A program made the translations under genes and the position numbers. Source: an uncultured Eubacterium sp. (GTDB lineage Bacteria > Bacillota > Clostridia > Lachnospirales > Lachnospiraceae). From it: a stretch of 64,000 nt of DNA. Within the stretch, counting starts at the first letter, position 1. The number at the start of each line of letters is the position of its first letter. The stretch covers positions 1 through 64,000 of the forward strand of contig CAMUHY010000017.1 of assembly GCA_947088865.1 (NCBI GenBank), written 5' to 3'. Below, piece by piece: positions 1 to 64,000 of this stretch. A model generated the notes under the pieces. That model was not told where the DNA came from and made no database searches. It saw only the letters and a list, made by a program, of their open reading frames with translations.

Positions 1-60
1 AGTCGGTAGAGCAGAGGACTGAAAATCCTCGTGTCGCTGGTTCGATTCCGGCTCTAGGCA
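1..60 (+). tRNA. tRNA-Phe (GAA), 3' part
   Basis: The 5' end of the gene lies outside the window. The anticodon stem GAGGA/TCCTC encloses the loop CTGAAAA, giving anticodon GAA (Phe). The T arm GCTGG-TTCGATT-CCGGC follows, then the acceptor strand TCTAGGC and discriminator A at 60. The next bases are CTA, so the CCA end is not encoded. About 13 nt (acceptor 5' strand and start of the D arm) are missing. Confidence 0.93.
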
Positions 61-71
61 CTAATTATTGT

Positions 72-110
72 AAAGAGACATTGAAAATTTCAATGTCTCT
101 TTATTTTTTT
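72..110 (+). terminator. Rho-independent terminator after tRNA-Phe
   Basis: A near-perfect inverted repeat (72-86 with 88-102, core AAGAGACATTG/CAATGTCTCTT) is followed by a T-rich run at 101-110. It ends the tRNA transcript. Confidence 0.85.
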
Positions 111-203
111 GCATACAGAAAAATTTATTTTGCAATAGACCTTTTTAAGAATGAAATCGTAAATACAGCGTAGAATAATGGAATATTGGAATATCACAAG
201 AAA

Positions 204-232
204 TTTACAAATAAAAAGTGATATGATATAAT
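204..232 (+). promoter_or_regulatory. Sigma-A-type promoter for the L,D-transpeptidase
   Basis: TTTACA (204-209), a 17-nt spacer and TATAAT (227-232), preceded by TG for an extended -10. The rest of the 111-349 gap is AT-rich with no other recognisable feature. Confidence 0.55.
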
Positions 233-349
233 AGCCACAATAAAGTTGTATTACAGAATAAAATATATTATATAAAATAGCCATAATACAATTTATATTT
301 GAACAAGAAAATAAATTTTTAATATACGCATATAAAGAATGGAGAAATT

Positions 350-1381
350 ATGAGTAAAGGCAATATTAATTATAAATATCTTAGAAGGAGAAAAAGTTGG
401 CTTAGAAGAAACCTTGCCACAGTTATAGCAGTTATATTAATTTTATTTATTATTGTTGTGTGTGGCGTCATTGCATCAATGAAAATTTTTAATTATGGCA
501 TTTTTAAACCAACTCAAACACAGCCAACACCTGTGAAAACACAAGAAGAATCAACGACGGCTAAAGATGTTGTCTGGATAGAAGATAAGGAAAATATAGA
601 AGAAAAAGTAAATTATACACCGCCGGAAGATGTGTCATTACCATATTTTATTATGGTTAATAGAGCGGCTAATTGTGTGACAGTTTATGGAATTGATAAA
701 GAGGGCAATTATACAATTCCAGTTATAGCTTTTGCGGCTTCTTGTGGTCGTGAAGGAAATGAAACTATTGTTGGTGAAAATTATACAACGACAGATAAAT
801 ATGAGTGGAGACTTATGGTAGATGGAACGTATGGACATTATGCGTTTCGTATTGATGGAGGTTATTTATTTCATTCTGTTCCTTATATGGCGACGGACAA
901 CAACACATTGGAAGAGGGAGAATTTAATAAACTTGGCTCGTTTGCTTCGCTTGGCTGTGTAAGAATGTGCGTAAGAGATGTAAAATGGTTATATGATAAT
1001 TGCCCATCAGGAACAAAAGTTACAATATATGATAATGAAAGTAATCCTGGACCTCTTGGCAAACCAGAGACTATAAAAATTCCAGAGGATAGTCCTAATA
1101 AAGGCTGGGACCCTACCGACCCAAATGAAAACAATCCATGGTTAAAATCAAAAGCAGCTATTAAAAATGCAAAAAATATTACTACAAAAGTAGGTGTAAA
1201 AGTAGATTTGAAAAAAGATGTTACAGCAGTAGATACGTGTGGTAATGATATATCTGCAAAAGTTCAAACGATTGGCAAATATACGTTTGATATGGCAGGT
1301 GAATATGAAATTAAATATAAAGTAACCGATGCAATTGGAAGTACAGCAATAGAGACAATAAAGCTTATTGTTGAAGAATAA
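350..1381 (+). CDS. Membrane-anchored L,D-transpeptidase (YkuD domain)
   Basis: A 343-aa peptidoglycan-crosslinking enzyme acting outside the membrane. A basic N-terminus and one transmembrane segment (about residues 22-44) anchor it; a Pro/Thr-rich spacer follows. The YkuD catalytic domain spans about residues 95-230, with His175 (FHSVPY) and the hallmark SLGCVRM around nucleophile Cys203. In most relatives the motif reads S-H-G-C-V-R, so Leu in place of His is a mild deviation. The C-terminal 70 residues look like an Ig-like surface module (GEYEIKYKVTD, DUF5011-type). GGAGA lies just upstream of the ATG at 350. It is probably monocistronic. The family call is firm; 3-3 crosslinking is inferred from the family. 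Confidence 0.88.
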   Translation: MSKGNINYKYLRRRKSWLRRNLATVIAVILILFIIVVCGVIASMKIFNYGIFKPTQTQPTPVKTQEESTTAKDVVWIEDKENIEEKVNYTPPEDVSLPYFIMVNRAANCVTVYGIDKEGNYTIPVIAFAASCGREGNETIVGENYTTTDKYEWRLMVDGTYGHYAFRIDGGYLFHSVPYMATDNNTLEEGEFNKLGSFASLGCVRMCVRDVKWLYDNCPSGTKVTIYDNESNPGPLGKPETIKIPEDSPNKGWDPTDPNENNPWLKSKAAIKNAKNITTKVGVKVDLKKDVTAVDTCGNDISAKVQTIGKYTFDMAGEYEIKYKVTDAIGSTAIETIKLIVEE

Positions 1382-1481
1382 AACAAAACTATATTTGAAA
1401 TAAAAATAAATAATAAAATCAATAAATATATTAAAAATACAAATAAACGAAAAATAATATCGTTAAAGTCAGGAACAGGCA

Positions 1482-2912
1482 ATGAGTGATATACTTGATA
1501 GACTGGAACAATTAAAAAATGATGATATGGTTCCTATGCACATGCCCGGAGCAAAGCGAAATATGGATATTTGTTCTATGCAAAATCCATATGGTATCGA
1601 TATAACAGAGATAGATGGATTTGATAATTTTCATAATCCTACTGGAATAATAAAATGTGGATTTGAGAGAGCTGCAAAGTTGTTTGGGGCAAAAGAAAGC
1701 CTTTTTTTAATTAATGGGAGCAGTGCAGGAATATTGTCCGCAATATGTGGTGCGACAAATCGCGGTGATAAAATTATTGTTGCGCGCAATGTTCATTGCT
1801 CTGTTATTCATGCAATATATCTTAATGAATTAAGACCATTATATGTTTATCCCAAAGTAGTAGATGCATATTGTGGGATATATGGCGCTGTTAATCCAGA
1901 TGATATACAAAAGCTATTTGCAAGTAATGAAAAGGTTTCTGCCGTAGTTATCACATCACCAACTTATGAGGGAATGGTATCCGATATAAAAAAAATATCG
2001 GATATTGTACATAAACATGGTGCAGTTTTAATTGTAGATGAAGCACATGGAGCGCATTTTCATTTTCATGAGGAGTTTCCAACAAGCGCTGTTTGCTGCG
2101 GTGCAGATTTAGTGATACAAAGTATCCATAAGACATTGCCGGCATTGACACAGACAGCGTTATTACATATATGCAGTGATATTGTAAATGTTGAAAAAGT
2201 AAAAATGTATTGGAATATATATCAGACAACAAGTCCTTCTTATATTTTGATGGCAAGTATTGACCGATGTATTACAATTATTGAACAAGACGGGAAGCAA
2301 TTGTATGCACAATATATTTATCGATTATTAAATCTTAGAAATGAAATGAAAAAACTTCATTATATAAAATTAATAGATACAGACGATATTTCAAAAATAG
2401 TACTTTGCGTAAAAAATGGCAAAGTATTTTATAATGTTATAAAAAATATTTATCATATCCAATTAGAGATGGCGTCTTTACATTATGTAATAGCCATGAC
2501 AAGTGTTTGTGATACAGACGAATATTATAATCGATTTTTATATGCGTTGAAAAGTCTTGATAAAAAAGAAATGGAAATACCAAATCATTTAAGAATAATT
2601 GAAAATATAGATGTAGTGGAAGCAAAAACATGTATTACGATATATGATGCGTTAAATAAATCTTTTTCTGGAAAATGTGAACGTGTTAAGTTAAAAAATT
2701 CAGTAGGAAGAGTAGCGTGTAAAAGTGTTTGTTTTTATCCTCCAGGTATTAATCTTATTAATCCAGGAGAGCTTATTACAGAACATCTTGTTAAAAAAAT
2801 TCAAGATGGACTGATAAATGGGTTAGAAGTAATCGGATTAGAGATAGATAATAGTATCAATAAAATGGATTTAAAAATAGATGATGAGGTACATATTTTA
2901 TGCCTGAAATAG
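1482..2912 (+). CDS. PLP-dependent Orn/Lys/Arg decarboxylase family protein (YaaO-like)
   Basis: A 476-aa fold-type I PLP enzyme of the group that includes B. subtilis YaaO/SpeA. VDEAHGAHF supplies the cofactor-binding Asp, and SIHKTLPALTQTA carries the expected Schiff-base Lys217. The C-terminal third holds the small-domain segment SFYPPGI-like (CFYPPGINLINPGE), typical of the family. It opens the conserved Firmicutes cluster leading to holB and rsmI, and its last 13 nt overlap the next gene, implying translational coupling. Substrate cannot be told from sequence: arginine, lysine or another amino acid are all possible, and cluster members in Clostridia are often uncharacterised. Confidence 0.85.
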   Translation: MSDILDRLEQLKNDDMVPMHMPGAKRNMDICSMQNPYGIDITEIDGFDNFHNPTGIIKCGFERAAKLFGAKESLFLINGSSAGILSAICGATNRGDKIIVARNVHCSVIHAIYLNELRPLYVYPKVVDAYCGIYGAVNPDDIQKLFASNEKVSAVVITSPTYEGMVSDIKKISDIVHKHGAVLIVDEAHGAHFHFHEEFPTSAVCCGADLVIQSIHKTLPALTQTALLHICSDIVNVEKVKMYWNIYQTTSPSYILMASIDRCITIIEQDGKQLYAQYIYRLLNLRNEMKKLHYIKLIDTDDISKIVLCVKNGKVFYNVIKNIYHIQLEMASLHYVIAMTSVCDTDEYYNRFLYALKSLDKKEMEIPNHLRIIENIDVVEAKTCITIYDALNKSFSGKCERVKLKNSVGRVACKSVCFYPPGINLINPGELITEHLVKKIQDGLINGLEVIGLEIDNSINKMDLKIDDEVHILCLK

Positions 2913-3490
2913 TATTTATAATGGGGAAAAGCGCGTCTGGAAAAGATAAGATATATAAAAATTTATTAAATGATGATGAATTGAATTTAAAACCCATAAT
3001 CATGTATACAACAAGACCTATGAGGGTAGGGGAAAAAAATGGAGTAGAATATTATTATGTCACCGATAAATTTGCTGATGATATGGTAGAGCAAAACAAG
3101 ATTGTTGAAATGAGAAGTTACCATACTGTTTGTGGTGTATGGCGATATTTTACAGTTGATGATGGGCAAATTAATTTGTACAATAAAGACAAGTATATTG
3201 TTATAGGTACGCTTGAAGCTTATGAAAAATACTGTCAATATTATGGAAATGAACATTTTTTGCCGATATATATAGAAGTGGATGACGGCTTGCGTCTTAG
3301 CAGGGCTCTGCACAGAGAAATGAAACAAAAAGAGCCGCGATATGATGAAATGTGCAGAAGATACCTTGCAGATATGAACGATTTTGCCGAAGAAAATATT
3401 GAGAAAAATCATATTAAAGTAAGATATTATAATAATGGAGAATTAAGTGATTGTATAAATAATATAAAAGCTGCTATCAAAAAAATGTAA
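2900..3490 (+). CDS. Guanylate kinase-like nucleotide kinase
   Basis: A 196-aa P-loop kinase. The Walker A segment GKSASGKD (residues 9-16) and the GMP-binding signature TTRPMRVGEKNGVEYYYV are guanylate-kinase features, and the length is close to bacterial Gmk. It sits where B. subtilis has tmk in the equivalent cluster. Because the C-terminal half is divergent and the essential gmk is usually elsewhere (next to rpoZ/coaBC), this is probably a second Gmk-type paralogue. It overlaps the preceding decarboxylase gene by 13 nt. Confidence 0.8.
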   Translation: MPEIVFIMGKSASGKDKIYKNLLNDDELNLKPIIMYTTRPMRVGEKNGVEYYYVTDKFADDMVEQNKIVEMRSYHTVCGVWRYFTVDDGQINLYNKDKYIVIGTLEAYEKYCQYYGNEHFLPIYIEVDDGLRLSRALHREMKQKEPRYDEMCRRYLADMNDFAEENIEKNHIKVRYYNNGELSDCINNIKAAIKKM

Positions 3491-3541
3491 TATATTAAAA
3501 AAATTTAATTTGAATTTTTTATATAATAAATAACAGTATTA

Positions 3542-3571
3542 TTGGTATTCTTTGGAAGAATATGTTATAAT
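3542..3571 (+). promoter_or_regulatory. Internal promoter before yaaR-holB
   Basis: TTGGTA (3542-3547), an 18-nt spacer and TATAAT (3566-3571) with an upstream TG (extended -10). It lies in the 200-nt gap that separates the first two cluster genes from the rest, so the downstream genes can be expressed separately. Confidence 0.5.
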
Positions 3572-3693
3572 TATTAGGATAAGGCTATTGTAAAAATTTG
3601 TATAATCATTTTGTTTTCACATTAAAATAATTATAAAGTAAATCCGCTTTTATGTAACTTGTGGTGTGGGTTGAGCAAGAATGGAGGATTTTT

Positions 3694-4140
3694 ATGGATA
3701 TTAAGATAAATGACGTATCTATGGCACAGCAACAAATTGAAAATAAGCAGGGAAGTTCATCTTCAAGCGATGAAAATTTTAAGTTTACGTTGATAAGTAA
3801 TATTAAAGAAAAAGACCTTCAAGTTAAATTGAAGGATATGATAGAGCAAATCAATGACCAAGGCGATAAGATTGCAAAGCATATGGATATTAAAGATATG
3901 AGAAGATATCGCCAATTGGTTAAAGGTTTTATGAATGAGATTGTGTCAAGGTCACATGAATTTTCAAGAGAAAACTTCCTTGACAGGCGAGGCAGACATA
4001 GGGTATATGGTATCGTAAAGCTTGTTGACAAAAATCTTGATGATTTGGCAGAGGAGCTTATGAAAGAAGAAAAAGACCATCTTGCTATCGTCAGTAGAAT
4101 TGATGATATTAGAGGGCTATTGTTGGATATAACAACGTAA
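3694..4140 (+). CDS. yaaR: YaaR family protein (DUF327)
   Basis: A 148-aa mostly helical cytoplasmic protein of the YaaR/DUF327 family, whose biochemical role is not established. The start at 3694 is preferred because GGAGG at 3683-3687 is 6 nt upstream; a longer in-frame GTG start at 3661 would place the ribosome site inside the coding region. The C-terminal part ([15 protein letters not shown], followed by [10 protein letters not shown]) is the conserved core. It is followed after 54 nt by holB, as in B. subtilis. The c-di-AMP receptor gene darA, which usually precedes yaaR, is absent. Confidence 0.82.
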
Positions 4141-4194
4141 GATATAAAAGGATTATAAAATAAACGTAATATTTATTATAAGGATGGTGATGGT

Positions 4195-5187
4195 ATGAGT
4201 ACATATGCTGATATTTATGGACATAATGATATAAAGGAACATTTACAAAAATGTATTGAATTAAAAAAGGTATCTCATGCGTACATCTTTAATGGTGGTT
4301 TAGGTTCTGGAAAAAAAACGATGGCGGCATTGTTTGCTAAAGCATTGCAATGTGAAGAAGGCAAAGCGCAGCCTTGTGGAAAGTGTCATTCATGTATACA
4401 GGCAGATTCTAAAAATCAGCCTGATATTATATGGGTTGGACATGAAAAGGTTGGCAGTATTGGTGTTGATGATATAAGGCAGCAATTGGTTGGTGATATG
4501 CAGATAAAGCCATACCATAGCCAGTATAAAATATATATTATTGATGAAGCTGAAAAATTGACTGTTCAGGCACAAAATACGCTTTTAAAGACAATTGAAG
4601 AACCACCAGAATATGGAATTATTATACTGTTGACAACAAATGCAGATATATTTTTGCAGACCGTGCTTTCAAGATGTGTAAGAATTGATTTTAAACCGAT
4701 AAGTGATGATTTGGTAGAACAATTTATAAAAGAACATTACACTATTAGCAATTATGAAGTACAGTTTGCAACAGCATTTGCACAGGGAAATATTGGGCGT
4801 GCAATCGCAGCAATTGATTCACAAGATTTTAAAGAATTGAAAAAAAGTGTGTTGAATATTGTAAGATATGCAAAAGAAATGAGTACAACACAGATATTAG
4901 CTGAAGTCAAAAATATAATGAATTATAAAAACAATATAGATGATTATCTTGATTTGATAGCGATGTGGTATAGAGATGTGTTGTTGTTTAAGAGTACAAA
5001 CAATGCTAATAAAGTGATATTTAAAGAAGAATTGCTTTTAATTAAGTCGCATTCTTCCCAATATTCTTATATGGGATTGGAAGAGATATTAAATGCCATT
5101 GATAAAGTAAAAATCCGATTAAAAGCAAATGTAAAATTTGATTTGACGATAGAGCTTATGATAATGACAATCAAAGATGCAATGTAA
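4195..5187 (+). CDS. holB: DNA polymerase III subunit delta'
   Basis: A 330-aa clamp-loader AAA+ protein. Visible features are a P-loop-like GGLGSGKKT near residues 36-44, the zinc module CEEGKAQPCGKCHSC, the Walker B-like YIIDEAEKLTVQAQNTLLKTIEEPP segment (split here by description only), and the SRC motif VLSRCVRIDF. All are standard for delta'. It loads the sliding clamp at replication forks. Position between yaaR and ricT matches the conserved Firmicutes order. Confidence 0.92.
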   Translation: MSTYADIYGHNDIKEHLQKCIELKKVSHAYIFNGGLGSGKKTMAALFAKALQCEEGKAQPCGKCHSCIQADSKNQPDIIWVGHEKVGSIGVDDIRQQLVGDMQIKPYHSQYKIYIIDEAEKLTVQAQNTLLKTIEEPPEYGIIILLTTNADIFLQTVLSRCVRIDFKPISDDLVEQFIKEHYTISNYEVQFATAFAQGNIGRAIAAIDSQDFKELKKSVLNIVRYAKEMSTTQILAEVKNIMNYKNNIDDYLDLIAMWYRDVLLFKSTNNANKVIFKEELLLIKSHSSQYSYMGLEEILNAIDKVKIRLKANVKFDLTIELMIMTIKDAM

Positions 5188-5301
5188 ATTAAAAGATTAT
5201 TAGGGGCAGTTGATGATTTATAATTGATTGTTGATTGTTAATATAAAAGAATAGAAATGAAAGCGAATAATAATTATAAGAGAATTGGAGAATATAAATA
5301 G

Positions 5302-6219
5302 ATGACAAAGGTTATTGGTGTACGTTTTAGGCAGGCAGGTAAAATTTATTACTTTTCGCCAGGAATGTATGATGATATTGTGGCGGGGCAACATGTTATT
5401 GTGGAAACTGCCAGAGGTGTGGAATATGGCAATGTTGTGCTTGGCATAAGAGAAATTGAAGATGAGTGTGTTGTGCAGCCACTTAAAGCAGTTATAAGAG
5501 TAGCAACACCAGAGGATGATGAAAAAGAAGCTGTCAATCGAGAAAAAGAGAAAGAGGCATTTAAAATATGTCTTGAAAAGATTAAGAAACATAATCTTGA
5601 TATGAAGCTTATCCATGTAGAGTATACGTTTGACAATAATAAAGTATTATTTTATTTTACTGCAGATGGAAGAATTGATTTTAGGGAATTGGTTAAAGAT
5701 TTAGCCTCTGTATTTAGGACAAGGATTGAGTTAAGACAAATTGGCGTGCGTGACGAAGCAAAACTTATGGGAGGTATTGGCGTATGCGGAAGACCACTGT
5801 GCTGTGCCACCTATATGCCAGAATTTGTCCCTGTTTCAATAAAGATGGCAAAAGACCAAAATTTATCATTGAATCCTACAAAGATTTCAGGCGTATGCGG
5901 AAGATTGATGTGTTGTTTAAATAATGAAAATGAAACATATGCAGAATTAACCAATAATTTGCCAAGTGTGGGTGATTTGGTGACGACTCCTGAAAAAATG
6001 AAAGGAGAAGTCTCAAGCGTTAGCGTATTAAGACAGACCGTAAAAGTTATTGTCAATTTAGATAATGATGAAAAAGAGATAAGAGAATATAATGTTTCTG
6101 ATTTAAAATTTAAGGCAAGACGTAAATATAATGGAAATGATAAGATTAATGATAAAGAATTAAAAGCATTGGAAGAGTTGGAAAAAAAGGAAGGAAATGC
6201 TCATATAAATGATGATTGA
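5302..6219 (+). CDS. ricT: PSP1-domain protein RicT (YaaT)
   Basis: A 305-aa protein with the PSP1 domain. In B. subtilis RicT works with RicA and RicF as a cysteine-rich Fe-S-associated complex that affects RNase Y-dependent mRNA maturation and developmental decisions. The diagnostic cysteines are seen in CGRPLCCATYMPEF and, 30 residues later, CGRLMCCLNNE. The N-terminus VIGVRFRQAGKIYYF is typical. It lies 114 nt after holB and overlaps the next gene by 11 nt. The YabA initiation-control gene that follows in Bacillus is missing here. Confidence 0.9.
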   Translation: MTKVIGVRFRQAGKIYYFSPGMYDDIVAGQHVIVETARGVEYGNVVLGIREIEDECVVQPLKAVIRVATPEDDEKEAVNREKEKEAFKICLEKIKKHNLDMKLIHVEYTFDNNKVLFYFTADGRIDFRELVKDLASVFRTRIELRQIGVRDEAKLMGGIGVCGRPLCCATYMPEFVPVSIKMAKDQNLSLNPTKISGVCGRLMCCLNNENETYAELTNNLPSVGDLVTTPEKMKGEVSSVSVLRQTVKVIVNLDNDEKEIREYNVSDLKFKARRKYNGNDKINDKELKALEELEKKEGNAHINDD

Positions 6220-6967
6220 TAAAAATTATGAAATGGGTGAGAATGAAAGACTTGACGACCTTCAATGCAATGGATATAAGTTGCTACAAAATACGGCGTG
6301 TTTTTGCTTCGGCATAGACGCCGTATTGTTATCTTCATTTGCAAAGGTTAAAGAAAATAATACACTCTTAGATATGTGTACAGGAAATGGCGTAATACCC
6401 ATTCTTATCAAGGGAAAAAATCCACAAAAAAAGGTACATTATACAGGTATTGAGATTCAAGAAACGAGCTATATTTTAGCAAATAAAAATATTTTATTAA
6501 ATGAATTATCACAAGATATTGATATTATAAAAGGAAATGTAAATAATTTAAAAAAATTCGTTGGAAATACGTTGTATGATGTGATAACATGTAATCCGCC
6601 TTATATGAATGAAAATCATGGCATGATTAATCCTGAAAGTGCTAAGGCAATTGCTAGACATGAGATATTATGTACCTTAGAAGATATTATTAGGGAGGCA
6701 TCAAAGCATTTAAAGGTTAAAGGTCGTATGTATATGGTACATAGACCGCGCAGGCTTGTGGAATTATTTTTGTTGATGGAACAGTATCATTTAGAACCTA
6801 AAGTGATGAGAATGGTTCATCCTTACATGGATAAAGCTGCAAATATGGTTTTGATTGAGGCAGTAAAATGCGGAAATAGACAGCTTCAAACGTTACCTCC
6901 ATTAATTGTATATAACCGTGATGGAAGTTATACAAGTGAGCTGCTGCAAATGTATAATGAAAAGTAA
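6209..6967 (+). CDS. tRNA1(Val) (adenine-37-N6)-methyltransferase family protein (YabB/TrmN6)
   Basis: A 252-aa class I SAM-dependent methyltransferase. Motif I is seen as LLDMCTGNGVIPIL and the catalytic N6-adenine motif as NPPYMNENHG; the protein has the family's usual length. It is predicted to modify A37 of a tRNA. The start overlaps the ricT stop region, and AAGGAAGG lies 14 nt upstream. In B. subtilis yabB also sits between ricT/yabA and rsmI, which supports the call. Confidence 0.87.
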   Translation: MMIDKNYEMGENERLDDLQCNGYKLLQNTACFCFGIDAVLLSSFAKVKENNTLLDMCTGNGVIPILIKGKNPQKKVHYTGIEIQETSYILANKNILLNELSQDIDIIKGNVNNLKKFVGNTLYDVITCNPPYMNENHGMINPESAKAIARHEILCTLEDIIREASKHLKVKGRMYMVHRPRRLVELFLLMEQYHLEPKVMRMVHPYMDKAANMVLIEAVKCGNRQLQTLPPLIVYNRDGSYTSELLQMYNEK

Positions 6968-7031
6968 CGTTTGTGAAAACATAAAATGGCTAAAAATGTA
7001 GTCCAGAAAATTATAGAAATGGGGATTCAAT

Positions 7032-7877
7032 TTGAAAGGAACATTATATTTGTGTGCTACTCCAATAGGAAATTTGGAAGACATTACTTATAGAGTATTA
7101 AGGATACTTCAAGAAGTTGATTTAATAGCGGCGGAGGATACAAGAAATAGTATTAAACTGTTAAATCATTTTAATATTAAAACGCCTATGACAAGCTATC
7201 ACGAATTTAATAAATTTGAGAAGGCAAAAGTTTTAGTTGATAAACTGAATTTGGGAGCAAATATAGCTTTAATTACCGATGCAGGAACACCTGGAATATC
7301 AGACCCCGGTGAAGAGTTGGTAAAACAATGTCACCAAGCAGGAATTACGGTAACGTCTCTTCCAGGTGCAGCAGCATGTGTTACAGCTTTAACAATGTCG
7401 GGACAAGCAACAAGAAGATTTGTGTTTGAAGCATTTTTGCCAACCGACAAAAAAGAGAGAAATTTCATTATAGATTCTTTAAGAAATGAAACAAGGACTA
7501 TTATTATATATGAAGCGCCACATAGATTGATAAAGACCTTGCATGAACTTGCTGATATTTTTGGACAAGATAGAGCATTGTCAATATGTAAGGAATTAAC
7601 GAAAAAATATGAAAATGTTATGATAACAAATTTTAAAGATGCCCTTGAGTATTATCAAACTAATGAGCCAAAGGGGGAATATGTGCTTGTAATTGCAGGA
7701 AAATCAAAAGAAACGCTTATAGAGGAAAGTAGGCAGCAGTGGGATACAATGAGCGTGGCAGAGCATGTTGAAATGTATATAAATAATGGCATGGATAAAA
7801 AAGAAGCAATGAAAGCTGCCGCAAAAGACAGAGGAGTTTCTAAACGAGATATCTATAATGAATTATTAGAGAATTAA
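7032..7877 (+). CDS. rsmI: 16S rRNA (cytidine-1402-2'-O)-methyltransferase
   Basis: A 281-aa tetrapyrrole-methylase-fold enzyme that 2'-O-methylates C1402 of 16S rRNA. Signatures are LYLCATPIGNLEDIT at the N-terminus, AAEDTRNS, ITDAGTPGISDPG and SLPGAAACVTAL. The start is a TTG at 7032 with a purine-rich GGGG site about 7 nt upstream; no suitable ATG exists before the conserved N-terminus. It is the last gene of the cluster; 65 nt separate it from the methyltransferase upstream. Confidence 0.93.
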   Translation: MKGTLYLCATPIGNLEDITYRVLRILQEVDLIAAEDTRNSIKLLNHFNIKTPMTSYHEFNKFEKAKVLVDKLNLGANIALITDAGTPGISDPGEELVKQCHQAGITVTSLPGAAACVTALTMSGQATRRFVFEAFLPTDKKERNFIIDSLRNETRTIIIYEAPHRLIKTLHELADIFGQDRALSICKELTKKYENVMITNFKDALEYYQTNEPKGEYVLVIAGKSKETLIEESRQQWDTMSVAEHVEMYINNGMDKKEAMKAAAKDRGVSKRDIYNELLEN

Positions 7878-8025
7878 GAAATTTAGGGCTTTGTATTCAG
7901 AATATATTTAAAATATTGTTTTAAAATAATTTTTAAATAAAGTATTATAGAAAAGCTTAGTAGAAATAATAAGATATAAAATGAATGATATTGTAGTAAA
8001 AAAAATATAGATAAAACAGGTAATC

Positions 8026-8049
8026 GTGTGAAAAATAAATTTTTCACAC
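8026..8049 (+). repeat. Family G hairpin (copy 1)
   Basis: A perfect 10-bp inverted repeat, GTGTGAAAAA / TTTTTCACAC with loop TAAA. An almost identical hairpin occurs at 59283-59308. Here it stands immediately before a family A leader and may act as the rsmI terminator. Confidence 0.6.
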
Positions 8050-8052
8050 AGC

Positions 8053-8134
8053 ACTTTGTGTCTGCACGTTGCTTGACACAAAGTTACTAAAAGAATCTAA
8101 AGATTCTTGCACAAAAAGCAGCGCAGAAATGAGG
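8053..8134 (+). promoter_or_regulatory. Family A pseudoknot leader (copy A1), upstream of nfo
   Basis: Stem 1 is ACTTTGTGTC (8053-8062) with GACACAAAGT (8075-8084). Its loop segment CGTTGCTT (8067-8074) is complementary to AAGCAGCG (8116-8123), 8 bp with one GU, giving an H-type pseudoknot. A third hairpin AGAATCT/AGATTCT lies between. The pairing ends a few nucleotides before the GAGG ribosome site (8131-8134). See copies at 20592, 41373, 44612, 53478 and 55771. Confidence 0.7.
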
Positions 8135-8140
8135 ATTAAT

Positions 8141-8983
8141 ATGTTAAAGATAGGTTGTCATTTATCAACAGCAAATGGATTTTTAAATATGGGAAAGGAA
8201 ATTATGGCATTGGGAGGCAATACATTTCAATTTTTTTCAAGAAATCCACGAGGTGGTTCTGCAAAGACAATTGATGAAGAGGATATTCGTAATTTTAAAG
8301 AATTTGCAAAGGAAAAAGGCATTGATATAATTTTAGCACATGCACCATATACATTAAATGCTTGTTCTAATGACCCTGATATCAGAGCCTTTGCAAAAAG
8401 AACGTTTGCCGATGATTTAGAACGAATGGAATATTTACCAAATAATATGTATAATTTTCATCCAGGAAGCCATATGAAACAAGGCGCTCAGACAGGTATA
8501 AAATATATTACTGAAATGTTAAATGAGCTGATAAAGCCAGAGCAAACAACGAAGGTGTTGTTAGAGACCATGTCTGGAAAAGGCTCGGAAGTGGGAAGAA
8601 CGTTTGAAGAAATCAGACAGATTATTGATGGCGTTGAGTTAAAAGACCATATTGGTGTCTGTCTGGATACTTGTCATATTTATGATGCAGGTTATGATAT
8701 TGTGGGAAATTTAGATGGAGTTTTAAAAGAATTTAATGAAGTTATAGGATTAGAGCGATTAAAAGCAGTACATCTCAATGATTCTAAGAATCCATTTGCC
8801 AGCCATAAGGATAGACATGAAAAGATTGGGGAGGGAAGCATTGGAATTAAAACGTTTACGTCAATTATTAATAATGCTGCTCTTAAAGAACTGCCTTTTT
8901 ATTTAGAGACACCAAATGAATTTGAAGGATATGCTAAGGAAATTGCACTTCTTAAGAGTTTGTACACATGTGAGACACAATGA
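8141..8983 (+). CDS. nfo: Deoxyribonuclease IV (AP endonuclease, Nfo/EndoIV family)
   Basis: A 280-aa TIM-barrel AP endonuclease for base-excision repair. Zinc-ligand motifs are present: HLSTANG near the N-terminus, [31 protein letters not shown], and [20 protein letters not shown]. The ATG at 8141 is chosen because GAGG lies 6 nt upstream and translation begins directly at the conserved strand LKIGCHLS; longer reading frames run through the family A leader and are not credible. The 3' end overlaps the convergent tetR gene by 32 nt. Confidence 0.94.
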
Positions 8984-9569
8984 TGCCTCGTATTGCATTG
9001 TATAAATGAGGTTTTAGATGGTCTAAATCAACAGGTTCTTTATATAAGATGGCACTGTAAATGGTTGAACTAACTAACTCTGTTATCATAAAAATCATGA
9101 CTTCAGGTTCATATATAGGGTGTTCGGATTCATTAATCATCGATTCAAAAACATGTTTAAAGTTAATGTCATTATTGCTAATATTGCTGGTTAATGCCTG
9201 TTTAAAGATACCCCAGCTTAGATTTTTAGATATAAAGGTAAGAAGGGATTGATTTTCGTTCAGAGCATTTACAATATAGTCAACAATAAATATAATCTGG
9301 TCTTCAAATGATATATCATGGTCTTTTTGATAAAGGAGTAGTTCGTTCTTTGCAGCAGTAAAAAGTTTGCTTGACTCATGTGAAATCAGCTTGTTGCGAA
9401 TGTCATATTTGTCTTTAAAGTATAGATAAAAGGTGCCTTTAGCAATGCCAGATTCTTTGGAAATTTCGGATATAGACGTTTTGTTGACGCCTTGTGTAGT
9501 AAATAACTTATATGCAGCATCAAGCAAAGAGGTCATCTTTGCTTTTTTGTTAATCTCTATTTTTCCCAT
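8952..9569 (-). CDS. TetR/AcrR family transcriptional regulator
   Basis: A 205-aa regulator. The N-terminal helix-turn-helix (about residues 12-58) contains [23 protein letters not shown], a canonical TetR recognition segment (quoted in parts: [22 protein letters not shown]). The C-terminal ligand domain is variable. AGGAGG lies just upstream of the ATG. Regulators of this kind often control MMPL or RND exporters; the MMPL operon at 20680 carries TetR-style operators, but no matching site is seen in front of tetR itself, so that link is a guess. It converges on and overlaps nfo by 32 nt. Confidence 0.87.
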
Positions 9570-9692
9570 GATGTCCTCCTGTTTTTGTTTTATTTATTAG
9601 GTATTAGAATTTATAAGATAACACTATAATTACTTAATTAATTATTATATCAAAAAATACGATTATGGACAATATTTTTAAAGTTTTTTTAA

Positions 9693-9741
9693 AACTTCAT
9701 CAAGGAAGTCCTCCATTTCAATGCTGCAAAGTAGAAATGTG
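9693..9741 (+). repeat. Family B element, 5' fragment (B5)
   Basis: AACTTCATCAAGGAAGTCC followed by TTCAATGCTGCAAAG matches the first ~50 nt of the complete family B elements at 25510, 30588 and 62952; the remainder is missing. The rest of the 9570-10020 gap holds the tetR and pectinase promoters. Confidence 0.7.
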
Positions 9742-9865
9742 TTTATTTATCTAATAAGACGATGGTGTTTTAACAAAAACTAACAGATTTTTTATAACAA
9801 TTGTTAAGAATCAACAATTTTTTTATCTAAAATTAATAAAAATAACAATTTGATTAATTGCATAA

Positions 9866-9894
9866 TTGACAAAATAAGATAATTTATATATATT
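9866..9894 (+). promoter_or_regulatory. Promoter of the first polygalacturonase gene
   Basis: TTGACA (9866-9871), a 17-nt spacer and TATATT (9889-9894). The same arrangement and flanking sequence recur before the second pectinase (14748-14776), so the duplication included the promoter. Confidence 0.7.
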
Positions 9895-10020
9895 TATAAT
9901 AGACTTGTGTAAAATAGGTTTACAAAAGTTGTATTATTTTTATTATTATGTTTTTGTATTATAAGAATATGTTTGGATATCAAACAGAAATTATAGACAA
10001 GGCATAAAGAAAGGGGCATT

Positions 10021-10513
10021 ATGAAAAAAGGAATGATGAGAGTAGCATCTGTTGTTATGTCAGTAACAGTTGCTATGTCCACCTTTGGCTTGGGTGGAAC
10101 AACTGCCACTGCGGCAGGACTTCCTACAACAGACGGACACGACAAATATGTTGATAAAGCCGTGTTTGATGTGATTGGAAGTGACACTTTTGGAACAAAA
10201 CCGTTGGATAGCCCATTGTTTGATAAAACAAAGGGAAGCAGCAATATTACCAACCTTCAAGTTCCAGTGTTGGCTTATGATGACACTAGTATAGGTGTTG
10301 TGTGGAATAAGCCAGAAAAGTATGATAATGTAGCAGATTATAAGGTTTGGGTTAACGGTGAGTTGAAGGAAACAGCAAGAGAGAACTTTAAGAAAAATTC
10401 AGCTTGGACAGCTACATATATGGAAGCCTTTTATGACTACTACAATACACAAGGTAAAAGTGATGTGGAGATGGTGAATGTCGATATCCACTCATTTAGA
10501 GCAACAAATCTTA
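10021..10513 (+). repeat. 493-nt identical block shared with 14901-15393
   Basis: The first 493 coding nucleotides of the two tandem pectinase genes are identical base for base, while the DNA immediately downstream differs at many synonymous positions. The identity begins near the start codon; the upstream non-coding DNA is similar but clearly diverged. Confidence 0.9.
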
Positions 10514-13500
10514 AGCCGGATACAGAATATACAATCAAGGTCGTTGCTATTGATAAAGATGGCAAGGAACTTGGCGAGGCTCAGGAGATAAAGCAAAAGA
10601 CAACAAAGACGCCAGAAGTTGTTAATATCAAAGATTTTGGTGCAGAAACATCAGAAGGATATACAACATATAATGATACAATCAATGCTTTTGTTGAAAA
10701 GAACACGAAGGCGATTCAGTCTGCAATCGATGCTTGTCCAGTAGGAGGCAAGGTTGTGGTTCCAGAAGGAATCTTTGTAACGGGAGCACTTTGGTTAAAG
10801 AGTGATATGACACTTGAAGTAAATGGTACACTTTGGGCATCACCAAACAGTGACCATTTTGAGATTGGATTTTTGATGTATCCATTCTATACCGATACAA
10901 GAGGATGGGGACTTGTCAATGCGATGTCAGCAGATGAGTCTGCACCAATTAAAAATGTTCGTGTGACAGGTACAGGTACATTGTATGGCAATGGCTGGAA
11001 GTATGGTTCTGGTGCAACCATTGATGGAGATGGTCTTGTATCAAATAAGGGTAAGCATACAATGACAGGTGACCCAACAGACACAGCAACTTGGGGACTT
11101 CCAAGATACTGTGGTGGTGGTAATGTCAATGTATTCTATCAAGGTATTCAATCAAAAGATTCATCATACAAGTATCTTAAGAATACTGGAAAATACACAG
11201 AAGCAGAGCTTCAGGCAGCGCTTAATGCAACGACTGCATCAGAAGCAAGTGCAGCAGGCAAGGCATTTAGTGGAGATGACCTTAAATTTGCGTATGCTAC
11301 ACGTTCAAGTCTTCTTATTATGAGAAACTGTGAGAATGTATATGTTGGAGATATCACAATTGAAAACCCATCAAACCATTCTGTAAATATTCTTGACTCA
11401 AGAAAGATTGCCACAACAAATGTAAAAATATTTTCTTATGATGGAAACAATGCTGATGGACTTGGATTTGGTTGTTCAATGGATGTTATCTGCTGGGGCA
11501 ACTTTACAGATACAGGTGATGATAACTTAGGTTTTGGTTCATCGGTTGGTGAAGGTGCTAGAGATTGTAATATTCAGACAAACTCAGAAATCTGGATGTT
11601 TGATAACTTTGTACGTGAAGGACATGGTGGACTTGCAGCAGGAAGTCATACAGGTAATGGTATTCAGGATGTTCTTTTTGAAGATACCGTTATGAACCAT
11701 ATTGATATGGCATTTCGTTTTAAATCAGCTCCTACAAATGGTGGTTTTGGTGCCAATATTACGATGAGAGACTGTGCTGTGGCAGATACCAATCAAGGTT
11801 GGGTGCTTACAACAAGTTATGGTGATCCAAACTCAGCATCATCAACAGAGTGGGCTGAAATTGGTGAATTTTATAACTTTGCTTCATACAATATTACAGT
11901 AAATACAGTTGTTCAAAACACAATTCAAGTATTGGCTGATATTGACCCAGTTGGTTCTCCTTCAAAGCCATTACATTCACATCATAACTTATATTTCCAA
12001 GATATTACATTTGGCGATGTAGGGGTGAATGGTTCTTATAAGAATAAAGCTGGTTGGGAGACATTAATTGGCTGTGATAATTCAGTATTCTACAATGTTA
12101 AAACGGTTTCATACAACCAAAAGGCAATAGATAAGAAAACAGACAAGGCATGGAGTAATCTTCAGTATTGTAATAACCTTATCTTCCAAGGTACAACAAT
12201 GGAATCATTAGGTGCATATACAGATAAGATGAATGCAGCAATGAGTCCAATCGTAGTAACAGATAATAAAATAACTGCTGAGAATGTGGCTCCTAGTGAT
12301 GAAGGTAATGGTGGTGATGAAGAAGTAGGTGAATATGCTTGGACAATCACACCTACGGAAGGATTTGGTGATGCATTTAATGATGCTGTTGGTAAAGAAG
12401 GTATTACTACTTCTAATATGCCAAAGTTGAATAATAAAGCTGACCCAATAGATATTGGATATGTTTATGACAATGAACATAATAAAGGTGGAGTTTCAGT
12501 ACCAAACGCTGAAATTGGTTTTTCTTACAAAGGTTGTGATGTGACAAATCTTGCTAAGATTGCCCTTGAAGTAAGTAGGCAGACAAAAACAGGTAAACAA
12601 ACCGTTTCTGTTCGTCTTGATGCAAAAAATGGTCCAGAGATTGCTAGTGCAGTTTTAGATGGTCCAGAAAAAGAATATGTAACTTGCGTGATGGATGTAA
12701 CTTTACCAGAAGGTATAACAGGAACACATAAATTGTTTATTGTTTGTAATTCAACAGGAAATGAAGCAAATTACGTAGCAAACTTTAGAAATATCAGTGG
12801 TATTCAGAAAGCTGGAGGAGACAATCCAGGAGTAGAACTTAAAAAAGAATCTGTTGATTTATCTCAAGGTATTATGGCTGGACAGGAATATGGCACAGAA
12901 TCAGGTGTGTATGGAACAGTAACATCACTTGAGGATGCACCTGTTATAGTAGAAGATGGAAGCGGAGTAATTGAAGGTACAGTAAATGCAGACGGTTCTG
13001 TAACAATTGATGGTATAACATACAAACAATTTGTTCAGGCAAACACAGCAGCTAGTGCAGGCGGTTTGGTACCTGATAACGGAACAGCAACATATGTATT
13101 TTCACCTAAGGTTGACTGCTCTGTTACATTACATTCAAGAGTATTAAATGCAAAACAATGGTGGTTTGTAGAGTCGCCAGATGGTGCAAATGTAACTGCA
13201 ACACAAAAAGATACGGCTCCTAATGCTATTGAAAGTATAATGACATTTAATTTAAAGGCAGGTAATAAGTATTACTATTATGCACAAGGTTCTAAGCCAA
13301 TGGTTTATGGTATATACTTTGATAAGCCAGTTGACGATGCAAAGTCACTTATCACACCAACAAGCGGTGGTTCAACAGGCGGCGGTTCAACAGGTTCAGG
13401 TGGAACAGAACGTAAAGTAAAATTGACATGGACACCTGTAACGAATGATACACCAGTATTTTATGGTGTAGATACTTATGTTGATGGTGTAAAGGTTGAT

Positions 13501-14559
13501 ATGATTGATGGCATTACAGAGCCAACAACGACAATTGGCAGATTATCATCAGGTGTAGCCTATACATTTAAGGTATATGTAAGCGAAAAAGGTGATAATG
13601 CAAACAGTATGTCAACAACAGGTATGAATAAGACACTTGTTGGAGAGACAACAATTACTGTTGATGGAGATAAAGATACAACTGCTATTACAGCAGATAA
13701 TACAACGGTAAGTCTTGCAAGTGCAATTTATACATGTGCACATGGTACATGGACAAATGCTTCAAAGCAGGATGCAAGAGTACGTGGCTATAAGATATAT
13801 GCAAATGGCAATTATATCAAGACACTTTACAACTATCAGGTTTCAAAGTATACAGCAGTTGATACTGTAACAAGTCAGGTAGGACGTCTTACACCAGGCA
13901 TTGACAACAAGGTACAAATCGTTGCATTTACGGATTCTGGAGTTGAGTATAAGTATCCAGAAGCAACTGTTAAGACACTTCAAAATTATGACTACAAGGC
14001 TCCAGTATGGGCAGCCGATGCAAAATTGACAGCAGAAGTTAAGGGCAGCGATGTTGTGTTAACTTGGCCAGCAGCAACAGATGATACAAAAGTTGGCGGT
14101 TATAGAGTATATGTAGATGGAGTTCCAGTATATGCTGATGCAAATACAAAAGCATTCAATCCAGTAAATGGAACAAAGACTACAACAGATACAACATACA
14201 CATTGACAGGACTTGACCTTACAAAGCCACATACAATCACAGTACAGGCTGGTGATACATGGTGGAAAGCTGAAGAAGGCATGGGAAGTTATGATAAGAT
14301 GGCAGGCTTTAACTGGACTGTAAAGGGACTTTCAGTACAAGTTGGAGAAGGCTCAGATTTTATGTATGGTGACCTTAATGATGATGGTGAAGTAAATATT
14401 CTTGATGCTGTTCTGATAAAGAAAGTATGCGCCCAGATGGATGTTCAGTATAATAAGAAAGCTGCAGATGTTAAGGTAGATGGTAAGATAGATAGTACAG
14501 ATGCCGTTCTTCTTGTAAAATATTGTGCAAAAATGAATGTTGTACTTGGACAGAAATAA
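10021..14559 (+). CDS. Secreted multidomain GH28 polygalacturonase with C-terminal dockerin-like repeats (copy 1)
   Basis: A 1512-aa extracellular pectinase. A Sec signal peptide (about residues 1-32) is followed by a fibronectin III-like module (about 55-195) and a GH28 right-handed beta-helix (about 200-745). All GH28 signatures are visible: NADG (Asp479), GDDN (Asp500/Asp501), GHG (His535) and the RxK substrate motif R-F-K (Arg566/Lys568). Two putative carbohydrate-binding beta-sandwich regions (about 775-930 and 940-1110), three further Fn3-like repeats (about 1135-1450) and a two-repeat dockerin-like module (GDLNDDGEVN at about 1457, ADVKVDGKID at about 1488) follow. GAAAGGGG precedes the ATG. 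The Fn3-GH28 arrangement resembles exo-polygalacturonases; exo versus endo action is not decided by sequence. Confidence 0.9.
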   Translation: MKKGMMRVASVVMSVTVAMSTFGLGGTTATAAGLPTTDGHDKYVDKAVFDVIGSDTFGTKPLDSPLFDKTKGSSNITNLQVPVLAYDDTSIGVVWNKPEKYDNVADYKVWVNGELKETARENFKKNSAWTATYMEAFYDYYNTQGKSDVEMVNVDIHSFRATNLKPDTEYTIKVVAIDKDGKELGEAQEIKQKTTKTPEVVNIKDFGAETSEGYTTYNDTINAFVEKNTKAIQSAIDACPVGGKVVVPEGIFVTGALWLKSDMTLEVNGTLWASPNSDHFEIGFLMYPFYTDTRGWGLVNAMSADESAPIKNVRVTGTGTLYGNGWKYGSGATIDGDGLVSNKGKHTMTGDPTDTATWGLPRYCGGGNVNVFYQGIQSKDSSYKYLKNTGKYTEAELQAALNATTASEASAAGKAFSGDDLKFAYATRSSLLIMRNCENVYVGDITIENPSNHSVNILDSRKIATTNVKIFSYDGNNADGLGFGCSMDVICWGNFTDTGDDNLGFGSSVGEGARDCNIQTNSEIWMFDNFVREGHGGLAAGSHTGNGIQDVLFEDTVMNHIDMAFRFKSAPTNGGFGANITMRDCAVADTNQGWVLTTSYGDPNSASSTEWAEIGEFYNFASYNITVNTVVQNTIQVLADIDPVGSPSKPLHSHHNLYFQDITFGDVGVNGSYKNKAGWETLIGCDNSVFYNVKTVSYNQKAIDKKTDKAWSNLQYCNNLIFQGTTMESLGAYTDKMNAAMSPIVVTDNKITAENVAPSDEGNGGDEEVGEYAWTITPTEGFGDAFNDAVGKEGITTSNMPKLNNKADPIDIGYVYDNEHNKGGVSVPNAEIGFSYKGCDVTNLAKIALEVSRQTKTGKQTVSVRLDAKNGPEIASAVLDGPEKEYVTCVMDVTLPEGITGTHKLFIVCNSTGNEANYVANFRNISGIQKAGGDNPGVELKKESVDLSQGIMAGQEYGTESGVYGTVTSLEDAPVIVEDGSGVIEGTVNADGSVTIDGITYKQFVQANTAASAGGLVPDNGTATYVFSPKVDCSVTLHSRVLNAKQWWFVESPDGANVTATQKDTAPNAIESIMTFNLKAGNKYYYYAQGSKPMVYGIYFDKPVDDAKSLITPTSGGSTGGGSTGSGGTERKVKLTWTPVTNDTPVFYGVDTYVDGVKVDMIDGITEPTTTIGRLSSGVAYTFKVYVSEKGDNANSMSTTGMNKTLVGETTITVDGDKDTTAITADNTTVSLASAIYTCAHGTWTNASKQDARVRGYKIYANGNYIKTLYNYQVSKYTAVDTVTSQVGRLTPGIDNKVQIVAFTDSGVEYKYPEATVKTLQNYDYKAPVWAADAKLTAEVKGSDVVLTWPAATDDTKVGGYRVYVDGVPVYADANTKAFNPVNGTKTTTDTTYTLTGLDLTKPHTITVQAGDTWWKAEEGMGSYDKMAGFNWTVKGLSVQVGEGSDFMYGDLNDDGEVNILDAVLIKKVCAQMDVQYNKKAADVKVDGKIDSTDAVLLVKYCAKMNVVLGQK

Positions 14560-14596
14560 TAATATTTTATAAATTGTAAGTTTATAAAAAATATGG

Positions 14597-14638
14597 AATC
14601 CCCTGTTATTTTTTAATAAAAATAATGGGGGATTTTTA
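14597..14638 (+). terminator. Terminator after polygalacturonase copy 1
   Basis: AATCCCC-TG-TTATT pairs with AATAATGGGGGATT, followed by a T run. It separates the two pectinase genes into independent transcripts. Confidence 0.8.
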
Positions 14639-14747
14639 TATTTATATGTTTAAAGAAAGGATATCCATATTTTTTGTAATATTTAATATAATAAAATATT
14701 TTTTTTGTTTAAATTATCTAAAAGTGACATTTTAATTGATTGTATAA

Positions 14748-14776
14748 TTGACAAAAAGTCATAATCCATATATATT
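14748..14776 (+). promoter_or_regulatory. Promoter of the second polygalacturonase gene
   Basis: TTGACA (14748-14753), a 17-nt spacer and TATATT (14771-14776), in sequence clearly homologous to 9866-9894. Confidence 0.7.
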
Positions 14777-14900
14777 TATAGTATGCTTATGTAAAATAAT
14801 TTTATGAAAGTAGCATTATTTTATTATTATGTCGTTGTATTTTTAAATGTACTCTATGATAGAGTATGAACCATGAACAAGGCATAAAGAAAGGGGTATT

Positions 14901-17900
14901 ATGAAAAAAGGAATGATGAGAGTAGCATCTGTTGTTATGTCAGTAACAGTTGCTATGTCCACCTTTGGCTTGGGTGGAACAACTGCCACTGCGGCAGGAC
15001 TTCCTACAACAGACGGACACGACAAATATGTTGATAAAGCCGTGTTTGATGTGATTGGAAGTGACACTTTTGGAACAAAACCGTTGGATAGCCCATTGTT
15101 TGATAAAACAAAGGGAAGCAGCAATATTACCAACCTTCAAGTTCCAGTGTTGGCTTATGATGACACTAGTATAGGTGTTGTGTGGAATAAGCCAGAAAAG
15201 TATGATAATGTAGCAGATTATAAGGTTTGGGTTAACGGTGAGTTGAAGGAAACAGCAAGAGAGAACTTTAAGAAAAATTCAGCTTGGACAGCTACATATA
15301 TGGAAGCCTTTTATGACTACTACAATACACAAGGTAAAAGTGATGTGGAGATGGTGAATGTCGATATCCACTCATTTAGAGCAACAAATCTTACACCAGA
15401 TACAGAGTATACAATTAAGGTCGTTGCTATTGACAAAGATGGCAAAGAACTTGGCGAGGCTCAGGAGATAAAGCAAAGAACAACAAAGACGCCAGAGGTT
15501 GTTAATATCAAAGATTTTGGTGCTGAGACATCAGAAGGATATACAACATATGATGACACTATTAATGCTTTTGTTGAAAAGAACACGAAGGCAATTCAGG
15601 CAGCTATCGATGCTTGTCCAGTAGGAGGTAAGGTCGTTGTACCAGAAGGAATCTTTGTAACAGGAGCACTTTGGTTAAAGAGTGATATGACACTTGAAGT
15701 AAATGGTACACTTTGGGCATCACCAAACAGTGACCATTTTGAGATTGGATTTTTGATGTATCCATTCTATACCGATACAAGAGGATGGGGACTTGTCAAT
15801 GCGATGTCAGCAGATGAGTCTGCTCCAGTTAAAAATGTTCGTGTAACAGGTAATGGTACATTGTATGGCAATGGTTGGAAATATGGCTCTGGTTCAAACA
15901 TTGATGGAGATGGTCTTGTATCAAATAAGGGCAAATATACACAGGCTGGCGATCCAACTGAAGATAAGGCAACTTGGGGACTTCCAAGATACTGTGGCGG
16001 TGGTAATATTAATGTATTCTATCAAGGTATTCAGTCAAAGGATTCTGCATATAAGTATCTTAAGAATACTGGAAAATATACAGAAGAACAGATTCAGGCA
16101 TTAATCGATGCAAAGACATCAGCAGAAGCAACGGCAGCAGTATCAGCTATGAAATTAGATAAAAATTCATCTGATATTAAAAATGCTTATGCTACACGTT
16201 CAAGTCTTCTTATTATGAGAAACTGTGAAAATGTATATGTTGGAGATATCACGATTGAAAATCCATCAAACCATTCTGTAAATATTCTTGATTCAAGAAA
16301 GATTGCTACAACAAATGTAAAAGTATTTTCTTATGACGGAAACAATGGTGATGGACTTGGATTTGGTTGTTCAATGGATGTTATCTGCTGGGGTAACTTT
16401 ACAGATACAGGTGATGACAACTTAGGCTTTGGTGCATCCGTTGGTGAGGGCGCTAGAGATTGTGATATTCAGACAAACTCAGAAATCTGGATGTTTGATA
16501 ACTTTGTACGTGAAGGACATGGTGGACTTGCAGCAGGAAGTCATACAGGTAATGGTATTCAGGACGTTCTCTTTGAAGATACAGTTATGAATCACATTGA
16601 TATGGCATTCCGTTTTAAATCAGCTCCTACAAATGGTGGTTTTGGCGCTAATATTACGATGAGAGATTGTGCTGTGGCAGATACTAATCAAGGTTGGGTA
16701 CTCACAACAAGTTATGGTGACCCGAACTCAGCATCATCAACAGAATGGGCTGAAATTGGTGAATTTTATAATTTTGCCTCATACAATATCTCAGTGTATA
16801 CAGTTGTTCAAAATACAATTCAAGTATTGGCAGATGTCGACCCAGTTGGTTCACCTTCAAAGCCATTACATTCACATCATAACTTATATTTCCAAGATGT
16901 TACATTTGGTAATGTAGGTACAAATGGTTCTTATAAAAATAAGAATGGTTGGGAGACATTAATTGGCTGTGAAAATGCAGTATTTTATAATGTATTTACA
17001 AAGTCATACAGTCAAAAAGCAATTGATAAAAAAACAGACAAGGCATGGAATAATATTCAATATTGTAAGAATCTTATTTTCCAAGGCACAACGATGGATT
17101 CAGTAAATGCTTGTTTAGATAAGATGAATGCAGCAATGAGTCCAATTACTGTCACAAGCAATACAATAAAAGCTGAAAATGTAGATGGCGGCGGTGATGA
17201 GCCAATAGTAACCGATACAGTAATATTTGATGCAGATCAGATTGTGTCTGCAGATGGAACAAGCGGTCTTACAGCTGTGGGTGAAAATGCAACAGAAAAT
17301 GCAGATGGCACATTTACATATGAAAAAGCCCCTTGGACAACAGCTAAATCGGGGGGATTTGCTAAAGATTATCCAGAAATTACACATGTAGCAAAATCAC
17401 CTACTAGAGTTGCACAAGTAGCAGCATTAAAAGTAGGCGATGTTAATGATAATGGCAAAATTGATGCACCAGATGCTGTTCTCCTTAGAAAAGTATGTGC
17501 AAAGATGACAGTAACATACAATGAAGCAGCAGCAGATATAAATGGTGATAAAGAAGTAAATATTTTAGATGCCGTTCTTCTTCTTAAACACCTTGCAGGA
17601 CAAGATGTAGGATTAAGTGAGGGTTCAGGCTTTGTTAATGCTGATGGAAAAATTCCAACAGCAGGTTCATATTTAAAGTATGATGCAAGCAAAAATGGTA
17701 CTCTTTCTATATTCCATCATGCAAAAGGTGTAGGAAAAGACTATTATGTGGTAGATTCTGATGGAACAGTTGTTACAAAGTACACAAGTGCTTCAACAGG
17801 TGATGAGTATGTAATTTCAAAGGCTGAAGTAAAGGCTGGCAAGTCTTATTATATTTATAGCAATAAGAATGCAGAGATTTATAGAGTTGCATTTGAGGCA

Positions 17901-20138
17901 AGTACATCAGGTACACCAGACCAACCAGGAGTAGAGCTTAAGAGAGAATCTGTTGATATTTCTAAAGGACTTACTGCTTTACAAGAAGTTGGTACAGCAT
18001 CAGGTGTTTATGGAACTGTAACAGTCTATGAAGATACACCTGCTCAAGTATTAGCTGAACTGACAACTCCAGAAGAACCTAAGGTAATTGACGGACAGAC
18101 ATATACAGCATTTATTCAGGGTTCAACCAATGCAAATACTCATGGAGAAACAGTTCCTGCTACGGGAACAGCAACATTTGTATTTTCACCAAAGATAGAT
18201 TGTTCTGTTACATTGCATTCAAGAGCAACATCTAAAACTTGGTGGTTTGTAGAATCACCAGACGGTGCTAATATAAGCGCAAAGCAAAAAGATACCGTTA
18301 ATAATGGAATGATTGAAGAAGTAATGACCTTTAACTTGAAGGCAGGCAATAAATACTATTATTCAGCAGATGGTTCTAAGCCAATGGTTTATGGTATATA
18401 CTTTGATAAACCAGTGGATGATGCACAGTCACTTATCACACCAACAGCCAGTGCAGCTCCTGCAGTTGCAGCAGAAACAGAACCAACAGCGACAGAACGT
18501 AAAGTAAAACTTACATGGGATGCTGTAACAAATGATACACCAGTATTTTATGGTGTAGACACTTATGTTGATGGCGTAAAAGTGGATATGGTTGATGGCA
18601 TTACAGAGCCTACAACAACAATCAGTGGATTGTCATCAGGTGTGGCATATACATTTAAGGTATATGTAAGTGAAAAAGGTGATAGTGCTAATGCTATGAC
18701 TACAACAGGTGTTAATAAGACTTTGGTTGGTGAGACAAACTTTACAGTTAGTGGTGATAAAGATACAGCACCAATTACAGTGAATACTGAAAATACAAAG
18801 ATAAGCAGCCTTGCAAGTGCAATTTATACATGTGCACATGGTACATGGACAAATGCTAAAAAACAAGATGCAAGAGTGCGTGGTTATAAAATTTATGCAA
18901 ATGGTACTTATATCAAGACACTTTATAATTATCAAATTGCAAATTATACAAAAGTTGATTCAGTAATTAGCCAGATAGGACGTCTTACACCAGGCATGGT
19001 AAATAGTGTAGAGATTGTTGCATTTACAGATGCAGGTGTTGAATATAAGTATCTAGCAGCAACAGTTGAGACACTTAAGAACTATGATTATAAAGCTCCA
19101 GTATGGGCAACCGATGCAAAATTAACAGCAACAGCTCAAGAAAATGGTGATGTTGTATTAACATGGCCAGCAGCAACAGATGATACAAAGGTTGGCGGTT
19201 ACAGAGTATATGTAGATGGAGTGCCAGTATATGCAGATGCAAATACAAAAGCATTCAATCCAGTAAATGGAACAAAGACTACTGCTGATACAACATACAC
19301 ATTGACAGGACTTGACCTTACAAAATCACATACAATCACAGTACAGGCTGGTGATACATGGTGGAAAGCTGAAGAAGGTATGGGTTCTTATGACAAGATG
19401 GCAGGATTTAACTGGACTGTAAAAGGACTTACAACAATTGTAGGTGAAGGAGGAAATACTCCTGTTGACCCTAATCCTCCAGTTGACCCAAACCCACCAG
19501 AAGAAGATTACAAGTTTGACATTGTGGGAGATGAAAACATTGCCATAACAAATAATGGAAATGAGATGAATATTAAACAGACTGCTGTTAATGGAAGAAT
19601 GAATGTTACAGCAAAAAATTTCTCAGGAAATGGTGTTTCATGGGTTTTATTTCCTAAGTCAGAAGCCGTTAATAAAATGACTTTAAAAGTAAAAGTTAAT
19701 TCATTTGAAGAGGGCAATGTTAATTCAGGCGTTTTTGTAGGTGCTTTTGCAGGAGAATTTCAAAAAGACAAAGAGCATTTGTTTAATTCTATGTCCATCA
19801 GAAATCAAACAAGTGACAATGCAGTATCTCCATATTGGGTTAAGGTAAATACAAAAGATGCAAGTAAAGATGGTAATTCAGGAAACGGAAGTCCAAAAGC
19901 AACATATGCTGTTGGAGACACATATACTGTAACCGTTGAAAAGAAAGATGGAGGGTATACAATCTCATGGCAGTTAGGAAGTGCAACAGCAGTATCAAAA
20001 ACATTTGCAGCAACAGATTCTTATCTTATAGACCAAGCTGCACAATTTGGTATAGCAGTAACTAGCGCCGATGTAACAATATCTGATTGGGTTGCTTACG
20101 ATGCAAGTGGAAATACAGTATATGAGCAGGGAAAGTAA
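14901..20138 (+). CDS. Secreted multidomain GH28 polygalacturonase with internal dockerin-like repeats (copy 2)
   Basis: A 1745-aa tandem paralogue of the preceding gene. Signal peptide, Fn3-like module and GH28 catalytic domain are conserved (NGDG, GDDN, GHG and R-F-K motifs all present). It differs after the catalytic domain: a dockerin-like double repeat sits in the middle (GDVNDNGKID about residue 847, ADINGDKEVN about 880) inserted within a beta-sandwich region. A second binding-like domain, three Fn3-like repeats, a Pro-rich linker (PVDPNPPVDPNPP) and a C-terminal domain of about 210 residues with a jelly-roll look (SWVLFPKSEAVNKMTLKVKV) follow. That last domain is absent from copy 1 and I do not recognise its family; a lectin-like or carbohydrate-binding role is inference. 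Confidence 0.9.
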   Translation: MKKGMMRVASVVMSVTVAMSTFGLGGTTATAAGLPTTDGHDKYVDKAVFDVIGSDTFGTKPLDSPLFDKTKGSSNITNLQVPVLAYDDTSIGVVWNKPEKYDNVADYKVWVNGELKETARENFKKNSAWTATYMEAFYDYYNTQGKSDVEMVNVDIHSFRATNLTPDTEYTIKVVAIDKDGKELGEAQEIKQRTTKTPEVVNIKDFGAETSEGYTTYDDTINAFVEKNTKAIQAAIDACPVGGKVVVPEGIFVTGALWLKSDMTLEVNGTLWASPNSDHFEIGFLMYPFYTDTRGWGLVNAMSADESAPVKNVRVTGNGTLYGNGWKYGSGSNIDGDGLVSNKGKYTQAGDPTEDKATWGLPRYCGGGNINVFYQGIQSKDSAYKYLKNTGKYTEEQIQALIDAKTSAEATAAVSAMKLDKNSSDIKNAYATRSSLLIMRNCENVYVGDITIENPSNHSVNILDSRKIATTNVKVFSYDGNNGDGLGFGCSMDVICWGNFTDTGDDNLGFGASVGEGARDCDIQTNSEIWMFDNFVREGHGGLAAGSHTGNGIQDVLFEDTVMNHIDMAFRFKSAPTNGGFGANITMRDCAVADTNQGWVLTTSYGDPNSASSTEWAEIGEFYNFASYNISVYTVVQNTIQVLADVDPVGSPSKPLHSHHNLYFQDVTFGNVGTNGSYKNKNGWETLIGCENAVFYNVFTKSYSQKAIDKKTDKAWNNIQYCKNLIFQGTTMDSVNACLDKMNAAMSPITVTSNTIKAENVDGGGDEPIVTDTVIFDADQIVSADGTSGLTAVGENATENADGTFTYEKAPWTTAKSGGFAKDYPEITHVAKSPTRVAQVAALKVGDVNDNGKIDAPDAVLLRKVCAKMTVTYNEAAADINGDKEVNILDAVLLLKHLAGQDVGLSEGSGFVNADGKIPTAGSYLKYDASKNGTLSIFHHAKGVGKDYYVVDSDGTVVTKYTSASTGDEYVISKAEVKAGKSYYIYSNKNAEIYRVAFEASTSGTPDQPGVELKRESVDISKGLTALQEVGTASGVYGTVTVYEDTPAQVLAELTTPEEPKVIDGQTYTAFIQGSTNANTHGETVPATGTATFVFSPKIDCSVTLHSRATSKTWWFVESPDGANISAKQKDTVNNGMIEEVMTFNLKAGNKYYYSADGSKPMVYGIYFDKPVDDAQSLITPTASAAPAVAAETEPTATERKVKLTWDAVTNDTPVFYGVDTYVDGVKVDMVDGITEPTTTISGLSSGVAYTFKVYVSEKGDSANAMTTTGVNKTLVGETNFTVSGDKDTAPITVNTENTKISSLASAIYTCAHGTWTNAKKQDARVRGYKIYANGTYIKTLYNYQIANYTKVDSVISQIGRLTPGMVNSVEIVAFTDAGVEYKYLAATVETLKNYDYKAPVWATDAKLTATAQENGDVVLTWPAATDDTKVGGYRVYVDGVPVYADANTKAFNPVNGTKTTADTTYTLTGLDLTKSHTITVQAGDTWWKAEEGMGSYDKMAGFNWTVKGLTTIVGEGGNTPVDPNPPVDPNPPEEDYKFDIVGDENIAITNNGNEMNIKQTAVNGRMNVTAKNFSGNGVSWVLFPKSEAVNKMTLKVKVNSFEEGNVNSGVFVGAFAGEFQKDKEHLFNSMSIRNQTSDNAVSPYWVKVNTKDASKDGNSGNGSPKATYAVGDTYTVTVEKKDGGYTISWQLGSATAVSKTFAATDSYLIDQAAQFGIAVTSADVTISDWVAYDASGNTVYEQGK

Positions 20139-20205
20139 GATTAATTTTAAAACAATTATAATTTATTGTATTTTATAAGTTAATCCTATTAAAAATTGCA
20201 AAAAT

Positions 20206-20250
20206 AAAAAGAGAGTGGTGGCAGAATATTCTGTCATCACTCTTTTATTT
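20206..20250 (+). terminator. Terminator after polygalacturonase copy 2
   Basis: AAAGAGAGTGGTGGCAGAA pairs with TTCTGTCATCACTCTTT (GU pairs included), followed by a T-rich stretch. Confidence 0.85.
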
Positions 20251-20481
20251 TATTTGACATGAAAATCCTCACTTCCTTACTGACTTTTTGCGCAAAAAAA
20301 ATTTTTTAAATGTTGTTTTTACAGTTACACTATTTTGAGTCAACAAAACGAGTGAAACCTTACTAATGAAGCTTCTCATTTAAGAAACAGAGGAAGACTT
20401 GTTTTTTAAAAGTGCTATGAAATCAAATAGTTGTAACAATAAACAAAAAAATAAATAAAAATAAATATTTTATAAAAAATA

Positions 20482-20535
20482 TTGACCGTTAGTCATTTTA
20501 TGGTATAATGCACAATATAAATGACTAACAGTCAT
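20482..20535 (+). promoter_or_regulatory. Promoter and paired operators of the MMPL operon
   Basis: TTGACC (20482-20487), a 16-nt spacer and TATAAT (20504-20509). The palindrome ATGACTAACAGTCAT (20521-20535, 6-bp arms, 3-nt centre) lies just downstream of the -10. A second, inverted copy TGACCGTTAGTCA (20483-20495) overlaps the -35. Two operator copies bracketing a promoter fit repression by a dimeric regulator of TetR type. The rest of the 20139-20679 gap holds the terminator and the family A leader. Confidence 0.75.
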
Positions 20536-20591
20536 TTTTTTATGTAACTAAAGAAATTATTTTTCTGTGGGAGGTTGAAAATTTTTGACTA

Positions 20592-20672
20592 CAAGATTTG
20601 TGTCTGTGTGCTGCTTGTCACAAACTTGTAAAAACATTTTATTTGTTGGGCAAAAGCAGTGCAGAAATGAGG
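20592..20672 (+). promoter_or_regulatory. Family A pseudoknot leader (copy A2), upstream of the MMPL gene
   Basis: Stem 1 ACAAG-a-TTTGTG with CACAAACTTGT; loop TGTGCTGCTT (20607-20616) complementary over 10 bp (two GU) to AAGCAGTGCA (20654-20663). GAGG (20669-20672) follows 5 nt later and the ATG is 7 nt beyond. It lies about 85 nt downstream of the mapped -10 and so is transcribed. Confidence 0.7.
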
Positions 20673-20679
20673 TTAGAAA

Positions 20680-22782
20680 ATGGAAAAAGTTGGTAGAGCC
20701 ATCGTCAAGATTAGGATTCCTATTTTAATTGCAAGTATTTTGCTGTTAGTTCCTGCGGCGTTTGGCTATTTTAGGACACGTGTCAATTATGATATTCTTT
20801 ATTATCTGCCTAAAGAAATTGACACTATGCAGGGGCAGGATATACTTCTTGATGAATTTCAAAAGGGAGCATATGCAATTTTAATTACAGAGGGAATAGA
20901 AGGAAATGATTTGAATCAATTGGAAGATAAGATTGCAGATATAGATGGCGTTGCTAAATTGATATCATACAATCATCTTGCAGGAGCGTTTCCATTAGAG
21001 ATGCTTCCAGAAAAATATTCAAAGCAGTTTTATAACCATGAAACCGATGCAACAATGTTTGCTATATTTTTTGAAGATACAACTTCAAGTGATTCTACGA
21101 TGGAAGCAATTAAAAGTATACGAAAGGTTACAGACGGGCAGTGTTTTGTTAGCGGTATGTCCGCAGTAGTGACGGATACAAAGTCGCTTTCTGAAAAAGA
21201 AACGCCAATATATGTTGCAGTTGCAGTTGTTTTGGCATGTATTGTCCTTGCCTTGTTTATGGATTCCTTTCTTGTACCAGTATTTTTTATGTTAAGTATT
21301 GGTATGGCAATTGTATATAATCTTGGTTCTAATATTTTTCTAGGCGAGGTTTCTTATATAACAAAAGCGTTAGCGGCAGTATTACAGCTTGGTGTGACAT
21401 TGGATTATTCTATTTTTTTATGGCACAGCTATAAAGAAATGAAAAATGATTATCCAAACGACCATAAGGAAGCGATGGCACATGCAATTGGAAATACAAT
21501 TACATCCGTAGTTGGTTCTTCTATTACAACGGTAGCTGGTTTTATTGCATTGTGTTTTATGAGTTTTACATTGGGTAAAGACTTGGGTATTGTTATGGCA
21601 AAAGGCGTTGTATTTGGTGTTATTGGCTGTGTTACGATATTGCCGGCTATGATACTTACATTTGACAAAGCATTAGAAAAGACCACACACAGAGAATTAC
21701 TCCCTGCAAGATTTGATAAAGTTGCAGGATTTGTTGTAAAAAGAAGTTATCTTTTTTTAATACTGTTTGTGATTTTGCTTTTTCCAGCAATTTACGGATA
21801 CAATAACACAAAAGTTTACTATGATTTGGCAAGTACGCTTCCAGAAGATTTGGAGTGTACCATTGCCAATAAAAAGCTGGAAGAAAATTTTGATATAAAT
21901 TCCATGTATATGATTCTTGCAGATACCCATTTGTCCAGTAAAGAAGTCAATAAAATGGTAGATAATATCAATCAATTAGATGGTGTAACATTTGCGTTAA
22001 GTCTTGATTCCGTCGTTGGCAATGAATTGCCTCAAGAGTTTATTCCATCAACAATTAGAAATGAATTAAAAGGCGATAATCACCAAATTATAATGGTTGC
22101 ATCCGATTATAAGATTGCATCGGATGAAATTAATACACAAATTGATGCCGTTGATACCATTGCTAAGAAATATGACCATACTTCAATGGTTATAGGCGAA
22201 GCTCCTTGTACAAAAGATTTGATTACAATTACAGACAGAGACTTTAAAATTGTCAGCATTGTGTCAATTGGAGCGATATTTGCAATTATTTTATTGGTAT
22301 TTCGGTCTATTTCATTGCCTGTTATTTTAGTATCAGCTATTGAATTTGCTATATTTGTCAATATGGGATTGCCATATTATCTAAATACAACAATTCCATT
22401 TATCGCATCAGTCGTTATTGGAACGATACAGTTAGGTGCAACCGTTGATTATGCAATTTTAATGACAACGCGATACAAAAAAGAGCGATATAGTGGCTGT
22501 GAAAAGAAGGAGGCTATCTGCACAGCGTTGTCAACATCAATTCCTTCTATTATTGTCAGTGCATTAGGATTTTTTGCAGCAACATTTGGCGTTGGTTTGA
22601 TATCGAGTGTTGATATGATTGGTTCATTATGTATGTTGATGGCACGAGGTGCAATTATTAGTATGTTTGTTGTTATTTTTGTGCTTCCTTCATTATTTGT
22701 TGTATTTGATAAAGTAATTATTCATTCTAGTATTGGATTTTTCCAAAAAAATGTGAAAGGTAGGGAATATAGTTATGATTAA
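20680..22782 (+). CDS. MMPL/RND superfamily exporter
   Basis: A 700-aa polytopic membrane protein with two homologous halves, each with an N-terminal transmembrane helix, a large extracytoplasmic loop and a bundle of about five helices. This is the 12-helix RND/MMPL layout. Characteristic segments include GVTLDYSIFLWHSYKE and GATVDYAILMTTRYKKE, the conserved Asp-Tyr of helices 4 and 10. MMPL proteins export lipids or lipophilic compounds using the proton gradient; the substrate here is unknown. It overlaps the next gene by 8 nt, so the two products probably form one system. Expression should be governed by the operators at 20483 and 20521 and by the leader at 20592. Confidence 0.9.
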   Translation: MEKVGRAIVKIRIPILIASILLLVPAAFGYFRTRVNYDILYYLPKEIDTMQGQDILLDEFQKGAYAILITEGIEGNDLNQLEDKIADIDGVAKLISYNHLAGAFPLEMLPEKYSKQFYNHETDATMFAIFFEDTTSSDSTMEAIKSIRKVTDGQCFVSGMSAVVTDTKSLSEKETPIYVAVAVVLACIVLALFMDSFLVPVFFMLSIGMAIVYNLGSNIFLGEVSYITKALAAVLQLGVTLDYSIFLWHSYKEMKNDYPNDHKEAMAHAIGNTITSVVGSSITTVAGFIALCFMSFTLGKDLGIVMAKGVVFGVIGCVTILPAMILTFDKALEKTTHRELLPARFDKVAGFVVKRSYLFLILFVILLFPAIYGYNNTKVYYDLASTLPEDLECTIANKKLEENFDINSMYMILADTHLSSKEVNKMVDNINQLDGVTFALSLDSVVGNELPQEFIPSTIRNELKGDNHQIIMVASDYKIASDEINTQIDAVDTIAKKYDHTSMVIGEAPCTKDLITITDRDFKIVSIVSIGAIFAIILLVFRSISLPVILVSAIEFAIFVNMGLPYYLNTTIPFIASVVIGTIQLGATVDYAILMTTRYKKERYSGCEKKEAICTALSTSIPSIIVSALGFFAATFGVGLISSVDMIGSLCMLMARGAIISMFVVIFVLPSLFVVFDKVIIHSSIGFFQKNVKGREYSYD

Positions 22783-25459
22783 GAAAAAATTATTTAGATA
22801 TACATCAGTTTTATTATGTGCTTCTATAATGGCAATGAGTTTAACTGCTTGTCAGTCAAACAGTGCAAGTATATCGGTAGATAATCTTGTTGAAATTTCA
22901 CAAAATAGTGGAAATAGCAGTTCATTGGAAAAAATATTAAATGACACCTTATCTCAAAGTGTAAATACAAGTTCTTCTAAGGAAAATAGCAAGGAAGAAA
23001 CAGTGTATGTATTTGCAGATGCCACAGGTAAACAAAATAAATTAATTGTGAATGAAAAATTAAAAAATGCTTCAAAAGCTTCAACCATTAATGATACAAC
23101 CAATTTAAAGGATGTTAAAAATATAAATGGAGATGAGACGTTTCAAACAAACGGCAGTCAAGTTACATGGAGCGCCGACGGAAAAGATATCACATATCAG
23201 GGAACATATAATGAAGAGGCACCTGTGACAATGAATGTAAAATATTATCTTAATGATAAGGAAATAACAGCAGATGAGCTTGCAGGAAAAAGCGGCAAAG
23301 TAAAAATTCGATTTGATTATACCAATAATCTTAAAAAACAGATTGTTGTAAATGGTAAGAACAAAGAGGCTTATGTGCCATTTACAATGATAACGGGTAT
23401 GATTTTATCTTCGGATAAATTTAGCAATATTGAAGTTACCAATGGAAAAATGATTGAATCCGACAAAGGAAATATTGTAGTTGGCATTACAATGCCAGGA
23501 TTGAAAGAAAGTTTGAATTTGAGTTTTGATGGTAAATTAGCGGATGTGGATATACCACAATATTTTGAAATGACGGCTGATGTAAATGACTTTGAGCTTG
23601 ATATGACAATGTCCGTTGCCACAAGCAATGCCTTTACTGCTGCAAATCTTGATGAACTGAATTTTGATAAAATTACAGATAAAGTTGATACATTAACTAC
23701 TGCTGGAAATCAGTTAGAAGATGGTACAAAACAGCTTGCAGACGGTGTTTCGGCTTTACATGATAAAGTGCCCGAATTAAAAGACGGCGTTGCAAAGCTT
23801 GATGATGGCGCAAGTGCTTTGAAGAACGGAGCAACACAGCTTGATGATGGCGCAAATGCTTTGCAGGGTGGAGTAATACAGCTTGATGGCGGAGTAGATA
23901 CTTTAAAAGATGGAGCGATACAACTTGATGATGGCATGAGCGTTTTAAAAGATGGGACAGCACAGCTTGATGGGGGCGTGAGCGCTTTGCAAGATGGAAC
24001 AGCAAAACTTTATGAGGGAAGCAGTGTATTACAGTCTGGTCTTGGTGAATATACAACAGGTGTTTTGGCGGCATCCGATGGAAGTATTCAGGTTGATGAG
24101 GGGGCAAGTCAGTTGCTTGCTGGTATCAATGCGTACTCAGAAAGTATGAGAACACAAATTGTAACAGGCATTGCTCAGCTTAGCATTGGAGCTGGAAAAC
24201 TCAGCACAGGAATTGATACGCTTGGCACAATGATGACAGAATCATTTGCCCAGATTAAACAAAATGCACAGTCTTATGGAGCAAAATATAATGAATCCAT
24301 AACACAAGCTTCTTTTATACAAACGCTTGCAACAACTAATATGGGCGCAGGAAGTATTAATGATAATCTTAAAAAGATTGCACAAGGTATTAATGCGTCA
24401 TCGGGAAAAAATATAGAATTTGCAGAAATTACACCAGCGACAGATTTAGAGGGAAATCTTACAGATACAGAATATGTGACTGGATTAATTGCAAAATATA
24501 TGGATTCCTATGCGGCAGCAGTTGGCTATAATGATGTTCTTGGCGAGCTTAACGCAGCAATAAATCAGGCAAGTAAGGGTGCAGTAACTTCTGTTAGCAA
24601 CGCCTATATGAAAGAAATGCAGCTTTTGGTAAGCGCAGTAGGAAACGGCAGTGTTGCCACTGCATTAAATCAGGTATATTCTGGCGCTGAAAATGACAAT
24701 GTTTCTCTTTCACAAAGTTTAAAAGATTTGTCTGATGGGGGAAAAGAAGTAAGCAACGGCGCGCAAAAACTTCAAGCTGGTATTGGTACATTTGAGGGGC
24801 TTACAGAGGAAACCATAAAAGAGATAAAAAATGATACGCTTTGTTCGGCATTATTTAAGCTTCAGGCAGGCGCTGCACAATTATCAGGAGGAACCTCGCA
24901 GCTTCAATCTGGATTGTCACAGTTAAAAGCAAACAATGATAAATTAAATAAAGGAGCTGCCAATTTACAGGCTGGAAGCTCACAGCTTCAGGCAGGCGCT
25001 AAAGATTTAAAAAATGGCACATTACAGCTTACAGCAGGCGCAAACGATTTAAAGAAAGGAACATTGCAGCTTACAGCAGGCGCGAACAGCTTAAAAGGCG
25101 GTACATTACAGCTTTTGACAGGTGCAAATGATTTGAAAAATGGCACATCACAACTTTTGACAGGTACAAAGGATTTAAAAAATGGCACATCACAGCTTTT
25201 GGATGCATCAAATACACTTGCAGATGGAGTTGGTCAATTGAATGAGGGTGCGATAACATTAAATGATGGTATGGTGGAATTTAATACAACAGGTATAAGT
25301 AAAATTGCAGATTTGATAAATAATGATATGAATGAAGCAATAGATGCAATTAAAAAGGTTGCGGAGCTTGGAAATGATTATCAGTCATTTGCGGGAAAAT
25401 CTCAAGATGTAAAGGGAAACGTTAAATTTATTTACAAGACAGAAGGTATTACAAAATAA
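22775..25459 (+). CDS. Repeat-rich lipoprotein with YhgE/Pip-type heptad-like repeats
   Basis: An 894-aa predicted lipoprotein; the signal sequence ends in the lipobox LTAC (Cys26). After a beta-rich region (about residues 60-290) come two long arrays of 14-residue units of the type QLxxGANxLxxG, seen at about 345-420 and 735-815. Between them is a helical segment. Such repeats are typical of YhgE/Pip-like proteins, where they form extended coils; the usual C-terminal membrane helices are absent, so the lipid anchor is the only membrane attachment seen. Co-translation with the MMPL exporter suggests a periplasm-equivalent adaptor role, which is inference. Confidence 0.8.
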   Translation: MIKKKLFRYTSVLLCASIMAMSLTACQSNSASISVDNLVEISQNSGNSSSLEKILNDTLSQSVNTSSSKENSKEETVYVFADATGKQNKLIVNEKLKNASKASTINDTTNLKDVKNINGDETFQTNGSQVTWSADGKDITYQGTYNEEAPVTMNVKYYLNDKEITADELAGKSGKVKIRFDYTNNLKKQIVVNGKNKEAYVPFTMITGMILSSDKFSNIEVTNGKMIESDKGNIVVGITMPGLKESLNLSFDGKLADVDIPQYFEMTADVNDFELDMTMSVATSNAFTAANLDELNFDKITDKVDTLTTAGNQLEDGTKQLADGVSALHDKVPELKDGVAKLDDGASALKNGATQLDDGANALQGGVIQLDGGVDTLKDGAIQLDDGMSVLKDGTAQLDGGVSALQDGTAKLYEGSSVLQSGLGEYTTGVLAASDGSIQVDEGASQLLAGINAYSESMRTQIVTGIAQLSIGAGKLSTGIDTLGTMMTESFAQIKQNAQSYGAKYNESITQASFIQTLATTNMGAGSINDNLKKIAQGINASSGKNIEFAEITPATDLEGNLTDTEYVTGLIAKYMDSYAAAVGYNDVLGELNAAINQASKGAVTSVSNAYMKEMQLLVSAVGNGSVATALNQVYSGAENDNVSLSQSLKDLSDGGKEVSNGAQKLQAGIGTFEGLTEETIKEIKNDTLCSALFKLQAGAAQLSGGTSQLQSGLSQLKANNDKLNKGAANLQAGSSQLQAGAKDLKNGTLQLTAGANDLKKGTLQLTAGANSLKGGTLQLLTGANDLKNGTSQLLTGTKDLKNGTSQLLDASNTLADGVGQLNEGAITLNDGMVEFNTTGISKIADLINNDMNEAIDAIKKVAELGNDYQSFAGKSQDVKGNVKFIYKTEGITK
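23798..24020 (+). repeat. 42-nt tandem coding repeat, block 1
   Basis: Units beginning CTTGATGATGGCG recur at 23798, 23840, 23882, 23924, 23966 and 24008, exactly 42 nt apart (14 codons). Confidence 0.85.
24983..25206 (+). repeat. 42-nt tandem coding repeat, block 2
   Basis: Units beginning CAGCTTACAGCAGG or CAGCTTTTGACAGG recur at 24983, 25025, 25067, 25109, 25151 and 25193, exactly 42 nt apart. Confidence 0.85.
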
Positions 25460-25509
25460 GAGTTTTTATAAAATTTAAAGCTGTTACATTAAACAAAAAA
25501 ATAAAATTT

Positions 25510-25661
25510 AACCTTATCAAGGAAGTCCCCCACTTCAATGCTGCAAAGGTATAAATGGGGGTGGGGACTTGCTTGTTTCAGTGGGAGTATAAGCTCCCAC
25601 TGAAAAGCTACGATAGTAGCTATGAGGTTATGAGCAAGTAGCGTAGCGCGAATATCCGCTT
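25510..25661 (+). repeat. Family B structured element, complete copy (B1)
   Basis: Closing stem TAACCTTAT/ATGAGGTTA encloses three hairpins: AAGTCCCC/GGGGACTT with inner CCCCCA..TGGGGG, CAGTGGGAG/CTCCCACTG, and AGCTAC/GTAGCT. A 3' tail CAAGTAGCGTAGC and a small ATCCGC hairpin follow. Full copies also lie at 30588 and 62952. No open reading frame is present. Confidence 0.75.
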
Positions 25662-25673
25662 AGCCCTTTTAAT

Positions 25674-25776
25674 GGGGCTGTCGCAAAATAGAACTTTGAT
25701 TCTATATATAGTGGTTATAATGATAAATTGAAACTATATATAGTATTTAAACTTCTTTTTGCAACAGCCCCTTTTT
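25674..25776 (+). repeat. Family C inverted-repeat element (C1)
   Basis: About 100 bp bounded by GGGGCTGTCGCAAAA and TTTTTGCAACAGCCCC, with a T run outside the right end. The ends resemble terminal inverted repeats of IS-derived miniature elements and can also act as a terminator. Copies: 31163, 42859 and, shorter, 47420. Confidence 0.65.
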
Positions 25777-25828
25777 GATATTTTAAAATAAAATGTTATT
25801 TGGTTATTTGTGATAAAACGATAAACTA

Positions 25829-26803
25829 TTAATTTTGAAATCGAATTTGCTCTTTTTTTATTGGTGAGTATCGGATTAAATGAGAACCGTTTATATTTTC
25901 ATGGTACATATTAACAGCAGAAATTTGATGATTTTCATAGGTCGTATAATAATAAATGCCTTTTTGAGTATTACAGCAGGATGTGTAAAATGTGATTTCA
26001 TATTTTCCATCACCAAGATTACAACAGCCTTTTTGCTGTTCAACAGCACCTAAAATATGAAAAAATTGATTGACGCTTTCCATCTCTGAATCACCAGAAA
26101 TCGAGTTCATTTTTACAAAAGAAGCTCTTACAAAGCGAGATGGAGAAGATAAATCGCCAGGAAGTCCCAATGCACCCATACCGCGACAATAGGTGTGTAA
26201 TGGCAGTTTACTGCAAAAATGATTTTGCGGCTGACCCGTAGTAAGAGCCATATAATTGTTAAGGTTAAACATTTGTTCATTAAATGTGGGATTATTGGTT
26301 AATATGCCAACAGGATTATCATAGACGTTTATTCCTGTTTGTGTTGATTCTACGGTAATAGCTTCACCATGTCCGGCAATTATCCAATGAAGCTGTGGTG
26401 TTGGAAGTTCCTCATTAAAGGGAGGATTTGTAAGATTCATTAGATTTAATTGTTCTTTTGCTTCTTTTATGGTGGCACATTGACATAAAATCCAAGATAT
26501 AAATTCAAAAGTAGCAATATTATACTTGTACTTGTCCACTTCTCTATAAACGGCATTGCCAACAAAATTTAGACCAGCCATTCCAAGTCCTTTTTCATTT
26601 ACTGCATCATAGTACAGTGGATAATTTTCGGCGACATGAGCCATGCCAATAATTGCATAATGGTTATTGATAATGCCAACATTCCGAAAATTAAAACAAT
26701 AATTGCGGGGTGTTATTACAATTTCATCACCATAAGAAATTTCATAATCAAGCGTGCGTCCAAAATAAAAATCTTTTGTCTCATAAGTTGCTGCTGTACA
26801 CAT
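25829..26803 (-). CDS. Choloylglycine hydrolase family protein (bile salt hydrolase-like)
   Basis: A 324-aa Ntn-hydrolase. The nucleophile Cys2 follows the initiator Met (MCTAATYETKD), with Arg16 and Asp19 (FGRTLDYE) in the expected catalytic places. GLNFVGNA near residue 77, NPVGILTNNPTF, and GLPGDLSSPSRFVRASF (Arg of the active site) are family signatures; these resemble bile salt hydrolases more than penicillin V acylases. GGGAGG lies upstream of the ATG. No signal peptide, so it acts in the cytoplasm, deconjugating glycine or taurine from bile acids. Substrate preference is inference. Confidence 0.87.
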   Translation of the reverse strand: MCTAATYETKDFYFGRTLDYEISYGDEIVITPRNYCFNFRNVGIINNHYAIIGMAHVAENYPLYYDAVNEKGLGMAGLNFVGNAVYREVDKYKYNIATFEFISWILCQCATIKEAKEQLNLMNLTNPPFNEELPTPQLHWIIAGHGEAITVESTQTGINVYDNPVGILTNNPTFNEQMFNLNNYMALTTGQPQNHFCSKLPLHTYCRGMGALGLPGDLSSPSRFVRASFVKMNSISGDSEMESVNQFFHILGAVEQQKGCCNLGDGKYEITFYTSCCNTQKGIYYYTTYENHQISAVNMYHENINGSHLIRYSPIKKEQIRFQN

Positions 26804-26936
26804 AGCTTTCCTCCCTTTATTTTCTTGATTAATATTTTTCTTGAAAAAATTTTTTATTTATAAAATACAAAAGAATGTATTGTTGTATTTTACTATTTTA
26901 TACGAACAATCTTAATCCTATTCCAATTATATGTGT

Positions 26937-26978
26937 GAATAGCAATTAACTAGCAAAATGTGTTGTGAATTGCTATTC
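26937..26978. promoter_or_regulatory. Inverted repeat overlapping the kdgK promoter
   Basis: GAATAGCAATT (26937-26947) and AATTGCTATTC (26968-26978) are perfect 11-bp inverted arms separated by 20 nt. The right arm covers the -35 box at 26970. It may be an operator pair or a transcribed hairpin. The rest of the 26804-27136 gap is AT-rich without a further recognisable feature. Confidence 0.55.
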
Positions 26979-26998
26979 CTATATATTTGTGATACAAT
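26970..26998 (+). promoter_or_regulatory. Promoter of kdgK
   Basis: TTGCTA (26970-26975), a 17-nt spacer and TACAAT (26993-26998). Confidence 0.6.
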
Positions 26999-27136
26999 AA
27001 TTACAGTAAAGTTGTGATAAAGATTTGCAAAGCAAATTTTTTATGAAGATGGGAATACTACATAAAAAGCCACAACAAGCTGTGATATTTAAAAAGTACA
27101 CAAAATTATATCAATATAATGAAAGGACGACAGCTT

Positions 27137-28153
27137 ATGAAATTTATTGCTATTGGAGAATTAATGTTAAGATTATCGCCACCTAATTATGAAAAGATTG
27201 TATCTACACATAATTATATAGCGAACTATGGTGGAGCAGAGTCAAACGTTGCTGTATCACTTGCAAATCTTGGTGTGGACAGCACCTTTTTTACAGTTTT
27301 GCCCGATTCTGATATCGGCAAATCAGCAATTAACTATTTAAAATCAAATGATGTACATACAAAAGAGATTATTAAATCAGAGGGACGAATGGGAATTTAT
27401 TTCCTTGAAGAGGGTGTTTCTGTAAGACCGTCACAAGTTATTTACGACAGAGGTTCATCTGCATTTGCTGAGTATGATTACAAAAATGTTGATTTTGAAA
27501 AAATTTTAAAAGAGTATGATTGGTTGCATCTTAGCGGTATAACACCAGCGCTTTCTTATAATTGCAGAAAATTGATAGATAAAGCTGTTAAGGCTGCTAA
27601 AAAATTAGGTCTTACGGTGAGTTTTGACCCTAATTTTAGAAGCAGTTTATGGTCTTTTTCAACAGCAAGAGATGTTCTTAGCAAATATCTTCCATATGTT
27701 GATGTACTGATAGGAATTGAGCCTATTCATGTATATAAAGAAGATGGTTCTGATGTAAAAGATGGATTGACGATGGACCCATCATTTAAAGATATGGACA
27801 GAGTGTTTCGAGCAATTGACAAACAGTATCATATGAAGGCAATCGCTAGGACTGTTCGATATGTTCATTCGGGAAGCAATAATTCCTTGAAAGCATTTTT
27901 TTATACAGATGGTGAAACATATGAGAGTAAAACAATCAATTTTGAGATAGTAGACCGTGTTGGAGGAGGCGATGCCTTTTCTTCTGGTTTGATATATGCA
28001 CTGATGCAAGATGATATGAGTGCAGAAGATACCGTTAATTTTGCAGTGGCTTCTTCTGTAATGAAACATGCTATACGAGGCGATACAAACATTACAAGTG
28101 TTGACCAAATAAAACGATTAATGAATAATGCATCATTTGATGTGCAGAGGTGA
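27137..28153 (+). CDS. kdgK: 2-keto-3-deoxygluconate kinase (PfkB family)
   Basis: A 338-aa PfkB-type sugar kinase. The N-terminus IAIGELMLRLSPP and NYGGAESNVAVSLANLG are typical of KDG kinases, and GGGDAFSSG near the C-terminus supplies the anion hole and catalytic base Asp279. It phosphorylates KDG to KDPG, a late step in galacturonate/pectin catabolism, which fits the pectinases at 10021-20138. Start 27137 is preferred over an in-frame ATG at 27119 because AAAGGA lies 9 nt upstream. It is followed after 5 nt by the MATE gene. Other PfkB substrates cannot be excluded. Confidence 0.83.
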   Translation: MKFIAIGELMLRLSPPNYEKIVSTHNYIANYGGAESNVAVSLANLGVDSTFFTVLPDSDIGKSAINYLKSNDVHTKEIIKSEGRMGIYFLEEGVSVRPSQVIYDRGSSAFAEYDYKNVDFEKILKEYDWLHLSGITPALSYNCRKLIDKAVKAAKKLGLTVSFDPNFRSSLWSFSTARDVLSKYLPYVDVLIGIEPIHVYKEDGSDVKDGLTMDPSFKDMDRVFRAIDKQYHMKAIARTVRYVHSGSNNSLKAFFYTDGETYESKTINFEIVDRVGGGDAFSSGLIYALMQDDMSAEDTVNFAVASSVMKHAIRGDTNITSVDQIKRLMNNASFDVQR

Positions 28154-28158
28154 TTTAC

Positions 28159-29526
28159 ATGGATTATAAGTCTATGACAAAGGAGGAACGTCTAAGTAAA
28201 GGAAATTTAAACCGATTAATGTTTGCAATGGCTGTGCCAACGATTATTGCGCAGGTTATTAATATCTTATATAACATTGTAGACAGAATATATATAGGAC
28301 ATATTGAAGGGGTTGGCTCGACTGCTCTTACGGGAGTGGGTATTGCACTGCCAATTGTTACCTTTATATCCGCATTTTCTGCATTTGTTGGTTCAGGAGG
28401 AGCGCCTTTATCATCCATTGCATATGGAAAAGGCGACAAAAAACAGGCAGAGAAGATACTAGGCAATGGAGCGTTTTTGCTGATTGTATTTAGCTTTATT
28501 TTGATGGCTGTATTTTATATATGGCAGGAACCGTTGTTATATTTATTTGGCGCCAGTCAAGACACCATAGGATACGCTTGTGAATACCTTTCATGGTATT
28601 TGATTGGAACGTTAAGTGTAGAATTGGCATTAGGATTAAATACGTATATTATAGCGCAGGGCAATACAAAGATAGCTATGATATCAGTCCTTATTGGCGC
28701 TATATTAAATATTGCCCTAGACCCTGTATTTATATTTTTATTTGGATTAGGCGTCAAAGGAGCTGCCATAGCAACCGTTATATCACAGACCGTCTCAGGT
28801 ATATGGATTGTAGCGTTTTTGATGGGAAAGCGTGCGATACTGCGTCTTAAAATTAAGTATATGAGACCAGATGTAGCGATTATAAAAAATGTTTGTGCGC
28901 TTGGCATCTCACCATTTATTATGAGAGCTACCGAAAGTTTGATATCTATTGTGATGAATCGAGGTTTGCAGAATTATGGGGGAGATAACTATGTGGCATC
29001 CCTTACAATTATGCAGAGTGTTATGCAGTTTATGTCCGCTCCATTGAGTGGTTTTACACAAGGAATCCAGCCAATTATAAGTTTTAATTATGGCGCGGGG
29101 AATTTTGATAGAGTAAAAAATACTTATAGAAGAATGATTGCGGCAAGTACAGCTTTTTCTTTGGTTGCAACAGCAGTTGTAATGATATTTCCTGCATTTT
29201 TTGGGCGGTTATTCACAAAAGAATCCGTTGTTATTGATATTGTTGTGGAAAAGATGCCCTTATTTATGTGCGGAATGTTGATATTTGGTGTGCAGATGGC
29301 AATACAGCCAACCTTTTTGGCATTGGGGCAGGCAAAAATTTCGCTTTTTATAGCTATGCTTAGAAAGGTTATACTTCTTGTGCCATTGGCAATTGTACTT
29401 CCATTTTTTATGGGCGTTGACGGCGTGTACTTTGCGGAACCAATATCCGACGTGCTTTCGGCTCTTACGGCGGTGACGTTGTTTTTGCTAAATATTAATA
29501 AAATTCTTTCAAAGCCAGCACGGTAA
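28159..29526 (+). CDS. MATE family efflux transporter
   Basis: A 455-aa, 12-helix multidrug and toxin extrusion protein. The two MatE domains are marked by the N-terminal MAVPTIIAQVINILYNIVD-like segment and the repeated QGIQPIISFNYGAGNF in the second half. It uses a Na+ or H+ gradient to export organic compounds; substrate unknown. ATG 28159 is chosen because AGAGG lies 8 nt upstream; an in-frame GTG at 28150 overlaps the kdgK stop. It is co-transcribed with kdgK, but there is no functional reason to link the two. Confidence 0.88.
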   Translation: MDYKSMTKEERLSKGNLNRLMFAMAVPTIIAQVINILYNIVDRIYIGHIEGVGSTALTGVGIALPIVTFISAFSAFVGSGGAPLSSIAYGKGDKKQAEKILGNGAFLLIVFSFILMAVFYIWQEPLLYLFGASQDTIGYACEYLSWYLIGTLSVELALGLNTYIIAQGNTKIAMISVLIGAILNIALDPVFIFLFGLGVKGAAIATVISQTVSGIWIVAFLMGKRAILRLKIKYMRPDVAIIKNVCALGISPFIMRATESLISIVMNRGLQNYGGDNYVASLTIMQSVMQFMSAPLSGFTQGIQPIISFNYGAGNFDRVKNTYRRMIAASTAFSLVATAVVMIFPAFFGRLFTKESVVIDIVVEKMPLFMCGMLIFGVQMAIQPTFLALGQAKISLFIAMLRKVILLVPLAIVLPFFMGVDGVYFAEPISDVLSALTAVTLFLLNINKILSKPAR

Positions 29527-29627
29527 AATAATCATAGCAAAATTGTGATATAAAAATTTACAAAGTAAAATTCTGATATAGGTTATATATTATAATTATA
29601 TATAATAATAAAAGGAAAAGTGTGTTG

Positions 29628-30566
29628 ATGGACAATATAAGGATAACAAATACCCCTTATGATGATGTATTTCGTACATTACTGAATGATTGTAGTTCAT
29701 TGATTATTCCTGTAATCAATGAAATATTTGGAGAGAATTACTCTGGAAAAGAGGAGATTATTTTCTCGCCAAATGAACATTTTTTGAATCAGCAGGGCGG
29801 AAATGAGGATGCACGAATTACGGACTCAAGTTTTAAAATATTGGGAAAAGAAACAAAAAAGTATCATTTGGAATGCCAAAGTAGTGCAGATAACAGTATG
29901 TTAATTCGATTCTTTGAATATGATACACAGATTGCTCTTGATGAAGGAGAAATAAAAGGTAATGTTCTCACTGTGACATTACCACATTCTGCTGTATTGT
30001 TTTTGCGGTATAACGCATCTACACCAGATAAGTTAAAAATTAGGATGGTTACACCAGGTGGAACGATAGAATATGATGTATTAGTAATGAAATCACAACA
30101 ATATACAATAAATGAAATTTTTGAGAAGAATTTGCTGTTGTTAATTCCTTTCTATATCTTTTCTCATGAAAAACGATTTGATGAATATGAAAAAGATGAA
30201 ATAAAACTAAGGGTATTGCAAAAAGAATATGAACAAATTAAAAATAAATTGGAGAAACTTTTACATCAGGGAACTATTAGCGAATATACAAGATGCACGA
30301 TTATTGATATGTCTAATAAGGTATTAGAACATATTGCAATGAAATATAACTCTGTCAAGGAAGGAGTGAAATCTGTTATGGGTGGAAAAATTCTGGAATA
30401 TGAGGCAAAAACTATAAAAAAAGAAGGTATAGAACAAGGTATAGAACAAGGTATTAAGGGAACCGTTTCCATATTGAAGAATTTAGGGATTCCCAAGCAA
30501 ACAATTTTGATTAAAATTCAGGAGCAGTATAATTTAAGTTTGGAAGATTCCAAAAAATATCTGTAA
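29628..30566 (+). CDS. Rpn family recombination-promoting nuclease / transposase-like protein
   Basis: A 312-aa protein of the Rpn/PD-(D/E)XK group (formerly 'transposase_31'/PDDEXK-like families). The N-terminal TPYDDVFRTLLND and the acidic core EDARITDSSF...YHLECQSS match the nuclease motif Asp-x(n)-Glu-x-Gln. The C-terminus has the short degenerate repeat GIEQGIEQGIKG, which is common in the family. Such proteins are abundant in gut Firmicutes; RecA-independent recombination has been shown for E. coli RpnA. AAGGAAAAG precedes ATG 29628. A family B element follows directly downstream. Confidence 0.78.
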   Translation: MDNIRITNTPYDDVFRTLLNDCSSLIIPVINEIFGENYSGKEEIIFSPNEHFLNQQGGNEDARITDSSFKILGKETKKYHLECQSSADNSMLIRFFEYDTQIALDEGEIKGNVLTVTLPHSAVLFLRYNASTPDKLKIRMVTPGGTIEYDVLVMKSQQYTINEIFEKNLLLLIPFYIFSHEKRFDEYEKDEIKLRVLQKEYEQIKNKLEKLLHQGTISEYTRCTIIDMSNKVLEHIAMKYNSVKEGVKSVMGGKILEYEAKTIKKEGIEQGIEQGIKGTVSILKNLGIPKQTILIKIQEQYNLSLEDSKKYL

Positions 30567-30587
30567 TAATTTATCCGTCTTATATTT

Positions 30588-30742
30588 AACCTCATCAAGG
30601 AAATCCCCACTTCAATGCTGCAAAGGCATAAGTGGAGTGAAGATTTCCTTGTTTCAGAGGGAGCTTGTACTCCCACTGAAAAGCTGCGATAGCAGCTATG
30701 AGGTTATAAGCAAGTAGCGTAGCGGATTGCGAATATCCGCTT
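30588..30742 (+). repeat. Family B structured element, complete copy (B2)
   Basis: Same layout as the 25510 copy: closing stem TAACCTCAT/ATGAGGTTA, hairpin GGAAATC/GATTTCC with inner CCACTT/AAGTGG, hairpin AGCTGC/GCAGCT and 3' hairpin AGCGGAT/ATCCGCT. Changes relative to B1 preserve pairing (TAC/GTA to TGC/GCA). Confidence 0.75.
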
Positions 30743-30853
30743 AACTTTATAAGGCTGGTAATTTCCACTAATTTTAAATAATAATAAAATTAAGTTTTAT
30801 AAACTGTAATGAGAAAGTAAATAAATGATATTGTGATGAAAAACAGTAAATCC

Positions 30854-30882
30854 TTGACAATTTATATGGATTTTTATAAAAT
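30854..30882 (+). promoter_or_regulatory. Promoter of ileS leader
   Basis: TTGACA (30854-30859), a 17-nt spacer and TAAAAT (30877-30882), just before the T-box leader. Confidence 0.6.
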
Positions 30883-30888
30883 ATAATT

Positions 30889-31150
30889 AAATGCTGTGAC
30901 GAAGACAGTAGAATACAGAGGAAAATGTTAGCGAGCCGGGATGGTGAGAGCCGGTATGAGTAGACTGTATTTGAATATCACTTCCAAGCATCTGAACTGA
31001 AATAAGTGGAAATGCTAAAATAGCTATATAAAAACGGTTATTCGGTATTGATTTCAATACAAGCAAAAGCATTGCTGCAAAGATTAAGTGAAGACGGCAA
31101 TCCCACCGTTATAAGGGACGCATATGCTGGTATGTAGTAATTATTCAAGT
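30889..31150 (+). promoter_or_regulatory. T-box leader (Ile specifier), antiterminator not found
   Basis: Stem I begins with GACGAAGACAGTAGA, and its distal part AGCGAGCCGGGATGGTGAGAG is the conserved T-box apical region (motifs here kept short: GAGCCGGG, GGTGAGAGCC). The specifier loop reads GAATATCAC, with ATC as the Ile codon, matching the downstream ileS. Stem II/III sequence (AAGTGAAGACGG, CCCACCGTTATAAGGGAC, GCATATGCTGGTATG) is present. The expected antiterminator with the TGGNACCGCG sequence is not seen: after TATTCAAG the leader runs into a family C inverted repeat. Confidence 0.85.
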
Positions 31151-31162
31151 TCATTATTTTTG

Positions 31163-31257
31163 GGCTGTTGCAAAATGAATTTTTTATATAAGATTAATAT
31201 CAGCAAATAATATGGTAGTATATCTTGTAAAAAAATTTTATTTTGCAGCAGCCTTTT
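31163..31257 (+). repeat. Family C inverted-repeat element (C3) in the ileS leader
   Basis: GGGCTGTTGCAAAA (31163) and TTTTGCAGCAGCC (31240-31252) bound a 95-nt element that ends in a T run, sitting where a T-box terminator/antiterminator is expected. It can form a terminator-like hairpin in front of ileS. Confidence 0.65.
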
Positions 31258-31367
31258 TAAAATTATAAGAGGTAATTGTGAAACTTATGATTTTGCATAA
31301 TTTACACACAAAAAATTCTATTTTCAATTACCTATAAAAAAGCAATCGTTAGAAAGGAGATTTGGCG

Positions 31368-34300
31368 ATGGTTTATGAAAAAGTATCATCGGACATGAAT
31401 TTTGTTGAGAGAGAAAAAGAAGTCGAAAAATTCTGGAAAGAAAACAATGTATTTGAAAAAAGTATTGAAAATCGTAAGCAGGGTGAGACTTACACATTTT
31501 ATGATGGTCCGCCAACTGCCAATGGAAAGCCTCATATAGGGCATGTACTTACAAGAGTTATTAAGGATATGATTCCAAGATACCGCACAATGAAAGGCTA
31601 TATGGTTCCTCGTAAAGCGGGCTGGGATACACATGGACTTCCAGTAGAGCTTGAAGTTGAAAAAATGCTTGGTCTTGATGGCAAAGAACAGATTGAGGAA
31701 TATGGTTTAGAGCCATTTATCAAGTATTGTAAAGAAAGCGTTTGGAAATATAAGGGAATGTGGGAGGATTTTTCATCAACTGTCGGCTTTTGGGCAGATA
31801 TGGATAACCCTTACGTTACTTATAATGATGATTTTATAGAATCTGAATGGTGGGCATTAAAACAAATTTGGGACAAGGGTCTCCTTTATAAAGGATTTAA
31901 AATTGTTCCATATTGTCCTCGCTGTGGTACACCTCTTTCTTCCCATGAGGTGGCGCAAGGCTATAAAGCAGTTAAAGAGCGTTCAGCAGTTGTTCGCTTT
32001 AAATGTATTGGCGAAGATGCATATTTTCTTGCATGGACAACAACGCCTTGGACACTTCCATCGAATGTTGCACTCTGTGTCAATCCACAAGAAACATATG
32101 TAAAGGTGAAAGCAGCAGACGGCAAAACATACTATATGGCTTTAGCCCTTCTTGATTCAGTACTTGGGGGACTTGCTGCAAAAGTAGGACAGACAGTAGA
32201 TGGAAGGTCGTTAGAGACTGATGAAAACGGCAATGTGACAGAGGCAGTAACAGGAGAAGGAGTTGATTATTGTATTCTTGAAAAATATGTAGGTACAGAT
32301 TTAGAGTACAAAGAATATGAACCTCTTTTTGAGTGTGCGGGTGTATCTGCTAAAAATCAGAAAAAGAAAGCACATTTTGTAACATGTGACGATTATGTAA
32401 CGATGGGAGACGGTACAGGAATTGTTCATATTGCTCCTGCGTTTGGTGAGGACGATGCAAGAGTTGGTCGAAAATATGACCTTCCATTTGTTCAATTTGT
32501 CGATGCAAAGGGTGATATGACAGAGGAAACACCTTATGCGGGTCTTTTTGTTAAAAAGGCAGACCCAGAGATTTTGAAAGACCTTGATAAAGAAGATAAG
32601 TTGTTTAGCGCGCCAAAATTTGAGCATGATTATCCATTTTGCTGGCGATGTGACACTCCTCTTATCTATTATGCAAGAGAGTCTTGGTTTATAAAAATGA
32701 CGGATGAAGAGGTTAAGAAAAACCTCGTTGCCAATAATAAAACGATTAATTGGATTCCAGACACAATCGGTTCCGGACGTTTTGGTTCATGGCTTGAAAA
32801 TGTCCAAGATTGGGGTATATCACGTAACCGATATTGGGGTACGCCTCTTAATATCTGGGTTTGTGATGATTGTGGAGAGATGATGTCGATTGGCAGTATT
32901 GAAGAATTAAAGGCAAATTCCGATAATTGTCCAGATGATATCGAGCTTCACCGACCATATATTGATGAAGTTTTATGTAATTGTCCAAAATGTAAGGGTA
33001 AAATGAAACGAGTTCCAGAAGTGATTGACTGCTGGTTTGATTCGGGTTCTATGCCATTTGCACAGCATCATTATCCATTTGAAAATAAAGAATTGTTTGA
33101 ACAGCAATTTCCTGCAAAATTTATATCAGAAGCTGTTGACCAGACAAGAGGCTGGTTTTATTCACTGCTTGCAATATCGACATTGCTGTTTAACAAAGCG
33201 CCTTATGAAAATGTTATTGTGTTAGGACATGTACAAGATGCAAATGGACAGAAGATGAGCAAGTCCAAAGGAAATGCAGTTGACCCATTTGAGGCGCTTG
33301 AAACACATGGAGCCGATGCGATAAGATGGTATTTTTATGAAAATTCAGCTCCTTGGCTTCCAAACCGATTCCATGATAAAGCGGTTACAGAAGGTCAAAG
33401 AAAATTTATGGGAACAATTTGGAATACCTATGCCTTTTTTGTTCTCTATGCAAATATTGATGAATTTGATGCGACAAAGTATACATTAGAATACGATAAA
33501 TTGACGGTTATGGATAAATGGATTTTGTCAAAGTTAAATACCGTAGTAAAAACAGTTGATGAAAATCTTGAAAATTATAAGATTACAGAAACAGCCCGTA
33601 TTTTGGAAAATTTTGTAGATGAGATTTCCAATTGGTATGTACGATGCAGCCGTGAGCGTTTTTGGGCAAAAGGTATGGAACAAGATAAAATCAACGCTTA
33701 TATGACGCTTTATACAACGCTTGTAACGCTCAGTAAAGTAGCTGCTCCAATGATTCCTTTTATGACAGAAACAATTTATAGAAATTTGGTATGCAGTATT
33801 GATAAAAATGCGCCGATAAGCGTGCATTTATGTGATTATCCGCAAGTTAAAGAAGAATGGATTGACACACAGCTTGAGGATAATATGGAAAATGTGCTTG
33901 CGGCAGTTGTTATTGGTCGTGCATGTCGTAACGCGACAAATATTAAAAACCGACAGCCAATAGGGCAGATGTTTATTAAAGCGGATTGGCAGTTAGACGA
34001 CTTTTTTACATCTATTATAGCCGATGAATTGAATGTAAAAAAGATTGAATATACACAAGATGTAAGAGCATTTACATCATATAGCTTTAAGCCGCAGTTA
34101 AAAACACTTGGTCCAAAGTATGGAAAGATTATTAATGATATTCGCAAAGAATTGGCAGCACTTGACGGCAATACGGCAATGGATACATTAAATTCAGAGG
34201 GCAGTATTACATTAAATATTGGCGGACAGAAAATAGAGCTTGTAAAAGATGATTTACTTATTGAGATGACACAGTTAGAAGGTTTTGTTGCCAATTCAGA

Positions 34301-34610
34301 TAAAGGAATAACCGTTGTTATGAATACCAATCTTACGCCAGAATTGATAGAGGAAGGTTTTGTCAGAGAGATTGTAAGTAAAATTCAAACGATGCGCAAA
34401 GATGCAGGATTTGAAGTGATGGACAGAATTGTTGTGACCGTTTGTGAAAATGATAAGTTAGAAGAATTAATCCATAATAATTCAGAGTCCATTAAAAAAA
34501 TTGTGTTGGCAGACGCGATTGAAAGCGGTCAGGCAAAAGGATTTATAAAAGAGTGGGATATTAATGGTGAAAAAGTAATACTTGGAGTAGAAAAAATAAG
34601 CAAGGAATAA
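31368..34610 (+). CDS. ileS: Isoleucyl-tRNA synthetase
   Basis: A 1080-aa class I synthetase. HIGH is at residues 56-59 (GKPHIGHV) and KMSKS at 629-633 (QKMSKSKGN). The CP1 editing domain contains FLAWTTTPWTLPSN and HIAPAFGEDD. The length and a C-terminus without the zinc finger of the usual bacterial enzyme suggest the longer, eukaryote-like IleS2 type, often less sensitive to mupirocin; this sub-typing is inference. AAGGAG lies 8 nt before ATG 31368; a TTG at 31362 would be too close. Expression should be sensed by the T-box leader upstream, if it still functions. Confidence 0.95.
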   Translation: MVYEKVSSDMNFVEREKEVEKFWKENNVFEKSIENRKQGETYTFYDGPPTANGKPHIGHVLTRVIKDMIPRYRTMKGYMVPRKAGWDTHGLPVELEVEKMLGLDGKEQIEEYGLEPFIKYCKESVWKYKGMWEDFSSTVGFWADMDNPYVTYNDDFIESEWWALKQIWDKGLLYKGFKIVPYCPRCGTPLSSHEVAQGYKAVKERSAVVRFKCIGEDAYFLAWTTTPWTLPSNVALCVNPQETYVKVKAADGKTYYMALALLDSVLGGLAAKVGQTVDGRSLETDENGNVTEAVTGEGVDYCILEKYVGTDLEYKEYEPLFECAGVSAKNQKKKAHFVTCDDYVTMGDGTGIVHIAPAFGEDDARVGRKYDLPFVQFVDAKGDMTEETPYAGLFVKKADPEILKDLDKEDKLFSAPKFEHDYPFCWRCDTPLIYYARESWFIKMTDEEVKKNLVANNKTINWIPDTIGSGRFGSWLENVQDWGISRNRYWGTPLNIWVCDDCGEMMSIGSIEELKANSDNCPDDIELHRPYIDEVLCNCPKCKGKMKRVPEVIDCWFDSGSMPFAQHHYPFENKELFEQQFPAKFISEAVDQTRGWFYSLLAISTLLFNKAPYENVIVLGHVQDANGQKMSKSKGNAVDPFEALETHGADAIRWYFYENSAPWLPNRFHDKAVTEGQRKFMGTIWNTYAFFVLYANIDEFDATKYTLEYDKLTVMDKWILSKLNTVVKTVDENLENYKITETARILENFVDEISNWYVRCSRERFWAKGMEQDKINAYMTLYTTLVTLSKVAAPMIPFMTETIYRNLVCSIDKNAPISVHLCDYPQVKEEWIDTQLEDNMENVLAAVVIGRACRNATNIKNRQPIGQMFIKADWQLDDFFTSIIADELNVKKIEYTQDVRAFTSYSFKPQLKTLGPKYGKIINDIRKELAALDGNTAMDTLNSEGSITLNIGGQKIELVKDDLLIEMTQLEGFVANSDKGITVVMNTNLTPELIEEGFVREIVSKIQTMRKDAGFEVMDRIVVTVCENDKLEELIHNNSESIKKIVLADAIESGQAKGFIKEWDINGEKVILGVEKISKE

Positions 34611-34627
34611 AATAGAATGAATCATTT

Positions 34628-34672
34628 AGCCATGCAAGATTGATTGTGCAATTTTGTTCGTCTTGTGTGGCT
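34628..34672 (+). terminator. Hairpin terminator after ileS
   Basis: AGCCATGCAAGA pairs with TCTTGTGTGGCT (12 bp with two GU). The T tract is poor, so termination may be partial. Confidence 0.5.
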
Positions 34673-34677
34673 TTAGC

Positions 34678-34706
34678 TTGCATATATCCGTAAAAATGTG
34701 TATAAT
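34678..34706 (+). promoter_or_regulatory. Promoter of glgP
   Basis: TTGCAT (34678-34683), a 17-nt spacer and TATAAT (34701-34706). Confidence 0.65.
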
Positions 34707-34767
34707 GTAACTCACTAAAAGTATATGAGGCAAATTTTTACTAAGAAAAACATGGAGGAAAAATTAA

Positions 34768-37239
34768 ATGGCAGATAATAAATCAAAAGCATTTGATAAA
34801 GCCGAATTTAAACAAGAAATTATGGGCAACTGCAAGATGCTTTATCGAAAAAATATTGATGAGGCAGACAAGCAGCAGCAATTTCAGGCTGTATCACATG
34901 CCGTAAAAGATTTTATCATTGACAGATGGATTGCAACTCAAAAAGAGTATGTAAAACAAAATAAAAAGACTGTATATTATATGTCAATGGAATTTTTGAT
35001 GGGCAGAGCATTGGGAAATAACTTAATCAATCTTACGGTTTATAAGGAAGTTAAAGAAGTACTTGATGAGCTGGGTATTGATATCAATGTTATTGAAGAC
35101 CAAGAGCCTGATGCAGCGCTTGGCAATGGCGGTCTTGGAAGATTGGCAGCATGTTTTTTGGATTCGCTTGCAACGCTTGAATATCCTGCTTATGGCTGTG
35201 GTATCCGATATAAATATGGTATGTTTAAACAGGAAATTAGAGATGGATATCAGGTAGAAGTGCCAGACAATTGGTTAAAAGACGGCAATCCTTTTGAGAT
35301 TAAAAGGTCTGAGTATCCTATTATTGTAAAGTTTGGCGGATATGTTCGTTCTTATAAAGATGAAAAAACGGGAAGAGATATGTTTGTTCAGGAGGATTAT
35401 CGTGCAGTAACAGCTATTCCATATGATATGCCAATTGTAGGTTATGGTGTCAATACGGTTAATACGCTTCGTATTTGGGATGCTGAACCAGTGGATACAT
35501 TTAATTTAAGCCTCTTTGATAAAGGTGATTATCAGAAAGCCGTTGAGGAAGAAAATCTTGCTAAGAATATTGTAGAGGTTCTCTATCCAAACGATAACCA
35601 TTATGCTGGTAAAGAGCTTCGATTAAAACAGCAGTATTTCTTTATATCAGCATCCGTACAGCGCGCTGTTAATAAATATAAAGAAACAAACGATGATATT
35701 AAAAAACTTTATGAGAAAGTAACATTCCAGCTTAATGATACACACCCAACAGTTGCCATTCCAGAGCTTATGAGAATATTAATGGACGAGGAAGGTTTAA
35801 ATTGGGAAGAAGCATGGAATGTAACAACAAAAACGGTTGCTTATACGAATCATACTATCATGGCTGAAGCGCTTGAAAAATGGCCAATTGAGTTGTTTTC
35901 AAGACTTCTTCCTAGAATATATCAGATTGTGGAAGAAATCAATCGTCGTTTTGTAGAAGAAATTAAAGCAAAATATCCAGGCAATCAAGAAAAAATCAGA
36001 AAGATGGCTATTATTTATGATGGACAAGTAAAAATGGCGCATCTTGCCATTGTTTCTGGTTATTCTGTCAATGGTGTTGCACAGCTTCACACAGAGATTC
36101 TTAAGAATCAGGAATTAAAGGATTTCTATGAAATGATGCCAGAAAAGTTTAATAATAAGACAAATGGTATTACACAGAGAAGATTCCTTTTGCATGGCAA
36201 TCCGCTTCTTGCAGATTGGGTGACTGATAAAATTGGCAGTGGCTGGATTACAGACCTTTCACAAATTAAAAAATTGGAAGTATATGCAGACGATGCAAAA
36301 TGTCAGCAAGAATTTATGCAGATTAAGTATAAGAATAAAGTGCGTCTTGCAAAATATATAAAAGAACACAATGGCATTGATGTTGACCCGAACTCTATCT
36401 TTGACGTTCAAGTGAAGAGACTTCACGAGTATAAGAGACAGCTTCTTAATATTTTGCATGTAATGTATCTGTATAATGAATTAAAGCGCAATCCAGATAT
36501 GGATATGAAGCCAAGAACATTTATATTTGGTGCAAAAGCGGCAGCAGGTTATAAGATTGCTAAATTGACAATTAAATTAATCAATAATGTGGCAAAGGTT
36601 ATCAATAATGATGAATCTATTAAGGGTAAAATAAAGGTTGTATTTATTGAGAATTATCGTGTATCAAACGGTGAGCTTATATTTGCAGCGGCAGATGTAT
36701 CAGAACAAATTTCAACAGCTTCTAAGGAAGCATCTGGAACAGGTAATATGAAATTTATGCTTAATGGTGCTATGACACTTGGTACAATGGACGGAGCTAA
36801 TGTTGAGATTGTAGAGGAAGTTGGTCCTGAAAATGCAGTCATCTTTGGACTTAGTTCAGACGAAGTTATTAAATATGAAAATGAGGGTGGTTATGACCCT
36901 ATGGATATATTTAATAATGACCAAGATATAAGAGAGGTTCTTATGGAGTTGATTAATGGTAAGTATTCTCCAGAAGATACCGAATTATTTAGAGATATCT
37001 ATAATTCGCTTCTCAATAATCAAGGTGGCAGAAGAGCCGATATTTACTTTATTTTAAAGGATTTCCGTTCTTATGCAGAAGCACAAAAAGCGATTGACAG
37101 GAAGTATTCAAATGAGAAGAGCTGGGCTAAATCCGTTATCTTAAATGTTGCAAATGCTGGTAAGTTTTCTTCAGACAGAACGATTGAAGAATATGTTTCA
37201 GATATTTGGAAGCTTGAGAAAGTTCATATTAATATTTAA
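34768..37239 (+). CDS. glgP: Glycogen/starch phosphorylase
   Basis: An 823-aa GT35 enzyme that releases glucose-1-phosphate from alpha-1,4-glucan using phosphate. The PLP-binding signature EASGTGNMKFMLNGAMT contains Lys662, and the N-terminal YYMSMEFLMGRALGNNL and GNGGLGRLAACFLDS segments are canonical. Length is normal for the family. ATGGAGGAAAAATTAA upstream supplies the ribosome site. It has its own promoter at 34678. The TAA stop overlaps the first bases of a family B element. Together with the GH13 enzyme at 41445, pgi and the phosphofructokinase, it serves alpha-glucan use. Confidence 0.96.
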   Translation: MADNKSKAFDKAEFKQEIMGNCKMLYRKNIDEADKQQQFQAVSHAVKDFIIDRWIATQKEYVKQNKKTVYYMSMEFLMGRALGNNLINLTVYKEVKEVLDELGIDINVIEDQEPDAALGNGGLGRLAACFLDSLATLEYPAYGCGIRYKYGMFKQEIRDGYQVEVPDNWLKDGNPFEIKRSEYPIIVKFGGYVRSYKDEKTGRDMFVQEDYRAVTAIPYDMPIVGYGVNTVNTLRIWDAEPVDTFNLSLFDKGDYQKAVEEENLAKNIVEVLYPNDNHYAGKELRLKQQYFFISASVQRAVNKYKETNDDIKKLYEKVTFQLNDTHPTVAIPELMRILMDEEGLNWEEAWNVTTKTVAYTNHTIMAEALEKWPIELFSRLLPRIYQIVEEINRRFVEEIKAKYPGNQEKIRKMAIIYDGQVKMAHLAIVSGYSVNGVAQLHTEILKNQELKDFYEMMPEKFNNKTNGITQRRFLLHGNPLLADWVTDKIGSGWITDLSQIKKLEVYADDAKCQQEFMQIKYKNKVRLAKYIKEHNGIDVDPNSIFDVQVKRLHEYKRQLLNILHVMYLYNELKRNPDMDMKPRTFIFGAKAAAGYKIAKLTIKLINNVAKVINNDESIKGKIKVVFIENYRVSNGELIFAAADVSEQISTASKEASGTGNMKFMLNGAMTLGTMDGANVEIVEEVGPENAVIFGLSSDEVIKYENEGGYDPMDIFNNDQDIREVLMELINGKYSPEDTELFRDIYNSLLNNQGGRRADIYFILKDFRSYAEAQKAIDRKYSNEKSWAKSVILNVANAGKFSSDRTIEEYVSDIWKLEKVHINI

Positions 37240-37366
37240 CCTTATCAAGGAAATCCCCACTTCAATGCTGTATAGGCATAATAAAATAAGGGGTTGCGTT
37301 GCGATAATAGCTAGATAGTTTGAGTAATTAGTGAAGGGTGAAGGAGATTACAAATATCCTTTAACA
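37238..37366 (+). repeat. Family B element, degenerate copy (B3)
   Basis: It begins within the glgP stop codon (TAACCTTATCAAGGAAATCC, then CTTCAATGCTGTATAGGCATA). The middle and 3' part are rearranged and the hairpins are decayed. Confidence 0.6.
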
Positions 37367-37370
37367 TATC

Positions 37371-37443
37371 GCTTAGCAAGGGTCAAATGGAAAGGCAAAC
37401 ATGCCGCAAGCATGTCCGCTTGGCTCGTTGCTCGCAGGAATAA
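37371..37443 (+). repeat. Family D repeat (D1, deletion form)
   Basis: GCTTAGCAAGGGTCAAATGG, then GCAAACATGCCGCAAGCATG and CGTTGCTCGCAGGAATAAA. It matches the reverse complement of 43321-43431 but lacks the internal hairpin segment between two CAAAT sequences. Confidence 0.65.
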
Positions 37444-37473
37444 ATAATGAATAACATTTAAGTCAAAAAGAAT

Positions 37474-37540
37474 ATGCTGCACACTTTGTGAATATTATAG
37501 CCGTAGGGGCTACTATCATAATGTGTGCAGCATTATTTTA
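37474..37540 (+). terminator. Long hairpin terminator after glgP
   Basis: ATGCTGCACAC (37474-37484) pairs perfectly with GTGTGCAGCAT (37523-37533), followed by a T-rich tract (TATTTTATTTT). Confidence 0.7.
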
Positions 37541-37638
37541 TTTTCGTGAGCAATAACTGTCAAAAAGGTCAAATTTTCTCTGTATGCAGCAGGTATTTGA
37601 TTATATAAATTTGTGATTTTGGAAAGGTTTGTTTTTTT

Positions 37639-39132
37639 ATGGTAGAAAAAATTGGAGAGATAAATAGTTTTATAAACAATATTGTCTGGGGTGTGCCAGC
37701 ATTAGTGCTTTTGATAGGTACAGGCGTACTGATGACCGTATTGACAAGAGGGTTTCAGTTTACCCATTTTGGACATATGATAAAGGAAACCATTGGTGGT
37801 TTATTTAAGAAAAAAGATGTATTAAAAAGTGATGACAAAAATTCCATTTCCCAGTTTCAGGCATTATGTACAGCATTGTCTGCAACAATTGGCACAGGGA
37901 ATATAGCAGGAATTGCCTATGCCATAACGATGGGAGGACCTGGCGCAGTCTTTTGGATGTGGGTAGCTGCCATATTTGGTATGATGACGAATTATTCAGA
38001 AAATGTGTTAGGTATCTTTTTTAGAAGAAGAAATGAGTTAGGCGAATGGTGCGGCGGCGCCATGTATTATCTTAAAAATGGGCTTGGCAGCAAAAAACAT
38101 TGCGCTGTACTTGGAAAGGTGCTTGCAGTGTTCTTTTCGATATTTGCAATATTTGCCTCTTTTGGCATAGGCAATATGGGACAGGTCGCATCGATACGAG
38201 AAGGTATAGCAAATGTGTTTACTTTTACAGGAGATGCCAAAAAAGATGGTGTTATAGTTGGCGTTATTATAGCAATTGTAGCTGCGCTTGTTATCGTTGG
38301 AGGACTTACAAGAATAGCGAAGGCTAACGAAAAGATTGTTCCATTTATGGCAGGTTTTTACATAGTAGGTACATTAATAATTATTATTATGAATGCTGAT
38401 ATGGTTATCCCTGCATTTTCAGCAATTTTTAGAAATGCGTTCAGAATGACTGCTGTTGCTGGCGGTGTAGGAGGAGCTGTTATCAAACAGGCTATCACGT
38501 GGGGATTTAAGAGAGGTGTATTTTCAAATGAGGCTGGTTTAGGTTCATCGGTTATGGTTCATTCTGCTTCTAATGTAAAAGAGCCTGTAACACAAGGTTT
38601 GTGGGGTATATTTGAAGTGTTTTTTGATACAATGATTGTATGTACACTGACAGCATTGCTTATCCTTACCACAGGAATTGTTGACCTTGAGACAGGCGCT
38701 TCCATTACAGGTGCGTCAAAACTGGGTCTTGCCACAGAAGCATTTACCAATTCTTTTGGTTCTATGGGCGGAATATTTATTGCCGTTGCTGTTACATTAT
38801 TTGCATTTTCAACGGTTCTTGGCTGGAGTTATTATGGAACAAAAGCATGGGAATATCTTTTTGGAACGAAAGCAACAATAATCTATAAAGTGATATTTAT
38901 AGCAATTATTGTATTGGGTTCTGCGTTAAATGCCGATTTAGTTATTGATTTATCCGATACATTTAACGGGTTAATGGCAATTCCAAACTTGATTGGCGTA
39001 TTGTCTTTATCAGGAACCGTGATGGCAATTACAAATAATTACAGCAAACGAAAATTTAAAGGACAGACCGATTTAAAGCCAATGTTATCAAATTTTAAGG
39101 ACATTCAGGAGGAACAAGAAAAAAGGTTATAA
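37639..39132 (+). CDS. Alanine/glycine:cation symporter family protein (AGCS)
   Basis: A 497-aa membrane protein with about 11 helices. The AGCS signature is clear: ATIGTGNIAGIAYAITMGGPGAVFWMW, here in parts GTGNIAGIA and GGPGAVFWMW, plus NEAGLGSSVMVHSAS and the final WSYYGTKAWEYLFG segment. It couples Na+ (or H+) to uptake of alanine or glycine. The ribosome site (GGAAAGG) is about 13 nt upstream of the ATG, so translation initiation may be weak. Substrate is inferred from the family. Confidence 0.9.
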   Translation: MVEKIGEINSFINNIVWGVPALVLLIGTGVLMTVLTRGFQFTHFGHMIKETIGGLFKKKDVLKSDDKNSISQFQALCTALSATIGTGNIAGIAYAITMGGPGAVFWMWVAAIFGMMTNYSENVLGIFFRRRNELGEWCGGAMYYLKNGLGSKKHCAVLGKVLAVFFSIFAIFASFGIGNMGQVASIREGIANVFTFTGDAKKDGVIVGVIIAIVAALVIVGGLTRIAKANEKIVPFMAGFYIVGTLIIIIMNADMVIPAFSAIFRNAFRMTAVAGGVGGAVIKQAITWGFKRGVFSNEAGLGSSVMVHSASNVKEPVTQGLWGIFEVFFDTMIVCTLTALLILTTGIVDLETGASITGASKLGLATEAFTNSFGSMGGIFIAVAVTLFAFSTVLGWSYYGTKAWEYLFGTKATIIYKVIFIAIIVLGSALNADLVIDLSDTFNGLMAIPNLIGVLSLSGTVMAITNNYSKRKFKGQTDLKPMLSNFKDIQEEQEKRL

Positions 39133-39211
39133 GTAAGCAGCAAAGCAGATGACAAATATCTGTTTGATAAGACATGAATTTGCAGGCTGAGAAAGGAGCA
39201 TTGTTGTAATA

Positions 39212-40150
39212 ATGAAAAAAACATTGATTTGGATAGTTGTAATATGCGTATATTTGTGTGTGCCAGCATTGATTACACTTGCTGTATCAGGAAAAGCAGA
39301 TACTGAATTTGAGAGCGGCGAAATTTATGGTCCAAGAGTCAATGTACAATATGGCAGTGCAGTGAAAACCGTTGAAGTCAATAAATTTGTGGAAATGGTG
39401 CTTGCAAGTGTATATGAGGAAAATGATAAACCCGAAATGCTTAAAGCGCTGGGTATTGTGGTAAGAACAAATATATATCGCATAATGGGCGATAAAAAAG
39501 AGATAGACAGTGACGAGTTAGCAATGAACTATTACACCTCTTCTGAAATGAGAGATGAATGGGGCAGCAGTTATCAGGAAAGAGCGCAAATCATTAAAGA
39601 AAGTGTATCAGCAACAGGACAGCGTGTTATTAAATATTCAGGAAATTTGATTGATGCAAGGTTTACAAGATTGACAAATGGAAAAACACTTTCTGGCAGT
39701 AAATATTTAGGTGAAGAATATACGTATTTAAAGGAAGTTGATTGTCCAAAAGATATGGAAAATGAAAATTTTTATACACATGTTACATTTAAAGGAAAAG
39801 AATTGGCAAAGCTAATTAATAATAAATATAAAAATGCAAATATTCGTGAGGACAATGCTGCGCAGGATATTCAAATTGTATCAAAAACAGAAGATGGATA
39901 TATCGTAAAATTACAGATTGGAAATGCGGTTATTGGAGGAGAAGCATTTGCGTCAATGGTTGGCGTAAAATCTGCATTTTTTACAATTGAAACAAGCAAT
40001 GAGGGAAGTGTTCGGATTGTATCAAAAGGTGATGGAACAGGTTTGGGGATGAGCTTAAATACAGCAAACAGTATGGCGGCACAAGATAGTACATACACGG
40101 ATATTATTCAAAATTTTTTTGATAATGTAGAAGTAATAAGCCTCGAATAA
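39212..40150 (+). CDS. SpoIID/LytB domain protein (stage II sporulation protein D-like)
   Basis: A 312-aa protein with one N-terminal membrane helix (about residues 4-24) and the SpoIID domain. In sporulating Firmicutes SpoIID is a lytic transglycosylase needed for engulfment. The region VNKFVEMVLASVYEEN aligns with the catalytic Glu segment, ARFTRLTNGKTLSGSKYLGEE (in parts: ARFTRLTNGKT) with the middle motif, and DGTGLGMSLNTANSMA with the usual GHGVGMSQYGA motif; the conserved His is replaced. AAAGGAG lies 13 nt before the ATG. It precedes a SpoIIQ-like gene, so an engulfment function is probable, but the altered motif leaves enzyme activity in doubt. Confidence 0.82.
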   Translation: MKKTLIWIVVICVYLCVPALITLAVSGKADTEFESGEIYGPRVNVQYGSAVKTVEVNKFVEMVLASVYEENDKPEMLKALGIVVRTNIYRIMGDKKEIDSDELAMNYYTSSEMRDEWGSSYQERAQIIKESVSATGQRVIKYSGNLIDARFTRLTNGKTLSGSKYLGEEYTYLKEVDCPKDMENENFYTHVTFKGKELAKLINNKYKNANIREDNAAQDIQIVSKTEDGYIVKLQIGNAVIGGEAFASMVGVKSAFFTIETSNEGSVRIVSKGDGTGLGMSLNTANSMAAQDSTYTDIIQNFFDNVEVISLE

Positions 40151-40221
40151 TTGAATAATTATGACATATTAGGGCAACATATTAACATCAAGATGCAAGA
40201 AAGGCAGAAATGGAGGTTAAT

Positions 40222-41070
40222 ATGAAAGTCAATGGCAGAAAAAATAAAGAGAAGATTATATCAATATGCGTCGTAGGGGCATTAGTATGTACATTGGGAA
40301 TTGGTGTGTTCTCAGTGATTTCAGGTACAAAGGATAATAAAGAGATAAAAAATAATGTGGTCGATTTAAATGAACAAAATAATGAAGCGTCAAACAACAA
40401 TGAACTGGATAATATTGTAGGATTTAATATCGAAGATGCAGACGAGGTAAGCAAGGATACAGAGAGTATATTTAGAGGCGATGTCAATGAAAAAGATAAT
40501 GTTGGTATGGAAAATAATCAACAGGATTTAGCAAATGGCGAAACACAGCCAGTTACAGAACCAGCCACAGAAAAGACAACACAAGCATCTGAACCTGATG
40601 TTGCCAATGTAGGAGCTGATGCAAAAATGGACCCTTTAACAAATTATTCATTTGATGAAACCAGTGAATTGTTATGGCCTGTAAGCGGTCCTATTGCATT
40701 AAAGTACAGTATGGATAATACCATATATTTTAAGACTTTAGGAGCATATAAATGTAATCCTGCTATGTGTATATCAGCTGATGTAGGAACAAAGGTAGGT
40801 GTTGCTGCCGATGGTATTGTTGAGAGTGTAACAGACAGTACAGAAACAGGTAAGACTGTTCGCATCGCAGTTGGAAATGGCTATGTTGTGACATATGGAT
40901 TAATGAATGATGTCAATGTGAAAGCAGGTGATGTTGTCAGCAAAGAGCAACTTCTTGGAACGGTATCAGAGCCAACAGCATATTATAAAGAAGAAGGCCC
41001 TATGCTTTATTTTATGGTGACAAAGGATGATGTTCCAGTAGACCCTAATAATTTCCTAGCTCAAGAATAA
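40222..41070 (+). CDS. SpoIIQ-like M23/LytM domain protein (zinc ligands lost)
   Basis: A 282-aa protein with an N-terminal membrane helix (about residues 13-33), an acidic low-complexity linker and a C-terminal LytM domain (LWPVSGPIALKYS to the end). In active M23 peptidases the zinc is held by HxxxD and HxH; here the first reads NPAMCISADVG and the second LYFMV, so both His positions are missing, as in pseudo-enzymes such as SpoIIQ that act as a channel scaffold with SpoIIIAH. GGAGG lies 5 nt upstream of ATG 40222; a start at 40210 would include this site. Adjacent spoIID homologue supports the call. Confidence 0.78.
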   Translation: MKVNGRKNKEKIISICVVGALVCTLGIGVFSVISGTKDNKEIKNNVVDLNEQNNEASNNNELDNIVGFNIEDADEVSKDTESIFRGDVNEKDNVGMENNQQDLANGETQPVTEPATEKTTQASEPDVANVGADAKMDPLTNYSFDETSELLWPVSGPIALKYSMDNTIYFKTLGAYKCNPAMCISADVGTKVGVAADGIVESVTDSTETGKTVRIAVGNGYVVTYGLMNDVNVKAGDVVSKEQLLGTVSEPTAYYKEEGPMLYFMVTKDDVPVDPNNFLAQE

Positions 41071-41095
41071 AAATAATTAGTTACTTTAAGATAAT

Positions 41096-41224
41096 AAGCA
41101 CCTGATTAAATTATACAAGTTATTAGTAATGGTACTGTTGGTATGGACAGATTTGGAAATAGGCGCCTTTGCTTAGGCAGGGGCGTTCTTTCAATGGGTG
41201 ATATACGGTTTTTTGAAGGTGCTT
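41096..41224 (+). ncRNA. Candidate structured RNA of unknown family
   Basis: AAGCACCT (41096-41103) pairs with AGGTGCTT (41217-41224), closing a 129-nt region. Inside, CGCCTTTGC (41164-41172) pairs with GCAGGGGCG (41177-41185) over a 4-nt loop. A further hairpin (GGGTGTTGC/GTGGCATCC) lies beyond it near 41244-41270. It does not match any riboswitch consensus I know. It might simply be a large terminator of the spoIIQ transcript. No family is assigned. Confidence 0.35.
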
Positions 41225-41318
41225 TATTATAGATAGTGGGGGTGTTGCGATTTTCGTGGCATCCTCATGTACATATATATTCAATTTGCAGATTTGTAAT
41301 GGTATATAGGATTGTTTT

Positions 41319-41347
41319 TTGACATGACGTTCATAAAGGAGTATAAT
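41319..41347 (+). promoter_or_regulatory. Consensus promoter of the GH13 gene
   Basis: TTGACA (41319-41324), a 17-nt spacer and TATAAT (41342-41347): a perfect sigma-A consensus. The family A leader starts about 25 nt downstream, so it lies within the 5' untranslated region. Confidence 0.85.
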
Positions 41348-41372
41348 TAGGGGCGGTTAATAAAGTCAAATA

Positions 41373-41436
41373 CAAGTTTGTGTCTGTGCGTTGCTTGACA
41401 AAAGCTTGTTTTAGTTAAAAGTAACGCAGAAATGGA
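41373..41436 (+). promoter_or_regulatory. Family A pseudoknot leader (copy A3), upstream of the amylase gene
   Basis: Stem 1 CAAGTTTGTGTC with GACAAAAGCTTG (11 of 12 paired). Loop TGCGTTGCTT (41387-41396) is complementary over 10 bp to AAGTAACGCA (41419-41428). Compared with other copies a C-G has become T-A in the loop pairing, and pairing is kept. Purine-rich GGAGAAGG follows before the ATG at 41445. Confidence 0.72.
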
Positions 41437-41444
41437 GAAGGAAA

Positions 41445-42791
41445 ATGTGGTTTAACGAGGCAGTAATTTATCAAATATATCCGTTAGGACTTTGCGGAGC
41501 GCCGCTTGGCAATTTAAGCGCAAGTGATGTATCGCAGGAAGAAATGGATAAAGAGATAAGTGAGCATAGGATATTGAGAGTGTTGGATTGGATACCTCAT
41601 ATCAAGAAATTAGGCGCGACATGCGTATTGTTCAATCCTATATTTGAAAGTGATGCACATGGCTATGATACAAGAGATTACAATAAAATTGACATAAGAC
41701 TTGGTACGAATGAAGATTTTAAAAAAGTGTGTGATGCAATCCATGAAGCAGGTATGAAAGTGATGCTTGATGGGGTATTTAACCATGTAGGACGTGGTTT
41801 TAAGGGGTTTTTAGACGTTAAGGAAAAAAAGTGGGACAGCCCTTATAAAGATTGGTTTCATATTTCATTTGACGGCAACACCAACTATAATGATGGATTT
41901 TGGTATGAAGCATGGGAAGGCTGCAATGAGTTAGTAAAATTAAATCTGCACAATCCAGAAGTGAAAAATTATTTGTTTGATGCCATTCGCGGCTGGGTCA
42001 ATGATTATGATATAGATGGTTTAAGGCTTGATGTTGCTTACTGTCTTGATTTAGGATTTCTTGGTGAACTTAGAAATTTTGCAAATACGATAAAACCTGA
42101 ATTTTTCCTTATGGGCGAAACATTGCATGGGGATTACAATAAATGGATGAATGATAATGCGTGCCACAGTGTAACGAATTATGAGTGTTATAAAGGATTA
42201 TATTCAAGTTTTAATTCAAGCAATATGCACGAGATTTCATATAGTTTAAACCGCCAGTTTGGAAACGAGCAGTGGTGCTTGTATACAGGCAAACAATTGC
42301 TTAGTTTTGTAGATAACCATGATGTAAGCAGAATTGCTACGATATTGGAAGATAAAAAACATGTACAGGCTATTTATGGCATGATATTTGGTATGCCTGG
42401 AATACCAGCTGTTTATTATGGCAGTGAATGGGGCGTTACAGGAGATAAAAAAGACGGAGACCCGAATCTTCGTCCAGCTATTGAAAAGCCAGAAAGCAAC
42501 GATTTAACAGAATGGATAAGTAAACTTGCCAAAGCAAGGACTTCAAGCAAAGCATTGTGTTATGGAAGTTATAAAAATATTCTTGTTATGCCAAAGCAGT
42601 TGATATTTGAGCGAGAATATGACGGAGAGCGCGTTCTTGTTGCTATCAATGCGGACAGTTCTGTATATCATGCAGATTTCAATGCAAGAGCGGGAATGGG
42701 ACAAGATTTGATAACAGGTGAAAATCACGATTTTGGTGGAGGAAGCGATTTGCCTCCATATTCATGTGCTTTTTGGAAGACGGAGTGTTGA
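41445..42791 (+). CDS. GH13 alpha-amylase family glycosidase (cytoplasmic)
   Basis: A 448-aa (beta/alpha)8 glycosidase without signal peptide. The four GH13 regions are visible: DGVFNHVG (region I), DGLRLDVAY with nucleophile Asp196 (II), MGETLHG with acid/base Glu225 (III) and FVDNHDV with Asp293 (IV). It would act on intracellular or imported malto-oligosaccharides. Exact specificity (alpha-amylase, neopullulanase or maltogenic type) is not decided by these motifs. It is a single-gene unit driven by the consensus promoter at 41319. Confidence 0.88.
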   Translation: MWFNEAVIYQIYPLGLCGAPLGNLSASDVSQEEMDKEISEHRILRVLDWIPHIKKLGATCVLFNPIFESDAHGYDTRDYNKIDIRLGTNEDFKKVCDAIHEAGMKVMLDGVFNHVGRGFKGFLDVKEKKWDSPYKDWFHISFDGNTNYNDGFWYEAWEGCNELVKLNLHNPEVKNYLFDAIRGWVNDYDIDGLRLDVAYCLDLGFLGELRNFANTIKPEFFLMGETLHGDYNKWMNDNACHSVTNYECYKGLYSSFNSSNMHEISYSLNRQFGNEQWCLYTGKQLLSFVDNHDVSRIATILEDKKHVQAIYGMIFGMPGIPAVYYGSEWGVTGDKKDGDPNLRPAIEKPESNDLTEWISKLAKARTSSKALCYGSYKNILVMPKQLIFEREYDGERVLVAINADSSVYHADFNARAGMGQDLITGENHDFGGGSDLPPYSCAFWKTEC

Positions 42792-42858
42792 TTGAATACG
42801 GATGATAATTGATTTCTTTACTTAAAAATAATACAATTGGCATAGTAATAAAATAAGA

Positions 42859-42957
42859 GACTGTTGCAAAAAAATTTCAAGTACTATATATAGTTTTATT
42901 TTACCATTATAACTACTGTATATAGCATAAAATTTTTATTTTGCAACAGTCATTTTT
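42859..42957 (+). repeat. Family C inverted-repeat element (C2)
   Basis: GACTGTTGCAAAA (42859) and TTTTGCAACAGTC (to 42951) are perfect inverted ends of a 93-nt element followed by a T run. It can terminate the amylase transcript. Confidence 0.7.
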
Positions 42958-42980
42958 TGTATATAATTAGAATTATTAAA

Positions 42981-43009
42981 TTGTCATATGAAGGATATTA
43001 TGTTATATT
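42981..43009 (+). promoter_or_regulatory. Promoter of the holin-like toxin gene
   Basis: TTGTCA (42981-42986), a 17-nt spacer and TATATT (43004-43009). Confidence 0.65.
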
Positions 43010-43080
43010 ATTAATGTGGAATAATCGTGTTACAAGGTGGTAGCCTTCCCAATTTTCACAAAAGAGGGGAGGTGGTGCAG

Positions 43081-43176
43081 ATGGATACATATCAAGTTTT
43101 AAGCCTGTTATTTTTAGGCGGTAATTTTCTAATTGCACTGCTTGCCTATATAGATAGGAATAACAAGCGAAAATAA
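43081..43176 (+). CDS. Small holin-like toxin peptide (type I toxin-antitoxin)
   Basis: A 31-aa peptide: a short polar N-terminus (MDTYQVLSL), one hydrophobic helix (about residues 7-23) and a basic tail ending in DRNNKRK. Peptides of this kind are annotated as putative holin-like toxins in many Firmicutes and resemble the membrane toxins of TxpA/BsrG-type systems. A strong GGGGAGG ribosome site lies 8 nt upstream. The leader carries its own promoter (42981), and an opposing promoter at 43270-43298 reads towards its 3' end. Toxicity is inference. Confidence 0.8.
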   Translation: MDTYQVLSLLFLGGNFLIALLAYIDRNNKRK

Positions 43177-43178
43177 AT

Positions 43179-43213
43179 AACCCTACCTTGTACTTAGCCG
43201 TTTAGGTAGGGTT
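43179..43213. terminator. Bidirectional terminator hairpin after the toxin gene
   Basis: AACCCTACC (43179-43187) pairs perfectly with GGTAGGGTT (43205-43213). On the minus strand it is followed by ATTTATTTT, so it would end the antisense RNA; on the plus strand the T tract is weak. Confidence 0.7.
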
Positions 43214-43269
43214 ATGATTTACTAACAAGGCTAACCACTTTGTGGGCGATTATTCCTTTTTGTATGTTT

Positions 43270-43298
43270 AATATATCATATTTAATAATAAGTGGCAA
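43270..43298 (-). promoter_or_regulatory. Antisense promoter (candidate RNA antitoxin)
   Basis: Read on the minus strand: TTGCCA (43298-43293), a 17-nt spacer and TATATT (43275-43270). Transcription would start near 43262 and run into the toxin 3' region, giving a short RNA that overlaps the toxin mRNA end, as in TxpA/RatA. Confidence 0.6.
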
Positions 43299-43320
43299 GA
43301 AATTTTTAATACATTTAATT

Positions 43321-43431
43321 TTATTCCTGCGAGCAACGAAGCCCAGCGGACATGCTTGCGGCATGTTTGCCTTTCCATTTGGCGACTGCCGCAAGGGTCA
43401 AATACCCGCAGCTTGCTATGGGGTATTTGAC
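43321..43431 (-). repeat. Family D repeat (D2, full form)
   Basis: On the minus strand it starts with a hairpin GTCAAATACCCC/GCGGGTATTTGAC, followed by GCAAACATGCCGCAAGCATG and CGTTGCTCGCAGGAATAAA. The second half is shared with 37371-37443. The hairpin resembles that at 51995-52053. Confidence 0.65.
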
Positions 43432-43525
43432 TAAAAGTTAAATCGAACGAAATTGTCAACAAAATCGTTCGATTAATAAGGAGTATAATTAATATTCATT
43501 TTTATATAATATATCAGATAAGCTA

Positions 43526-44215
43526 TTATAAAATTGGCAGAGTAGCAACATAATTAAACATCATTATAAAGTGACAAGCGCTTCCTGCCATTACAAAAAG
43601 ATGGAATATTTCATGTGAACCAAAATATTTATGTCGATTGTTAAATACTTTTAATTTCAGTGCATAAATGATTCCGCCTATTGTATAAATCACTCCACCC
43701 ATCAAAAGCCAGATAAAGGCGGCGGTAGGAAGTGCATTGATAATCTGTGTAAAAGACAACACACATACCCAGCCCATAATGATATATAAAGCAGATGACA
43801 CCCAGCGAGGGCATGACACCCAACAAAGTTTAAAGATGATTCCAAGCAGTGCAATTCCCCATACAAGTGCAAGAAGTGTATATCCAGTAGCGCCATGAAG
43901 CACAATTAAACATACAGGCGTGTAGGAACCAGCTATCATTACAGAAATCATACAATGGTCAAGTTTTTTTAATATCTGGTTGACTTTTGGAGAAATATCA
44001 AACGTATGATAGGTTGTACTGGCAGCGTAAAGTAAAATCATACTTACAATAAAAATTGTCAATGATACAACATGAATCATGTCCGGAGCAGATAATGATT
44101 TAATGATAAGAGGCAGAGCAGCAAATATTGCCATAAGCATACCAATAAAATGAGTTATAGCGCTGCCTGGGTCTTTAATTTTAATTGTAGTAAAAAGATG
44201 TTTTATTGTGTTCAT
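43526..44215 (-). CDS. Hemolysin III family membrane protein (PAQR/YqfA-like)
   Basis: A 229-aa, seven-helix membrane protein. Signatures are the N-terminal DPGSAITHFIG, STTYHTFD, LDHCMISVMIAGSYTP and the C-terminal GSHEIFHLFVMAGSACHF, containing the conserved Ser, Asp and His residues that bind zinc in the PAQR superfamily. The physiological role in bacteria is uncertain (membrane or lipid homeostasis). ATG 44215 is chosen because AGGAGG lies directly upstream; a longer frame to 44269 has no ribosome site. Promoter at 44301-44329. Confidence 0.87.
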   Translation of the reverse strand: MNTIKHLFTTIKIKDPGSAITHFIGMLMAIFAALPLIIKSLSAPDMIHVVSLTIFIVSMILLYAASTTYHTFDISPKVNQILKKLDHCMISVMIAGSYTPVCLIVLHGATGYTLLALVWGIALLGIIFKLCWVSCPRWVSSALYIIMGWVCVLSFTQIINALPTAAFIWLLMGGVIYTIGGIIYALKLKVFNNRHKYFGSHEIFHLFVMAGSACHFIMMFNYVATLPIL

Positions 44216-44300
44216 AAGACCTCCTAATCCCTTGCTAATATGCAAGATATAACTTTGATATTTTGTCATGTGGTTTTGAAAACTATATCTTATTGATTTA

Positions 44301-44329
44301 ATATTACATCATGTGAAAATGAAAAGCAA
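44301..44329 (-). promoter_or_regulatory. Promoter of the hemolysin III gene
   Basis: Minus strand: TTGCTT (44329-44324), a 17-nt spacer and TAATAT (44306-44301). Confidence 0.5.
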
Positions 44330-44446
44330 GAGTTTTATAAAAAATTCAATAGAAATTTATAAATTATTTATATAAAGTTAAATTAATATTTGTAGTTAGC
44401 TTCATTTTTTGTTTTAATTTTCTTGTAGTTTTACAGTGAGAGTCAA

Positions 44447-44489
44447 GAGGATATTCGCAATTCACTACGCTACTTCCTTGATGAGGTTA
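44447..44489 (-). repeat. Family B element, short internally deleted form (B6)
   Basis: On the minus strand AACCTCATCAAGGAAGTAGC joins the first 14 nt of family B directly to its 3' tail (GTAGCGTAG and GCGAATATCC). The junction is at the shared CAAG-AAGT sequence. The rest of the 44216-44611 gap shows nothing else. Confidence 0.7.
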
Positions 44490-44611
44490 AAATAAATCAT
44501 GATATTTGCTTGATAAATTGTCATAATATTTGTAATATATTGTGTAGAATTTTTACTGTTATACATGAATGATAATTATAGATAGTTTTTTGTAAGAGTA
44601 TAAAAATAAAT

Positions 44612-44710
44612 TGGTATCTGAGTGCTGTTTTTATAATTGGTATCTAAGTGTTATTTTCATAAACGGGTAAAAATTTTTAATTTTTTGTGCAAAAAATAGT
44701 ACAGAAATGA
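44612..44710 (+). promoter_or_regulatory. Family A leader, diverged copy (A4), upstream of the HAD gene
   Basis: Two tandem copies of ATTGGTATCTRAGTG (44613 and 44637 regions) replace stem 1, which is no longer well paired. Loop-equivalent GTGTTATTT (44648-44656) remains complementary to AAATAGTAC (44694-44702), 9 bp with two GU, followed by AGAAATGAGG as in other copies. Confidence 0.5.
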
Positions 44711-44718
44711 GGTTAAAA

Positions 44719-45417
44719 ATGAACTATAATTTAGCAATTTTTGATTTAGATGGAACAATTCTTAATACGATTGAAGATTTAGCCGATGCCTTAAATTATT
44801 CGCTTGATAAGTATGGATACGCTAAGAGAACGTTAAAAGATGTGGTGCGATTTGTGGGAAATGGTGTACGCCGATTAATTGTTTGCGGCATTACGCAAGA
44901 TATGCAAATTGATGTGACAGAAGAAGAAATCAATAAAGTTTATGAGACATTTACAGCATATTATAAAATTCATTGTATGGATAAAACAAAGCCTTATGAG
45001 GGGATACATTCATTGATTCATCAATTAAGGGATTCTGGATGTATGGTTGCGGTACTGTCAAATAAAGATGACTATGCTGTTCAAATGTTGTGTGATAGAT
45101 ATTTTCCTGATATGTTTGATATTGTGATGGGCAGCAGACAAAATATTCGACGCAAGCCATATCCAGATGCCTTGATTGAGATACTTCATTTATCAAAAAT
45201 AAAAAGAGATTCTATCAGTAATCAAAAAGATAAAAATAATATAAAGCCTATATATATTGGCGATTCAGAAGTTGATATACAGACGGCTGACAATGCAGAT
45301 ATTGACCAAATCATTGTAGACTGGGGATTTAGAGATAGAGCTTATCTAAAAGAATGTGGTGCAAAAAGAATGGTCTCAAAGCCAGAGGAAATTTATAATA
45401 TTATAATGGGAATATAA
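44719..45417 (+). CDS. HAD family hydrolase, phosphoglycolate phosphatase-like
   Basis: A 232-aa HAD-superfamily phosphatase. Motif I is FDLDGTILNT (nucleophile Asp and acid/base Asp), motif II VLSNKDD, motif III Lys in RRKPYPD and motif IV YIGDSEVDIQTADNA. The helical cap between motifs I and II is of the Gph/PGMB type. Likely a small-molecule phosphate monoesterase; phosphoglycolate is the nearest family guess. ATG 44719 is favoured: GAGG in AAATGAGG lies 7 nt upstream, while the ATG at 44707 is part of this ribosome site. Confidence 0.86.
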   Translation: MNYNLAIFDLDGTILNTIEDLADALNYSLDKYGYAKRTLKDVVRFVGNGVRRLIVCGITQDMQIDVTEEEINKVYETFTAYYKIHCMDKTKPYEGIHSLIHQLRDSGCMVAVLSNKDDYAVQMLCDRYFPDMFDIVMGSRQNIRRKPYPDALIEILHLSKIKRDSISNQKDKNNIKPIYIGDSEVDIQTADNADIDQIIVDWGFRDRAYLKECGAKRMVSKPEEIYNIIMGI

Positions 45418-45422
45418 TTGAA

Positions 45423-45782
45423 ATGAAGTTTATGGAAAAAATAATATTGTTTAATGTAAAAGATGCAAAAAAAATAAATAAAATTGCCTCACAGATGAAG
45501 ATAAAAGTTTATGAAGTAAATCCAATGGAATGCGGTGGTACTTTACAAGATATTGTTGACGGCAAAAAAATAGAAACAGCACCATCAACAATAGCCCCAT
45601 CTAAAGGATTAATGTTGATGTGTGATGTAACACAAAAACATATGGATAGAGTGCTTTTTGCTGTTAAACGTGATAATTTAGATGTAGGATACAAGGCAAT
45701 TCTTACAAAAACCAATGCAAAGTGGAGTCTTGCGCAGATGTTGCTGCATATGGAGATGGAAGAAAAAAATCAGTCCTTTTAA
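45423..45782 (+). CDS. DUF3783 family protein
   Basis: A 119-aa cytoplasmic protein. The central segment MLMCDVTQKHMDRVLFAVKR and YKAILTKTNAKWSL (quoted in parts) correspond to the DUF3783 core. No function is established. It follows the HAD gene by 5 nt and is probably translated from the same mRNA; no strong ribosome site is seen. The last 4 nt overlap the convergent ABC permease gene. Confidence 0.75.
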   Translation: MKFMEKIILFNVKDAKKINKIASQMKIKVYEVNPMECGGTLQDIVDGKKIETAPSTIAPSKGLMLMCDVTQKHMDRVLFAVKRDNLDVGYKAILTKTNAKWSLAQMLLHMEMEEKNQSF

Positions 45783-46513
45783 AATTTATTTTTATAACAA
45801 ATAGAGCATCTAATTGTAAAATATAAAACAGAATATATAAATAAGATTAAAAATATAATAAAAGAATTTGATAATTGAAAAGAATCCATTTTATTATTAT
45901 ATATTTTTGAAAAATAATCTAATGATGGCAAAATCCAAAGAAATATTTTAGTAAAAGAAAATTCATTTATAACAGCAGTTTTAGTAAAAGTAAGAAGCGT
46001 AAATAATATTGTTAATCCAATAGCAGTTTTTCTATCTTTTAACACACGAACATGAAAAAAACTTCCTAAGGCGCCTCCAATTAATGAAGAACCATATAAT
46101 AAAAGTAAAAAATTTACTATGTTATAAATAGTCATTGGCTGTTTAAATAAAGTTCCGCCGTTGAATAGATTTATAATAATAGGAATTACAACGCAAATGG
46201 TACTTGCCATAAAACCTAATAAAATTAAAAATAGAACTTTACTAAGATAATAGATAAGGCTGCTTTGTAGGCGCAGCAGTACAGTTTGCTCCATAATTGC
46301 ATTTTCAGAAGATGATACGCTCCAACCAATCCAAACTGTTAAAAAGAAGATAAAATAATATGTAATTTTACAATTTGCTACAATTTCGTTTGATGTCGTT
46401 TTAAAATACACAAAATAAAGAAAGACAGCCATCATAATAAAAGGCATAACAAATTTACTTCCCTTAAAGTATAGTTGTAATTCATATTTTACAGATTCAA
46501 TTATTTTTTTCAT
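45779..46513 (-). CDS. ABC transporter permease-like membrane protein
   Basis: A 244-aa hydrophobic protein with about six transmembrane helices and little recognisable sequence signature. It overlaps the upstream ATPase gene by 17 nt, and the pair forms a typical exporter half-operon (ATPase then membrane subunit). It probably belongs to the ABC-2 type group. Substrate unknown. The composition is more AT-rich than that of neighbouring genes, rich in Ile, Phe and Lys codons. Confidence 0.7.
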   Translation of the reverse strand: MKKIIESVKYELQLYFKGSKFVMPFIMMAVFLYFVYFKTTSNEIVANCKITYYFIFFLTVWIGWSVSSSENAIMEQTVLLRLQSSLIYYLSKVLFLILLGFMASTICVVIPIIINLFNGGTLFKQPMTIYNIVNFLLLLYGSSLIGGALGSFFHVRVLKDRKTAIGLTILFTLLTFTKTAVINEFSFTKIFLWILPSLDYFSKIYNNKMDSFQLSNSFIIFLILFIYSVLYFTIRCSICYKNKF

Positions 46514-47300
46514 TGTATAATCCTCGTAATTTCCAGCCTTGTTGAAGTAGTTTAGGTAAAATGATATCGCATTCTTTTTGAGTAATTTTTATACTATAAT
46601 ACGAACCGTATTTGTGCATGGTATCTATTAGAGGTAAATGGTTTGCATTTTCTAAGATTACAAAATACATATTTTCTGTTTTATATTGATATTCAATGAT
46701 GCTGCCATTTTGAATGGTGTAAACTTTTTCTGCAATAGCCTCAACAAGTTGTCTTTCATGACATGACATAAAGATGGTAACATTTTTTTCACGCAATTGA
46801 TTTATTTTATGGATAAATACTTTTTGAGAGGCGCTATCTTGTCCTGAAAGTGGTTCATCTAGCAAAAGAATATCTGGTGTTTTAAGCAATGCTTGTATAA
46901 CAATTACTTTTTGAAGAGTACCTTTTGAAAGCGTTTTCATCGGAACATCTAATAAATCGGTTAAAAAAAAATCGTTTGCAAAACATTCTATTTTTGATTT
47001 GATTTCGTTTTTTTCTAACCCATCTAAACCGCCCATATGTGTGAGATATTGTCTTGAATTGAGAGATAAAGGAAAGGATTTTTCTGGTATATAATGAAAA
47101 AGAAGAGGTTTTGTATAGATTACTTTTCCTGATGTAGGTGCGACTAATTTTGCCAATATTTTTAACAAAGTACTTTTTCCGCATCCATTATGTCCAACAA
47201 ATGCAATCGATTGTCCTTGTGAAAAATTTTTATTTAAATTATTTAAAATAAATTTTCCATTATATTTTTTTGAAACATTTTGTAAACAGATACAGTCCAT
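46497..47300 (-). CDS. ABC transporter ATP-binding protein
   Basis: A 267-aa ATPase subunit. Walker A GHNGCGKSTLLKIL, signature LSKGTLQKV, Walker B ILLLDEPLSGQD and switch His in MSCHER are all present. The family A-like tail CAGAAATGAGGAAAAA precedes the ATG, supplying the GAGG site, but no hairpin partner is seen upstream. It is the first gene of a two-gene operon with the membrane subunit. A peptide, drug or lipid export role is possible; nothing in the sequence specifies it. Confidence 0.9.
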   Translation of the reverse strand: MDCICLQNVSKKYNGKFILNNLNKNFSQGQSIAFVGHNGCGKSTLLKILAKLVAPTSGKVIYTKPLLFHYIPEKSFPLSLNSRQYLTHMGGLDGLEKNEIKSKIECFANDFFLTDLLDVPMKTLSKGTLQKVIVIQALLKTPDILLLDEPLSGQDSASQKVFIHKINQLREKNVTIFMSCHERQLVEAIAEKVYTIQNGSIIEYQYKTENMYFVILENANHLPLIDTMHKYGSYYSIKITQKECDIILPKLLQQGWKLRGLYNEKNN

Positions 47301-47419
47301 TTTTTCCTCATTTCTGTTCCATTTTTTTGCATCAATAATTAAATGATATATAAATATTATTGCAAAATTTTATGATATTTGTCAATATTATTTCTTTTAA
47401 ACTATAAAATAAAAAAGAG

Positions 47420-47475
47420 TAGCTGCAAAATAGAACGAAGCATAGTAAAAATGCGTATCATTCTTTTTGCAGCTA
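47420..47475 (-). terminator. Terminator hairpin, family C-like (C4), after the dehydratase gene
   Basis: TAGCTGCAAAA (47420-47430) and TTTTGCAGCTA (47465-47475) are inverted; on the minus strand a T-rich run CTCTTTTTTATTTT follows. The ends match the TGCAAAA core of family C but the element is only 56 nt. Confidence 0.7.
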
Positions 47476-47519
47476 AATGATTTAAGCAAGCAGTAAAGCA
47501 GATTGCAAATAGTCTTTAA

Positions 47520-49292
47520 TTAATTTTCGTATGCAAGATATGCACCTTTCATTGGACTGACAGCATGTTCGCTAAATAAGCGCAAGGCGCCTGTCTTGTA
47601 TTTCATTTCTTTTGGTTTCCAATTTTTTTTGCGTTCTGCTAAAACAGCATCAATTTCTTCTGGAGATTTTTTTTCTCCGTTAATACCTATAATATTTAGT
47701 TTTCTTTCGGCAATATCAATCTCTATCAAATCGCCTTCTTCAACTAATGCAATTGGACCTCCGTCTGCCGCTTCAGGGCTGCAGTGACCTATTACAGGAC
47801 CCGTAGATGCACCCGAAAAACGTCCGTCTGTAATAAGCGCGATACTGCGTCCTAATTCTTTATCACTGCTGATTGCTTCGGATGTATAAAACATCTCTGG
47901 CATTCCGCTTCCCTTTGGACCTTCATAGCGGATAAATACCGCATCGCCTTTTTGTACCTTATGCTTTAACACGGCATCTAAACATTCTTCTTCACTGTCA
48001 AATGGTCTTGCTTTTAAAACAGCCTTAAACATTTCTTTTGGACATGCTGTATGCTTGATAACAGCTCCTTCAGGCGCTAAATTCCCTTTTAGGACAGCAA
48101 TGCTTCCGTCTGTTCCAATAGCTTTGTCATATGGGCGAATAATATCTTCTTTTGTTACATCTTTTCCATGTGTCATGGAACAAGAAAATCGTTTGTTAAA
48201 TTCCCCAAGCCATTTATTGCAGCGTTCATAAAAATCGCTGTGTTTTAAATCTTCCAGATTTTCGCCTAAAGTTTTTCCTGTTATAGTCATAGCGTCTAAA
48301 TGGAGATGTTTTTTAATTTCCTCCATAATAGCAGGAACACCGCCTGCATAGTAGAAACATTCTGCCGGCCAGCGTCCAGCTGGGCGGACATCGAGAATAT
48401 ATCGTGCGTTTCTGTGGAGTCTGTCAAATGTTTCTCCTGTAATTTCAATGCCTAATTCATGGGCAATTGCAGGAATATGAAGAAGACAGTTTGTACTTCC
48501 GGAAATAGCAGCGTGAACTAAAATAGCATTTTCAAAGCTGTCCATAGTCACAATATCACTTGGTCGCATGTTTTCTGTCAATGCAAGTTTGACAGCCAAT
48601 TCTCCGGCTTCTCTGGCAAAATTTAAAAGGTCTGGACTGGTTGCTGGCATTAATGCGCTTCCAGGTAAAGCCAGTCCAAGCGCCTCTGCCATAATTTGCA
48701 TAGTAGATGCCGTTCCTATAAAAGAACATGCTCCACAGCTTGGACAGGCATTTGTTTTTGCCCAATTTAGAGTATCTTCGTCAATTTCTCCTCTCTGATA
48801 TTTAGCGCTGTACATTCCAAGCTGTTCAAGTGTCAGCATATTAGGACCTGCATTCATTGTTCCGCCAGGTACAACAATAGCAGGAATATTTACACGGCAT
48901 AGTCCCATTAAATTTCCCGGTAATCCCTTGTCACAGCTTGAAAGATAAACACCAGCATCAAAAGGTGTTGCATTGGCATGAATTTCAATCATGTTTGCAA
49001 TCATCTCACGGCTTACAAGACTGAAATTAATTCCATCCGTTCCTTGACTTTGCCCGTCACATATATCCGTACAAAAGTATTTTGCGCCAAATCCACCCGC
49101 TTTTTCAATTCCTTTTTTAACTTCTTCGACCAAAGAACTTAAATGTACACTACCGGGATGACTGTCTCCATAGGTGCTTTCAATGATGATTTGAGGTTTT
49201 GATAAATCTTCGGGTTTCCATCCTGTTCCAATGCGCAGAGGGTCAAGCTCAGGGGCTAGTTTACGCATTTCTTGACTTTTTAAATTGCCCAT
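47520..49292 (-). CDS. IlvD/Edd family sugar-acid dehydratase
   Basis: A 590-aa Fe-S dehydratase. Cluster-ligand regions ICDGQSQG (Cys78), SSCDKGLPG (Cys120) and CPSCGACS (183-189) are present, and SDKELGRSIALITDGRFSG-like sequence marks the C-terminal domain. The motif around the third cysteine (GTASTMQIMAEALGLALPG) resembles sugar-acid dehydratases (arabinonate/xylonate type) more than biosynthetic IlvD. Together with the gluconate-type permease and GntR regulator next door, it most likely converts an aldonate into a 2-keto-3-deoxy acid. The product could enter through kdgK at 27137. The exact acid (gluconate, galactonate or a pentonate) is unknown; an ilvD role is not excluded. Confidence 0.8.
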   Translation of the reverse strand: MGNLKSQEMRKLAPELDPLRIGTGWKPEDLSKPQIIIESTYGDSHPGSVHLSSLVEEVKKGIEKAGGFGAKYFCTDICDGQSQGTDGINFSLVSREMIANMIEIHANATPFDAGVYLSSCDKGLPGNLMGLCRVNIPAIVVPGGTMNAGPNMLTLEQLGMYSAKYQRGEIDEDTLNWAKTNACPSCGACSFIGTASTMQIMAEALGLALPGSALMPATSPDLLNFAREAGELAVKLALTENMRPSDIVTMDSFENAILVHAAISGSTNCLLHIPAIAHELGIEITGETFDRLHRNARYILDVRPAGRWPAECFYYAGGVPAIMEEIKKHLHLDAMTITGKTLGENLEDLKHSDFYERCNKWLGEFNKRFSCSMTHGKDVTKEDIIRPYDKAIGTDGSIAVLKGNLAPEGAVIKHTACPKEMFKAVLKARPFDSEEECLDAVLKHKVQKGDAVFIRYEGPKGSGMPEMFYTSEAISSDKELGRSIALITDGRFSGASTGPVIGHCSPEAADGGPIALVEEGDLIEIDIAERKLNIIGINGEKKSPEEIDAVLAERKKNWKPKEMKYKTGALRLFSEHAVSPMKGAYLAYEN

Positions 49293-49371
49293 AATTTTAA
49301 TCCATCCTTTCTATAATTATCAATTCATTTTATTATTTGTACTTCCATTTAAAATATTCTTTTAGATATTT

Positions 49372-50727
49372 TTAAGCAAAAAATGATATAATTAATGCTA
49401 CCAAAAAACCTGTCCCACCGACAAGTGTTTCCATGACAGTCCATGTTTTTAGCGTGGTTTTTTCGTCCATTCCAACAAGGGATTTTACCAGCCAAAAACC
49501 GGAATCGTTAAATTGTGAACAAACGGTTGCGCCACCTGCAATAGCAGCTGTTGTACATGCAAGGTACAGAGGCGACAGTTCAGTAACTCCCGGAATTGCC
49601 GCGATAATTCCTGCTGCCATAGTCATTGCCACAGTAGAAGAGCCGACACAAATACGCACTAGTGCAGCCACAATAAATGCAAGGACTACGATAGGAAGAG
49701 ACATAGAAGATACAGCATTTCCAATTAAATCACCAAGTCCTGAATATTGTAATACATATCGAAGCACGCCGCCACATGCTGTAACTAATAAAATTAAACC
49801 TGTTGGCTCTAATGATTTTGTCATAACCTTTTCGAGTTCCACAGTAGTATATCCATGTTTAATGCCAAGTACAAGCATAGCTACAACAGTCGCTATTAAA
49901 AGTGCAACGAATGGTTCGCCAAGAAAACTGAAAACAGGCTGAAGAAAATTAAGTGCAGGGACAACACCTGTTATAGAATCTAAAATAATTAATAAAAGAG
50001 GAATTAATATAATTCCAACAATAACCCAGAAATTAGGCAGTTTTGATTCGTCAAAGTCTTCTTGATTTGCCACATGTTCAGGGACAGGAATATTGTATTT
50101 TTTGCCGCATATACTTCCCCAGATAGGACCAGCTACAATCATAGCAGCAATACCGCAGAAAATACCTACTATCATTACAAAGCCAAGATCTACGCCAAGC
50201 ATTGTTGAGACAAGGATAGGACCAGGAGTAGGAGGGATAAAGGCATGACCCACAGCAAGTCCAGCTAAAAGCGGAATAACATAAAATAATGAAGACCTTT
50301 TTGTTCTTTTTGCAAGTGAAAATGCAAGCGGTATTAATATAATTAAACCAGCGTCAAAAAATACAGGCATGGCTATTACTAAACCCGTAATTCCAAGCGC
50401 CCAAGCCGCTTTTTTGTCTCCAAACCATTTTACCATAGTGACGGCAAGGGTTTGTGCGCCTCCGGATATTTCCAGTATAGCGCCAAACATGGAACCTAAT
50501 CCAACAAGTAATGCAATTCCTTTTAATGTGTTGCCAATTCCGTCATTGACTGCTGTAATAATATATTCGACGGGCATACCGGCAATCAGTCCAATAGCAA
50601 TAGCTCCAATCAATATAGAAATCATCGCTTGAATTTTGAATTTAATAATCAAAATAAGCATAATAATTAATCCTATAATAGCTCCAGATACAAGCAATAT
50701 GGGATTTAAATTTAAAGTTTCATTCAT
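49372..50727 (-). CDS. Gluconate:H+ symporter family permease (GntP)
   Basis: A 451-aa membrane protein with about 12-14 helices. Family signatures include KGIALLVGLGSMFGAILE, FIPPTPGPILVSTMLG (in full a GntP hallmark) and VATMAAG-type stretches near SSTVAMTMAAG. It imports gluconate or a related sugar acid with protons. GAGGAA precedes ATG 50727; an in-frame start further upstream at 50775 lacks a ribosome site. It is upstream of the dehydratase in one operon (79-nt gap) and behind an operator-flanked promoter. Confidence 0.88.
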   Translation of the reverse strand: MNETLNLNPILLVSGAIIGLIIMLILIIKFKIQAMISILIGAIAIGLIAGMPVEYIITAVNDGIGNTLKGIALLVGLGSMFGAILEISGGAQTLAVTMVKWFGDKKAAWALGITGLVIAMPVFFDAGLIILIPLAFSLAKRTKRSSLFYVIPLLAGLAVGHAFIPPTPGPILVSTMLGVDLGFVMIVGIFCGIAAMIVAGPIWGSICGKKYNIPVPEHVANQEDFDESKLPNFWVIVGIILIPLLLIILDSITGVVPALNFLQPVFSFLGEPFVALLIATVVAMLVLGIKHGYTTVELEKVMTKSLEPTGLILLVTACGGVLRYVLQYSGLGDLIGNAVSSMSLPIVVLAFIVAALVRICVGSSTVAMTMAAGIIAAIPGVTELSPLYLACTTAAIAGGATVCSQFNDSGFWLVKSLVGMDEKTTLKTWTVMETLVGGTGFLVALIISFFA

Positions 50728-50771
50728 AATAATTCCTCGCTTTGTTAATTTATTATTTACGTACAAAATAT

Positions 50772-50782
50772 ACATCTGATAT
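50772..50782. promoter_or_regulatory. GntR operator candidate 1
   Basis: ACATCTGATAT, reverse complement ATATCAGATGT: one of four copies of the palindromic motif ACATC-A-GAYGT between gntR and the permease gene. Confidence 0.6.
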
Positions 50783-50815
50783 TTTTAAAATTATTTTTCA
50801 CCTCACTTTAATTAT

Positions 50816-50878
50816 TCATCAGACGTATTATGATTATAGGATATAATTTACCTATATTTTTGTCAATACATCAGACGT
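50816..50878 (-). promoter_or_regulatory. Permease/dehydratase promoter bracketed by operator motifs
   Basis: Minus strand: TTGACA (50866-50861), a 17-nt spacer and TATCCT (50843-50838). Operator copies lie on both sides: ACATCAGACGT (50868-50878) just upstream of the -35 and TCATCAGACGT (50816-50826) just past the -10. Confidence 0.7.
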
Positions 50879-51020
50879 TTATATATTTTTTTCTGTTTTA
50901 TGCACAAAAAATCAACAATATTAAAATAAAATTTCCTGTTTTTTTGTGCATTTTCACGGTTATAATAGTATTTTTTGGATATTTTAGATTTGTTTTGAAT
51001 GTTTTTTAGAGATGTATAAA

Positions 51021-51059
51021 TTTAGGAGAGATAAAAATTATTTTTTATCTCTCCTAAAT
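51021..51059 (-). terminator. Terminator after the GntR gene
   Basis: TTTAGGAGAGATAAAAA is perfectly inverted as TTTTTATCTCTCCTAAA around a 4-nt centre, giving a long AT-flanked hairpin. Confidence 0.75.
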
Positions 51060-51067
51060 GGTTGAAA

Positions 51068-51078
51068 TCATCAGATGT
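51068..51078. promoter_or_regulatory. GntR operator candidate 4
   Basis: TCATCAGATGT, fourth copy of the motif, only 11 nt from the gntR stop codon. Confidence 0.5.
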
Positions 51079-51089
51079 ATTTTAAGATT

Positions 51090-51812
51090 TTATTTACTGT
51101 CATTTTTTTCTTTAAAAGATTCTTTTGATTGTCTTATAAGCGCTTGACGGTTGTATGTCAAGTGCATAACCATAGCGCATTTAGCTCCTATTGGGTCTTT
51201 GTCTAAAATTGCATTTACAACAGCGCGATGTGTTTCAATGGTTTCTCTCATTAGTGTACGGCTTGTCATATTAGCAAAAGTCATAACGGCTGTATTGATT
51301 ATAGGAATGAGGGTTTCTATTACACGATTCTTACTTCCTCTAGCAATACAGGTATGAAATTCAATATCTTTAGGAATATGATTTTCTCCCTTTAAATATA
51401 AATGTTCGGTTTCATCACATAGTTTTTTTATTTGCTGTGCTTCTTCTTCAGACGCATATTTTGCTGTAAGTGAAGCAATTTCTGGTTCTAACATCAAACG
51501 CACTTCAAATAGTTCTAAGGCAAGTTTATATTTATTATCAAATTTAGATAATCCTAAAGGGTCATCGTTTAAAGAATTGGTGCTGATAACATATGTTCCA
51601 GAACCTCTTTTTACTTCCAATATCCCTTTAGATACCAGACTTTTAACAGCTTCTCTAATAGTACTGCGTCCTACGCCAAATTTTTCTGCTAATTCAAATT
51701 CATTGGGTATCTTTTGCCCTATTTGCAATGGTTCTTGTAAAATATAATTCATTAAAGAATCTTCTATTTGTGCTCCTAAAAGTTTTTTGTCAATTTTTTC
51801 AAATTGATACAT
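51090..51812 (-). CDS. GntR/FadR family (FCD domain) transcriptional regulator
   Basis: A 240-aa regulator. The N-terminal winged helix contains KIPNEFELAEKFGVGRSTIREAVKSL (quoted in parts: ELAEKFGVGRSTIREA), and the C-terminal FCD domain has the metal-site pattern with EVRLMLEPEIA, FHTCIARGSKN and THRAVVNAI. It probably senses a sugar acid or downstream keto-acid and controls the permease-dehydratase operon through the ACATCAGAYGT motifs. ATG 51812 has AAAGGA 10 nt upstream; longer starts exist. No self-operator is seen upstream of its own start. Confidence 0.86.
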   Translation of the reverse strand: MYQFEKIDKKLLGAQIEDSLMNYILQEPLQIGQKIPNEFELAEKFGVGRSTIREAVKSLVSKGILEVKRGSGTYVISTNSLNDDPLGLSKFDNKYKLALELFEVRLMLEPEIASLTAKYASEEEAQQIKKLCDETEHLYLKGENHIPKDIEFHTCIARGSKNRVIETLIPIINTAVMTFANMTSRTLMRETIETHRAVVNAILDKDPIGAKCAMVMHLTYNRQALIRQSKESFKEKNDSK

Positions 51813-51994
51813 ATGGTTCATTCCTTTATCAACTCTATTATTATGCAATATGGATATTTAAGATAAGCTTATTGTAATTTTTTGTAGAAGGTTTCAATTA
51901 TTTTAAGATTTGAATTAATTTGTATTTCTTTGATTATATAGAATGTACAAAGCATCGTCAAGCATTTTTATAGGATACCCTAAACAGAGCAAAT

Positions 51995-52053
51995 AAATAC
52001 CCCACAGCTTATTGCGCAATAAATTTGGTGCGCAGTTAGCCGTAGGGTATTTT
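51995..52053 (-). terminator. Terminator hairpin after the CAP-domain gene
   Basis: AAATACCCCAC and GTAGGGTATTT form a long stem with a large imperfect middle. It is related to the GTCAAATACCCC hairpin of family D2. On the minus strand ATTTATTT follows. Confidence 0.55.
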
Positions 52054-52078
52054 GTCAGAAAAGAAAGAAAAATCAAGG

Positions 52079-53473
52079 TTATTTTATTACGTCATATCCA
52101 GCTAAATATTTTAATAAAATTACTGCATCGCTGGAAGTAATGTCGCCATCATGGTTGACATCTGCTAATTTTTTATCACAAAAAACGTCCATTTGAGCAA
52201 GGTATTTTTTCAAAATTACCGCATCACTAGAATTGATTTCACCATCACCATTGACATCACCATATTTTCCTGTACCTTGTGGATATAGAACTTGTGTTTC
52301 AATATGTCCGCATACAGTGCATGTTCTTTGTCTGCTGCCATTTTCTGTTTCCGTAGGCTCTTTTATAGTAACCCATTCTCCATATGTGTGTGGAATAGAT
52401 GAATCATCAGCACATGTATTATCATTAAGTGAAAAGAAATTAACGTTATAAGAAGCTTCATTTTTTATATTTGAATTTCCTAAATTAGAAATTTCTACAC
52501 TATAAGAATCTCCTGATTTGTAAGATAAATTATCTGATGGTCTAAAAATAACACAGCCTATCTGACCATATCCATCATTGGAAATGTAAAAATCTCCATC
52601 CGATGAATTTTTTGAAAAATTCCATACTTTTCCAGTTTTGTTATTTGTTAATTTAACAGTTGTATTTTCAGAGATAGAAACACCAAAGGATATACTCCAA
52701 GGGAAATTTGTTCCAAAATATTCAACAGGCATTGTCTGTGCAGGCCATGAAACACCATATTCATTTGCTGTTTTATTGCTTCTGTCAAAAGAGTACATTG
52801 CTAAATAAGTACCTGTATTTGGGGCTTTACTTTTTATTGCTACGCCAAAACCAGTTGCTCCCATAGAAGGGTTAAGAATCCATCTTCTATGACCTAAGCG
52901 GTCAATATTGCTAGGGTCGCCATCATCCATCCAACCATTGACAATAGAATCATTTAATGTATATGTACTCCAGCTTCCCCATGCAATATTAGAAGAACTT
53001 GCTCCAGTAGCACCCAGTTGATAGATATCATTTGACATATCGCTTGGCTGTTTAGGAAAGTGGCTTAAAATACTTGTTGTATCTGCCGCAATGACCACAG
53101 CAGCAGCTTGTGCAGTTTTATTATAATTATCATTTAATGTTGCATCTGACAAGCCCGCGATATATCGAACATGATTTAAAATATTGATGCCGCTCTGCAA
53201 TGTTTCATTGGATAACATACCAATATTATAAGGGCTTTCCGTATTTGGTGTTTCGGCATAAGTTACAGAATCCGAAATCGATGCAGGATGGTCTTTAATA
53301 TATTGCTTGATTTCTTGTACGCTTCGCTTGGCAACATTAATGGATTCTTGCGGTGTGTTTTTTTCATCCGCATATACAATAGTATTGTGGCTTATGCCCA
53401 TATTTGTAAATAATATGGAGGCTGTCATAGAACATGCTAGGACAGTTGAAATAAAAAGTTTTTTGATTTTCAT
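52079..53473 (-). CDS. Secreted CAP-domain protein with C-terminal dockerin repeats
   Basis: A 464-aa exported protein. A signal peptide (about residues 1-36, ending near VYADE) precedes a CAP/SCP-PR1-like domain (about 85-230, with LNHVRYIAGL, GWMDDGD and LGHRRWILNP). A beta-rich region follows, then a Cys-containing module (TCTVCGHIETQ) and a dockerin type I double repeat: GDVNGDGEINSSDAVILKKYL and ADVNHDGDITSSDAVILLKYL, quoted as their loops DVNGDGEINSSD and DVNHDGDITSSD. Calcium ligands are all retained. Start 53473 has GAGG upstream within a family A leader. Function unknown; surface or cellulosome-like anchoring is possible. Confidence 0.85.
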   Translation of the reverse strand: MKIKKLFISTVLACSMTASILFTNMGISHNTIVYADEKNTPQESINVAKRSVQEIKQYIKDHPASISDSVTYAETPNTESPYNIGMLSNETLQSGINILNHVRYIAGLSDATLNDNYNKTAQAAAVVIAADTTSILSHFPKQPSDMSNDIYQLGATGASSSNIAWGSWSTYTLNDSIVNGWMDDGDPSNIDRLGHRRWILNPSMGATGFGVAIKSKAPNTGTYLAMYSFDRSNKTANEYGVSWPAQTMPVEYFGTNFPWSISFGVSISENTTVKLTNNKTGKVWNFSKNSSDGDFYISNDGYGQIGCVIFRPSDNLSYKSGDSYSVEISNLGNSNIKNEASYNVNFFSLNDNTCADDSSIPHTYGEWVTIKEPTETENGSRQRTCTVCGHIETQVLYPQGTGKYGDVNGDGEINSSDAVILKKYLAQMDVFCDKKLADVNHDGDITSSDAVILLKYLAGYDVIK

Positions 53474-53477
53474 TTTT

Positions 53478-53550
53478 TCCTCATTTCTGCGCCGCTTATT
53501 GTGCAAAAATTTTTACAGGTTTGTGACAAGCAGCGCACAGACACAAACCT
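53478..53550 (-). promoter_or_regulatory. Family A pseudoknot leader (copy A5), upstream of the CAP-domain gene
   Basis: Minus strand: stem 1 AGGTTTGTG with CACAAACCT (53550-53517); loop TGCGCTGCTT (53537-53528) complementary over 10 bp to AAGCGGCGCA (53497-53488); then GAAATGAGG and the ATG at 53473. The outer stem base pairs AGG/CCT differ from CAAG/CTTG in other copies, and pairing is kept. Confidence 0.72.
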
Positions 53551-53682
53551 TAAACGCGGTAATCGAGAAACTATGATATATACATAAATATATTATACTG
53601 GAGGATTTTAATATGAACAAGTACATTTATGAGGAAAATAATGGTTTTTGATTTGTTTTCTATACGCTCTGACGCGGTGCTG

Positions 53683-54441
53683 CTATTTGATTGAAATTAA
53701 ATTATATCGTTTCATTTCTTCTCTGCATTTGGCACATAATTTGCCTATAATCTTATTTGAGTATCCTTTTAATGGTTCTATTTTTCCTTGATAGAATGAT
53801 GTACTCCACATTCTGAGTATAGGGATTTTTTTATCATTTATAAAAAAGTATACTTTATTTTCAATTTTTTTTGCACCTAAATATTTGATATGTAAATTTG
53901 CATCATAGGTCTTTGCACTTAGCCATATGACTATATCAGGATTAATAATTTCAATCTCTTTCCGAATAAACTCCTTGTAGTATTTGCAGTATGCTTGGAT
54001 ATGAACTCAGTCCTTAATATCCGCACCGCCACCTCTTTTATTCAAATCCATAACTGCATAATGGATTGCTGCGTCTGAATTGGACATTTCCTCTATTCCA
54101 ATTCCTGCAACAATTTTATATATAGCGGATGTTCGCTCTCGCATCTTTCCTTTCCAATCATCATAACCAGTTTCATAATACTTCTTATAATCAATTATGC
54201 TGTTTGGTTTTGAGTTAAACTTAGCAGAGTATTCATCATCATTAGCTTGATTTGAAATAAACAATATTTTTCTTTTTTCCTTAGAAAAGACTACTTCGTC
54301 AATAATTCCATCTCTCCGAAAATGGCTCTTTGTAATATTTTTGCCGTCTCGTGTTGATTCCCACGAAAAATTGGGTTCTCTTTCTTGTGCATATTCCCAT
54401 TCAATAAAAAGCTGTTCTAATTGTTTGGATTTTAATGCCAT
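53683..54441 (-). pseudogene. Uracil-DNA glycosylase-like protein gene interrupted by an in-frame TGA
   Basis: Translation from ATG 54441 (GGAGG upstream) runs 144 codons to a TGA at 54009-54007. The same frame continues for 107 further sense codons to TAG at 53685-53683, with protein-like sequence (VHIQAYCKYYKEFIRKEIEI, NPDIVIWLSAKTYD, CAKCREEM). The whole would be about 252 residues. The combination NPDIVIWL and the N-terminal FISNQAND suggests the uracil-DNA glycosylase-like superfamily, with low certainty. A single base change (for example GGA, CGA or TGG to TGA) explains the break; a sequencing error or recoding cannot be excluded. Confidence 0.75.
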
Positions 54442-54508
54442 ATATTTATCCTCCACAAAAAGTAAATTTGGTTTAATTATACTACAATCCCATTCATATT
54501 TCTAGTAA

Positions 54509-54553
54509 AGCGGATATTCGCAATCCACTACGCTACTTGCTTGATAAGGTTAA
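54509..54553 (-). repeat. Family B element, short internally deleted form (B7)
   Basis: Minus strand TTAACCTTATCAAGCAAGTA, then GCGTAGTGGATTGCGAATAT and CCGCT: the 5' 14 nt joined to the 3' tail, as in the 44447 copy. The rest of the 54457-54751 gap shows no clear feature apart from a TATAAT-like -10 near 54687. Confidence 0.72.
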
Positions 54554-54751
54554 ATTTCTTCGGGCTATACTAAAAAATAGACACAATAACGAGTACCTAT
54601 TACAATAAAGTAAATATAAAAAGATGAACTATTAAAAATTAAGCCTCTTTTTTTAAAAGTTTATAGCATATATATGGTAAATGAATTATAATAAAATTAA
54701 TAACAACATTAATAAAGTATGAATATTTTAAAAGGAAAAGGAGATGAAAAG

Positions 54752-55756
54752 TTGATTATAAAGTACATGTCCCCATTTTTATTAGGAGCGATAAAAGAAT
54801 CTTTAAAACGATTACCTTGCACTCCATATGATTTTACAAAAGTAAAAAGTTTGACAAATTTTAATCCTATAAGTTTTTGGTATGATGTCATTCCAGATAT
54901 GATTAAAGAAGAAGAGGGGAATTTTTCCTGTATTGGAGAAATGACGAATCTTCATACATTGATATTTTCTAACTTCAATAGAGATACATTGAAGATAAAT
55001 GATTTTTCTTTTTTAGAAAAATGTCAAAAATTGAAAAAATTAGATGTAAGAAATACAAATTTTTCGGATTGTAGACTTCTTTTATCATTATCCAATTTAC
55101 ATCAGGTCTTTTTGCCAAAAGAGCATATGTTATGTCATACAGAGGCAATAGATGAACTTATACAACGTGGTGTACAGGTAAATATGGATAGGTATACTGA
55201 TACAAAGCAAGAATTTATAGAACAAAGTGAGGATGTAAATTTATCTGAATTAACGAAAGAAATTTGCAGAGCAGTAAAGACCATTCTTTTAGATTTATAT
55301 AAAAATAATGAGCATTATTACTATATTACACTTACGACCGACGGCGGAGCAAATACGCCTTGTATTTCTGCGTGGTCATATGAAGCGCTGAATAAAAGCA
55401 GTGATGATGAAGAGGAAAAAGAAATGATAAAGTGGTCTTATGCGGACTCCCCATATTGCTGTTGGAAACAGGAAGAATTTGACAAAGTGAGTGAATTGCT
55501 TGGTGCAAGAGTCAATATATGGGATTTGGAAGATGAAGCGTTTGAGATTGAATGCAAAAAAAGATTTTCGGCAATGGAGGAGGCAATGAAACAGTTGGAT
55601 AAGCAAGGATTGTTTGAAATGAACCAAAATCGAATGGACGTTGTTGTATTGGTTGAAGTTGCGCCTCCAGATATTACAAATACAGAACGAGCTTATAGAA
55701 TGAATAATGTAATTTCGGATATTTTTAATGAATGGTTAGAAGAAGTGGCAGAGTGA
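54752..55756 (+). CDS. DUF4303 domain protein with leucine-rich N-terminal region
   Basis: A 334-aa cytoplasmic protein. The N-terminal half (about residues 55-145) has leucine-rich-repeat-like strands (TNLHTLIFSNF, CQKLKKLDVRNTNF, LSNLHQVFLP). The C-terminal half (about 160-320) matches the DUF4303 type, with YYYITLTTDGG, CISAWSYEAL and KWSYADSPY. Proteins of this class often appear as polymorphic-toxin immunity proteins, but no toxin gene is next to it. TTG 54752 has AAGGAG 9 nt upstream and is preferred to ATG 54719, which has no ribosome site. Confidence 0.68.
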   Translation: MIIKYMSPFLLGAIKESLKRLPCTPYDFTKVKSLTNFNPISFWYDVIPDMIKEEEGNFSCIGEMTNLHTLIFSNFNRDTLKINDFSFLEKCQKLKKLDVRNTNFSDCRLLLSLSNLHQVFLPKEHMLCHTEAIDELIQRGVQVNMDRYTDTKQEFIEQSEDVNLSELTKEICRAVKTILLDLYKNNEHYYYITLTTDGGANTPCISAWSYEALNKSSDDEEEKEMIKWSYADSPYCCWKQEEFDKVSELLGARVNIWDLEDEAFEIECKKRFSAMEEAMKQLDKQGLFEMNQNRMDVVVLVEVAPPDITNTERAYRMNNVISDIFNEWLEEVAE

Positions 55757-55770
55757 TGATTTGTCAATAA

Positions 55771-55857
55771 TTTGTGTCTGTGCGTTGCTTGACACAAAGT
55801 TATAAAAACAAAATTTTTTATTTTGTTTTTTGTGCAAAAAGCAGCGCAGAAATGAGG
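55771..55857 (+). promoter_or_regulatory. Family A pseudoknot leader (copy A6), upstream of the acetyltransferase
   Basis: Stem 1 TTTGTGTC (55771-55778) with GACACAAA (55791-55798). Loop TGCGTTGCTT (55781-55790) is complementary over 10 bp (one GU) to AAGCAGCGCA (55839-55848). A middle hairpin AAAACAAAA/TTTTGTTTT lies between, and GAGG (55853-55856) follows. Confidence 0.72.
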
Positions 55858-55863
55858 ATTTAT

Positions 55864-56298
55864 ATGATTCGAGAGGTTACGGGTGATGATTTTACAGGAT
55901 TGATGACGTTATATATGCAGCTGCATAATAATGATATGCCAAAAGAAACCAATGATATAAAACAGTTATGGAAACAAATTCTTGACGATAAAGCGCATCA
56001 TATTATTGTGGCTGAAGAAGATGGACAAATTGTTTCTTCTTGTGTATGTGTTATTATTCCCAATTTAACACATAATCAACAGCCTTATGCTTTTATTGAA
56101 AATGTTATTACAGATAAGGAACATAGGGGGAGAGGTTTAGCAACCCAATGCTTAAATTATGCTAAAAATATAGCAATGAAAGAAAACTGTTATAAATTAA
56201 TGTTGCTTACAGGTTCTAAAAAAGATAGCACATTAAATTTTTACCGTCATGCAGGATATAACAGTGAAGATAAAACGGCATTTATTCAGTGGATATAA
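55864..56298 (+). CDS. GNAT family N-acetyltransferase
   Basis: A 144-aa acyl-CoA-dependent acetyltransferase. The acetyl-CoA-binding motif A is ENVITDKEHRGRGLATQCL (Arg/Gly-rich loop HRGRGLA), and motif B ends in FYRHAGY. Substrate cannot be told. ATG 55864 follows GAGG by 7 nt and starts directly on the conserved IREVTGDDF strand; longer frames read through the leader. It is a single gene. Confidence 0.88.
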   Translation: MIREVTGDDFTGLMTLYMQLHNNDMPKETNDIKQLWKQILDDKAHHIIVAEEDGQIVSSCVCVIIPNLTHNQQPYAFIENVITDKEHRGRGLATQCLNYAKNIAMKENCYKLMLLTGSKKDSTLNFYRHAGYNSEDKTAFIQWI

Positions 56299-56344
56299 AA
56301 AATTTTAAGAGGGTGTAGTTATATAATCGCGAGGAGGTTAAAAA

Positions 56345-56713
56345 GTGATAGCTATAATAGGTGCAAGTACTTTTTTGATAGTAATTATAATATCCGTTCT
56401 TTTAATTTGTGGGTTGCCTTTAGGAGAGTTGACGATGGGAGGACAATATAAAGTTTTTCCAAAGAAATTAAGAATTGTTTTAGTGGGACAGGTTATCCTG
56501 CAAATATTTTTTGTGATTATAATTTTACAAATGGGAGGATTTATCCCATTATGGTTTTCGGATAATATAACAAAAATAATCTGTATTGCTATGGCAGTAT
56601 ATCTTTCATTTAATACAATTATGAATTTTATTTCCAGGAGCAAAAAAGAAAAGTATGTAATGACACCTCTTTCTGCAATTTCAGCAGTATGCTTTTGGAT
56701 AACGGCATTGTAA
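56345..56713 (+). CDS. Small four-helix membrane protein, unknown function
   Basis: A 122-aa protein with about four transmembrane segments: residues 2-22, 45-65, 73-90 and 105-122. A short conserved-looking stretch MGGQYKVFPKKLR lies after the first helix. The start is GTG 56345 with GAGGAGG 7 nt upstream, a strong site. It follows the acetyltransferase by 46 nt on the same strand. I do not recognise the family. Confidence 0.7.
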   Translation: MIAIIGASTFLIVIIISVLLICGLPLGELTMGGQYKVFPKKLRIVLVGQVILQIFFVIIILQMGGFIPLWFSDNITKIICIAMAVYLSFNTIMNFISRSKKEKYVMTPLSAISAVCFWITAL

Positions 56714-56830
56714 GTGATTGATGATATAAATTTCAGTTTGTCTATTGCAATACCTAAGAAAGATAAGTTGATATGTATCTTTTTTAAGAAAATAAAAATC
56801 AAAAACTACATTCAGGTATAGCCGCTTGCA

Positions 56831-56870
56831 CAAAAATACGGGTATGTTAGATTGCTCCAACATACCCGTA
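56831..56870 (-). terminator. Terminator after rubrerythrin
   Basis: TACGGGTATGTT pairs perfectly with AACATACCCGTA; on the minus strand a TTTTTG tract follows. Confidence 0.85.
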
Positions 56871-56905
56871 AATCATCAAAAACGTTGATTTTAAAGTATT
56901 TCTTC

Positions 56906-57490
56906 TTAACCGAAATATCTGTGCAACATTCCCTCAAATGCCTTGCCGTGTCTAGCCTCGTCCTTAGCCATTTCATGTACGGTGTCATGGATTGCATCCA
57001 AGTTATTTTTCTTTGCACATTTTGCAAGGTCAAATTTACCAGAAGTAGCACCAAACTCACAGTCAACTCTCCACTTGAGGTTGTCCTTAGTAGAAGCCTT
57101 CATATTAGCTTCTAAGTCCTCACCAAGCATCTCTGCAAATTTTGCGGCATGTTCAGCTTCCTCAAAAGCAGCCTTTTCCCAGTAAAGACCGATTTCAGGA
57201 TAACCTTCACGATGTGCGATACGAGCCATGCAAAGGTACATACCAACTTCTGCACACTCACCATTAAAGTTAGCCATTAATTGGTCAAAGATATATTTTT
57301 TATCGTCTTCACTGATTTCAGGGTTATTTTTAACAGTCTTGCCATAAATGCCATATTCATGCTCTGTTGCAAGTTTGATTTCGCCTTCTACTGGCTTAAA
57401 CTTATCAGCGCCTACATGACAAACAGGACATTCTGCTGGAGGAGTCTCTCCTTCATAAATATAACCACATACTGTACATACAAATTTCAT
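56906..57490 (-). CDS. Reverse-type rubrerythrin (N-terminal rubredoxin domain)
   Basis: A 194-aa non-heme iron peroxidase that reduces H2O2 in anaerobes. The rubredoxin-like domain is N-terminal, with Cys5, Cys8, Cys21 and Cys24 (CTVCG, CPVC). The ferritin-like di-iron domain follows, with [30 protein letters not shown] and DEARHGKAF providing the Glu/His ligands. This order is the reverse of classical rubrerythrin and matches the revRbr of Clostridium. ATG 57490 has GGAG 9 nt upstream. The promoter at 57535-57563 is adjacent to a Per-type box, and the perR gene is next upstream. Confidence 0.93.
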
Positions 57491-57534
57491 AACATGTTCT
57501 CCTTTATATAATTGTTTTCTAACCTTGTGCTGCA

Positions 57535-57585
57535 AATATAACATACAAATCTTCGTATGTCAATAAAAAAATAGTAATTATTACT
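57535..57585 (-). promoter_or_regulatory. Rubrerythrin promoter with upstream PerR-type box
   Basis: Minus strand: TTGACA (57563-57558), a 17-nt spacer and TATATT (57540-57535). The palindrome AGTAATTATTACT (57573-57585) lies about 10 nt upstream of the -35. The same palindrome occurs in front of perR. Confidence 0.75.
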
Positions 57586-57640
57586 GTTTTAATAAATATA
57601 AATAAAAATTTATATTTCAATTCGTAGTATATGCAAAAAT

Positions 57641-58036
57641 TTAATGACTATCCATACAGTTTGTGCAAATTCCATAAAAATAGGATACATTGCCCAATAT
57701 TTTTCCTTTAAAATTTTTGCTGGCGGCACTGTTGAGTTCTCGTTCTACTTGGGTACAGTCAAAATTTAAATCGAAAATACGCCCGCATTTGGTACATTCA
57801 AAATGATAGTGAGGCATTAAATTTCCGTCAAAATGCACTGTTCCGTCACTACAAGGAACTTTAACAGCTTGTCCGTTATCTACTAAAAATGAAAGATTGC
57901 GATAGACCGTTCCAAGACTGATATTTGGAAATTCCTTTCGCACAAATTCATATACAACCTCAGCGCTAGGATGCTCACGGGTTGATATCAAATAGTTATA
58001 TATTGCTTCTCGTTGTCTGCTATGTTTTGTTGTCAT
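57641..58036 (-). CDS. Fur family transcriptional regulator, PerR-like
   Basis: A 131-aa regulator. The winged helix contains HPSAEVVYEFVRKEFPNISLGTVYRNL (in parts: ISLGTVYRNL), and the dimerisation domain has HYHFECTKCGRIFDL and GICTNC with the structural zinc CxxC pairs. Adjacency to rubrerythrin and the shared box suggest peroxide sensing (PerR) rather than iron sensing. ATG 58036 has GGAG 6 nt upstream. Its own promoter is followed by the box, indicating autorepression. Confidence 0.88.
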   Translation of the reverse strand: MTTKHSRQREAIYNYLISTREHPSAEVVYEFVRKEFPNISLGTVYRNLSFLVDNGQAVKVPCSDGTVHFDGNLMPHYHFECTKCGRIFDLNFDCTQVERELNSAASKNFKGKILGNVSYFYGICTNCMDSH

Positions 58037-58052
58037 ATAAATCTCCATAAAT

Positions 58053-58099
58053 AGTAATGATTACTGTTTTATTTTAATTTTATTATATGAAAAAGTCAA
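58053..58099 (-). promoter_or_regulatory. perR promoter and PerR-type box
   Basis: Minus strand: TTGACT (58099-58094), a 17-nt spacer and TAAAAT (58076-58071), then AGTAATCATTACT (58065-58053) immediately downstream of the -10, a position suited to repression. Confidence 0.75.
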
Positions 58100-58141
58100 T
58101 AAAAAAACAACAAAAAAACAAGTAAAAATTTGGAAAAAGTG

Positions 58142-59212
58142 CTATTTATTTTTATGGCAGCTTTCAATTAATTCCATAATTTTGTTAATAGCATCACTTT
58201 GAGGGCTTGCCGCCATTGCATTAATATAAGTTTGGCTGTTAGCATACAATTCGTTGATTGCATTGAGGAGTTTTTCAGGAGTGATTTCTTCTTCTTGCAT
58301 CACTTCTGAATAACCATGTTCTTTAAATGACTTTGCATTGAGTATCTGGTCGCCTCTGCTGGCATTAGCCGAAAGAGGAATAAGCAAATTGGGTTTTTTG
58401 AGCGCTAATAATTCGCAGATTGCATTAGCGCCAGCTCTTGAAACCACAATATCACACATAGCGAACAAGTCGCGAAGACGTGTGCCAACATACTCAAATT
58501 GTACATAGTCTGGAGTTTTGTCAAGATTAGGGTCTGTTTTTCCTTTACCACATATATGGACAACTTGATATTTTTTTAATAGTTTTTGAAGGATACTTTT
58601 TATCGCTTCATTGACCTTGACAGCTCCCGTACTTCCGCCCATTACAAGGATGGTTGGTTTATCAGCAGTAAAGTTGCACATTCGCAAACCTTCTAGTTTA
58701 TTGCCTAAAAGCAGTTCACGGCGTATTGGCGAACCAGTTAAAACGGCTTTTCCATCAGGAAGATATGGAATAGTCTCCGGAAAGTTGCAGCAAATTTTAG
58801 TCGCTTCTCTCATGGCAATTTTGTTGGCAAGACCAGGCGTCATATCCGATTCATGCGTAATGACAGGAATGCCTTTGTGTGCAGCCGCAAGAACCACAGG
58901 AACCGATACAAAACCGCCTTTTGAAAATACAATATCTGGTTTTATTTTTTTCATTAATTTTCGAGATTCACCATAGCCTTTTATCACGCGAAAAGGGTCG
59001 CTTAAATTTTTTAAACTTTTGTATCGTCTCAATTTTCCAGAAGAAATGCCATAGTAAGGAATATTCATTTCTTCAATAAGTTGTTTTTCAATTCCAGTAT
59101 AGGAACCTATATATGTAACTTCATAACCTGCTTTTTTTAAGGCAGGTAAAAGTGCAATATTAGGCGTTACATGTCCAGCAGTACCTCCACCAGTTAAAAT
59201 AATACGTTTCAT
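58142..59212 (-). CDS. murG: UDP-N-acetylglucosamine-N-acetylmuramyl-pentapeptide transferase
   Basis: A 356-aa GT28 enzyme that makes lipid II at the inner face of the membrane. The N-terminal GGGTAGHVTPN, central GGSTGAVKVNE and C-terminal SRAGANAICELLALKKPNLLIPL (in parts: SRAGANAICELLAL) motifs are diagnostic. It stands alone rather than in the dcw cluster, as in several Clostridia. ATG 59212 is used; an ATG at 59224 overlaps the AAAGG site. A hairpin (AACAGC/GCTGTT) lies in the leader. Confidence 0.94.
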   Translation of the reverse strand: MKRIILTGGGTAGHVTPNIALLPALKKAGYEVTYIGSYTGIEKQLIEEMNIPYYGISSGKLRRYKSLKNLSDPFRVIKGYGESRKLMKKIKPDIVFSKGGFVSVPVVLAAAHKGIPVITHESDMTPGLANKIAMREATKICCNFPETIPYLPDGKAVLTGSPIRRELLLGNKLEGLRMCNFTADKPTILVMGGSTGAVKVNEAIKSILQKLLKKYQVVHICGKGKTDPNLDKTPDYVQFEYVGTRLRDLFAMCDIVVSRAGANAICELLALKKPNLLIPLSANASRGDQILNAKSFKEHGYSEVMQEEEITPEKLLNAINELYANSQTYINAMAASPQSDAINKIMELIESCHKNK

Positions 59213-59282
59213 AAGAATAACCATGCCTTTCTATAACCTGCAAATTTAACAGCTTGCTGTTTTATGTACAGGTATAAATCCG

Positions 59283-59308
59283 CGTGCGAAAAATTTATTT
59301 TTCACACG
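59283..59308 (-). repeat. Family G hairpin (copy 2)
   Basis: CGTGCGAAAAA and TTTTTCACACG form an 11-bp stem. It matches 8026-8049. On the minus strand it lies between the TSCPD gene and murG and could terminate the former. Confidence 0.6.
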
Positions 59309-59317
59309 AATTTTTTT

Positions 59318-59563
59318 CTAGTTTTGTTCTTTGTATTGCTTGAGTGCTTTTGAGAGTTGGTCAGGACACGATGTTGATTTGAAACCGCATTTTATCCCTT
59401 CCATTCGTTTAATTGCTTCATTGATATCCATTCCTTCAACTAATGCGGCAACTCCTTGTGTATTGCCTGAACATCCACCGACAAATTTAACATTGGTTAC
59501 TTTGTCATCAACAACATCAAATTCGATTAATTGCGAACATACGCCACTTGTTTTATATTTCAT
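59318..59563 (-). CDS. TSCPD domain protein (TIGR03905 family)
   Basis: An 81-aa protein consisting of one TSCPD domain: VCSQLIEFDV, VGGCSGNTQGVAALVEGM and the closing Cys motif TSCPDQLSKAL. Related domains occur at the C-terminus of class II ribonucleotide reductases; the stand-alone function is unknown. AAAGGATATATAA precedes the ATG. The gene is between murG and a divergent mtnN. Confidence 0.85.
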   Translation of the reverse strand: MKYKTSGVCSQLIEFDVVDDKVTNVKFVGGCSGNTQGVAALVEGMDINEAIKRMEGIKCGFKSTSCPDQLSKALKQYKEQN

Positions 59564-59642
59564 ATTTTATATATCCTTTCTATATATTATTTAAAAATAA
59601 TTATAACGCTTCTTTTTAAATTTAAATCAAAAAGATAAATAG

Positions 59643-59683
59643 ATTTATATATCTCGGCTTTAGCCGAGATTATTATATCATAG
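59643..59683. repeat. Family F repeat (copy 1)
   Basis: TTATATATCTCGGCTTTAGC followed by CGAGATTATTATATCATA. The centre forms the hairpin CTCGGCT/AGCCGAG. An almost identical copy lies 80 nt downstream; between them is a second hairpin (GTTTGC/GCAAAC). Confidence 0.75.
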
Positions 59684-59721
59684 TTTTATACATAGTGAGA
59701 AATCAGAAGTTTGCGAAGCAA

Positions 59722-59761
59722 ACTTATATATCTCGGCTTTAGCCGAGATTATTATATCATA
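59722..59761. repeat. Family F repeat (copy 2)
   Basis: Second copy of the CTCGGCTTTAGCCGAG hairpin with the same AT flanks as at 59643. Confidence 0.75.
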
Positions 59762-59825
59762 AAATTATATATAATGGTATGTAAAAGTATATAATTCTAT
59801 GGTTAAACGGTTGCTTTTTTGATTG

Positions 59826-59854
59826 TTGCTTTGCTAAGATGATTTATGTATAAT
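59826..59854 (+). promoter_or_regulatory. Promoter of mtnN
   Basis: TTGCTT (59826-59831), a 17-nt spacer and TATAAT (59849-59854). Confidence 0.6.
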
Positions 59855-59936
59855 TATATGCGCATAGTGATATTTATATTAAGTAATGTTGTAATGGAAA
59901 AATAATAGCAAATATAAGGAAAGAGAGGCATGAATA

Positions 59937-60632
59937 ATGATAGGAATTATTGGCGCAATGGATGAAGAAGTAGAACAGATTGTTCAGGTTATGGAAGTTG
60001 AAAAAGAAGAAGTAAAGGCATCGATGACTTTTAAGGCTGGAAAGCTTGCAGGAAAAGAAGTTGTTATTGTCAGAAGTGGTATCGGTAAAGTCAATGCTGC
60101 TGTGTGTACACAGATTCTTGTTGATGATTTTGGCGTGGATTATGTAATTAATACAGGAATTGCAGGTTCACTGAATGCAAAGATTGATATTGGCGATATT
60201 GTAATTTCTTCCGATGTTCTTCATCACGATGTAGATGCCACAGGTTTTGGCTATGCAGTAGGACAGATTCCAAGAATGGATACATTATCTTTTCAGGCTG
60301 ATGAACAGTTGATTGAGTTGGCAAAAGCGGCATGTAAAAAGGTCGTTCCCTCTATTGGCGCACATGTTGGACGAGTTGTCAGCGGAGACCAGTTTATATC
60401 AGATAAGGCTGTTAAAGATAAAATCACAGCTAATTTTGAAGGATATTGTACAGAGATGGAAGGAGCAGCGATTGCACAGGCAGCTTATTTAAATAAAGTG
60501 CCGTTTTTAATCCTTCGAGCTATTTCAGATAAAGCAGATGACAGCGCAACAGTGGATTATCCAACATTTGAAAAACAAGCAATTGCAAATTCGGTATTGC
60601 TTATTAAAGAATTGGTTGCGACAATCGCGTAG
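59937..60632 (+). CDS. mtnN: 5'-methylthioadenosine/S-adenosylhomocysteine nucleosidase
   Basis: A 231-aa nucleosidase that cleaves MTA and SAH, recycling SAM by-products and feeding AI-2 or methionine salvage. Motifs are IIGAMDEEVEQ at the N-terminus, INTGIAGSL, and TEMEGAAIAQAAYLN with LRAISDKADD carrying the catalytic Asp. GGAAAGAGAGG lies 8 nt upstream of the ATG. Length is normal. Confidence 0.94.
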   Translation: MIGIIGAMDEEVEQIVQVMEVEKEEVKASMTFKAGKLAGKEVVIVRSGIGKVNAAVCTQILVDDFGVDYVINTGIAGSLNAKIDIGDIVISSDVLHHDVDATGFGYAVGQIPRMDTLSFQADEQLIELAKAACKKVVPSIGAHVGRVVSGDQFISDKAVKDKITANFEGYCTEMEGAAIAQAAYLNKVPFLILRAISDKADDSATVDYPTFEKQAIANSVLLIKELVATIA

Positions 60633-60637
60633 AATAC

Positions 60638-60666
60638 TTGAAAAAAGCTGGGTACAGCAGTATAAT
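60638..60666 (+). promoter_or_regulatory. Promoter of pgi
   Basis: TTGAAA (60638-60643), a 17-nt spacer and TATAAT (60661-60666), directly after the mtnN stop. Confidence 0.65.
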
Positions 60667-60758
60667 AAGGTATCTGGTTTATTCTGGCAGGAAACTGATA
60701 TAGGTGAAGCAGATAAACTACCTTTTGTGGGAATATTTAAGTATAAAGGAGAATTTCT

Positions 60759-62105
60759 ATGGGACAGGTTACGTTTGATTATTCTAAAGCGATGGGCTAT
60801 GTCAGCCAACATGAGATTGATTCGATGAAAGCAATTACAGAGAGTGCAAGACAGCTCTTATTGTCAAAGAGTGGTGCAGGCAATGATTATCTTGGATGGA
60901 TTAATCTCCCAGTAGATTATGACAAAGACGAATTTGCTCGAATTAAGGCAGCTTCTGACAAGATTCGTTCCGATTCAGAAGTGCTTGTTGTCATTGGCAT
61001 TGGCGGTTCTTATCTTGGAGCAAGAGCGGCAATTGAATTTTTGGGACATAATTTCTTTAATTCAGTATCAAAAGATGTACGTAAAGCACCTGAAATTTAT
61101 TTTGTAGGAAACAGCATTAGCTCTACATATCTTGCAGGTTTAGTAGATACGATTGGGGACAGAGATTTTTCAGTAAATATTATTTCAAAGTCAGGAACAA
61201 CAACAGAGCCAGCAATTGCATTTAGAGTATTTAAGAAACTTCTTGAAGAAAAATATGGAAAAGAAGGCGCTGCTAAGCGAATTTATGCTACGACAGACAA
61301 GGAAAAGGGAGCATTAAAGAAGCTTGCTGATGCACAAGGGTATGAAGAATTTGTTGTTCCAGATGATGTGGGCGGACGTTTTTCAGTTCTTACAGCCGTT
61401 GGACTTCTTGCAATTGCAGTAAGCGGAGTAGATATTGATAAGCTTATGGAAGGCGCTGCCAGTGCAAGAAAGAGATGTATTGAAAATGATTTTGACAGCA
61501 ACGATTCAATGCAGTATGCAGCACTTCGTAATATTATGTTAAGAAAAGGCAAATTGGTAGAGATTCTTTGTGATTATGAGCCTAGTCTTCACTATACGCT
61601 TGAGTGGTGGAAACAGCTTATGGGTGAGTCTGAAGGCAAGGATAATAAGGGATTGTTCCCTGCAAGTGTAGACCTTACAACAGACCTTCATTCAATGGGA
61701 CAATTTATTCAAGATGGTTCAAGAATTATGTTTGAGACGGTTCTCAATGTTGAAAAGTCTTCAAGAGAAGTGCTTATTGAGAAGGAAGAGGAAGACTTAG
61801 ATGGTCTTAACTATCTTGCTGGCAAATCCGTAGATTTTGTGAATAAATGTGCTATGAATGGTACGATTCTGGCTCATACAGATGGCAACACACCAAATCT
61901 TATGGTAAAAATCCCAGAACAGAATGAATTTTATTTAGGTGAATTATTCTATTTCTTTGAGTTTGCATGTGGACTTTCAGGTTATATACTTGGAGTAAAT
62001 CCATTTAATCAGCCAGGTGTTGAAAGCTATAAGCACAATATGTTTGCACTGCTTGGCAAGCCAGGATTTGAAGATGAAGGAGAAGCATTGAGAAAGAGAT
62101 TATAA
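60759..62105 (+). CDS. pgi: Glucose-6-phosphate isomerase
   Basis: A 448-aa isomerase of glycolysis/gluconeogenesis. Signatures are [47 protein letters not shown] and [19 protein letters not shown] (in parts), with the C-terminal [20 protein letters not shown]. This is the shorter form common in Firmicutes. AAAGGAG lies 8 nt before the ATG. Confidence 0.96.
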
Positions 62106-62142
62106 TAAAAAATTTCCTTTTGCGTCTCTGCGCATAAAAAAT

Positions 62143-62175
62143 GACTGATGTCACCCTATAAAGGCGGCATCAGTC
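62143..62175. terminator. Terminator between convergent pgi and the 90-aa gene
   Basis: GACTGATGTC pairs with GGCATCAGTC (10 bp with one GU), followed on the plus strand by TTCTTCT. It overlaps the last codons of the convergent small gene. Confidence 0.65.
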
Positions 62176-62442
62176 TTCTTCTATCACCTGAATTTCCATA
62201 TAAGAAAATTCAATCATTTCTATAAAATTGTCTTGATTAAATCGGACTTTGGAATGTCTTTTAAAGTCTGCTATATTGGCGTCAAGCCATATTGGTTCTT
62301 GAAGGTCAAATTGATAACAAGCATCATGTACAGCATCCAATACCTTTTTTGTTCGGTTTATTTGAGCGTCGTTATTTTCAATAACAACATCTTTAAATGG
62401 ATGGTTGTTTTCATCATACAATTTGCACCACAGTCTAAACAT
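62170..62442 (-). CDS. Conserved small protein, unknown function
   Basis: A 90-aa soluble acidic protein, beginning MFRLWCKLYDENNHP, with no membrane segment or motif I recognise. The start codon directly abuts the dtd stop (62443), so it is translated as the second gene of a dtd operon. It may be a Lachnospiraceae-specific family. The sequence looks protein-like throughout (mixed charged and aromatic residues). Confidence 0.72.
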   Translation of the reverse strand: MFRLWCKLYDENNHPFKDVVIENNDAQINRTKKVLDAVHDACYQFDLQEPIWLDANIADFKRHSKVRFNQDNFIEMIEFSYMEIQVIEED

Positions 62443-62916
62443 TTATTTTTGTTCCTTTCCTACGGTATTAAAAAGTTCATCACTATCAAGAATAATGGTA
62501 AATGGACCATCATTTTCCAGTTCAATTTTCATATCTGCGCCAAATATTCCCGTTTTAACCGATTCAATCTGCTGGCTGCACATTGAGACAAATTTTTCGT
62601 ATAAATGTTCTGCAAGAACAGGCTCGCAAGCCTTTGTAAAACTAGGGCGATTTCCTTTTCTGCAATCGGCATAGAGTGTAAATTGACTGACAATAAGCAA
62701 TTCTCCGCCTACATCGGCAAGTGATAGATTGGTTTTGCCATTTTCGTCTTCAAAAATACGCAATTTTAATGTTTTTTCGACCATTTTTGGAAGCATATTT
62801 TCATTATCATTCTCACCAGAGCCAAACAAAATAAGAAAACCTTTGTTGATTTGTGCATATGTGGAGTTATCAATTGTTACTTTTGCGTGATTTACGCGTT
62901 GTATTACTAATCTCAT
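62443..62916 (-). CDS. dtd: D-aminoacyl-tRNA deacylase
   Basis: A 157-aa editing enzyme that removes D-amino acids (and glycine) from mischarged tRNAs. The conserved N-terminus [16 protein letters not shown], the [17 protein letters not shown] active-site motif ([13 protein letters not shown]) and a C-terminal [17 protein letters not shown] (in parts: NDGPFTI) correspond to the Dtd signatures SQFTL and NxGPxT. It heads a two-gene unit on the minus strand. Confidence 0.94.
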
Positions 62917-62951
62917 GGTAATCCTTTCACATGAATAATGTTTGTTAATTT

Positions 62952-63109
62952 AACCTCATCAAGGAAGTCCCCCACTTCAATGCTGCAAAAGCATAAGTGG
63001 GGGGTGAGGACTTGCTTGTTTCAGTAGCAGTATAAGCTCCACTGAAAAGCTACGATAGTAGCTAGTTGGTTTGAGCAAGTAGCGTAGCAGATTGCGAATA
63101 TCCGCTTAA
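62952..63109 (+). repeat. Family B structured element, complete copy (B4)
   Basis: TAACCTCATCAAGGAAGTCC to ATCCGCTTAA, with hairpins AAGTCCCCCACTT/AAGTGGGGG and AGCTAC/GTAGCT retained and the third hairpin partly decayed. It lies between two minus-strand genes, so transcripts of pfk would read its complementary strand. Confidence 0.75.
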
Positions 63110-63119
63110 CTAAGAAAAT

Positions 63120-64000
63120 TTACTTAAAACTTTTTGCCAAATCAATATTAAGATGTCTTGGCAAACCATCAACCATAATAGGAGAAAGTTCAGCTTGAAT
63201 AAGTGGTCTGATATAATGAATTAAATCTTCTGTAATAAAGTCATCATCTGTAATCCATTCAAGAGGTACTTTCTTTTCAATATTAGCAATTTTGTGAACG
63301 TCATGTGTTTCTGTAATGCACATATATGGGTCATCGGAAATTCTCTTTAATACAACAACTTTGCCAGATTCATCTTCAAATGCAGCTTTTACAGCAGCGC
63401 CGCCAACGTTGAACGCTTCGGTAATATCGGTACGTGATGTCATATGTGCAGCACAACGCTGAAGGGTTGCAAATTCAATAGCACGTGCTTTAACACCGAT
63501 TTCAGCAGCTACCTTATTGGCAAGGAATCGGGCAGTACCAGCAAGCTGTTTATGTCCAAATGCATCGACAACTTCCACATGGTCAGAAAGCTCAAATACA
63601 TAGCGACCGTCTGCAACCTTAACACCTTCAGAAACAGCAATTACCATAGACTTTCCTGTTGAACTTTTTTCTTTGACACGCTGCATAAAATGGTCAATAT
63701 CAAATACCTTTTCTGGTAGATAAATTAAGTCTACACCTTCGCAGTCCTCGCCTTTGGCAAGAGCGGCAGCAGCAGTAAGCCAGCCTGCATTACGTCCCAT
63801 AATTTCAACAATTGTAATAGTTGGATAGTCATATACAAGTCCATCACGAATAATCTCTTTCATTGTTGCGGCAATAAACTTTGCAGCGCTGCCATAACCT
63901 GGTGTATGGTCTGTCACAGCAAGGTCATTATCAATTGTTTTTGGAACACCCATGAACTTAATATCGCTTCCAATTAAAATAGAATAATCAGAAAGCTTTT
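63120..64000 (-). CDS. 6-phosphofructokinase, probably PPi-type (5' end beyond the window)
   Basis: The visible part is about 293 residues. The frame is open without a stop to the window edge (reading SDYSILIGSDIKF before the internal Met), so the start is outside. The catalytic motif GVPKTIDNDL (with Lys after Pro) and EIMGRNAGWL are PFK signatures; the Lys favours pyrophosphate-dependent enzymes over ATP-PFK, which usually reads GTIDND. The diagnostic Gly/Asp of the nucleotide loop is not in the window. GGTARFLANKVAAEIG-type C-terminal sequence is regular. Confidence 0.88.
   Translation of the reverse strand, partial: KLSDYSILIGSDIKFMGVPKTIDNDLAVTDHTPGYGSAAKFIAATMKEIIRDGLVYDYPTITIVEIMGRNAGWLTAAAALAKGEDCEGVDLIYLPEKVFDIDHFMQRVKEKSSTGKSMVIAVSEGVKVADGRYVFELSDHVEVVDAFGHKQLAGTARFLANKVAAEIGVKARAIEFATLQRCAAHMTSRTDITEAFNVGGAAVKAAFEDESGKVVVLKRISDDPYMCITETHDVHKIANIEKKVPLEWITDDDFITEDLIHYIRPLIQAELSPIMVDGLPRHLNIDLAKSFK

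Follow-up and report, generated by a model that had tools for sequence, protein, structure and literature searches.

Short repeats with a predicted H-type pseudoknot before unrelated Lachnospiraceae genes: signs of a mobile element that lands at ribosome-binding sites

What do six unrelated genes share immediately upstream of their start codons? The stretch of DNA analysed here (the window) comprises 64,000 nucleotides of an uncultured Eubacterium sp. of the Lachnospiraceae. The original prediction listed six similar leaders in it and offered two readings, an uncharacterised cis-acting RNA or a mobile ribosome-site cassette. All six leaders are present where it placed them, and the families that it named downstream are borne out: AP endonuclease (nfo-like), MMPL, alpha-amylase (GH13), HAD, CAP plus dockerin and GNAT. 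The leaders terminate in the tail CAGAAATGAGG (or AGAAATGGAG), with the start codon 5-7 nt further on.

From 5' to 3' the element is made up of a hairpin H0, found in many copies (e.g. GTGTGAAAAAT..ATTTTTCACAC), a stem P1 with the segment S2a in its loop, a linker, the segment S2b, AGAAAT, GAGG and the start codon. P1 is of the TTTGTGTC..GACACAAA type and 6-16 bp long (mostly 8-12), and the linker between P1 and S2b varies from 5 to 94 nt. The predicted S2 helix joins the P1 loop to the segment directly before the extended Shine-Dalgarno (SD) sequence AGAAATGAGG. The copy before the GNAT gene is resolved into its parts below, followed by the other matches in the window.

55767..55857, plus strand: element before the GNAT gene (model E 1.3e-17)
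55771-55778 with 55791-55798, plus strand: predicted P1 of the GNAT-gene element
55782-55790 with 55839-55847, plus strand: predicted S2 of the GNAT-gene element
55848-55857, plus strand: extended SD AGAAATGAGG of the GNAT-gene element
55864..56295, plus strand: downstream GNAT acetyltransferase gene (PF00583)
8026..8049, plus strand: H0 hairpin GTGTGAAAAATAAATTTTTCACAC, left end of the AP endonuclease-gene element (by sequence)
8051..8134, plus strand: element before the AP endonuclease (nfo-like) gene, gene start 8141 (model match)
20593..20672, plus strand: element before the MMPL gene, gene start 20680 (model match)
41373..41437, plus strand: element before the GH13 gene, gene start 41445, with tail AGAAATGGAG and a short linker L3 (model match)
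44650..44712, plus strand: degenerate element without P1 before the HAD phosphatase gene, gene start 44719 (model match)
53479..53551, minus strand: element before the CAP/dockerin gene (model match)
47306..47370, minus strand: weak tail-only match before an ABC ATPase gene (model E 0.0094)

We built a covariance model from 32 copies, all from the window's genome. It matches all six window leaders with E values from 1e-17 to 3e-7; five of them are among the building sequences and match by construction, and the copy at 44650 is the only one outside the building set. This copy, described earlier as starting at 44612 without the initial hairpin, indeed lacks P1 (model match 44650-44712). Allowing up to two mismatches, the window contains 16 occurrences of GCAGAAATGAGG where 5.7 are expected, the largest count in a shuffle being 11.

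The original prediction rested on covariation between the hairpin loop and the downstream segment, and this is upheld for both helices, within the genome and across genera, whether the comparison is with shuffles, with slid partners or with swapped loops. S2 occurs as GCGCAC/GTGCGC, GCACAC/GTGTGC, GCGCTGCC/GGCAGCGC, GCACAGC/GCTGTGC, GCGCGGC/GCCGCGC, GGGCG/CGCTC, GCGTTGCTT/AAGCAGCGC and other variants. We searched 824 kb of the window's genome (400 kb of contig 1 taken unselected, the window, and stretches around matches), where 42 of 132 tail-like sites score at least 35 for loop-to-tail pairing plus stem, compared with none of 2640 shuffles; one of the 42, at window position 29799, sits in coding sequence and is probably a chance match. 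Many tail sites have no scoring pseudoknot, and the length of P1 by itself discriminates weakly (124/195 tail sites vs 262/975 shuffles). In alignment A1, which holds 32 of 37 distinct copies with five divergent ones excluded, 90% of cells pair and both sides vary in 10 of 20 pairs; none of 500 shuffles reaches any of the five measures, and slid partners pair at 34-46%.

Since the A1 sites were picked partly by pairing, exchanging loops and tails between copies is the cleaner test. For this we used 55 of 71 elements, a diverse set drawn from several genera on the basis of P1 sequence and tail: a loop pairs with its own tail at a mean of 17.8, as opposed to 12.4 after swapping, and none of 5000 permutations reaches the observed value. 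Neither this test nor the start-codon count given below involves selection on S2 pairing, though the scan pattern behind the listed loci does fix the loop. P1 was assessed on a multi-genus alignment of 40 sequences (A2; 38 of the 55 swap-test elements and two others), in which 8 of 10 pairs have changes on both sides, a value reached by 2 of 500 shuffles, with the other measures reached by 0-1 of 500. S2 was tested by swapping because the MAFFT alignment A2 leaves the S2 of subfamilies with a different loop offset out of register. Pseudoknots in other genera are predicted at 9 of 20 sites sampled from seven genera, and at others by eye. By sequence, the two interleaved covarying helices would form an H-type pseudoknot.

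The copies are far more numerous than the six first noted, with at least 100 in some Lachnospiraceae species. In the assembly of the window's genome (3.29 Mb, 48 contigs) the exact pattern CAGAAATGAGG-N3-9-ATG occurs 106 times and its reversed control once; the covariance model finds at least 120 matches at E 0.01 among 150 candidates scored. Five other species of the genus have 42, 22, 18, 14 and 5 model matches, and the other 16 species 0-2. Across the family, 109 of 396 genomes contain GCAGAAATGAGG-N4-8-ATG, and a genome of another genus reaches 38 sites; the reversed control gives 9 in all 396 together. An order-level search recovered at least 9 of 294 genomes at E 1e-4; it is insensitive, scoring 15 candidates per genome and showing 15 copies in the window's genome where the full search shows 120, and so gives no clean range limit. 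One locus in another family of the order (L371) has an element with S2 GTACCGCTT/AAGCGGTGC, paired by eye.

Placement at start codons is the rule. In the 824 kb, 85 of 90 exact tails have an ATG 3-10 nt on. A scan of a genome collection for P1 plus loop, in which tail and start codon were not used, returned at least 111 stretches, and the matches listed include Parablautia intestinalis, Acetatifactor, Roseburia sp., Hungatella sp. and Lachnospiraceae bacterium IMSAGC_003. Tail (up to two mismatches allowed) and start codon follow in 105 of all 111 listed copies, the opposite of what transposon ends lying mostly away from start codons would give. In the remaining six, one stretch ends early, an altered purine-rich tail followed by ATG is seen in three, and the last two show the tail but no start within the stretch. 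One smaller set drew 80 of the 111 loci. The element can also recur within a gene cluster: trpC-, trpF- and trpB-like genes (by translation) lie in series at positions 120380-122081 of contig 1 of the window's genome, with a tail before each and P1 before two; read by eye, S2 of the trpF copy contains an A-C mismatch.

Several observations point to mobility and support the reading as a cassette that moves between ribosome-binding sites. In the window's genome, five copies are identical over a 67-nt core, each before a different gene. The copy between its trpC- and trpF-like genes is absent from 19 relatives, one of whose loci has only 23 nt of upstream DNA. In the sister species G006 and G020, whose genes are 90-99% identical, 5 of 29 orthologous site pairs (17 + 10 + 2 from three comparisons) are filled in one and empty in the other, all five coming from this one pair of draft genomes; one further orthologue search matched 2 of 6 G006 sites. 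The net inserts measure 145, 144, 145, 144 and 93 nt. No insert starts more than about 4 nt downstream of the native SD core. On the right of each stand an SD core and then the spacer and ATG of the native site, with slight alterations at most, so that filled sites have an SD core on both sides. In one pair the empty site reads GGAGGATTAGTATG and the filled site GGAGGATTA[..AGAAAT]GAGGATTATTATG.

These differences are probably insertions and not precise losses, as far as a two-species comparison can tell. The empty site already carries AGAAATGAGG in 3 of the five pairs, so an element could also have been lost through recombination between two tails; near-identical copies of one subfamily at several loci favour insertion. 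Such a subfamily ('B') is seen at four loci in G020 and G006 (L203, L209, L144, L192), with GCTATTTG..CAAATAGC and S2 GAGCGA/TCGCTC; its H0 arms differ by paired changes, with most other sequence unchanged.

The flanks tell a similar story about the landing place. An SD-like core is found in the left flank of 78 of 99 non-composite copies, as against 368 of 3600 random 14-mers, and ten further copies sit after the tail of another element. At one locus (L117 of G018) two elements stand in tandem before one gene, the SD of the first directly preceding H0 of the second. Over 8 nt the two flanks agree at 4.5 positions vs 4.0 when permuted (0/5000; 99 copies); the agreement exceeds permutation at 7-9 nt, and at 6 nt it does not (2903/5000). 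Matches of at least 7 of 8 occur in 9 of 99 copies vs 5.6 permuted (432/5000) and perfect ones in 5 of 99; smaller flank sets gave p 0.0025 (27 copies) and 19/2000 (60 of 80 copies used). In one filled/empty pair (B20) the left SD and the target differ. The right-end SD may be a duplication of the target SD, though then an incomplete one, or may be borne by the element.

We propose that short mobile elements of Lachnospiraceae insert between SD core and start codon and that their pseudoknot is kept by selection, which we consider the probable explanation. The element, apparently non-autonomous and 93-145 nt net where measured, would land in the stretch from a gene's SD core to its start codon, leaving the native SD core on its left and placing a second SD core at normal spacing from the start codon. 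With the second core so spaced the host gene keeps a ribosome-binding site, from which it would be translated. The pseudoknot, whose S2 stops 6 nt short of the SD core, may keep the new SD free and insulate it against the native SD, the leader or leader ORF, and upstream ribosomes; such insulation would let insertions be tolerated and spread, with the pseudoknot retained by selection. In unselected stretches a same-strand gene ends at most 200 nt upstream of the SD at 10 of 18 copies, so many copies probably lie inside operons.

A classical cis-regulatory RNA, a riboswitch or protein-binding leader in which a global signal switches the pseudoknot of a large regulon and which spread because it is useful, is an unlikely alternative. 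H-type pseudoknots next to the SD are used by preQ1 and SAM-II riboswitches and by ribosomal-protein leaders, and the structure here is likewise conserved, covarying and constrained. A nested alternative fold could moreover hide the SD: ViennaRNA, which scores no pseudoknots, prefers one in which S2 is kept, P1 is absent and UUUGU pairs with AUGAG of the tail. However, the SD core is open at 0.54 with the pseudoknot imposed, 0.46 in the free fold and 0.41 in shuffled leaders (42 sites), a small effect; the free fold hides the SD no more than shuffles do, and we rejected hiding on this ground. Also against this alternative, the genes downstream are unrelated (trpF-, trpB-, rplT- and recA-like by translation, and those of the window), identical copies and filled/empty sites indicate mobility, and copy number is patchy among species. 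No Rfam 15 family, preQ1, SAM-II, ribosomal-protein leaders and all others included, scores above its gathering threshold at any element. Four sub-threshold hits have E values of 0.025-0.71, and one of them, SSRC38 (E 0.71), apparently overlaps copy L228 from the opposite strand. In sum, the element differs from these leaders in being mobile, in having at least 100 copies before unrelated genes in a single genome and in lacking an Rfam match.

Could the repeat be plain selfish DNA, with hairpins that serve transposition only and an RNA that has no role after insertion? Recent dispersion would fit, as would the existence of internally deleted remnants (B13, B24) and of a G006 copy that is without P1 and S2a and still has its tail. 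This copy (L355), one of the tail sites without a scoring pseudoknot, reads as having lost its 5' part, since its G020 orthologue is complete (B13). We nevertheless regard this explanation as scarcely probable, for diverged copies retain P1 and S2 as pairs, and substitutions at copies common to the two species keep pairing. Of 16 such substitutions in canonical pairs, 12 keep a standard pair, against 31% expected from random substitutions at the same transition rate (binomial p 0.0004). Two more substitutions create a pair and two stay unpaired; with the gained ones counted as breaks the figure is 12/18 (p 0.002). The count comes from eight copies (8 of 17 site pairs, G006 copy score at least 34), with structures defined on the G006 copies, and is a small sample from one species pair. 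The pair-keeping substitutions therefore seem to place the structure under selection after insertion. Together with the covariation of both helices they also support the cis-acting RNA of the original prediction, which may act on translation.

Also unlikely is a leader-peptide or translational-coupling device resembling MIRU, in which the native SD drives a short ORF starting in H0 (GTG, TTG) and so brings ribosomes to the gene: the SD-like cores in the left flanks (78/99), an H0 that often starts with GTG or TTG at SD distance, and the 6 of 18 leader ORFs that continue in frame into the gene all fit it, but the other 12 of 18 stop after 12-42 codons, the covariation fits RNA pairing, and net inserts of both 144 and 145 nt are found.

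MIRU are the nearest analogue of the element as proposed here. The accessible parts of one source describe them as mobile mycobacterial repeats whose insertions fall at start codons and probably affect the gene little, with an internal ORF for which the coupling to the gene is at -4 nt (PMC12548453). Like them, the present element is mobile and inserts at start codons; unlike them, as described there, it has an SD core at its right end, a conserved core that is an RNA pairing, and hosts of another phylum, and its leader ORF varies in length and frame (18 copies). BOX/RUP, REP and MITE, as excerpted accounts have them, are also short, many-copy repeats (PMC3049150, PMC3733652, PMC6382973); in contrast to those descriptions, nearly every copy examined here adjoins a start codon, in one orientation. 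TAACTGA repeats of Beggiatoaceae, of which one genome has 169 direct-repeat sets, resemble the element in their location, since most lie immediately ahead of a start codon, and differ from it in structure: the available text of the source describes heptamers, mostly without an SD, and mentions no pseudoknot (PMC4679880). Searches of open-access full texts turned up no description of the element itself.

How does the element move? A Y1 transposase, as in REP/RAYT (IS200/IS605-like) systems, was considered and rejected, since unlike there it does not follow copy number: 11 of the 16 high-copy genomes have it, as do 8 of the 16 low-copy ones, and PF01797 is absent from G004, G230, G330, G438 and G384 among the high-copy ones, some of which are incomplete drafts. 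No terminal inverted repeat of the kind found in a MITE of a DDE transposon is seen by eye (the ends are GTGTGAAAA.. and ..GCAGAAAT). An autonomous long copy was likewise discarded: 15 of 17 left ends in the 824 kb reach a tail and start within 230 nt, and for the remaining two the distance to a start codon is at most about 110 nt. No copy was found on plasmids, and viral contigs hold no exact match to GCAGCGCAGAAATGAGG-N4-8-ATG. Seventeen phage-labelled faecal records do match (MT836618, which is L376, and 16 more). The label of L376, the sole record examined, looks wrong, as its genes are bacterial and chromosomal (polA, coaE, PTS), and we dropped phage carriage as a vehicle. The fixed right end, the copies lacking a 5' part, the fact that no inverted repeat is seen, the SD-like sequence on both sides and the lack of a Y1 match are compatible with spread through RNA. 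A SINE-like, SD-homing route, in which the pseudoknot RNA docks at ribosome-binding sites and is copied into DNA, is a speculative and rather improbable form of this.

The extended SD AGAAATGAGG is one base off AGAAAGGAGG, itself the reverse complement of CCTCCTTTCT. In 3 of 31 assemblies the latter comes after TGGATCA at a 16S-like 3' end, and TGGATCACCTCCTTTCT is likewise present in 3 of the 31, in both cases all from other families of the order; the 16S 3' end of the window's own genome was looked for in its assembly and not found. We also considered whether CAGAAATGAGG is simply the generic SD of this genome and rejected this, the usual base before GAGG being G outside this motif. Of the 163 GAGG-anchored genes in a set of 346, 21 have CAGAAAT ahead of GAGG.

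Should the proposed explanation hold, the landing site of a mobile element would be the ribosome-binding site itself, with an RNA fold kept after landing, and in common bacteria of the gut translation initiation would be changed for dozens of genes in each species. The copies would amount to naturally replicated insertions of a single RNA device upstream of unrelated genes, and the element could mislead the annotation of start codons and leaders. Finally, at 59309 of the window (minus strand) an H0-like hairpin GTGTGAAAAATAAATTTTTCGCAC precedes the start of a murG-like ORF (58142-59224), without family-A P1 or tail. A similar hairpin is present on contig 1 of the same genome, and the two possibly belong to a further subfamily.
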